From assembly GCA_027002625.1 (NCBI GenBank), contig JALWZJ010000155.1:1-40685 (forward strand): a stretch of DNA of 40,685 bases, given 5' to 3'. The DNA is from Campylobacterales bacterium. GTDB lineage: Bacteria > Campylobacterota > Campylobacteria > Campylobacterales > Nitratiruptoraceae. Below are positions 1 to 40,685 of the stretch, piece after piece (positions within the stretch are counted from its first letter, which is position 1; each line of letters starts with the position of its first letter). The translations under genes were made by a program, and so were the position numbers. The notes beneath the pieces were generated by a model. It saw nothing but the letters and a program-made list of their open reading frames with translations, was not told where the DNA came from and searched no databases.

Positions 1-35
1 TTTTTTGCTACAATTATACTAAAAAAAGGGCCGGT

Positions 36-1016
36 TTGAAAATCGCACTGGTGCGCTTGAGTGCATTGGGAGATATCGTCCACTCCTCCATCGTTTTGCA
101 ATTTATCAAAAAGCACTACTCTCATGCCAAGCTCCACTGGATATGCGAGGAGAGTTTCGCCCCACTGCTACAAACCAGTCCACATCTCGACCACGTCCAT
201 CCCGTCGCTTTGAAAAAACTCAAAAAAAATCCCTCACTGACCCAAGTAAGACAGCTTATCGGCTCCTTGCCAAAGGTAGACCTGGCCATCGATCTGCAAG
301 GTCTCATCAAATCGGCACTGCTTGGCCTCTTTTTGGCCAAAAGGCGGGTGGGCCCGCAGATAGGATGTGCGAGGGAGTGGCCGGCCGCTTGGTTTTACAC
401 CGATCCGGTAGTGGTGCCTTGCGAAGCCAACGTGGCCGATCGCAGCCTCATCCCAGTCTCCAAAGCCTTGGGATTTTCCTACAGTCACGAAGAGATCTTG
501 GCCAAAGAGCCCTGCTTCGTCCCACAAAAGAGATACCCTCATCTCGATCGCCTGCTGGGCGAGCCCACCATCTTGCTTGTCCCCTCCTCCTCCCAACCTA
601 ACAAAAACTATCCGCCAAAACAATTCGCCCAAGTGGCAAAAGCTTTGGAGGGGCAAGTGCTGATCAGCTGGGGAAACGCAAAAGAAAAAGAGATAGCCCA
701 CCAGATCGCTCAGCAAAGCGGCGCTACAGTACTGCCAAAGCTGAGTCTCGATGAGCTCATCTACCTCATCTCCAAAACAGACCTGCTCATCGGTGGAGAT
801 ACGGGGCCCTCCCATCTGGCCTGGGCCCTCAATCGCCCCTCGTTGATCCTCTTTGGCTACACCACCCCAAATCTCATGGTCCAAACGCCAATCAACAAAG
901 CGATTGCCGCCAAAGAGGTTGATCCTTGTCGATGGGACAAGAGGGATGCGTGCATCAAAGAGATTTTGCCAGATGATATAATTGCACAAGCAAAGAAGTT
1001 ATTGGAGCGTAGATGA
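36..1016 (+). CDS. waaC: Lipopolysaccharide heptosyltransferase I (GT9)
   Basis: ORF with TTG start; MKIALVRLSALGDIVHSS...; C-terminal GGDTGPSHLAWAL and PCRWDKRDACIKEI typical of WaaC. Confidence 0.88.
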   Translation: MKIALVRLSALGDIVHSSIVLQFIKKHYSHAKLHWICEESFAPLLQTSPHLDHVHPVALKKLKKNPSLTQVRQLIGSLPKVDLAIDLQGLIKSALLGLFLAKRRVGPQIGCAREWPAAWFYTDPVVVPCEANVADRSLIPVSKALGFSYSHEEILAKEPCFVPQKRYPHLDRLLGEPTILLVPSSSQPNKNYPPKQFAQVAKALEGQVLISWGNAKEKEIAHQIAQQSGATVLPKLSLDELIYLISKTDLLIGGDTGPSHLAWALNRPSLILFGYTTPNLMVQTPINKAIAAKEVDPCRWDKRDACIKEILPDDIIAQAKKLLERR

Positions 1017-2065
1017 AGATACTCATAACAGGGACGGCGGGATTTATAGGCTATGCCTTGGCCAAGCGGCTTTTGAAGCGAGGCGACGAGGTGATAGGGA
1101 TCGACAATATCAACGACTACTATGATCCCAAAGTGAAGTTTGGTCGCCTCAAGGAGCTTGGATTCGAAAAGGAGGATTTCGAGTTTGGCCAAAAATATGT
1201 GAGCCAAAAATATCCCAAGCACACCTTCTACCGAGTAAATCTCGAAGATAAAGAGGCTCTTTTTAAGATATTCGAGGCCGAAGAGCCCCAGCGTGTGTGC
1301 AATCTGGCGGCCCAAGCGGGGGTACGCTACTCTTTGACCAACCCAGACGCCTATATCCAGAGCAACATCGTAGGCTTTCTCAATATCCTCGAAGCCTGCC
1401 GCCATCACGGAGTCGAGCATCTATCCTACGCCAGCAGCTCCAGTGTCTATGGGCTCAACGAGCGGATGCCCTTTGGGGTGGAGGACAACGTGGACCATCC
1501 GGTCAGCCTCTACGCCGCCAGCAAAAAGTCCAACGAACTGATGGCCCACACCTACTCTCATCTTTACGACCTGCCCACTACGGGACTTCGCTTCTTTACC
1601 GTCTACGGCCCTTGGGGGCGGCCCGATATGGCGCTCTTTTTATTTACCAAAGCGATCCTCGAGGATCGACCCATCGACGTGTTCAATTACGGCAAGATGA
1701 AGCGAGACTTCACCTATATCGACGACATCGTCGAGGGAGTGGTGCGAGTGATCGACCATCCACCTACCTCCGATCCATGCTGGAGCGGGCGCAGACCAAA
1801 TCCCGCCAGTTCCAAAGCTCCCTATAGAGTCTACAACATCGGCAACGGCTCGCCTGTGGAGCTGATGGATTTCATCGAAGCAATCGAAAAGGCCCTTGGT
1901 AAAGAGGCCAAGAAAAATCTCCTTCCCTTGCAGCCGGGGGACGTACCGGCCACCTGGGCCGATACCAGCGCACTGGAGCGAGACTTTGGCTACACCCCCT
2001 CCACTCCTATCGAGGAGGGAGTAAAAAAATTTATCGAGTGGTACCGAAGCTTTTATGGAGTATAA
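1013..2065 (+). CDS. NAD-dependent epimerase, probable UDP-glucuronate 4-epimerase
   Basis: SDR Rossmann TGTAGFIG, NDYYDPKVKFGRL, YAASKKSNELMAHTYSHLYDLPTTGLRFFTVYGPWGRPDMA signature of UDP-GlcA epimerases; ATGA overlap with upstream gene. Confidence 0.87.
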   Translation: MKILITGTAGFIGYALAKRLLKRGDEVIGIDNINDYYDPKVKFGRLKELGFEKEDFEFGQKYVSQKYPKHTFYRVNLEDKEALFKIFEAEEPQRVCNLAAQAGVRYSLTNPDAYIQSNIVGFLNILEACRHHGVEHLSYASSSSVYGLNERMPFGVEDNVDHPVSLYAASKKSNELMAHTYSHLYDLPTTGLRFFTVYGPWGRPDMALFLFTKAILEDRPIDVFNYGKMKRDFTYIDDIVEGVVRVIDHPPTSDPCWSGRRPNPASSKAPYRVYNIGNGSPVELMDFIEAIEKALGKEAKKNLLPLQPGDVPATWADTSALERDFGYTPSTPIEEGVKKFIEWYRSFYGV

Positions 2066-2945
2066 AGATCGCCTCTATGTAGCTCTCTTTGGAGCCTTCG
2101 CCACACTTGTCAAAAAAACACCCCTTCCTATCCAAGAGGCGATCACCAAGGCTCTCGCCTCTTTGGCCTACCTGCTCGATAGCAAGCACAAAAAAGTGGC
2201 GATGAGCAATATCCAAGCCACCTTGAAGCTTCCAAAAAAAGAGGCCAAAAGACTCACCAAACAGGTTTACCACAATCTCGCTTTTTTGCTCAAAGATTTC
2301 GTCCTCAACCAAAACACCACCAAAGAGGCGATTTTGGCCAAAGTCGATTTCAAGGGTGAAGAGATACTCCACAAAGCGCTACAAAGCGGCAAGCCTATCC
2401 TTTTTATGGGATCGCACTACGGCAATTGGGAGCTGATCCCCCTGGCACTGGCGGCAAAGTTCGATCTACCCATCAGCGTGGTGGGCAAGCCCCTACCAAG
2501 CAAGGCGATGGACGAGATCCTCAGAGCCAACAGAGAGCAGTTCGATATAGAGCTGATAAAGAAGCGACGGGCTATGCGAAAGATCTTTCACGCCATCTCC
2601 AAAGGGCGAGCTATCGGAATACTCGTAGATCAGCACACCACCGATCGAGAAGGGATAGAGGTGGAGTTTTTGGGACTGCCCGCTATGCACACGCCAGTGC
2701 TCTCGCTACTGAGCCGCCGCTACGAGGCGCCCATCATCCCCATCTTCATCACCACCGAAGATCACCGCCACTACACTATCCACTTCCACCAGCCGATCCA
2801 GCCACTACGCACAAGCGACGAAAAGAGCGATATCCGGCAACTCACCCAGGCCCAAGCCGACGTTTTGGCCAAAATGGTTCAAAACAGGCCCCAAGAGTGG
2901 TTTTGGCTCCACAAGCGGTGGAAAAAGGCGATTCAATATGATTGA
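2055..2945 (+). CDS. Lipid A biosynthesis acyltransferase (LpxL/HtrB family)
   Basis: GSHYGNWELIPLAL (H-x4-D/E-type acyltransferase motif), LVDQHTTDREGIEVEFLG, ...RPQEWFWLHKRWK. Confidence 0.87.
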   Translation: MEYKDRLYVALFGAFATLVKKTPLPIQEAITKALASLAYLLDSKHKKVAMSNIQATLKLPKKEAKRLTKQVYHNLAFLLKDFVLNQNTTKEAILAKVDFKGEEILHKALQSGKPILFMGSHYGNWELIPLALAAKFDLPISVVGKPLPSKAMDEILRANREQFDIELIKKRRAMRKIFHAISKGRAIGILVDQHTTDREGIEVEFLGLPAMHTPVLSLLSRRYEAPIIPIFITTEDHRHYTIHFHQPIQPLRTSDEKSDIRQLTQAQADVLAKMVQNRPQEWFWLHKRWKKAIQYD

Positions 2946-3663
2946 GCATATTAGCGCGGTGATGATCACCAAAGACGCCGAGGCTCATCTACAAGAGTCC
3001 TTGGAGAGTCTAAGAGATTTCAAAGAGGTGATCGTATACGATACGGGCTCGCAAGATCAAACTCTTAAAATCGCCCAAAAATTTCCAAACGTCACCATCC
3101 ATCAAGGCCCTTTCATAGGCTTTGGTCCCACCAAAAACGAAGCCGCCTCCTTGGCCTCGAATGATTGGATTTTTTCTATCGACAGCGACGAAGTGGTGAC
3201 GCCCGAGCTTCTTACAACCCTCCAAACTCTCTCGCTTCAATCACAAAAAGTCTACGCCATCCGCCGCCAAAATCTCTTCCTTGGCCGCCCTATCCGTCAT
3301 GGCAGCTGGGGGAGTGATTGGGTCAAGCGGCTCTACAACCGCTCCTTTACTCGCTTCAGTGACGCCCAGGTCCACGAGAGCATCATCGGTGAGGATATAC
3401 AAAAAATCCCTGGCCACCTCCTTCACTACGCCGTAGACGAGGTACAAGACTTTTTGCTCAAAGCGGCCAGATACTCCAAGCTCCAACGCCAAAAGCCAAA
3501 AGCGTTGCACCCGGCTCTCGCCTTTTGGCGAGGCGTTTGGGCCTTTTTTCGCAGCTACGTGCTCAAAGGGGGGTTCTTGGACGGAGGTGCTGGCCTCGTC
3601 ATCGCCGTGGGAGAGTTCAACGGGGTCTTTTTCAAATATATCGACGGGTACTACAAAAAATGA
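2938..3663 (+). CDS. Glycosyltransferase family 2 (WaaE/KdtX-like)
   Basis: ISAVMITKDAEAHLQESLESL, VYDTGSQDQT, FSIDSDEVVTPEL. Confidence 0.8.
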   Translation: MIEHISAVMITKDAEAHLQESLESLRDFKEVIVYDTGSQDQTLKIAQKFPNVTIHQGPFIGFGPTKNEAASLASNDWIFSIDSDEVVTPELLTTLQTLSLQSQKVYAIRRQNLFLGRPIRHGSWGSDWVKRLYNRSFTRFSDAQVHESIIGEDIQKIPGHLLHYAVDEVQDFLLKAARYSKLQRQKPKALHPALAFWRGVWAFFRSYVLKGGFLDGGAGLVIAVGEFNGVFFKYIDGYYKK

Positions 3664-4658
3664 TCTGCCATATCAATCTGGCCAAAAGCTTTCGAGGAGG
3701 GGAGCGCCAGACCGCCTTGCTCATCAACGCTCTTTCTATGGAGCAAAAAGCGATCCTACGACGAGGCAGCCCCCTCAAAGCCCATATCCAAAAGGCTAAA
3801 GTCCAAGAGATCTCCAAACCCTTTTGGCTTCATTTGCCAAGCCTCAAGTCCTGCCATCTCATCCATGCCCATGAGGCCAAGGGGGCGCAGTTGGCGTTTT
3901 TGGCCCATCTGCTCTATGGCACCCCCTATGTAGTAACTCGTCGGGTGCTTTTTGACATCAAACAAAATCCCTTCACCCAGGCAATCTACGCCAAAGCCGC
4001 CGCCATCATCGCAATATCTAACGCCGTGGCCGAACAAGTACGGCACCAGACGAAGGCCAAAAATATCCATATCGTCCCTTCGGCTCTGACACCCCTTTGC
4101 ACCACTCCCGAGCTTACCAGGCTCAAAGAGCGCTTCAAGGATCGCTTCGTGGTACTCAATATCGCCGCACTCAAAGAGAGCGACAAAGGGCAGCTCGATA
4201 TCCTCCAAGCGGCCAAAGAGATGCCGGATGTCACCTTCGTGCTCGTAGGCACTGGGCCGGATGAAGCGATGCTCAAATCAAAAGCCCCATCCAACGTGAT
4301 CTTCGAGGGGTTTCGCTCCAACATAGCCGACTATCTTGCCATAGCCGATATCTTCCTCTTCCCCTCCCGCACCGAAGGTCTTGGATCGATCTTACTTGAC
4401 GCGATGGCTGCAGGCAGACCGATCATCACCAGACCCGTTGGCGGGATCGTAGATCTGGTGGATGAAAGCTGTGCTTTGTTTGCTCATACGCCCAAGCAAA
4501 TCGTGGAGGCTATCAAAAAATTGCGTCACGACCCCTCTTTGGCCAAAAGATTGGGTCAGGAGGCCAAAAGGCGTGCTTCAAAGTACAAAATCGAACGGCT
4601 GACACCTACAATAGAGCGAATCTATCAAAGGATCTTGGATGAAAATCTTGCACACTGA
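3660..4658 (+). CDS. Glycosyltransferase family 4
   Basis: Start re-assigned from the ORF track (3525) to ATG 3660 (MICHINLAKSFRGGERQT), overlapping the upstream stop; FPSRTEGLGSILLDAMAAGRPIITRPVGGIVDLV. Confidence 0.83.
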   Translation: MICHINLAKSFRGGERQTALLINALSMEQKAILRRGSPLKAHIQKAKVQEISKPFWLHLPSLKSCHLIHAHEAKGAQLAFLAHLLYGTPYVVTRRVLFDIKQNPFTQAIYAKAAAIIAISNAVAEQVRHQTKAKNIHIVPSALTPLCTTPELTRLKERFKDRFVVLNIAALKESDKGQLDILQAAKEMPDVTFVLVGTGPDEAMLKSKAPSNVIFEGFRSNIADYLAIADIFLFPSRTEGLGSILLDAMAAGRPIITRPVGGIVDLVDESCALFAHTPKQIVEAIKKLRHDPSLAKRLGQEAKRRASKYKIERLTPTIERIYQRILDENLAH

Positions 4659-5670
4659 GTGGATGCGTAGCATTGGCGGCCAGGCCAAACGGGTCTTGCA
4701 AGAGCTGCTGGCCATCAAATCCTTTGGCTGGGAGCCGATGCTGGCGACTTCCACAGAGTCGTGGATAGCCAAAGCGGCCAAAAAAGAGGGGATTGAAGTG
4801 ATTCCAATGGAGTTCAAAGGTGCTTTGGATATCGCCTCTGCGTGGCGTCTTGTACGTCTTGTCAAGAAGCGAAATATCGACGTGATCCACTCCCACAGCT
4901 CCAAAGATAGCTACCCCGCAGCCTACGCCGCCAAGCTCACCGGCACCAAGCTGGTGCGCACCCGCCATATGGATCTGACCAAAAAGCCGGGACTGCTTTA
5001 CCATCTGCCCGACGCCATCATCACCACCGGCTCCAAGATCAAAAAGGAGCTCCAAACCTACGGAGTCACCAAACCCATCTACTCCCTCCCCTCCTATCCA
5101 GATGCAAAGGAGTTTCGTCCAGATACCGCTTTACGCCAAGAGTTTCGACAAAAATATGGACTCCAAGGGGTAGTGGTAGGGGCGCTGACTGGTCTTAAGC
5201 GTGACAAACGCCCCCATCTGCTGATCGAAGCTCTCAAGGATAGCGAAGCTATGCTGCTGATCGCTGGCGTGAGCAACGACGAGGAGTATTTTGGCCAAAT
5301 TAGCGAGCTGATCAAAGGGCATGAGAATATCAGATTTATCGGTTATGTTGATCCCAAAGCCTTCCTCAATGCCATCGACATCTACGCCTGCCCCTCCAAA
5401 AAAGAGGGAGTCCCCCAGTCCATCATGCAAGCGATGCTCTGTGCCAAGCCGGTGGTGAGTATGGATGTGGGAGGCATCGCCGATCTGAGTATCGATAACA
5501 ATCTTTTATTGGCCAAAAAAGAAGAGGAGTTCGCTTCTTTGCTTCATCGACTCGTAGAGGATGAAGATCTTCGCCGCTCTTTGGGAGAGAAAAACTACCA
5601 AACGGCCACACAACATTTCACCTACGAGCATTTCAAAAAGAGGCTACGCCATGTCTACGAGAGTTTCTAA
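4639..5670 (+). CDS. Glycosyltransferase family 4
   Basis: MKILHTEWMRSIGGQAKRVLQEL; HSHSSKDSYPAAYAAKLTGTKLVRTRH; CPSKKEGVPQSIMQAMLCAKPVVSMDVGGIADL. Confidence 0.83.
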   Translation: MKILHTEWMRSIGGQAKRVLQELLAIKSFGWEPMLATSTESWIAKAAKKEGIEVIPMEFKGALDIASAWRLVRLVKKRNIDVIHSHSSKDSYPAAYAAKLTGTKLVRTRHMDLTKKPGLLYHLPDAIITTGSKIKKELQTYGVTKPIYSLPSYPDAKEFRPDTALRQEFRQKYGLQGVVVGALTGLKRDKRPHLLIEALKDSEAMLLIAGVSNDEEYFGQISELIKGHENIRFIGYVDPKAFLNAIDIYACPSKKEGVPQSIMQAMLCAKPVVSMDVGGIADLSIDNNLLLAKKEEEFASLLHRLVEDEDLRRSLGEKNYQTATQHFTYEHFKKRLRHVYESF

Positions 5671-6901
5671 AGTTTTTTGGATCCTGGCCGGCTATTTTGT
5701 GCTCCTTGGCTTCATCAAGCTCTTTGGCTCACTGGAGTATGACGACGCCGAGCAGGCACTCATCTCCACACACCTCGCTCTTGGCTACTCCAACGCCCAG
5801 CCACCACTCTACAACTGGCTGCAGTGGCTGTTTTTCGAGCTTTTTGGCCACTCAAAAGCCGCTATCGTGTTTTTAAAGCATCTTTTGCTTTTTGGCATCT
5901 ATCTTGCTATCTACGCTTTGGCCAAGGAGCTCGGCGCCAGCCAGAGCAAAGCTTTGATGGCTCTTTTTCTTAGTCTCTTGCTGCCCCAGCTGCTGTGGCA
6001 AAGCGAGCTGATGCTCACCCACTCGGTCCTGGCTACTCTTTGTGGAGTGCTTTTCTTTTGGATCGTGGCCAAAATCTACAAAAAACCCTCCTATCGACTG
6101 GCTCTCCTGCTTGGAGCCGTCAGTGCCGCTGGATTTTTGGCCAAATACTCTTTTGTTTTGCTGATTTTTGCCTTTTTGCTTTTGTGGCTCGCGGACAACG
6201 AGCTTCGAGCCCGCTTCAAAGTAGCGTATCTGCTGCTGAGCTTCCTCACTTTTTTGTTCCTTGGCACTCCCCATCTTTTATGGGTAGCGCAGCATTGGCA
6301 AGAGGTGACCCACGCCACTTTGGCCAAAACGATTCACCATAAAAATGGCTTGATAGAACTCCTTAAAAGCATTGTGCTCTTTTTGACTCCTTTGTGGATC
6401 GCCTGGATCTTCGTGGTGCGATCTTGGCCAAACAGACTGGAGCGACGACTGCTAACGATGGAGGGGATCGTGCTGGCTCTTTTGGTGCTGCTGGTGATAT
6501 TGGGATTGGCCGATAGTTTCAAGGAGCGCTGGCTCTTGCCCTTTTTTACTCCATTGCCAGCACTTTTGGCCTCCACCTACGAGGAGCGCTATCTGCCCAA
6601 GCTACAAATCCTCGGCTACGCCCTTTTGGTAGGGATGCTGCTCTTTTTCATTGTGCGCATCTTCTTCCCACCTCGCCCCACCAACTCCAATCTGCCAATC
6701 CAGCAACTCGCCCAAATCCTCAAGCCCCAAAAGATCCAAAGCTCCAATCTGGTACTTAGGGGCAACTTCGCCCTCTACCTCGATCCAAACGGCAAACGCT
6801 ACCAAATATCCTCCAAGCCAAAAGCGGGATACGCCAAAATCTGCCTACCCTATCTGCATAGCCACAAAGAGTTTTGTCTATACTACAAGGAGATAAAGTG
6901 A
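5651..6901 (+). CDS. Polytopic GT-C (GT39/ArnT-like) glycosyltransferase
   Basis: Start re-assigned to ATG 5651 (MSTRVSKVFWILAGYF); YDDAEQALISTHLALGYSNAQPPLYNWLQ (DD...QPPLY) and many TM helices. Confidence 0.75.
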   Translation: MSTRVSKVFWILAGYFVLLGFIKLFGSLEYDDAEQALISTHLALGYSNAQPPLYNWLQWLFFELFGHSKAAIVFLKHLLLFGIYLAIYALAKELGASQSKALMALFLSLLLPQLLWQSELMLTHSVLATLCGVLFFWIVAKIYKKPSYRLALLLGAVSAAGFLAKYSFVLLIFAFLLLWLADNELRARFKVAYLLLSFLTFLFLGTPHLLWVAQHWQEVTHATLAKTIHHKNGLIELLKSIVLFLTPLWIAWIFVVRSWPNRLERRLLTMEGIVLALLVLLVILGLADSFKERWLLPFFTPLPALLASTYEERYLPKLQILGYALLVGMLLFFIVRIFFPPRPTNSNLPIQQLAQILKPQKIQSSNLVLRGNFALYLDPNGKRYQISSKPKAGYAKICLPYLHSHKEFCLYYKEIK

Positions 6902-7797
6902 AAGTGATGGTAGAGCTGCCCACATGGCTGGGTGATACGGTGATGGCCACAGAGGCACTGGAGCATATCTGCCAAAAGGCCGAGGAGGTGGTGCTGGTGG
7001 GCTCACCAGTAGCCACTCAGGCGGTCCAAAACTTTCCGAAAGTAAGCGAAGTTTTCGTCGATACCAAAAAATATCGCCCCCTCTCCACCCTCGCTTTGGC
7101 CAAAAAAATAGGCCGAGCGGACCTTACCATCTCCTTTCGTAGCCATATCTTTTCCAAGCTGCTGGTAAGGCTCGTTGGCAAAAGAGGCTTTTGGTACGAC
7201 AAAAAGCGCTTTGGTGGCCATCAAGTGCAGATGTATCATCAATTCGTAGAGACCGCTTTTGGCCAAACACTCCCCTTTGGTCAGGTTAAGCTCTACTATC
7301 CCCCCACCACGTACGCCAAACCCACCATCGGGATCAACCCTGGCGCCACCTATGGTGATGCCAAGCGGTGGTATCCCGAGTATTTCGCTCAGGTAATCGA
7401 GGAGCTGGGGCCAAAGTACGACTATATCATTTTCGGCGGCCCCGGCGAAGAGGCGATCGCCAAAGCGATCGAGGAGAAAGTATCCTTTGGTGTCAACAAT
7501 CTGGCGGGCAAGACCACTATCCCTCAGCTGATCAGCCATATCGCGGGACTCCATGCCTTTTTGACCAACGACAGTGGCCCCATGCACGTAGCGGCGGCTT
7601 ACGATGTACCCACCATAGCTCTCTTTGGCCCCACCAACGCGACCAAAACCTCGCCCTTTAGCCAAAAAGCGCAGATCGTGCGCATCGATATGGAGTGCGC
7701 TCCTTGTATGAAGCGCACCTGCCCCCTCAAACACCACAAATGCATGAAAGAGCTCACCCCACAGCTCGTGGTACAAAAACTCAAGGAGATTATATGA
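6898..7797 (+). CDS. waaF: Lipopolysaccharide heptosyltransferase II
   Basis: GTG start 6898 in a GTGA overlap; VKVMVELPTWLGDTVMATEAL; TNDSGPMHVAAAYDVPTIALFGPTNATKTSPF; CAPCMKRTCPLKHHKCMKELTP. Confidence 0.9.
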   Translation: MKVMVELPTWLGDTVMATEALEHICQKAEEVVLVGSPVATQAVQNFPKVSEVFVDTKKYRPLSTLALAKKIGRADLTISFRSHIFSKLLVRLVGKRGFWYDKKRFGGHQVQMYHQFVETAFGQTLPFGQVKLYYPPTTYAKPTIGINPGATYGDAKRWYPEYFAQVIEELGPKYDYIIFGGPGEEAIAKAIEEKVSFGVNNLAGKTTIPQLISHIAGLHAFLTNDSGPMHVAAAYDVPTIALFGPTNATKTSPFSQKAQIVRIDMECAPCMKRTCPLKHHKCMKELTPQLVVQKLKEII

Positions 7798-8351
7798 GAT
7801 GGCTACTGCTTCTACCCCTTGTGGTACTGGCGCTCTTTTTTGTCGATCTTGATGTGGCGAGCTTTTTTTGTCACCACAAGATCGCTCTATTCAAACTCAT
7901 CACCCATCTTGGCAACGCGGCTCCCTATCTCCTCGCTGGACTTGGGGCCTATCTCTACTATCGAAGTCGCAAGCCTCTTTGGGCAAAAAAGGGGCTTTAT
8001 CTTTTTTTGAGCGTACTGCTCTCCGGTATCCTCACCACGCTACTCAAGATCCTCATCGGCCGTCCCAGACCCAAGATCTTTTTCGAGCACCATCTGTGGC
8101 AGCCCCAGTGGCTGGAGTTCAAAGCCTCCTTTTGGTCGATGCCATCTGGCCACACCACCACGGCATTCGCAGCTGGCGTAGCTCTTGGGTACATTTTTCC
8201 AAGATATCGGCTGCTCTTTTGGATCATGGCCGCTTTGGTGGGGCTTAGCCGTATAGCTCTTTGCAAGCACTACCCAAGCGACGTGGTAGTAGCGGCCTTT
8301 ATCGGATCGGCGGTGGCGTGGTATCTGCACAAAAGGATGGGCGTTGAATAA
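7794..8351 (+). CDS. PAP2-superfamily membrane phosphatase (possible lipid A/undecaprenyl phosphatase)
   Basis: ATG 7794 in ATGA overlap; KILIGRPRP, SMPSGHTTTAF, CKHYPSDVVVAAFIG = PAP2 motifs C1-C3. Confidence 0.82.
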   Translation: MRWLLLLPLVVLALFFVDLDVASFFCHHKIALFKLITHLGNAAPYLLAGLGAYLYYRSRKPLWAKKGLYLFLSVLLSGILTTLLKILIGRPRPKIFFEHHLWQPQWLEFKASFWSMPSGHTTTAFAAGVALGYIFPRYRLLFWIMAALVGLSRIALCKHYPSDVVVAAFIGSAVAWYLHKRMGVE

Positions 8352-9846
8352 AGCACTGCTTTGGATCTATATCTTCCTTAGCTTCTACCTCACTCTTGGC
8401 TACTATCCACTTTTCAACTTGGATGAAGGAGCCTTTAGCGAAGCGACGAGGGAGATGCTGGCCTCAGGTGATTTCATCACCACCTACCTCAACGGCGCTT
8501 TGCGCTTTGATAAACCGATCCTAATCTACTGGCTCCAAGCCCTCAGCGCCTCGATCTTTGGGCTCAATGAATTTGCCATGCGTCTACCAAGCGCTGTGGC
8601 CGCTACCTTGTGGGCGTGGGCCATCTATCGTTTTGGTAAGCGTTTTTTTGATGAAGCAACCGCCTTTTGGGCCACCCTTTTCATGGTGGGCTCCTTGCAG
8701 ATCTCCATCATCGCCAAAGCCGCCATCGCCGATGCACTGCTCAATCTTTTCATCGCTCTTAGTATGTTTTGCTTCTATGCCTACACTCAAAGCCAACAAA
8801 AGCGTTACCTCTACGCCACCTTCGCCGCCATCGCCCTTGGCACCCTCACCAAAGGGCCGGTAGCCATCATGATCCCATTCGTGGTAAGCTTTTTGTATCT
8901 TATGAAAAATCTTCGCTTTTGGCTTAGATCGATATTCGATCCGGTGGGCATCGCCATCTTTGTAGCTCTCGCGGCTCCTTGGTACATAGCCGAATACCTG
9001 GCCCAAGGGGAGCTTTTTATCCAAGGATTTTTTCTCAAGCACAACATCGGCCGCTTCGGCTCGGCCATGGAGGGACACACGGGGCCTATTTTTTACTACC
9101 TGATCGTCTTGCTTGTGGGGCTCATCCCTTTCACCTCCATCTTTTTGTTCGCTCTTAAGCACATCAAGGAGTGGTTCGACACCCCTCTTAGGCGCTATTT
9201 GGCTATTTGGTTTTTATTTGTTTTTATCTTTTTTTCTCTTTCGCATACCAAACTCCCCCACTATATCATCTACGGCTATACGCCTCTGTTTTTTTTGATG
9301 GCCCTCTATTTTCCGAAGATGCGATCCTCCTTTTGGCTGCTTGTTCCCTACTATTTTTTTATAACGATCGCCCTTTTGTTGCCCATTTTGCAGCCCGTGA
9401 TCCTCTCATCCATGCACCCCGGACGATACGACTACCATATCGTGGAGGCTTTGCATTTTGGATGGGACTATTGGCTCTTTTTCATTACGGCCTTCTTGCT
9501 TGGAATCTGGATGGTGCGACTACCTAAAGAGCGCTCCATCCTGCTCGCCTCGGCTCTTACCCTCCTTGGCCTCAACCTCTTTTTGGCCAAGGTCTACGCC
9601 AAAGCCGCCGAGGAGCCTATCAAAGAGGCTGCCCTTTTTGCCAAGGAGTACAACCTCAGCGTCGTGATGGATGGGATCAACACCCCAAGTTTTGCCTTTT
9701 ATGCTCAGCGTATCACTCCCAAAAGGGACGCTAAGCCTGGCGATGTGGTGCTTACCAAAAAAGCGAAGCTCAAAAATTTTCAAAATTTCGATATACTTTT
9801 TGAAAAAAACGCCATAGCGTTGATACGACTAAAGGAGAATAAATGA
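8344..9846 (+). CDS. GT-C glycosyltransferase (ArnT/GT39 family)
   Basis: YPLFNLDEGAFSEATREMLASGDFITTYLNGALRFDKPILIYWLQALS characteristic N-terminal loop; polytopic; TTG start. Confidence 0.83.
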   Translation: MNKALLWIYIFLSFYLTLGYYPLFNLDEGAFSEATREMLASGDFITTYLNGALRFDKPILIYWLQALSASIFGLNEFAMRLPSAVAATLWAWAIYRFGKRFFDEATAFWATLFMVGSLQISIIAKAAIADALLNLFIALSMFCFYAYTQSQQKRYLYATFAAIALGTLTKGPVAIMIPFVVSFLYLMKNLRFWLRSIFDPVGIAIFVALAAPWYIAEYLAQGELFIQGFFLKHNIGRFGSAMEGHTGPIFYYLIVLLVGLIPFTSIFLFALKHIKEWFDTPLRRYLAIWFLFVFIFFSLSHTKLPHYIIYGYTPLFFLMALYFPKMRSSFWLLVPYYFFITIALLLPILQPVILSSMHPGRYDYHIVEALHFGWDYWLFFITAFLLGIWMVRLPKERSILLASALTLLGLNLFLAKVYAKAAEEPIKEAALFAKEYNLSVVMDGINTPSFAFYAQRITPKRDAKPGDVVLTKKAKLKNFQNFDILFEKNAIALIRLKENK

Positions 9847-10271
9847 TCAAGGATTTTATGACCCAAGACCACAGAGAGTGCGACAACCTCTATGCTCCCG
9901 TGGAAGAGGCGATAAGCCAGGGAGATTTCGAGAAGGCTTTGGAACTTTTCGTCCCTTTCAAAGAGGCGATGCTGCGCCACTTCGCGATGGAAGAGGAGGT
10001 GCTCTTTCCAAAGATGGAGGAGTTTTTGGGCGGAGGCGAGGGGCCGATCCATGTAATGAAGATGGAACACGCCCAGATCCGATCGATCCTGGATCAGATG
10101 GGCGAGGCGATCGAGGCCAAAAACCAGCAAAAAGCTCTTGGATTTGGAGAGACTTTCATGATCATGACCCAGCAGCACAACATGAAAGAGGAGCAGATCC
10201 TCTACACCATGGCCGAACAGCTGCCGCTTGAAAAAGAGAAGATACTCCAACAGATGAAAGAGATCCAATGA
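9843..10271 (+). CDS. Hemerythrin-domain (HHE) protein
   Basis: DHRECDNLY, HFAMEEEVLFPKMEEFL, MKMEHAQIRSI, QQHNMKEEQILYTMAE: His/Glu ligands of the HHE fold. Confidence 0.88.
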   Translation: MIKDFMTQDHRECDNLYAPVEEAISQGDFEKALELFVPFKEAMLRHFAMEEEVLFPKMEEFLGGGEGPIHVMKMEHAQIRSILDQMGEAIEAKNQQKALGFGETFMIMTQQHNMKEEQILYTMAEQLPLEKEKILQQMKEIQ

Positions 10272-10531
10272 GAGAGATCGTCGTCGATACCAGCGAGCTG
10301 GAGCCTCCGGCTCCCATGCAGATGGTGCTCAGCGAACTGCAAAGCGTGCTACCGGGTGAGAGCTACTTGCACCAGATCCATCGCTTGGAGCCTACGATGG
10401 TACTCTCCAGACTCAAGCCCATGGGACTGGATGCCATCGTCAAAAAAGAGCAAGACAAGTACCATATCTACTACTTCTACACCGAGGATCGCCCAAAAAT
10501 AGAGGAGCTACTCAATGTTCAAGGGGCTTAG
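10268..10531 (+). CDS. DUF2249-domain protein
   Basis: IVVDTSELEPPAPMQMVLSELQSVLPGESYLHQIHRLEPTMVLSRLKPMGL; ATGA overlap with hemerythrin gene. Confidence 0.72.
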   Translation: MREIVVDTSELEPPAPMQMVLSELQSVLPGESYLHQIHRLEPTMVLSRLKPMGLDAIVKKEQDKYHIYYFYTEDRPKIEELLNVQGA

Positions 10532-11723
10532 TCTCGATCAAGCGCCCCCCTTCGAGGCGCCTTTGCTCTTTTTGCTTACGGCACCTCTTTGGGGGATCGT
10601 GGGTGGAGCGGCTCTGCTCTTTGCCCAGAGCCAGCCGCAGCAGATCGGAGTTTTGCACCTCTTTACAATAGGCTTCATGGCTCAGGTGATGATAGGAGCT
10701 TTGCAGCAGATGCTGCCGGTGGTGGTGGGGGTGCGCTTTCCCAAGCCAACACTACTCTCCAAGCTCATCTTCATTCCACTCGCTCTTGGGATCGCTCTTT
10801 TTTTCATCGCCTTTTTTGGCCAAAGTTTTTCGCTGCTTTTCATAGCCGCTTCGCTTTTGCTCTTGGCTCTTTGGGGTTTTGGAGCAGTGACGCTGTGGCG
10901 ACTCTTCCACGCCCCCAAGGCTACACCAACAGTGTGGGCGATGAGGCTCTCTCTTTTTAGCCTTCTCATCGCCGCCGGCCTGGGGGGCCATATGGCCGTG
11001 GGATTTGCCCAAGGCTCGCTTGGCAGCTCTTTTGATATCCTCCTGCTCATCCACGCCCTCTTTGCGGCCTTTGGATGGGTGGGTCTTTTGATCGTAGGAG
11101 TGAGCTATCAGGTGGTGCCGATGTTTTATGTCACGCCAGAGCCCTCCGAAGGGTTTCGCAAGTGGCTCGTGTGGGGAACTTTCGCTCTACTTCTTGCTAC
11201 CGCCTTGGGCCTTTTTCTTTCCCAAAAAATCGCTTTGGCTCTTTTTGTCACGCTCCTTTTTGGCTATCTGCTCTATGGAGCGTGGATGCTCAAGCTTTTG
11301 CAAAAAAGGAAGCGAAAGATTTGGGAGGTAAGCCTCTACTACTGGTACGTGGGGCTTATGAGCCTCTTTTTCTTGCCGTTGCTATGGTTTTTCGATCCAG
11401 AGCGTTTTGGGACTCTTTTTCTCTTTGGCTTCGCTATCTCCATCATAATCGGGATGCTGTATAAGATCATTCCCTTTCTTAGCTGGTTTCATATCAGCAG
11501 CCGAGGATTTTTCGATATGCCCACGATGAAAGAGATGATCGACGAGAAGATGGCGCTGGTGCAGTTTGGTCTACACCTAACGGCCCTTGGGGCATTGCTT
11601 CTTTGGCCAAAAATTGCCGCACTCTTTTTGGTCCTCTCTTTTGCTCTGTTGCTGTGGCTGCTCATTAGACCCGTTCGGATCTACTTGGAGTACAAAAAGA
11701 AGCCAAGTCCTTTTGGTATCTAA
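10515..11723 (+). CDS. Polytopic membrane protein, NnrS/heme-copper-oxidase-subunit-I-like
   Basis: About 12 hydrophobic segments with intramembrane His ([54 protein letters not shown]). Confidence 0.6.
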
Positions 11724-12283
11724 AAGCTCTCATCCACCAACGCACAAAGGATGTGGCCGATCATAATATGCATCTCCTGGATGCGAGCAGTATCATGGGA
11801 TGGCACTACGATCGCCGCATCGCACAGATCCTTGATCCTCCCGCCATCTTTGCCCAAGAGTCCTACCACCTTACACCCCTTGGCTCTTGCCACCTCCACA
11901 GCTCGCAAGACATTTTCGCTCTCACCGCTGGTGGATATAGCTACCAAGATATCGCCCTCATTGGCCAAGGCCTCCACCTGCCTGGCAAAAATCTGCTCGA
12001 AGCCATAATCGTTGCCGATGGCGGTGAGCGCCGAGGTGTCGGTAGTTAGTGCAATTGCTGGCAAGGCTCTTCTTTCTTTTTTGAATCTCCCTACCAATTC
12101 CGCCGCAATGTGCTGAGCGTCCGCCGCACTGCCCCCATTGCCACAGAGCAAAATCTTTTTGTCGTTTTTGAGCGCCTCGATCATCATCACGCCAGCGGTA
12201 TAGATATGAAATCTCAGCTCCTCCCAGACCCGCTCGAAGGCTTTTTGGTGCTCGAGCATCTGCTGTTCGATCATCTCTAACAT
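11720..12283 (-). CDS. gmhA: Phosphoheptose isomerase
   Basis: SIS domain: [62 protein letters not shown]. Confidence 0.93.
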
Positions 12284-13662
12284 TGTCGCATCCTTTCTAT
12301 GATGGAGGTGGTACTTTTGCCGGGAACAAAATCGATCAGCCTCGTCTCCTTGGCGATGTCACTACCCACCACCTTTTTGTCTTTATAATCGCCCCCTTTG
12401 ACCAAGATGTCGGGTCGCACTCTCTTGATCAGCTCATAAGGGGTATCTTCGTCAAAAACGACCACATAATCCACAGCCTCCAAGCTCGCAAGCAGATAGG
12501 CTCTATCGTATTGGGGATTGACGGGACGGCTGGGTCCTTTGAGGCGGCGCACACTCTTGTCAGAATTGACTCCCACGATCAGCACGTCCCCCAAAGCCTT
12601 GGCTTGCTCTAAATAGCGCACATGCCCCAGATGCAAAATGTCGAAACAGCCGTTGGTAAAGACGATTTTTTTTCCCTTTTGGCGTAGATGATTGGCGATT
12701 CGCTCAATCTCCTCGAAGCTTTTGATGAACTCCTCGGCACTGGCTTTGTGCAGGCTCCTCTCATACTCCTCGATCTCCTCCAAAGTAGCCGTTGCAGCTC
12801 CCACCTTGCCCACCACCACACCGGCGGCGAGATTGGCAAATTTCGCAGCCTCGACCAGACTCATCCCCCTCGCCACTCCATAGCCAAGAGCCGCAAGCAC
12901 CGTGTCACCTGCCCCCGTCACATCGTAGACCTCTTTGGCGACTGTTGGAATGCGAATCATCCCATCTTCAAAGATCGCCATCCCATCTTCGCTCAGGGTG
13001 ATCAGCAACTGCTTGAGATTTAGCTCTTTTTTGAGTTTTTTGCCCGCCTCTTCGAGATTCTTTTCGTCATCTATCGCCATCCCGCTCGCCTCTTGCGCCT
13101 CTTTTTTGTTTGGTTTAAGCAGTGTCGCCCCTTTGTACTTCGCAAAATCTCTTTTGGGGTCGACAAAGACGGGGACTGGCGAGTGACGTATGATATGCTG
13201 GGTCAGATCATATGTAAGCAGCCCTTTGTCGTAGTCTGAGAGCAGCACCAGATCGTACTCTTTTGCCACCTCATCGAAGCGCTCTTTGAGGCACTGCTGG
13301 GTGGAAGATGAGATCGGGCGCTTCTCCTCTTTATCCACCCGTACGATCTGCTGGCTTGCGGCGATCACTCGAGACTTTTGGGTGGTGGGGCGATCCTCTT
13401 TGGCCAAAATGGCTCTTGATTTTTGCTCAAGACGCTTCTGTAGCCACTCTCCAGCCTCGTCACTACCCACAACTCCCATCACCCCCACCTCAGCTCCCAA
13501 AGCCAGTAGATTGTTGACCACATTGCCAGCACCGCCCAAGACCTTTTTTTCCTCTTTGACATTGACCACCTGTACGGGGGCTTCGGGGCTGATGCGATCA
13601 CACGATCCAAAGAGGTAGTGATCCACCATCAAATCGCCCACTACCAAAATCTTTGGCTTCAC
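12277..13662 (-). CDS. hldE: Bifunctional heptose 7-phosphate kinase / heptose 1-phosphate adenylyltransferase
   Basis: GTG start at 13662 in a GTGA overlap with hldD stop; PfkB domain [16 protein letters not shown]; nucleotidyltransferase [24 protein letters not shown]. Confidence 0.93.
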
Positions 13663-14636
13663 GCTATCTCTTCTTCGTAGATTTTTTTGATATAGGGGAT
13701 GTCGGCTCTGATACCCTCTTCGAGGGAATATCGTGGCTCGTATCCCAGCTCTTTTTTGGTGGGCTCGATATCGGCTTCGGTAAAGAATTGATACTGCTTG
13801 ACATAGGGATTTGGGATATACTCGTACTCTCGCTCGATCCCTAACTCCTTGCACAAGATATCCACAATATCTTTAAAGCTTCTGGCTCTGCCGGTACCCA
13901 CGTTGTAGACGCCACTTTTTGTAGCCGCTGCGGCTTTGAGATTGGCCTGGATCACATCCTCTACATAGATAAAGTCCCGCTTGATCTTCTCGCTTCCCTC
14001 AAAGAGCCGTGGCCGCTCGCCCCGCAGCAGCTGTAGTCCAAACTGCAGCACCATCGAAGCGGTCTTTTGCTTGAAATACTCCCTAGGTCCATAGACGTTG
14101 AAGTATCTCAGCCCCACCACCACATCTTTTTGAGAAGTGGCTAGATGATCCATCGCCAGCTTGCTATAGCCATAGACGTTGGCGGGAGCTTCCTGCCCTA
14201 CTTTATGAGGAGCCGGCAGCTTGCCGTAGACCGCCCCACTGCTGGCATAGATCATCTTGGCCCCATGGCGTTTGGCCAAATCCAACAGATCTTTAAAAGC
14301 ATTGAGATTGGTGCGCATCACCCGCTCTTGATCTTGAGCGGTGGTGTCGCTGATGGCCGCTTGATGAAAGATATAATCAAATCTAAAATCCTCCAGTCGC
14401 TCCAAATCTTTTGGGCTGTTGATATCACCGCAGATCACCTCGCCTTTAAAATCCAATAGATTTTTAAAATGCCCGAAACTGACCAGATTGCCGTTTTCGA
14501 AGCGCTCTTGGCTACGAAACTTATCAAAGACCACTACCTTGGCTTTTGGATAGCGCTCTTGGAAGTGGTGCGCTAGATTTGAGCCGATAAATCCGGCTCC
14601 ACCTGTAATGAGAATCGTTTTGTTATTGAAGTCCAT
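13659..14636 (-). CDS. hldD: ADP-L-glycero-D-manno-heptose 6-epimerase
   Basis: Start re-assigned to ATG 14636 (MDFNNKTILITGGAGFIGSNLAHHFQERYP); YGYSKLAMDH, GLRYFNVYGPREYFKQKTASMVLQFG. Confidence 0.93.
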   Translation of the reverse strand: MDFNNKTILITGGAGFIGSNLAHHFQERYPKAKVVVFDKFRSQERFENGNLVSFGHFKNLLDFKGEVICGDINSPKDLERLEDFRFDYIFHQAAISDTTAQDQERVMRTNLNAFKDLLDLAKRHGAKMIYASSGAVYGKLPAPHKVGQEAPANVYGYSKLAMDHLATSQKDVVVGLRYFNVYGPREYFKQKTASMVLQFGLQLLRGERPRLFEGSEKIKRDFIYVEDVIQANLKAAAATKSGVYNVGTGRARSFKDIVDILCKELGIEREYEYIPNPYVKQYQFFTEADIEPTKKELGYEPRYSLEEGIRADIPYIKKIYEEEIA

Positions 14637-14637
14637 G

Positions 14638-15126
14638 CTACTCCTTGATGATGGATATTGTATCAAAAAGGCTCTTTGGCCCCTCTTGTTTGAGTAAGAT
14701 TGTATGGCCAACCCCCGCTCTTTTGGCCGCTTCGATGTCGCTTGGCTTGTCTCCTATCATCCAAGAATTCGTCAGATCAATACCATGCTCTTTGGCCGCT
14801 TGAGTGATCATACCAGGCTCTGGCTTACGACAATCACACCCCTGCTGTAGATGGTGGGGGCAGTAGTAAATGGCATCGAGCCGCACCCCTTCTTTTTCAA
14901 GCCGCTCTTGCATCCAGTTTGTAAGCTTTTGAAAATCTTCTTCGCTGTAATACCCTCGTCCGATGCCAGATTGGTTGGTGACGAGGATTAGCTTGAACCC
15001 CAAAGATTTGAAGTGGCGCAGAGCCTCGAAAACGCCGGGCATAAAATGAAAATTCTCGATTTTGTGCACATAGCCAAAATCCTCGTTGATCACTCCATCT
15101 CGATCCAAAAATATAGCTTTAGCCAC
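14638..15126 (-). CDS. gmhB: D-glycero-beta-D-manno-heptose 1,7-bisphosphate 7-phosphatase
   Basis: HAD: FLDRDGVINEDFGYV, LVTNQSGIGRGYY, YCPHHLQQGCDCRKPEPGMI, MIGDKPSDIEAAKRAGVGHT. Confidence 0.92.
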   Translation of the reverse strand: MAKAIFLDRDGVINEDFGYVHKIENFHFMPGVFEALRHFKSLGFKLILVTNQSGIGRGYYSEEDFQKLTNWMQERLEKEGVRLDAIYYCPHHLQQGCDCRKPEPGMITQAAKEHGIDLTNSWMIGDKPSDIEAAKRAGVGHTILLKQEGPKSLFDTISIIKE

Positions 15127-15161
15127 CTCTATCCTTTATTTTTATTCAAGAAAAGTTCGAC

Positions 15162-15167
15162 TATAAT
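15162..15167 (+). promoter_or_regulatory. Putative -10 box for cytochrome c gene
   Basis: TATAAT in AT-rich divergent intergenic region (ttcgacTATAATtgag), about 35 bp upstream of ATG 15202, with GGAGGTAAGG RBS next to the start. Confidence 0.5.
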
Positions 15168-15201
15168 TGAGTGTATTTTATCAAATCTATGGAGGTAAGG
15201 A

Positions 15202-15501
15202 ATGAAAAGATTAGCAGTTTTGACTCTTGCAGCTGCTACTGCAGTAACTTTGATGGCGGCGGACGGTGCTACACTGTACAAAAAGTGTGCTGGATGCCAT
15301 GGTCCTCACGGTGAAAAGAAAGCTCTTGGCAAATCTGCCGTAATCAAAGGGTGGCCAAAAGATAAAATCGTAGAAGCGCTTAAAGGCTACAAAGCGGGCA
15401 CACGAAACGTACATGGAATGGGCGCTTTGATGAAGGCTCAAGTAGCAGCACTTAGCGACGCAGACATCGAAGCGATCGCCGATTATCTTTCCAAGCAATA
15501 A
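15202..15501 (+). CDS. Periplasmic class I cytochrome c (c553-like)
   Basis: Signal peptide MKRLAVLTLAAATAVTLMAA; heme motif CAGCH; C-terminal DIEAIADYLSKQ. Confidence 0.92.
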   Translation: MKRLAVLTLAAATAVTLMAADGATLYKKCAGCHGPHGEKKALGKSAVIKGWPKDKIVEALKGYKAGTRNVHGMGALMKAQVAALSDADIEAIADYLSKQ

Positions 15502-15528
15502 GCTAAGGGGCCTTGTGCCCCAACCGAT

Positions 15529-15642
15529 ATGGAAATACTCAAAAATCCAGCTCTTCCTCAAATCATCATCTGGTTTTTGCTGCCTATCCTCATAGGAGTG
15601 CTTTGGTATCTTTTGGATAAGCAGAACAAAAAAGACCTCTAA
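15529..15642 (+). CDS. 37-aa single-TM micro-protein
   Basis: Absent from the ORF track because of length; ATG 15529 to TAA 15642: MEILKNPALPQIIIWFLLPILIGVLWYLLDKQNKKDL; immediately follows cytochrome c; 3' end overlaps ccoS 3' end. Confidence 0.55.
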   Translation: MEILKNPALPQIIIWFLLPILIGVLWYLLDKQNKKDL

Positions 15643-15878
15643 TTTGGCATAACCCGTCTATCTTTTCGCCGTTTCTCCAAGGCTCGCTTTTTCTTCTCTT
15701 CCATCATCACGGCATCTTTGAGTTCTTCCTCTCCATCAAACCTCGCTCCATCCAAAAATTTATCCGTATCGTCGAACTGTCCCGTCTTGAGACCCCAAAG
15801 AAGAGCAAAAAGCCCAAAGGCTCCAAGAAGCGTCGAAATAAATATCATCATCGCAATCACCCAAGCATCCATACTCAC
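15639..15878 (-). CDS. ccoS: cbb3-type cytochrome oxidase assembly protein CcoS
   Basis: N-terminal TM, FALLWGLKTGQFDDTDKFLDGARFDGEEE; overlaps ccoI. Confidence 0.88.
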   Translation of the reverse strand: MSMDAWVIAMMIFISTLLGAFGLFALLWGLKTGQFDDTDKFLDGARFDGEEELKDAVMMEEKKKRALEKRRKDRRVMPN

Positions 15879-18277
15879 ACCTTGAAAAATTTTATTCTCA
15901 TCGAGTTACCCACCACCGTCAAAGAACTCAGCGACATGGCAAGGGCCGCAAAAAGCGGATTGACATAGCCCATCACCGCCAGTGGCACGGCGATTACGTT
16001 GTACATAAGGGACAAAGCCAAATTCTCCTTGACGGCCAAAAAGACCCGTCTGCCAAGACGAATAGCCTCATAGATTTTGATAGGCTTCTCATCCAGCAGC
16101 ACCACGTCACTGACACTGAGCGCTATGTCCGCGCCACTTCCCATCGCTATGGCGATATCGCTACACGCCAGCGCAATAGCATCGTTGATCCCATCACCCG
16201 CCATGATGACGATTTTACCTTTTTGGTGTAAATGGTCGATAAAGGCACTTTTGTCTTGGGGCAAAAGTTTGGCTTTGACATTATCGATGCCTACCTGTTT
16301 GGCTATCTTGCGAGCCGTTCGCTCATTATCGCCTGTAAGCATCCACACATCTATCCCCATCTCCTTGATCTTGCCTATGGCATAGGCCGCCTCTTCTCTT
16401 AGCTCATCACTGAGCTCATAGATTGCCGCCAGCTTACCATCGATCGCCACGGCAAAGACGGAATTTTCCCCCTCATAGACTACGTCGATGCCTCTCTCTT
16501 TCAAAAACTCCACACTTCCCCCGACCACTCGCTTGCCATCGATGGTGGCCTCCAGCCCTTTGGCCTTGATCTCCTTGATATCTTTTATCGACAAAAGTGT
16601 ATCAAACCCTCGCTTTTTGCAATACTCCCACACTCCTCGGCTGATTGGGTGGTTGGAGTGTTCAGTGAGGGTATAGACGATATTTTCATCATATTCAAAA
16701 AATCGCTCCACCCCTACGACGCTTGGCTTTCCTTTGGTGATGGTGCCGGTCTTGTCAAGTACCAGCGTATCGGCTTTGGCGATGGTCTCCAAAAAGCCGG
16801 CCTCTTTGAAGAGTATCCCACGCTTCAAAGCTTCGCCCACTCCCACAAGTGTCGCCATCGGCGTGGCCAGCCCCAAAGCACAAGGACAAGCGATCACTAC
16901 CACACTGATCGCTACGATCAAAGCGGTCTCGAAAGAGTGGGTATGCCAATACCAGCCTATAAATGTCAGTAGCGCGATAGATAGGATCGCCAGACTAAAA
17001 TAGCCGCTGATCTGATTGGCCAAACGCTCCAGATAGGGCTTTTTGGCGATGGACTCTTCCAAAAGATCCGCGATATTGGAGAGCAGCGAAGTGGAGAAGT
17101 CTTTGGTAGCTTTGTAGCGTATGACGGAGTCGAGAAGGATCGAGCCGCTGAGCACCTCGTCACCCACCTTTTTATAGACCGGCTCACTCTCTCCAGTAAG
17201 GCTACTCTCATCGAAGCTCCCCTCCCCGCTTACGATCACACCGTCTATCACCACCTTTTCTCCCGGCTTGATCTCGATGATGTCCCCCACCTCCACATTC
17301 TCCACGCTCACCAGCGCCTTTTCATTGTCTCGTACTACCACCACTTCGGTAGGAAGCGAACCAAGCAAAGAGTCAATGGTATCGACGGCTTGCTTTTTGC
17401 TGAGCACCTCCAAGTATTTGCCCACCAGCACAAAGGTGATGATCATCGTCACCGAGTCAAAATAGACCTCCCCCGTGCGGGTGATCATGGCGTAGATGGA
17501 GTAGAGATATGCGAGACCCGCTCCAGTGGCCACCAAAAAGTCCATATTGATAAAGCGATTTTTGAGGCCGTAGTAGGCTCCACGGAAAAAAACCCAGCCA
17601 CTATAAAAAAGGGTCGGCGTAGCCAGAGCAAATTCGGCAATATTGAGGATTTTTTTGATATCTTCTCGCATCCCGGTAAAAAAGCCCACATACTGGGCGA
17701 TGGCGATCCACATGATATTCATCGTAGCAAATACGGCCAGCAAGATCCTGGCGTAGTAGTCGCGCTGCTGTTTGATGGCTCTTTCTTCTTGCAAGGCCGG
17801 ATCGTATGGATAGGCATTGTAGCCGATAGAGCGGATGGTCTGGATGATCTGAGAGAGGCTGATCTCTTCAGGGTCCCACACCACTTTGGCTTTGTTGTTG
17901 GTATAGTTGATGGTGGCTTCTATGACGCCCGGGGTCCTATGGAGCACCTTTTCGTTGAGCCACACGCAGGCTGAGCAGTGGATCCCTTCGATGATGAGAT
18001 GGATCTCTCTTAGACCATCTGGCCGCTCCTTGACATAGCGCTTGGTAAAGCCCTCCAGATCGAACTTCTGTAGATCCTCACCAATCTCCTTAGCTGGCTC
18101 CAGGGCCTGGTCGCCCAGCTTGTCATAAAAACTATCCAGACCCTCGGATTTGAGCAGATGGTAGACCCCTTGGCACCCCTTGCAGCAAAAGTAGCGCTTT
18201 TGCCCATCGATTGTCTCTTCGATCATCACATCCTTATCAAACTCCAGCCGACAATGGTCACATTTTACTTTAGACAA
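15875..18277 (-). CDS. ccoI: Copper-translocating P1B-type ATPase for cbb3 oxidase biogenesis (CcoI/FixI)
   Basis: CDHCRLEFDKDVMI...YFCCKGCQGVYHLL; HMA GIHCSACVWLNE; CPCALGLATPMA; DKTGTITKGKP; GDGINDAIAL. Confidence 0.93.
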   Translation of the reverse strand: MSKVKCDHCRLEFDKDVMIEETIDGQKRYFCCKGCQGVYHLLKSEGLDSFYDKLGDQALEPAKEIGEDLQKFDLEGFTKRYVKERPDGLREIHLIIEGIHCSACVWLNEKVLHRTPGVIEATINYTNNKAKVVWDPEEISLSQIIQTIRSIGYNAYPYDPALQEERAIKQQRDYYARILLAVFATMNIMWIAIAQYVGFFTGMREDIKKILNIAEFALATPTLFYSGWVFFRGAYYGLKNRFINMDFLVATGAGLAYLYSIYAMITRTGEVYFDSVTMIITFVLVGKYLEVLSKKQAVDTIDSLLGSLPTEVVVVRDNEKALVSVENVEVGDIIEIKPGEKVVIDGVIVSGEGSFDESSLTGESEPVYKKVGDEVLSGSILLDSVIRYKATKDFSTSLLSNIADLLEESIAKKPYLERLANQISGYFSLAILSIALLTFIGWYWHTHSFETALIVAISVVVIACPCALGLATPMATLVGVGEALKRGILFKEAGFLETIAKADTLVLDKTGTITKGKPSVVGVERFFEYDENIVYTLTEHSNHPISRGVWEYCKKRGFDTLLSIKDIKEIKAKGLEATIDGKRVVGGSVEFLKERGIDVVYEGENSVFAVAIDGKLAAIYELSDELREEAAYAIGKIKEMGIDVWMLTGDNERTARKIAKQVGIDNVKAKLLPQDKSAFIDHLHQKGKIVIMAGDGINDAIALACSDIAIAMGSGADIALSVSDVVLLDEKPIKIYEAIRLGRRVFLAVKENLALSLMYNVIAVPLAVMGYVNPLFAALAMSLSSLTVVGNSMRIKFFKV

Positions 18278-18744
18278 AAGATCCCTTTGTTTCGATTTTT
18301 GTATATTTGGTGATATGGCGCCACCAGGCCGTGCATGGCGATATAGACACTCCTCCCTCCAAGCAGCCTCGCCGCTGCGATGGCAAGCGTCAAGTTGGCA
18401 CTCGCTTCTACTGGATCTATACTAAAAGGCATCATCGCCCCGGTCAACACCACCAGCTTATCATCGAGATGTTTGGCCAAAAACTGGGCACTTACATCCA
18501 TCGTATCGGTGCCGTGGACGATCACCACTGGGCTATCTTCGTTTCGCACCGCCTCTAAAAGCTCTTGGCGATCAGTATCGGTAAATTCAAGACTATCTTT
18601 GTAGATAAGACCACGTACCTCTATATTTTGGCAACTCTTTTTGAGATACTCCTCTATTGCCCTGTTATCTTTTGGAACGATCAGCTCCCCTTGGATAGGG
18701 TCGTAGCGCTTATTGAAGGTTCCGCCGGTATTGAGTATAATCAC
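18265..18744 (-). CDS. Compact asparaginase-domain protein (N-terminal domain only)
   Basis: IILNTGGTFNKRYDP, VIVHGTDTMDVSAQFLAKHLDDKLVVLTGAMMPF; 159 aa, 3' end overlaps ccoI start. Confidence 0.75.
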   Translation of the reverse strand: MIILNTGGTFNKRYDPIQGELIVPKDNRAIEEYLKKSCQNIEVRGLIYKDSLEFTDTDRQELLEAVRNEDSPVVIVHGTDTMDVSAQFLAKHLDDKLVVLTGAMMPFSIDPVEASANLTLAIAAARLLGGRSVYIAMHGLVAPYHQIYKNRNKGIFCLK

Positions 18745-18759
18745 GTCACACCTTGAAGG

Positions 18760-19158
18760 ATGAAAATGGATGAGGTTATTATATACGTTTTTGTATTAGT
18801 GCTTTTTGAACTTTTCGAATCACAGTGGCAAGCAAGCTCCACAATCGGCGGCATCCTCCAAAATATCTACCGCCGGTATCAGCGAGGGATCTTTTACTTT
18901 ATCTTCTCACATCCAAGCTTTATCTATGTTTTGTATCTGGGAATCAAGTACGATCTGACCAATTTTTGGTTTTTGAGTATCTTGTTTATGAAGTTTTTGG
19001 ATATCAGCTACAAGCTGGTGATCGTCAAAAAAATAGAAGAAAACAAGCTCTACGAGATCCTACCCATCCCACCAGACACCCCCATCCCCAGATGGATGGG
19101 GTATGTCAATGTAGTGGTCTATCCGGCGTTGCTTTATTTGGCGTTTATCAGTGGATAG
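18760..19158 (+). CDS. Conserved membrane protein, unknown function
   Basis: ORF with three or more hydrophobic segments filling the gap between the asparaginase-like gene and rho. Confidence 0.6.
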   Translation: MKMDEVIIYVFVLVLFELFESQWQASSTIGGILQNIYRRYQRGIFYFIFSHPSFIYVLYLGIKYDLTNFWFLSILFMKFLDISYKLVIVKKIEENKLYEILPIPPDTPIPRWMGYVNVVVYPALLYLAFISG

Positions 19159-19162
19159 TTTC

Positions 19163-19190
19163 TTGACTAACCAGCATAGTTGTTATAAAA
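19163..19190 (+). promoter_or_regulatory. Putative rho promoter
   Basis: TTGACT (19163-19168) about 15-16 nt from TATAAAA (19184-19190); about 65-nt leader before ATG 19256. Confidence 0.45.
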
Positions 19191-19255
19191 TTACGGCAAA
19201 TCTTACTTGCAACTTCACATCTGCACAAGTGGCAATCATATAGAAGAAGGAAATA

Positions 19256-20632
19256 ATGAGCAAAAGCGATACATCCACCGAGAATCAAATCCAAAACCAG
19301 ACCCAATCCCAAAACGAAGAGAAAAATCTCCCTGAAAAACAGCAGCAAAACAAACGGACCCACACGCCGGTCGAGGGCTATACAATAGAGGATCTTCGCA
19401 CCAAAAGTATTGACGAGCTTTTGGAGATAGCCAGCAATCTTGGCATCGAAAACCCTCAAGAGCTCAAGCGTCAAGATCTGATGTTTGAGATCCTTAAAAG
19501 CCAGGTGAGTAAAGGGGGCTATATCCTCTTTACTGGCATTCTCGAAGTCACTCCCGAAGGGTACGGCTTTTTGCGGGCGATCAACGAAAACTTCTCCAAC
19601 AGCGCCAACGACGCTTATGTGAGCGCCACGCAGATCCGCCGTTTTGCTCTGCGTACGGGAGACGTGGTCACGGGACAGGTGCGACCTCCCAAAGATCAGG
19701 AGCGCTACTACGCCTTGCTTAAGATCGAAGCGATCAACTATCTGCCCCCAGAAGAGTCCAAAAAGCGCCCACTCTTCGACAACCTCACGCCACTCTATCC
19801 TACAGAGCGACTCAAGCTTGAGTATGACCCGATGAAGCTTACGGGCCGCGTCCTCGATCTTTTCACTCCCATAGGCAAAGGACAGCGAGCCCTCATCGTT
19901 GCGCCTCCAAGAAGCGGGAAGACGGAGCTGATGAAAGAGCTGGCTCATGGTATCACCAAAAATCATCCCGAAGTGGAGCTCATCGTCTTGCTCGTGGACG
20001 AGCGTCCCGAAGAGGTGACCGATATGGAGCGAAGTGTGCGAGGTGAGGTCTACAGCTCCACTTTCGATATGCCGGCCAAAAACCACGTACGAGTAGCCGA
20101 GCTCGTAATCGAAAAGGCCAAACGGCGAGTGGAGATGGGTAAAGATGTGGTGATCTTGCTCGACTCCATCACTCGCCTCGCTCGTGCGTACAACACCGTC
20201 ACGCCATCCAGCGGCAAGGTGCTCAGTGGTGGGGTGGATGCCAATGCACTGCACAAGCCCAAAAGATTTTTTGGAGCGGCGAGAAACATAGAAGAAGGCG
20301 GCAGCCTCACCATCATCTCCACTGCCCTCATCGACACAGGATCTCGGATGGATGAAGTGATCTTTGAAGAATTTAAGGGGACGGGCAACTGCGAAATCGT
20401 GCTCGATCGTCGTATCGCGGATCGTCGTATCTATCCAGCTATCGATATCCTCAAATCCGGTACCAGAAAAGAGGAACTCCTCATCGATCCAAATACCTTA
20501 CAAAAGGTATGGGCACTGCGCAACGCCATGCAGTCAATGGACGAGGTGGAGGCACTCAAATTCTTGTACTCCAAAATGCTCAAGACCAAAAACAACGAAG
20601 AGTTTCTTAGTATCATGAACGAAGGGGCATAG
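19256..20632 (+). CDS. rho: Transcription termination factor Rho
   Basis: [82 protein letters not shown]-rich N-terminus. Confidence 0.97.
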
Positions 20633-20636
20633 GCTC

Positions 20637-21377
20637 TTGCGAGCGGCCCTTTTCGATAGTGGTGTAGGCGGGCTCACCGTCGCAAAAAGCCTGCTGGAGC
20701 ACAACCTTTTTGATGAGATCGTCTACTTTGGCGATACCGCCAGAGTCCCCTACGGGCCCAAGGACAAAAACACTATCATTCGCTACTCCCTCGAAGCTTT
20801 GGAGTTTTTCAAAAACTTCGATCCCGATATCCTCATCACCGCCTGTAACTCCGTCAGCGCCCACGCTTTGCCAGAACTTCGCCAAAGCGCTAATTTCCCA
20901 GTAGTAGGTGTGATAGAGCCGGGAGTCATAGCTCTTGAGAAAAAACTTCAAGACAAAAATGCCCACATCCTCATCATCGGCACTCGTGCGACGATTTCGA
21001 GTCAAAAATATCAAACACTGCTCAAAAAGCGAGGATTTCACAACATCACCGCCAAAGCCACGCCCCTTTTCGTACCACTCGTAGAAGAGGAGATATTTGA
21101 TGGAGAGATAGTAGAGGCTACGATGCGCCACTATTTCGATGGCATACAACCAGATGCGGTGATACTTGGCTGCACTCACTTCCCACTCATCACAGAGGCT
21201 CTCAAAAGCTTCTTTGGCCAAAAGACACTCCTGATCCACTCGGGCGAAGCGATCGTGGAGTATCTGCAAGAAGGATTCGGTATAAAAAAGGCAAAAAGCC
21301 CGACTACTCTCAAGCTCTTCGCCTCGGAAAATCCAGACAAACTCAAAAAGATCGCCCAAAGCTGGCTTGGGCGATAG
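20637..21377 (+). CDS. murI: Glutamate racemase
   Basis: ALFDSGVGGLTVAKSLLEHNL, YFGDTARVPYGPKD, TACNSVSA, LGCTHFPLI; TTG start. Confidence 0.94.
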   Translation: MRAALFDSGVGGLTVAKSLLEHNLFDEIVYFGDTARVPYGPKDKNTIIRYSLEALEFFKNFDPDILITACNSVSAHALPELRQSANFPVVGVIEPGVIALEKKLQDKNAHILIIGTRATISSQKYQTLLKKRGFHNITAKATPLFVPLVEEEIFDGEIVEATMRHYFDGIQPDAVILGCTHFPLITEALKSFFGQKTLLIHSGEAIVEYLQEGFGIKKAKSPTTLKLFASENPDKLKKIAQSWLGR

Positions 21378-21414
21378 GCTTACTGGGCCAAAGATCCTAC
21401 TATTTTCTTTTTTC

Positions 21415-21975
21415 TTATATATCTTTGTTAACGAATCCATCCAAAATGAAAAACTCTACTTTCCAACCGCTTTTTTTCAAAGGCAGTTGCTCATATTCTT
21501 TGGGTAGAGAAATTTCACGACCTTTGGCACACTCTATTATCACTTGCGTGAGATTTCGATCCAGAGGGTAGAGCAGTACAAGATCATGGGAAGTCTTGTA
21601 CAACAGTGCCACATCGAAATCGGAGTGATAGATCGCCACCCCATCTTTGGAGAAGATCTCTTCGAATTTTTGGCCAAAGACCTTCTCCACTATCAGGCGA
21701 TAATCTCGATCGAAGGTATATTTGGCTGGTAGATCGTCCATCTCCACATAGATCCTTTGGCCATTTGGCAGCTCCACTAAGACACGCTCTATCTGCAGCG
21801 AATCCACCATATCCGACTCTTTCTTTAGTACCTTCACCGGCCACTCCTGCCGGCACTTCTTGGTATACAAAAGCAGCCGATCTTTTTGCAACTTCACCAT
21901 CAACGGATCGGAGCGCAAAGAGAGCCAGACCAGAAGTGCTACCACAACCAGGAAAAAAAGTAACCCTATCTTCAT
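21415..21975 (-). CDS. Membrane-anchored protein of unknown function
   Basis: 186-aa ORF, N-terminal TM, no recognised motif; RBS-like AAAGGATAG upstream of ATG. Confidence 0.55.
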   Translation of the reverse strand: MKIGLLFFLVVVALLVWLSLRSDPLMVKLQKDRLLLYTKKCRQEWPVKVLKKESDMVDSLQIERVLVELPNGQRIYVEMDDLPAKYTFDRDYRLIVEKVFGQKFEEIFSKDGVAIYHSDFDVALLYKTSHDLVLLYPLDRNLTQVIIECAKGREISLPKEYEQLPLKKSGWKVEFFILDGFVNKDI

Positions 21976-21999
21976 ATCTATCCTTTAAAGTCTACTGAG

Positions 22000-22005
22000 T
22001 ATAAT
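22000..22005 (+). promoter_or_regulatory. Putative -10 box for dnaX
   Basis: TATAAT in gagTATAATtatatac about 27 bp upstream of GTG 22032, with CGAAGGAT RBS. Confidence 0.5.
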
Positions 22006-22031
22006 TATATACTTTATTCGAAGGATCGATC

Positions 22032-23567
22032 GTGGCACTGGCACTCAAATATCGTCCCAAACGTTTCGAAGACCTCATAGGCCAAGATGCCGTGAGCCAG
22101 ACGCTCATGCGAGCGCTCGAGACCAAAAACCTCTCCCACGCCTATCTTTTCAGTGGTCTAAGAGGTAGTGGCAAGACCAGTACAGCCAGGATCTTTAGCA
22201 AATGCCTCATCTGCGACGAGGGGCCCACGGCCACTCCGTGCGAGCGGTGCGACAACTGTAAAGCTGCCGACGAGGGACGTCATATCGATATCATCGAGAT
22301 GGACGCGGCCAGCAACAGAAAGATCGACGATATCCGAGAACTCATCGAGCAGACCAAATACAAGCCATCGAGTGCCAGATACAAGATCTTCATCATCGAC
22401 GAGGTCCATATGCTCACAAAAGAGGCATTCAATGCCCTACTCAAAACCCTCGAAGAGCCGCCAGAGTATGTGAAATTCATCCTGGCCACCACCGACCCTT
22501 TGAAGCTGCCGGCTACGATCCTCAGCCGTACCCAGCATTTTCGCTTCAAAAAGATTCCCCAGCAAGATATCTTGCACCATCTCGAATTCATCCTCAACAA
22601 AGAAAACATCTCCTTCGAACCCCAGGCTCTGCAGATATTGGCCAGAAGCGGCGGAGGGAGCCTCAGGGATACTCTCACACTACTCGATCAAGCCATCACC
22701 TTTTCAAAAGGGCATGTGGATGTCCAAAGTGTGACGAAGATGTTGGGTCTTGTGGATCCAAAGAGAATCGAAGAGCTTTTCGATCTGATTTTGGCCAAAA
22801 GAAAAGAGGAGCTCTTGCAAATCGTTCAAAAGCTGCAAGAGTACGAAGCGGGAATGATTTTGGATGAGATGATCATCTATCTCAAAGAGCAGCTCTTTTC
22901 GAAAAATCCCAAATTTTCCACTATGCTCTACGAGCGCTTTTTCAAGATTTTAAGTGACGCGAAGGGACTACTTTTTTATAGTAGTGACGACGAATTCGTG
23001 CTGACTCTCACGCTTCTCAAGCTCATGGAGGCTACAAAAGTCAAAGAGATCGAAGAGCTCATCGCCCAATTCGAAGAGGAGACCCCTTCCAAACCGTTAC
23101 CATCCAAGCCTACCGTCCCTGAGCGGGTCCCACCAACACCTCAATCTACACCCAAACCAAAGGATCGCTTCGCCAAACTCATAGAAAAGCTCTACGAGAG
23201 AAACTACGAGCTTGGGGAGTGCTTCGAAAAAAGTGTGGAGTTTGTGGATTTTAGCGATGGAGTGCTTAGATGGATAGCCAATCCGCCAGCCGAATGCAAA
23301 GAGAAGCTCAAACACTCCTACCCCACCATCCGCCACTTTGTCCAAGAGATCTTCGGTATAGATACCAAGATCCAAAAGGTAGACCCGCCAAAAAAGTGTG
23401 AAGAGCCCTCCTCGATGATCGAGGAGGCGGAGTTTGGTAGCTGTATCCAGCAAAAGGCTGGACTGAGCGCCCCCACAAGTGAAGGGGATATCCTTAGCGC
23501 CCCTATGGTCCAAAAGGCCAAAGAGCTCTTTCGGGCCAAACGGGTCGTAGTCAAGCCGAAGGTTTAA
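22032..23567 (+). CDS. dnaX: DNA polymerase III subunit gamma/tau
   Basis: ALKYRPKRFEDLIGQD, GLRGSGKTSTARIFSKCL, Zn cysteines, IDEVHMLTKEAFNALLKTLEEPP; GTG start. Confidence 0.96.
   Translation: MALALKYRPKRFEDLIGQDAVSQTLMRALETKNLSHAYLFSGLRGSGKTSTARIFSKCLICDEGPTATPCERCDNCKAADEGRHIDIIEMDAASNRKIDDIRELIEQTKYKPSSARYKIFIIDEVHMLTKEAFNALLKTLEEPPEYVKFILATTDPLKLPATILSRTQHFRFKKIPQQDILHHLEFILNKENISFEPQALQILARSGGGSLRDTLTLLDQAITFSKGHVDVQSVTKMLGLVDPKRIEELFDLILAKRKEELLQIVQKLQEYEAGMILDEMIIYLKEQLFSKNPKFSTMLYERFFKILSDAKGLLFYSSDDEFVLTLTLLKLMEATKVKEIEELIAQFEEETPSKPLPSKPTVPERVPPTPQSTPKPKDRFAKLIEKLYERNYELGECFEKSVEFVDFSDGVLRWIANPPAECKEKLKHSYPTIRHFVQEIFGIDTKIQKVDPPKKCEEPSSMIEEAEFGSCIQQKAGLSAPTSEGDILSAPMVQKAKELFRAKRVVVKPKV
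23376..23427 (+). promoter_or_regulatory. Candidate programmed -1 ribosomal frameshift element in dnaX
   Basis: AAGG (23376-23379), in-phase A_AAA_AAG (23390-23396), -1 frame GTG TGA stop (23396-23401), stem CCTCCTCG/CGAGGAGG (23407-23414 / 23420-23427) with loop ATGAT. Confidence 0.6.
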
Positions 23568-24022
23568 TTTATACAAATCATTCCTCTGTCTTTGTAGCAT
23601 GTACGATGGGCTTCCACATTGTCACTATTGATAACTCTATACGGTATCTTGTCAAGATGCAGATCAAACTCGATTACCTGGCTTGCAGACCAGATTTCAT
23701 ATCGTCCACTGATATCTTGGGGCTGTTTGAGTGGAATAGTGTTTTGAGTATGGCATCCGTTGCCAGCCATGTCGTATTTGGTCAGTTTCACTCCGGCATC
23801 TTGTAAAATATCGAGCCCAATGACACTGGCGCCCATGCCATCTTCGGACAAAAAGAAATTGTGAGAGGATGGAATCATACCGGTAGTATGCAGATCATAA
23901 TCCAATACATAGATATTATCTCCAGCATCTACGTATAAAGCCACACCAGAATCATAAAGAGGCAAATCCACATTTATTAGGAGAACGAGTGGTGAGCCGG
24001 CGTATGGCTTGGATATGACCAT
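23564..24022 (-). pseudogene. C-terminal fragment of the frame-disrupted secreted protein
   Basis: Directly continues the upstream - strand ORF in the +1 frame; DSGVALYVDAGDNIYVLDYDLHTTG has beta-propeller-like character. Confidence 0.5.
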
Positions 24023-25811
24023 ACTCGTTCATTACCAATATATTGGCTTCTTGGGTGGAGGTATTGGGAGAACTTTCGCTAAAAGTGGCGTAGATTCTGC
24101 CATCTTTTTCGATAGCGTACTGACCGTATAACTCACGATTTAAATTTTGTCTATTATACAGCGTAGTAGCCCATTGCAGTTCCCCGTGTGGATCCATCTT
24201 GGCCAATAGAAGGCTTCTTGGCGCCACCCCTTCTATAGTGTTGTGATTGGATCCTAAGACCACCAATCCATCCTGTACCTGGACTATGGAGTCATATTTC
24301 CACTCTTCGGTATTTGGTCTTTCTTGTTGATAAAGCGTCGCTCCATCATAGGCCTTCGCCCATTTGACATTTCCATTGGCGTCAACCACAAAAGCATAAG
24401 CCATAGAAGCTTTCAACCTTCCAACTACTTGACTGGATGAACTTGAATAGTGATCGCCACATCCGCAATCGGAGCTACTTTGAGGAGTTGGAAGGACCCG
24501 AGTCGTATAGCGTGTAGCAGGTAGCGAAAGCTCGAGCTCACCATAGCAGATCGCCTCTTGGGAGCGTAACACCGTGCAACTGATCAATCTCGTACCGCTG
24601 TGGAGTCTATCTATACCTGGTTCATTCAAAAAATAGAGATTGAGATATCGAGTATTTCCATATCGATCCTTGATACCGACGATATTCCCATATGAGACGG
24701 AAAATCCATGACGATAGTAGTTGGTATTCAATAAAAATCGATCCGATCCCATAGAAAGGAGATGGACCCCCTCTATCATATCCTCTACATCAACTGGTAA
24801 AATCGCTCGAGACCAGAGGATTTGTGAATCTTTGCCAATCTTCGTTACAATACCGGCACTTACGATATGTACACCATCCAGACTTGGTCGATCCAACGCT
24901 CCTCCTAATACATATCCATCCTGCAAATGGACTCCACTCATATAGTACAACGGCAATACATGGTGTTCTACAAGGTTTTTATTGACAAAAAAGGTCTCGT
25001 AGCTGATCATATCGAAGCAGCCACCTATCGTAGAACTATAACTACTTGACCATCCACTGCTCCATGATGAACTCGAAATACTCGACCAGCTACTCCAGGA
25101 GCTGGAAACACTACTGGACCCTCCACTACTCCAAGAACTGGAAAAGCTGTTAGACCAACTGGAGTTTCCTCCACTTGAGCCAGACCAACTACTCGATGAG
25201 CTATAGAAGCTACTGGACCAACCAGACCCACTTTGACAATTCAGTCCATAGCTTCCCGTATAGACAAACCGCACTTTCATACCGGCCGGACCTTCGGTCC
25301 CCGGCAGCAATACACTCGATGTTTGAAAATCTACACTCATATCGATGAGCGGATCGGCACGTCCATCACAATCAAGATCGAGATACAAAAAGCTTCCATT
25401 CGATGCCTGCCCACTAAGCTTGTAGACCTGGGCTGTCCCCCAAGGAACGAATGCCCACGAAAACCTCGAGTCATATTCTCCGGGAAACCCCAAAAAGACA
25501 AAGACTCCTGCTGGATGGTCTGCATCCAGATCAGCCAGGGCTGAGGTGGGAATAGGTTGCCATCCAAATACATCGGTAGCACTGGATGGACGACCCATGA
25601 GCCGATAAAATTTTTGATCAGGCAGATCGTAATAGACCCAATCGTTCTTCTGGATATAACCATCCTTATTGAAATCGTATTGATAAAACACTCCATTGAG
25701 ATCGAAAGGTTTGGAAATCATATACTTATAGAGGCACTCAAGATAGTTTTGATCGATGCTGCATGCCCAGCTTGCTACTGTAGAGATGAGAAGTCCAAGG
25801 AGCTTTTTCAT
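23952..25811 (-). CDS. Secreted beta-propeller-like protein with EF-hand-like loop and Ser/Trp/Gly-rich linker
   Basis: ATG 25811 with AAAGGAT RBS; signal peptide MKKLLGLLISTVASWAC; DFNKDGYIQKND; (W)SSS-rich tract; GNVKWAKAYDGA and GELQWATTLYN repeats. Confidence 0.65.
   Translation of the reverse strand: MKKLLGLLISTVASWACSIDQNYLECLYKYMISKPFDLNGVFYQYDFNKDGYIQKNDWVYYDLPDQKFYRLMGRPSSATDVFGWQPIPTSALADLDADHPAGVFVFLGFPGEYDSRFSWAFVPWGTAQVYKLSGQASNGSFLYLDLDCDGRADPLIDMSVDFQTSSVLLPGTEGPAGMKVRFVYTGSYGLNCQSGSGWSSSFYSSSSSWSGSSGGNSSWSNSFSSSWSSGGSSSVSSSWSSWSSISSSSWSSGWSSSYSSTIGGCFDMISYETFFVNKNLVEHHVLPLYYMSGVHLQDGYVLGGALDRPSLDGVHIVSAGIVTKIGKDSQILWSRAILPVDVEDMIEGVHLLSMGSDRFLLNTNYYRHGFSVSYGNIVGIKDRYGNTRYLNLYFLNEPGIDRLHSGTRLISCTVLRSQEAICYGELELSLPATRYTTRVLPTPQSSSDCGCGDHYSSSSSQVVGRLKASMAYAFVVDANGNVKWAKAYDGATLYQQERPNTEEWKYDSIVQVQDGLVVLGSNHNTIEGVAPRSLLLAKMDPHGELQWATTLYNRQNLNRELYGQYAIEKDGRIYATFSESSPNTSTQEANILVMNEYGHIQAIRRLTTRSPNKCGFASL
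25031..25233 (-). repeat. Low-complexity Ser/Trp/Gly-rich coding tract (WSS repeats)
   Basis: Encodes SGSGWSSSFYSSSSSWSGSSGGNSSWSNSFSSSWSSGGSSSVSSSWSSWSSISSSSWSSGWSSSYSST. Confidence 0.9.
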
Positions 25812-25911
25812 AGTAGATCCTTTCGGGTTTACTCGGGCCCTAAAATCATTACGCTCCCTTATTTTCTTAAAGTTTAATTCAAGAATAAAAGCGCTATGTA
25901 TGAAAATCATA

Positions 25912-26613
25912 TCAAGGATGGAGCAAGTTTAAAATATTTTGAAGTTGATTTTTCCCTCTACAATGCTCCTTGCAAAACTCCACGATCTTGCCGTGAAATC
26001 TGGCGTAGATTTGGGATAGAGGCAGCTCTTTGCCATAAAGCTCGTAGATTCTATCCAAATTTTCGATGATGGAGTCACTCAAAAACTCCTGCAACTCGTC
26101 GTAGCTCTCAAATTCATACCCAAAGGCTTTCAAAATCCTTGCCGTATAGGCATCTACCACCAAAAAGTCGCGATAGCAGGCGTAATTGAGGATACTATCG
26201 GCAGTTTCTGGCCCGATACCCTTTTGGCCAAGCAGCCAGCTGCGAGAGGGCTTAGCCTTGAAGGCTTCGAAGCTGCCATACTCTTCGAGCATATTTTGGC
26301 AAAGTTGTATGAGCCTTGTAGCTTTGGTATTGTAAAATCCAGCCGGTTTGATAAGATCTGCCAAAACTTTCCAGTCACTTTTGGCGATCGCCTCAGGAGA
26401 GAGAAGACCCTCCTTTTTGAGATTTTTGAGTGCCTCTTCCACCTTCTCCCACTTGGTATTCTGGGTCAGTACCGCTCCCACCACCACCTCGAAGGTTCCA
26501 CTGTTTGGCCACCAGTAGGGATCGCGTTCTTCTTTGAGATAGCCCAACTTCTTGAGGGCTCGTAGCAGCTCGTATCCGCTCACTCTTTGCGTCCTTCTTG
26601 CACGATCTGCCAT
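25912..26613 (-). CDS. magIII: HhH-GPD DNA glycosylase, MagIII-type 3-methyladenine glycosylase
   Basis: YWWPNSGTFEVVVGAVLTQNTKWEKVEEALKNL, GFYNTKATRLIQL, WLLGQKGIGPETADSILNYAC, VVDAYTARILKAFG; no Nth-type C-x6-C-x2-C-x5-C cluster. Confidence 0.8.
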   Translation of the reverse strand: MADRARRTQRVSGYELLRALKKLGYLKEERDPYWWPNSGTFEVVVGAVLTQNTKWEKVEEALKNLKKEGLLSPEAIAKSDWKVLADLIKPAGFYNTKATRLIQLCQNMLEEYGSFEAFKAKPSRSWLLGQKGIGPETADSILNYACYRDFLVVDAYTARILKAFGYEFESYDELQEFLSDSIIENLDRIYELYGKELPLSQIYARFHGKIVEFCKEHCRGKNQLQNILNLLHP

Positions 26614-27389
26614 CCTTCTTCATCGTAGGCTTTGATCTTGTAGGCCTCCTTACACTCCCCTTTGTCAAACTCGAACACCACCATCTGCAAAATGGATTTG
26701 CACTTCTCGGGCACATCAAACCTGCCAGGCAGTCCCGTCAAAAAACGCTGTATAGGCACTTTCGCATCCATCCCGATCACATTGTCCCTACATCCGGTCA
26801 GCCCCACATCCGTCACATACCCGGCTCCCTCGTCGATCACCAGATCGTCCGTACCTATATGGGTATGGGTGCCCACCTGGGCACTGATACGCTTCTTTAG
26901 CATCAAAAACATCGCCCGCTTCTCACTGGTAGCCTCGGCATGAAAGTCGATAAATATATTCTCAACCCCCTCGCTTCGCAACACATCCACGATTTTGTTG
27001 GCTGCGATGAAAGGATTGTCCACCATGGGCATGGTAAAGTGCCCCATCACGTTCACCACCGCCAGCGGCTCCTTCGCCACTTCTACGATCTTGTAGCCTC
27101 TGCCGGGTACCCCTTCTGGATAGTTGATGGGTCGCAGCAGTGGAAGGTCTTCCAGCATCCCAAAGATCTCCTTTTTATCCCAGGTATGATTGCCTCCAGT
27201 CATCAGATCGATTCCGGCACCAAAGAGCTCCTTGGCGTTTTTTGGTGTCAGACCAAAGCCGTGGCTGGCGTTTTCGTAGTTGGCTATGACAAAATCAAGC
27301 CCCTCTTTGGCTCTGATATCCGCAAGATAGCGTTTGATCATCCTTCGCCCTGGTCTGCCTACGATATCACCAATAAATCCCACTTTCAT
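26580..27389 (-). CDS. YmdB-family metallophosphoesterase
   Basis: MKVGFIGDIVGRPGRRMIKRYL, FVIANYENASHGFGLTPKNAKELFGAGIDLMTGGNHTWDKKEI, GTHTHIGTDDLVIDEGAGYVTDVGLTG. Confidence 0.9.
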   Translation of the reverse strand: MKVGFIGDIVGRPGRRMIKRYLADIRAKEGLDFVIANYENASHGFGLTPKNAKELFGAGIDLMTGGNHTWDKKEIFGMLEDLPLLRPINYPEGVPGRGYKIVEVAKEPLAVVNVMGHFTMPMVDNPFIAANKIVDVLRSEGVENIFIDFHAEATSEKRAMFLMLKKRISAQVGTHTHIGTDDLVIDEGAGYVTDVGLTGCRDNVIGMDAKVPIQRFLTGLPGRFDVPEKCKSILQMVVFEFDKGECKEAYKIKAYDEEGWQIVQEGRKE

Positions 27390-30310
27390 GCCAATCCTTT
27401 CAAATATCTCAAAAGTGCCGCCAATATATCCTCGTCATCCTTGCTCACCGCCTTGATCGCCTCTTTACGATCTCCCCAGTCGATGGTGATGTTTTGGCCA
27501 AAATTGGAGATTCGTTTGATCCCAAGCTTCGATGCCAAAAGCTTGATATGCACCAGATCCAAAAAATTTTTGGTGGGCTGATCGAGTCTGCCGTATCGAT
27601 CGCTGATCTCCTCTTCAATAGCGGCAATCTCTTCGGCGCTTTTGACATTGGCAAGCTTCCTGTAGAGCTCCAGCTTGAGCCTATCTTCGCTCACCACCTC
27701 TTTGGAGATATAGGCGTTGACACTGAGTTTGAGCTCCACTTCAGCCTCCTCCTCCACTTCCCCTTTGGTGAGCTTCGCAATCGCCTCTTCGAGCATTTTG
27801 AGATAAAGACTATAGCCGATATTTTTGATATGGCCGCTTTGCTGGGCTCCGATAATGTTGCCCCCGCCCCGTATCTCCAAATCATAAAAGGCCAGTGCCG
27901 CCCCACTACCCAAATAGGAGTTGGACTCCAGAGCAATGAGGCGCTTTTTGGCCTCTTGCGTTAAAGCATCTTTATCTTCGACGAGATAGTAGCAGTACCC
28001 CTCCTTACCGCCTCTCCCTACACGACCTCGTAATTGATGCAAGTCGGCAATACCGAAGCGATCGGCCCCCTCGACGATGATGGTATTGACGTTTGGCATA
28101 TGGATACCACTCTCGACGATAGAGGTGGAGAGCAAGATGTCATACTCTTTGTCGGCAAATCGCAGTAGCTCCTTTTCTGTCGTTGCAGCCGATATTTTGG
28201 AGTGGAGCACCAAAATCTTCTTACCTGGCAGCAGCTCTTCGAGCTCTTTTCTTTTCTCCTCGATACCAGCGATGGAGTTGTAGATATAAAAGATCTGTCC
28301 CCCTCGGCGCAGCTCTCTGAGAATCACCTCTTTGACGAGGTTTGCATCATACTCTTTGACGTAGGTTCGCACATCCTTGCGCCCTTCGGGAGGCGTAGTG
28401 ATCTGGGCCAGCTCTTTTATTTGGCTAAGCGCCATATTAAGGCTTCTTGGGATCGGCGTGGCGCTCATGCTAAGAATATGCACATTCTTGCTAAACTCTT
28501 TGAGCTTCTCTTTTTGCTTGACGCCAAATTTATGCTCCTCGTCCACTACCACAAGGCCAAGATTTTTGAACTTTGCACCAAAGAGGGCATGGGTACCCAC
28601 CACCACATCGATCTTTCCTTCTTCCAAAGCTTTAAGCCGCTCTTTTTTCTCTTTGGCGCTGACGAATCGGTCGATCTTGGTCACGCTGATGCCAAAGGGC
28701 TCGAGGCGGCTTTTGAGGCTTTCGTAATGCTGGGATGAAAGAAGTGTGGTAGGTACCACAATAGCGGCTTGATAGCCGTTTTTGACGGTGGCGTAGATGG
28801 CGTTCATCGCCACCTCCGTCTTGCCAAAGCCCACATCCCCACTAAGCAGCATATCCATCACCCGCCCGCTGGCAAGGGCTTGGAGGATCTTGTCGATCGC
28901 CTCTTTTTGGTCTGGCGTGTAGGTAAAGCCGGCTGCTTTTTGAAAGAGGTTCATATCGGGAGTGAGGATCTGTTTGCCCGGTACCACCGCTCGCTTAGCG
29001 GCGATATTTACGATATCGGCCGCCATCTCGAAAAGCTTTTGGCGTACTTTGGCTTTGAGCTTGGCAAAGCTCTGGCTGCCCAGCCGATCTACCACCGCCA
29101 CACTGCCGCTATCGGCTACATAGCGGCTAAGCACCTCCAGATTTTCCACCGGTACCAGCAGCTTATCCTCTCCCGCATACTCCACCTGTACAAAATCCCT
29201 TTTGGCCCCCAAAATTTCGATGGTCTGCAGTCCTTTGAATATCCCGATCCCATGCTGTTCGTGCACCACATACTCACCCACTTTAAGCTCATCCAAGATA
29301 ATAGTAGGAGCTTTTTTTCTTCTTTTTTGGGGCTTATTGAGGGATACGATCACCTCCTCGGGCCCCTCGATACTGAGCACCGCATCGGTATAGACAAACT
29401 CTACGGCAGATAGCTCTTTGATAGGACTTCGCCTCGCCATCTGGGGCGTTTTGGCCAAGACTTTGATTTGTTTATCTTTTTTGGCTTCGATGAGGCGGTT
29501 GATGTCGAGCACTTCGATATCTTTGTACTCTTTGGGTTCAGGGATTATAGGAAGACTTTCTATCTGCTCTTTTGGGATGAGTCCTTTGTAGCTGTAGAGC
29601 TCGTCCAGATCGAAGGCTTTGGAAGCGACGGCTTTTTTGCCCTTTAGCAAAGATTGGCGCTCACTTACCCAAAAGCCGACACTTCTAAGATCCTTTTCAA
29701 ACACATCGAAACTACTTCGCTCCACCGCCTCTTTTAGCTTCTCGTCAGCTATCAGTGAGGCTGGATAGAGAATGAAATGTTCCAGCTCTTCTTTGTGACT
29801 TCTTTGGCTTTGGGGCTCGAAGTGGCGGATCGACTCGATCTGGGTATCGAAGAGGCTCAGGCGCAAAGGGAGCTCGTAGTTTGGGGAGTAGATATCGATC
29901 ACGTCACCCCTGATACTTACCTCCCCTTTGGCCTCCACGATATCGACGAACTGATAGCCCCACGCATAGAGAAGCTCTTTGAACTCTTCCATATCGATAT
30001 CTTCGCCAAACTCGATCCTCTTTTGGCCAAAATAGTTTTTTACTGGCATCGGCTTGGAGATGGTGCCAAGTGGAGCGATGAGAAGCTTTGGAGTGTGATA
30101 GTAGTCGTTTAGCCTCGCCAAAAGCTGATCGAGCTCCTCTTTGAAGACTCTTAGATCATCCCCATACTGAGCCCTGAAATCTGGCAGCACATAGTGCTCG
30201 ATGCCGAGCACTTTGGCCGCGTCACTCGCCCTCCTCGCCTCTTTGGCATCTTCCACTACCAATATATCTGGTCGATTTTGCTTTAGATATTCGTAGAATC
30301 TGGCAGCCAT
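27386..30310 (-). CDS. mfd: Transcription-repair coupling factor
   Basis: CarD-like RID (VGEYVVHEQHGIGIFKG), superfamily-2 helicase GDVGFGKTEVAMNAIYA, DEEHKFGVKQKEKLK, LHQLRGRVGRGGKEGYCYYL, TRCF C-terminal domain. Confidence 0.96.
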   Translation of the reverse strand: MAARFYEYLKQNRPDILVVEDAKEARRASDAAKVLGIEHYVLPDFRAQYGDDLRVFKEELDQLLARLNDYYHTPKLLIAPLGTISKPMPVKNYFGQKRIEFGEDIDMEEFKELLYAWGYQFVDIVEAKGEVSIRGDVIDIYSPNYELPLRLSLFDTQIESIRHFEPQSQRSHKEELEHFILYPASLIADEKLKEAVERSSFDVFEKDLRSVGFWVSERQSLLKGKKAVASKAFDLDELYSYKGLIPKEQIESLPIIPEPKEYKDIEVLDINRLIEAKKDKQIKVLAKTPQMARRSPIKELSAVEFVYTDAVLSIEGPEEVIVSLNKPQKRRKKAPTIILDELKVGEYVVHEQHGIGIFKGLQTIEILGAKRDFVQVEYAGEDKLLVPVENLEVLSRYVADSGSVAVVDRLGSQSFAKLKAKVRQKLFEMAADIVNIAAKRAVVPGKQILTPDMNLFQKAAGFTYTPDQKEAIDKILQALASGRVMDMLLSGDVGFGKTEVAMNAIYATVKNGYQAAIVVPTTLLSSQHYESLKSRLEPFGISVTKIDRFVSAKEKKERLKALEEGKIDVVVGTHALFGAKFKNLGLVVVDEEHKFGVKQKEKLKEFSKNVHILSMSATPIPRSLNMALSQIKELAQITTPPEGRKDVRTYVKEYDANLVKEVILRELRRGGQIFYIYNSIAGIEEKRKELEELLPGKKILVLHSKISAATTEKELLRFADKEYDILLSTSIVESGIHMPNVNTIIVEGADRFGIADLHQLRGRVGRGGKEGYCYYLVEDKDALTQEAKKRLIALESNSYLGSGAALAFYDLEIRGGGNIIGAQQSGHIKNIGYSLYLKMLEEAIAKLTKGEVEEEAEVELKLSVNAYISKEVVSEDRLKLELYRKLANVKSAEEIAAIEEEISDRYGRLDQPTKNFLDLVHIKLLASKLGIKRISNFGQNITIDWGDRKEAIKAVSKDDEDILAALLRYLKGLA

Positions 30311-31401
30311 TTGGCTATCTCCTCGATGACGCTAAACGATCCATAGACCAAATACTCCTGCTTTCCAAACCCCTCGAACCACCTACCCTCGATATCCAAT
30401 CTATCCAACACTTCAAAAAGCTTAGTAGGATCAACAATACGGTTGTTTTTTATGGGTAGTATCTCCACTCGCTCGATCTTTGGCTTCAAAATCTTCAAAA
30501 CCTCTTCATACTCTTTGTCTTCGTAGCTGTTATAGACCAAAACCACCCTTTTGTCAAGAACCTCTTTTATCGCTTTGGCAGACAAGGGATTGTGCCCCAC
30601 ATCGAGGATGATATTGCCTCGCCGCTCAAAGCGTGCCGGCATTCGGTAGCTGACTACTCGTTTGGGATCTGCCATGAAGCCAAGTTTTTTGGCCCCTGCC
30701 AAAGCGAGAGCCAGGTTGGGAGCGAAAAAGTCCGGGATTTTGGCCTCTTCGCACACCCGCTTCGCTTCCTCCACATCCTCGATCACCTCAAAGGATATCC
30801 CCAGCTCCTTGGCCACTTCGTACACCTGAGGATGAGGCTGCGGAGCGAGGAGTGCTTCTTTTTGGACAGCTTTTAGCTTCGTCATGGCGATCGCTTCGAT
30901 ACGCTCACCCAAAAAATCTTTATGGTCGTAGTCGATGGGAGTGACGAGGGTCAAATCTGTCTCAAAAACTGCCGTAGCATCGAACTCTCCTCCAAGCCCC
31001 GCCTCCATAATAGCAATATCCAGTCCCTCGAAAGCGAGAGCGGCCAAAAAGGTGGTATATTCGAAGTAGCTAAGCTCCTTGGCCTCATCATCCAAAAGCT
31101 GCAGCAATTTTTGGTGCAAAAGCTCCAAAGTATCATTCCCAATATCTTCCCCATCGATCCAGATCCGCTCGTTGAAAGAAAAGATATGGGGCGAAGTGTA
31201 GTGCCCCACTCTCGCTCCCGCCTCTTTGAGAGCACCAGCCAAAAATCGTCCCGTACTCCCCTTGCCGTTGGTGCCTACGATATGTACGATTGGAGGAAGC
31301 TTCAAACGATGGGCGATTTTTTGATAGGCTCGTCGCATCCGCAATGGATCGAATTTTTTGTAAAAGAGTGGTTTTTGAGCCAGAAACTCTTGCAGCTTCA
31401 C
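30283..31401 (-). CDS. folC: Bifunctional folylpolyglutamate/dihydrofolate synthase
   Basis: VGTNGKGSTGRFLAGALKEAGARVGHYTSPHIFSFNERIWI; EAGLGGEFDATAVF; LDVGHNPLSA. Confidence 0.93.
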   Translation of the reverse strand: MKLQEFLAQKPLFYKKFDPLRMRRAYQKIAHRLKLPPIVHIVGTNGKGSTGRFLAGALKEAGARVGHYTSPHIFSFNERIWIDGEDIGNDTLELLHQKLLQLLDDEAKELSYFEYTTFLAALAFEGLDIAIMEAGLGGEFDATAVFETDLTLVTPIDYDHKDFLGERIEAIAMTKLKAVQKEALLAPQPHPQVYEVAKELGISFEVIEDVEEAKRVCEEAKIPDFFAPNLALALAGAKKLGFMADPKRVVSYRMPARFERRGNIILDVGHNPLSAKAIKEVLDKRVVLVYNSYEDKEYEEVLKILKPKIERVEILPIKNNRIVDPTKLFEVLDRLDIEGRWFEGFGKQEYLVYGSFSVIEEIAKWLPDSTNI

Positions 31402-31892
31402 CGAGCCCCTTGGAAAGCAAGCCTGGAGATGAAGCGATCAAGCGCCTTGTTGGCCGCCTCTTTGATGGCGATATAGCGCATCGTATCGGTGATGACGGAG
31501 TTTGGCTCTATTGGAAAGTCGTATAGACCGCTGGTCTGGATATGACGCACCCCTTGTGAAGATCGAAGGGTACAATCCAAGACCACCTTGGTGCGGTAGT
31601 AGATCACATAGCCGTTGGCGTCATACTCCAATGGCGTGAAATACAGATGCTTCATCCGCACTTCGATTATCGTATCGGCATGAGATTTTGGCACAAGGTT
31701 TTGGCCAAAGCGGCGAAGGATAGCTTGATTGAGTGCATCTTTGATCAAAACCGAGTTTTGGGGATCACGTAGATCCACCACCACTTCGGTATAGACTTTG
31801 GGACCCAACACACTTCGCACATACCGCTTGGCCGGCTTGTAGCCGCATCCTTGCCACAAAAGCAATACCAGCAAAAGAGCGAATATGCGCAC
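31398..31892 (-). CDS. lptE: LPS-assembly lipoprotein LptE-like
   Basis: Lipobox LLWQGCGYKPA; TEVVVDLRDPQNSVLIKDALNQAILRRFGQ; synteny downstream of leuS. Confidence 0.8.
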   Translation of the reverse strand: MRIFALLLVLLLWQGCGYKPAKRYVRSVLGPKVYTEVVVDLRDPQNSVLIKDALNQAILRRFGQNLVPKSHADTIIEVRMKHLYFTPLEYDANGYVIYYRTKVVLDCTLRSSQGVRHIQTSGLYDFPIEPNSVITDTMRYIAIKEAANKALDRFISRLAFQGAR

Positions 31893-31893
31893 G

Positions 31894-34344
31894 CTATCCC
31901 TTAACGACGAGATTGACGAGGCGTCCGGGTACCACGATCTCTTTGATGATCTGCTTCCCTTCTATCCACTTAGCCGCCGCCTCTTTGGCCTTTTCCAAGA
32001 TCTGCTCTTTACTGGCATCCTTGGCCACTTCGATCTGGGCTCTTCGCTTGCCGTTGACACTGACTGCCAAGGTGATAGTATCCTCCTCCAGTGCCTCCGT
32101 ATCCACTAAGATTTGGCCAAAGTTTGCCCTACCAAAGAGCCGATCGGCTATTTCCCAGCTGATATGGGGGACAATAGGCTCCAAAATATTGGTCAGCACC
32201 CAATACCCCTCGCTCCAGATCTCTTCGTTTTCTTGAGCACCAAGAGCGTTGAGCGCCTCCATGGCTGAAGCGATGAGTGTATTGAAAGCGAAGCTCTTCT
32301 CATACACCTCATGTGACTTTTGCAAAGCCTGATAGACCTTTTTTCTCGCTTCTTTTTCCGCTTTGCTAAGCTTTGAAGTATCGAACTTTGGCAAACGCTG
32401 CATCGGCTTGGCCCGCTCGCTTCGCTCATAAAAGCGCTTCAAAAAGCGATACGCCCCCTCGACCCCACTATCGCTCCACTCCAGCTCTTTGGCCGGTGGT
32501 GCGGCAAAGAGAATAAAAAGCCTCGCCGTATCGGCACCGAAACGCTCCACAATCTCATCGGGGTCTACCGTATTGCCCTTGGATTTGCTCATTTTGGCAC
32601 CATCTTTGAGTACCATCCCTTGGGTGAGCAGCCTTTTAAATGGCTCGTCCAGATCCACATAGCCAAGATCTCTGAGCGCCTTGGTGAAAAACCTGGAGTA
32701 GAGCAAATGGAGTATCGCATGCTCTATCCCGCCGATATACTGATCCACCGGCATCCAGTAGTGGGTGTCCTCTTTGCGAAAGGGCACCTCCTCCCAAAAC
32801 TTCCGTGGAGTGGTATAGCGCAAAAAGTACCAGCTCGACTCCACAAAAGTATCCAAGGTATCTGTCTCCCTCTCGGCCTCGCCGCCACATTTGGGACAGG
32901 TGGTCTTTTTCCAGGTAGGATGACTCTCCAGTGGATTGCCCTCTCCCGTGATCTCCACGTCCTGGGGCAGCGTCACTGGCAGGTTCTCCTTTTTCTCCGG
33001 AACGATCCCACATTTAGGACACTTGATGAGCGGAATGGGTGTCCCCCAGTAGCGCTGACGACTGACCAGCCAATCTTTGAGCCGGTAGTTGATCTTGCGC
33101 TTGCCAAGTCCTTTGGCTTCGAAGTAGTCGATGATCCTCTTTTTGGCCTCTTCGCTTGGCAGACCACTAAACTCCCCACTATCGACCAATATCCCAGGCT
33201 CGGTGTAGGCTTTGGTAGTATCAAGCTCTCCCTTTTTGGGCTTGATCACATATTTAATAGGCAGCCCATACTTTTTGGCGAACTCGAAATCTCGCTCATC
33301 GTGAGCCGGCACCGCCATCACCGCTCCGCTTCCATATTCGCTGAGCACGAAGTTGGCTACCCATACCGGAATCTTTTGGCCAGTGAGTGGATGGATCACG
33401 AAAAGATCCAAGAAGAGCCCCTCTTTTTCGGCCTGCTGTCTGGCTCTCGCACTTTGGTTGCGCATCTGGAGGATCTTCTCCAGCTGCTCGGCACTTAAAA
33501 GATTTTTTTGGATCAGCGCCTCCACCACGGGATGCTCGGGAGCAAGTGCGGTGTAGGTGACACCATAGATGGTATCTGGTCTGGTGGTAAAGACCTCGAA
33601 GCCCTCTATCCCCACTTTTTTGGCGCTCTCTTCGTCAAAACGCAACTCAAACTCCAATCCCTCGCTTTTACCGATCCAGTTGCGCTGCATGGCGATCACT
33701 TGAGCCGGCCAGCCCTCTTCCAGTTTGGATAGATCCTCCAAAAGCTCCTCGGCATAGTCGGTGATCCTCAAAAAGTATTGCTCGATCTCCTTTTGGACCA
33801 CTTCGGTATCACAGCGCCAACATCTTCCTTCTATCACCTGCTCGTTGGCCAGTACCGTCTGGTCGTTGGGACACCAGTTGACCGCCGCTTTTTTGCGGTA
33901 CATCAGCCCCTTCTCCCACATATCGATGATAAAGGCCTGCTCCCATTTGGTATAAAGAGGATCGCAAGTGGCGAACTCCCTATCTTTTGAGAAGCTGAGC
34001 CCCAAATTTTGCAGCTCCCCTCGCATATAGTCGATATTTTCATAAGTCCACTTTTTGGGATGGACTTTGTGCTTGATGGCGGCGTTTTCCGCCGGCATCC
34101 CAAAAGCGTCCCAACCAATTGGGTGCAAGACGTTTCGCCCGGCTTTTCTATGGTATCTGGCCAGCGCGTCGCCTATGGTGTAGTTGCGCACATGTCCCAT
34201 ATGGATCCGCCCACTTGGATAGGGAAACATGGAGAGTACATACATCTTTGGCTTCTCGTAGCTCTCTTCTGGCTCGAAAGCCTTGTTGTCCTCCCAATAC
34301 TTTTGCCACTTCTTCTCTATCTTGCTTGGCTCATACTTCATCAC
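31894..34344 (-). CDS. leuS: Leucyl-tRNA synthetase
   Basis: [26 protein letters not shown], ...[36 protein letters not shown]. Confidence 0.98.
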
Positions 34345-35315
34345 ACCATTCCTTGTTCGTACATCGCTCGCATTCTCTCTTTTTCGGCTTGTCGTTTTTT
34401 CTTTTCGGCCAATTTCTTTCGATACTCTTCCAAGTCAAAACCCAAAATGGCCAAAAGTGGAGAGGCGATAAAGATAGAGCTGTAGGTCCCTACGATGATA
34501 CCGATGAGCAGCGTGAAGCTAAAGCCTTTGATGATCTCGCCACCAAAAAGATACAAGGTGAGCACCACAAAAAAGGTGGTCAACGAGGTAAGAGTCGTAC
34601 GTGAGAGAGTCTTGGTGATCGACTCGTTGATCACTTCATCGAGTTTTCGTAGTTTCACGGACTCCACGATACCCTCACGAATACGATCGAAGACGATGAT
34701 GGTGTCGTTGAGCGAATATCCTAAAATCGTCAAAATAGCCGCCAAGATATCGAGATTGACGGGAATACTAAAAAGCGAAATCGCCCCAAGCGCGATGCTT
34801 ACATCGTGCACCAGTGCCAAGACACTGGCCAATGCGAAGCGCCACTCAAATCGGATCGAGACGTAGATGAGGATTCCAAGAATGGCTATCACCATAGCCA
34901 TCAGACCCTTTTCTCTAAGCTCGCTTCCAACCTTTGGTCCTACCATATCCACACGACGTATCTCAAAATGTCCCGTACCGGCTAAGGCCGCCCTCGCCTC
35001 GTCACCTATATCTTTCTTGAGGTTTTTGGAGGAGCTCTTGATCCGTATGACGATCTCTCTATCACTCCCAAAGAGGGTCACGCTGGCATCTTTGAACACT
35101 TCACTTTTTTTGAGTGCTGAGCGGATCATGGCCAGGTCCACTGGCTTGTCGTAGCGCACTTGCACGATGGTACCACCAGCAAAGTCGATACCAAAATTGA
35201 GCCCTTTGAAAAAAAGAAGCGCCCAGGAGGCAAGGACGAGAATGAGCGAAAGGGTCATGAAATATTTGGCCTTGCCCATAAAATCATACACTTTGTCCGT
35301 TCTAAAAAACTCCAT
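34341..35315 (-). CDS. secF: Protein translocase subunit SecF
   Basis: [54 protein letters not shown]. Confidence 0.96.
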
Positions 35316-35316
35316 A

Positions 35317-36879
35317 CTATACCTTTATTCCAAACCAGAGATTGAGGTTTTTGCTCTTTTCGATCTTTGGAAGTAGTGCCTGGTATATCCCGTGGGTACC
35401 CACGATCGCCGTGAGCATCGATGCCAAAATACCGATACTGATGGTGATGGCAAACCCTTTGATAGGTCCCGTACCGTAGGCGTAGAGTACGATCGCAGCG
35501 ATGAGAGTCGTGATATTGGCATCCAAAATAGCGCTCATAGCGTTTTTGTACCCCTGTTCGATCGCCTTTTTGATGCTCACTCCCTGACGCAAAAGCTCTC
35601 TAATACGCTCGTTGATGATCACGTTGGCATCCACCGCCATACCGACAGTGAGCACGATACCAGCCATCCCAGGTAGTGTAAGAGTGGCTCCAAAAAGCGC
35701 CATCACTCCGATGATCAAAAAGAGGTTGGCGATGAGGGCCACATCGGCGATAAGGCCAGCGATACCATAGTAGATCGCCATGAAGAGCACCACCAGCACA
35801 AAACCGCTAATGAGCGCTATCATACTTTGTCGGATACTATCGGCTCCAAGACTTGGCCCGATGCTGCGCTTTTCTTCCATATACACAGGTGCCAAGAGCG
35901 CTCCGCTTCTTAGAGCGATCGCCACATCGTGGGCCTCTTCGAGACTGAAGCCCCCGCTGATCTGCCCACTACCTCCGCCTATACGCTCACGTATCACCGG
36001 AGCGGAGTAGACCGTATTGTCCAGCACCACAGCCAACCGTTTGCCCACGTTTTTGGCGGTAAAGTCCCCAAAGATCCTGGCCCCTTCGCTATTGAGCGTA
36101 AAATTGATCACAGGCTGGTTGTTTTGATCGAAGGCTACTCTGGCATCTTTGATCATACTACCATCGAGGATTGGAATCTCTTTGACCAGATACTTTCTGC
36201 CGTGGCGATCTTTTAGGATCACATCCCCATACTGGGCCGCCTCCTCAGGAGTCATCTGATCGACTCTGGCCTGCCTGGCCTCATCCACGGCCATCAGCTG
36301 CAAGTGGGCCGCTTTGGCGATCAGCTTGCGCACCCGCTGCTCCTGCTCGGGAGTTTTGATCCCAGGTAGCTCCACGAGGATTTTGTCTTTGCCCTGCTTA
36401 GCTACGGTAGGTTCTGCCAGTCCAAACTGATCGAGACGATTTCTGATCGTATCTACCGCTTGTTTGATGGCATACTGCTTGACCTCCTCGATCGCTTCTG
36501 GAGTGAGGGAGATGTGGTACTCTTCTTCTATCTTTTCGACTTTGAGTCCTTTTTCTTTGGCCAAAAACTCATCTATCTTTTTCGCATCGTCCGGATCGAG
36601 CAGTTTGAAGCTGATCTCGTTCTCTTTGACTCTGAGATCATCGATCAAGATGTCGTTTTGTTCGGCGTAGTATTTGATCGATGAAGCGATCGATTTGATT
36701 TTGGAGTGGATGGCCGCTTTGGTGTCGACTCCAAGGAGCATATGCAGCCCCCCTTGCAGGTCGAGCCCAAGCGTGATCTTGGGACCTTCTTTGAGGTTGA
36801 ACAGTGAGGGTACGGAGAGAGCCACACCCGCTATGAAGACCAAAATGAAAAGAGCGAGTCTCCAGTTGAGCCACCGCAT
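35317..36879 (-). CDS. secD: Protein translocase subunit SecD
   Basis: [49 protein letters not shown]-type motif; [15 protein letters not shown]. Confidence 0.97.
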
Positions 36880-36882
36880 CGC

Positions 36883-37158
36883 TTAGCTTTCCAGTTTTTT
36901 GGCGATATAGTTCTTGTCGATTCGTACCGTGGTGTTGTCGTCGATCTTGGCTTTGATATGATCCTCTTCGTTTTTGATCACTTCGGCTATAATACCTCCA
37001 GAGGTGACGATCTTGTCCCCTTTTTGCAAAGAGTTCACCATCTCTTTGTGCTTCTTGGCCTGCTGCTGCTGTGGCCTGATGATAAGAAAATAGAAGATCA
37101 CGAAAATAATGATCAACGGAAGGAGAGATCCTAAAATGCCTGCGCCTTGTCCCTGCAT
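36883..37158 (-). CDS. yajC: Sec translocase accessory subunit YajC
   Basis: FYFLIIRPQQQQAKKHKEMVNSLQKGDKIVTSGGIIAEV; AAAGGA RBS upstream. Confidence 0.95.
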   Translation of the reverse strand: MQGQGAGILGSLLPLIIIFVIFYFLIIRPQQQQAKKHKEMVNSLQKGDKIVTSGGIIAEVIKNEEDHIKAKIDDNTTVRIDKNYIAKKLES

Positions 37159-38407
37159 GAAAATTCCTTTGTTTCAAAATTTTGGGAGGTATTTTAACAT
37201 TAGTTTATTAATAAAATCCTTTGGTATCGCTGCTGTGTTCAGCCTCTTTTTGTATCTGGAGTGGATGGGCGTGCAGGCTCGGTGGCTCTTTAGCCTGTTG
37301 GCGATTGTGGGATTTGCTCTTTTACTTTTGGCCAAACGGGGCTTTTGGATCGGTTTTTTTATTGGAGTTTTGTGGTTTTGGTGGATAGCGCTGAGCTTTC
37401 GATACTACGATCTTTCCTGGATGATCCCTTTTGTGATCCTTGCTATTGGGCTGATTTATGGCGTGATATTTTGGGCTGGATACCGTTTGGCCGCCATTTT
37501 TCCCACCTCTTTTGGTCAAACGGCGGCGAAGGGACTCTTTGTATGGAGTGTGGGATCTATCCACCCTTTTGGCTTCAACTGGTTCATCCCCCAGCTTGCC
37601 CTCGTGCGTTCCTATTTTTCTTTTGATACGCTCTCTTTCGCATTTTTTTTGGCGTTTACAGGCTGGATAGTACTGGCACGCTCTTGGCGCAAGCTTTTGG
37701 CGCTGCCTCTGTTTTTGTCTCTTTGGCACCATCCAAGCCCCCCTCCTCTGGCTCCTCTTCGTATCGATCTGATCACCACTCATCTACCCCAAGAGAAAAA
37801 GTGGCGGCGAAGCGAGCTAACCTCCATCATCCACGACAACTTCTTTCATATCCATCGAGCCATCCATAAAGGCTACGATATGGTAGTCCTGCCAGAGAGC
37901 GCCTTTCCTCTTTTTCTCAATCTCGATCCAAATCTGCTCTCAAGACTGCAGTATCTAAGCCACAAGATCGCCATCGTCACGGGAGCTTTGGCCTACAAAG
38001 AGGGTAAGATCTACAACTCTACCTATATTTTTCAAAACGGTCGATATATCATATTGGATAAGGTGGTTTTGGTCCCCTTCGGGGAAGAGATCCCCCTGCC
38101 AAAACCTCTCTCTCGCCTCGTCAACCACATCTTTTTCGGTGATGCCAGCGATTACGACCACGCCACCACTCCTCAAATCTACGAGATAGAAGGGGTGCGG
38201 TTCACCAACGCCATCTGCTACGAGGCCACCCATCCACTTATCTACCAAAGCCCCACCACCTACATCATAGCTATCAGCAACAACGCCTGGTTTTGGCCCT
38301 CCTTGGAGCCTTGGCTGCAAAACCTCATTATCAGATATTATGCTACAATCTACCACAAAGTGGTCTACCACGCCACCAATATCGCCAAAACGGAGGTGAT
38401 TCGATGA
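37157..38407 (+). CDS. lnt: Apolipoprotein N-acyltransferase
   Basis: Polytopic N-terminus plus nitrilase domain (VVLPESAFPLFL, VPFGEEIPLP, NAICYEATHPLI, AISNNAWF); start uncertain (37157 or a downstream alternative). Confidence 0.85.
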   Translation: MKIPLFQNFGRYFNISLLIKSFGIAAVFSLFLYLEWMGVQARWLFSLLAIVGFALLLLAKRGFWIGFFIGVLWFWWIALSFRYYDLSWMIPFVILAIGLIYGVIFWAGYRLAAIFPTSFGQTAAKGLFVWSVGSIHPFGFNWFIPQLALVRSYFSFDTLSFAFFLAFTGWIVLARSWRKLLALPLFLSLWHHPSPPPLAPLRIDLITTHLPQEKKWRRSELTSIIHDNFFHIHRAIHKGYDMVVLPESAFPLFLNLDPNLLSRLQYLSHKIAIVTGALAYKEGKIYNSTYIFQNGRYIILDKVVLVPFGEEIPLPKPLSRLVNHIFFGDASDYDHATTPQIYEIEGVRFTNAICYEATHPLIYQSPTTYIIAISNNAWFWPSLEPWLQNLIIRYYATIYHKVVYHATNIAKTEVIR

Positions 38408-39276
38408 AGGCTGGCTCCATCACCGATCTCATCGGCAACACACCCTTGCTACAAATAGAGCCAAATATCTGGGCCAAATGTGAGTTTACCAATCCTGGCG
38501 GCAGTGTGAAAGATCGCATCGCACTCAACATGATCCAAAAGGCTTTGGAAGATGGTAAGCTCAACAAAAACACTCCCATCGTCGAGCCAACCAGCGGCAA
38601 CACCGGTATCGCCATCGCCATGATCGCCGCGAGCCTTGGTCTTAAAGCCATCATCGTCATGCCAGAATCGATGAGCGTGGAGCGACGAAAGCTGATGCGC
38701 TTTTTGGGTGCCGATGTGATACTAACACCAGCAGACGAGGGGATGCAAGGAGCTATCAAAAAGGCCAAAGAGCTTGGTGGTTTCATGCTCAATCAGTTCG
38801 AAAATCCAGCCAATCCAGAGGCCCACGAAAAAACAACGGCCAAAGAGATCTTGGCCGATATGCCAAAACTCGATATCTTCGTAGCCGGAGTGGGAACGGG
38901 TGGTACGATCACAGGAGTAGGTAGAGTACTCAAAGCCAACGACCCCTCCATCAAAATCGTGGCGGTGGAGCCGGCCAAAAGCCCGGTGCTTAGCGGCGGC
39001 ACTCCCGGACCGCACAAGATCCAGGGTATTGGAGCTGGCTTCGTGCCAAAGATTCTCGATAGATCGATCTTTGCCCAAGTGATCCAGATAGAAGATGAAG
39101 AGGCGATGGAGCAGAGTCGCTGGCTGGCCAGAACCAAAGGGGTGATGGCGGGAATTAGCAGCGGCGCCAATATCGCGGCGGCCAAAAGGCTCTCCCAAAA
39201 GTATCCAGACGCCACTATCGTCACGGTGCTGTGCGACACGGCCGAGCGATACCTCTCCACTGAACTCTTTGGCTGA
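38404..39276 (+). CDS. cysK: Cysteine synthase (O-acetylserine sulfhydrylase family)
   Basis: Start re-assigned to ATG 38404; ITDLIGNTPLLQIEPNIWAKCEFTNPGGSVKDRIALNMI (PLP Lys), EPTSGNTGIAIAMIAA, GTGGTITGVGRVLK. Confidence 0.9.
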   Translation: MKAGSITDLIGNTPLLQIEPNIWAKCEFTNPGGSVKDRIALNMIQKALEDGKLNKNTPIVEPTSGNTGIAIAMIAASLGLKAIIVMPESMSVERRKLMRFLGADVILTPADEGMQGAIKKAKELGGFMLNQFENPANPEAHEKTTAKEILADMPKLDIFVAGVGTGGTITGVGRVLKANDPSIKIVAVEPAKSPVLSGGTPGPHKIQGIGAGFVPKILDRSIFAQVIQIEDEEAMEQSRWLARTKGVMAGISSGANIAAAKRLSQKYPDATIVTVLCDTAERYLSTELFG

Positions 39277-39884
39277 TGCTCTTTTTCGAGACCATCAAAG
39301 CCTTGGATGGCAGATTGTGGCATACGAAGTGGCATGAACGAAGGGCTCATCGTACCCAAAAGACCCATTTTTCAAACTTCGAACCCCTCGATCTATCGCT
39401 CCTTCCCCCACCCCCCGCCAAAGGCCTTTGGCGCTGCAAAGTGATCTATGGCGAAAAACTGCAAAAGGTGGAGTACCACTCCTACACTCCCAGGTCTATG
39501 CACTCCTTGCGCCTGATCGAGAGCTCCATCCACTACCCCTACAAAGCCTTGGATCGCAAAGAGCTGGAGGAGCTTTTTGGCCAAAGGGATGGATGTGACG
39601 ATATACTGATCTGTGAAGATGGGCTACTCAAAGACACCTCCATCGCCAATATCGCCCTCCTCTACAAAGGTCAGTGGCTCACGCCAAAAGAGCCTCTGCT
39701 ACCAGGTACCACCCGTGAGCGGCTCCTCCACCAAGGCAAGCTTCGCCCAGCGCAATTAGAGATTTCCGATTTGGCCAAATGCGAAAAGATAGCCCTTCTC
39801 AATGCGATGATAGGATTTTTTGAGCTTGATGAGTGTATAATACGCCAAAGGAGTGACGATGTTGTACGACATTTTACAAGATGA
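39276..39884 (+). CDS. Class IV aminotransferase / PabC-like aminodeoxychorismate lyase
   Basis: LFFETIKALDGRLWHTKWHERRAHRTQ; DDILICEDGLLKDTSIANIALLYKGQWLTPKEPLLPGTTRERLL. Confidence 0.82.
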   Translation: MLFFETIKALDGRLWHTKWHERRAHRTQKTHFSNFEPLDLSLLPPPPAKGLWRCKVIYGEKLQKVEYHSYTPRSMHSLRLIESSIHYPYKALDRKELEELFGQRDGCDDILICEDGLLKDTSIANIALLYKGQWLTPKEPLLPGTTRERLLHQGKLRPAQLEISDLAKCEKIALLNAMIGFFELDECIIRQRSDDVVRHFTR

Positions 39885-40299
39885 GGAGTTCGCCACGATC
39901 CTCACCAACCACGCCACCGATATACTCTACTATCTTTTCGAAAAGGATCAGGAGTTTGGCGTGCTGGTGGACCTCAAGCAAGTAGCGTTCGATCCGATGC
40001 TACCCCAAGAGATCTACGAAAAACTTCCAGAGTTCACCCTCTTTTTATTGATGAACTACACATATGAAAGCGCGCGGCTCGAAGATGGGGTGCTGCAGTT
40101 CGAGGCGGGATTTGGGAGTGAGAATTTCGGCTCGGTGGTACGTGTGCCAGTGGGTGCTATTTTGCAGATCATTGTAGATGAGACTCCCATCTTCGTCAAT
40201 CTCACGGCCACGGTGCCCAAGCAGCAGACCAAACCCAAATCCTCAATGGAAGCGCTCCTCTCCAATCCGGAGAATCGACGCTTTTTGAAAAAGGATTAA
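39859..40299 (+). CDS. SspB-like / conserved protein of unknown function
   Basis: ORF (MLYDILQDEEFATIL...; start 39853 or 39859); C-terminal half VLQFEAGFGSENFGSVVRVPVGAILQIIVDETPIFVNLT resembles the SspB ClpXP-adaptor fold pattern. Confidence 0.5.
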   Translation: MLYDILQDEEFATILTNHATDILYYLFEKDQEFGVLVDLKQVAFDPMLPQEIYEKLPEFTLFLLMNYTYESARLEDGVLQFEAGFGSENFGSVVRVPVGAILQIIVDETPIFVNLTATVPKQQTKPKSSMEALLSNPENRRFLKKD

Positions 40300-40685
40300 T
40301 GCTTGAGCTTGAGGATATGATCGACGATATTGATCAAAAAGGGGTCGCTTCTACGCTCTTTGAGATAGCAGATATAAAATTTTCGCTTGATCTTTTCGCC
40401 TTTGATCTTGGCTTCGAAGAGACGTCCCTGTTTGACTTCATCCTCGATGGCGTAGCGTGAGATGATGGAGACGGTGGGGTGCTCTTTGTCGATAGGGCTG
40501 CGTAGGATCGAGTTGACCACGGCGGTGGAGGAGCTCACTTCACTGATGACGTTGAACTTCTTGCAGCTCACCCCAAGGCGCTCGAAGACTTCGGAGACCA
40601 GTTTTCTGGTATGGCTCCCCTCTTCGCGGCATATCCAGTTGAAACGGTACAGATCCTCCACGCGTACATATTTTGGCAGCTTGGT
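40296..40685 (-). CDS. LysR-type regulator, C-terminal part (truncated by window edge)
   Basis: Open reading frame continues to the window end; VNSILRSPIDKEHPTVSIISRYAIEDEVKQGRLFEAKIKGEKIKRKFYICYLKER resembles LTTR effector domain. Confidence 0.6.
   Translation of the reverse strand, partial: TKLPKYVRVEDLYRFNWICREEGSHTRKLVSEVFERLGVSCKKFNVISEVSSSTAVVNSILRSPIDKEHPTVSIISRYAIEDEVKQGRLFEAKIKGEKIKRKFYICYLKERRSDPFLINIVDHILKLKH

Follow-up and report, generated by a model that had tools for sequence, protein, structure and literature searches.

It is an old question whether the gamma form of DnaX is peculiar to enterobacteria and Thermus or answers a general need. E. coli-like and Thermus-like dnaX recoding are both established (PMC5009743, PMC1088944, PMC3711429), and a 2012 review described most bacteria as being without dnaX frameshift signatures (PMC3290774). 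For Campylobacterota, our search of the open-access literature found no report of dnaX recoding; the mechanism is already known, and it is the occurrence in this phylum that is without a report found there. The question is raised here by the dnaX gene on a 40,685-nt contig of a deep-sea member of the Nitratiruptoraceae related to Nitratiruptor (the window), in which a preliminary description had read a frameshift that produces a shortened DnaX. Partial conservation of the site and a stem stronger than its synonymous recodings support that interpretation, and we consider it quite likely from the sequence that ribosomes undergo programmed -1 frameshifting here in the manner of E. coli dnaX, making a gamma-like protein of 456 aa in addition to the 511-aa tau.

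Elements of the dnaX cassette

The gene occupies positions 22032-23567 of the forward strand, starts with a GTG codon at 22032 and encodes a full-length tau-type DnaX of 511 aa (NCBIfam PRK08451, E 2e-231; Pfam DNA_pol3_delta2 and DNAX_ATPase_lid). Codons 454-455, AAA AAG, together with the preceding A of a CCA codon form the slippery heptamer A_AAA_AAG (23390-23396), identical to that of E. coli dnaX. The -1 frame then reads GTG (23396-23398) and TGA (23399-23401), so the short product would be 456 aa long and end in ...PPKKV. A Shine-Dalgarno (SD)-like AAGG (23376-23379) ends 10 nt upstream of the heptamer, and 10 nt downstream of it begins an 8-bp stem, presumed to be stimulatory, with the 5' arm CCTCCTCG (23407-23414) and the 3' arm CGAGGAGG (23420-23427). 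Each of these elements had been placed by the preliminary description, as had the product lengths of about 456 and 511 aa, and all positions were confirmed on the sequence. If one C is bulged out, an alternative fold can start at 23405, 8 nt past the heptamer, which puts the strong stem 8-10 nt away, versus about 5-6 nt in an E. coli-type cassette.

In the mechanism that we propose, a ribosome with Lys-tRNA(UUU) on AAA AAG would be held by the downstream hairpin, while the upstream AAGG would pair with the 16S rRNA tail and aid the slip. The ribosome would move back one base onto AAA AAA, add Val and stop at TGA, and a single mRNA would thereby give both tau and a gamma-like protein that retains the ATPase domains and the folded C-terminal domain without the flexible tail. 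In E. coli, the condition that makes A_AAA_AAG slippery is the presence of tRNA-Lys(UUU) without a CUU isoacceptor (PMC5009743, PMC6787027). The complete genome of a near relative, Nitratiruptor sp. SB155-2, gave 41 tRNA matches, in which both tRNA-Lys are UUU and none is CUU, and the window's own genome has one tRNA-Lys(UUU) and no CUU among the tRNAs found, an incomplete list.

The cassette against the background of its own genome

The same letters could have come together by chance, with CCA AAA AAG simply encoding Pro-Lys-Lys in a Lys-rich linker, the stem arising as a by-product of the Ser and Glu codons (TCN/GAR) of SSMIEE, and slippage staying at background level at most. Given Pro-Lys-Lys, genome codon usage produces CCA AAA AAG about 7% of the time, and a -1 TGA arises easily in E/D-rich linkers. 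The AAGG element is only 4 nt long and is partly imposed by Lys-Val codons, which also weighs against frameshifting. The combination of elements points beyond chance. The background came from 21 contigs of this genome, including the window, whose 173 non-overlapping long ORFs hold 58,346 codons. A_AAA_AAG occurs in frame at 23 sites in these ORFs; at two of them the -1 frame meets a stop one codon later, and three have an SD-like tetramer upstream. The lowest folding energy of the 23 (-15.8 kcal/mol over 45 nt) belongs to dnaX, the only site that combines the SD-like element, the strongest hairpin and the one-codon -1 stop. Elsewhere in this sample, an in-frame A_AAA_AAG lies near the end of a gene that by eye resembles L-aspartate oxidase (L226:853-2340, reverse strand), with a -1 stop one codon later, a weak hairpin and no SD-like element.

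Since the stem encodes a conserved SSMIEE protein motif, its strength was judged against random synonymous recodings of the same residues, over segments of 36 and 45 nt. The window stem was stronger than the recodings at both lengths, with p 0.0025-0.004 for 36 nt and 0.02-0.026 for 45 nt, contrary to what chance would predict. The E. coli dnaX stem gave p 0.037 in the same test, which shows that a proven stimulator need not outscore the window stem. Up to 65 C, no other fold of the 36-nt segment is better than this stem, a relevant property should the organism be a moderate thermophile, as known Nitratiruptor are.

Conservation among Nitratiruptor relatives

The heptamer is present at this dnaX codon in 4 of about 20 family members examined. 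The two nearest species (L003 and L004, 83-84% identity) have CCG CCA AAA AAG TGT GA exactly as in the window, against a codon identity of 0.53-0.56 elsewhere at positions with the same residue. The fourth member, genome G008 (L019/L025), has CCA AAA AAG TGC GAT GAG, where the -1 frame stops two codons later. These three relatives keep the heptamer, a -1 stop within one to two codons, the TG[TC]GA context with a hairpin, and the codons CAA AAG G that form the SD-like element. In the DnaX tree, G008 groups with L008 at 97/92 support, apart from the window and its two nearest species, which means that the heptamer was either kept with repeated losses or gained twice; the same context in two separate branches speaks against chance.

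Conservation of the heptamer throughout the genus was rejected, most members having PPKSC or PPKE, and this patchiness of the signal counts in favor of chance. Nothing comparable to the heptamer was found at this codon in L005, L010, L021 or L013. Four others carry a motif that is less prone to shifting there, A_AAG in L007, L008 and L009 and C_CCA_AAA in L006, with a -1 stop 2-3 codons past it; in E. coli no tetramer shifts more readily than A_AAG, at a rate of a few per cent when a strong stimulator is present (PMC4066793). These motifs, and the stems retained in L007 and L009, we count in favor of frameshifting.

Stem strength follows the heptamer only in part. Among species with the heptamer, the recoding test gave p 0.016 in L025, 0.053 in L003 and 0.11 in L004, and the marginal stems of the latter two weigh against frameshifting. 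Values of 0.008 (L009), 0.013 (L007), 0.018 (L006) and 0.04 (L005) were obtained where the heptamer is missing, ruling out a strict tie between stem and heptamer, and the persistence of the stem in L005 and L006 is again as chance would have it. Stem strength was not significant in L008, L010, L021, L013 and other genera. The preliminary description had named conservation of heptamer and stem as the check on its reading, and the outcome leans in its favor, within limits: the heptamer, its context and the -1 stop hold in the two closest species and one separate one, and the stem beats its recodings, but most other family members lack the heptamer.

Slip-prone sites at the same border across Campylobacterales

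In 154 Campylobacterales dnaX genes we counted A_AAA_AAR sites that meet a -1 stop within four codons and lie no more than 16 codons past the end of the folded domain. Such sites occur in 23 genes, whereas 12.0 are expected from synonymous shuffles (maximum 19 in 200) and 3.8 from shuffles of linker order. With one gene per 75%-identity cluster the count is 14 of 87 versus 6.7 expected (maximum 11 in 500 shuffles), and sites of this kind with runs of at least nine As number 16 versus 6.7 (maximum 11) across the 154 genes. Genes with an A run and stop are spread over many families, including the 51-59% GC genes L077, L178 and L181, and many Campylobacterales families have none. The pattern is a group-level statement, in which the pooled count and position alone are unusual: significance of poly-A runs in single genes was rejected, as Lys-rich linkers and a preference for AAA are enough to explain most of them (P about 0.05-0.9). 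That sites combining slip and stop are enriched at one border throughout the order is the last point against chance, which we regard as an unlikely account of the window site.

Runs of A9-A12 with a prompt -1 stop were seen in many Campylobacterota families (L015, L044, L052, L057, L077, L127, L137, L143, L146, L147, L152, L161, L163, L178, L180, L181 and L201), and these runs, just past the folded domain, are candidate sites of transcriptional slippage. No slip site of the kinds searched was found in the linker of Sulfuricurvum L036, L037, L038 and L042 or of L112, L113, L115, L116, L117, L119 and L122 from family f4, all with a conserved DnaX tail; tau may be their sole DnaX product, or they may rely on a different device.

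The long runs raise a second alternative for the window, in which RNA polymerase slips on the A run and mRNAs gain As, as for Thermus thermophilus dnaX. Runs of A8-A12 with a prompt -1 stop do lie at the same place in L015, L137, L161, L178 and others, and run lengths of 8-12 are found in many relatives. The window run is six As, below the roughly 8-9 of the Thermus type, and known runs usually have eight or more (PMC3711429); polymerase slippage would moreover leave the stem and the SD-like element without a role, and we consider it very improbable here. Least probable of all, to the point of being scarcely credible, is that the stem serves another purpose (mRNA stability, or pausing for folding of the domain just made) beside an incidental heptamer, for although species that lack the heptamer retain the stem, most of them have, at the same codon, a different shift-prone motif with a -1 stop. 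Programmed ribosomal frameshifting is the reading we retain, and the dnaX cassette is real and probably functional.

Domain organization of the two predicted products

DnaX residues 378-511 were modeled with AlphaFold2 from 47 relatives. The model shows a confident fold over codons 378-450 (23163-23381; blocks mostly at pLDDT 89-94, in the order HHEEHHE), beyond which the chain is disordered up to a short helix at the C-terminus, and heptamer codons 454-455 fall at the border between fold and tail. The predicted folded domain would be in both products, and the low-pLDDT tail (codons 457-511, 23400-23564), with its conserved SMIEE and PMVQKAKELF, would be lost from the short one. These tail motifs recur across the order as SM-E--E and P-VQKA-ELF-AKK. 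The folded domain has weak fold matches to DnaA domain I and DciA, and Pfam DUF3646 matches it weakly in only 16 of the 47 relatives. Its identification with E. coli tau domain V was not achieved, there being no PDB sequence match and no Foldseek match at E <= 0.001.

E. coli tau is unstructured beyond residue 617 unless bound to alpha, and without its last 25 residues it shows negligible alpha binding, as in gamma (PMC11470591). By this analogy the flexible tail probably binds the polymerase alpha subunit, and the 456-aa DnaX would be expected to load clamps and not hold polymerase. The small size of the truncation, which the preliminary description had listed as a caveat, loses force given that 25 residues suffice in E. 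coli. Its other caveat is likewise weaker; the 10-nt spacer is still longer than the 5 nt of E. coli. We infer that slippage occurs, and its frequency, as well as stability of the short form and tail binding to alpha.

Relation to known dnaX recoding systems

The window cassette shares with E. coli dnaX the gene, the heptamer, a -1 TGA one codon later (AGTGA in E. coli, TGTGA here), a downstream stem-loop, an SD-like element at about the same distance (GGGAG in E. coli, the shorter AAGG here) and tRNA-Lys(UUU) as the only tRNA-Lys, seen here in SB155-2. It differs in spacer length (5 nt versus 10 nt, or 8 in the alternative fold), in stem stability (-19.1 kcal/mol versus -15.5 for the simple 8-bp stem, 36 nt) and in the extent of the cut, which removes about one-third of the E. 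coli protein (domains IV-V) but 55 terminal residues here. With Thermus thermophilus the likeness is one of position, and A9-A12 versions lie at the equivalent place in the gene's relatives, whereas the A6 heptamer, hairpin and SD-like element of the window fit ribosomal slippage. The window cassette is an E. coli-like device at a Thermus-like position. Caulobacter also makes a short DnaX from one gene but, as work cited in PMC5009743 has it, by proteolysis of tau with no recoding.

Other slip-prone sequences at the same spot in many distant relatives suggest that short DnaX may be much more widespread than textbooks say. We tentatively propose, while holding the balance to be somewhat against it, that Campylobacterota DnaX commonly comes in two forms, with a fixed border past the folded domain and a device that was repeatedly swapped among heptamer plus hairpin, polymerase slippage on A8-A12, weaker tetramers, or nothing. 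If true, these devices would form a natural series in which selection preserves the short product rather than any one way of making it, and a conserved cut point reached in different ways would favor the view that a clamp-loader subunit unable to hold the polymerase has a general role. Because only 55 residues would be lost, the window dnaX offers a clean test of the short form.

Next to dnaX on the reverse strand (23564-25910) lie two ORFs that overlap in different frames, one for a Ser-rich protein of 652 aa (23952-25910) and one of 152 aa (23564-24022). Pfam matched neither, and the overlap contains no obvious slippery run; a single gene may have been split here, by a frameshift or by an error in the assembly.
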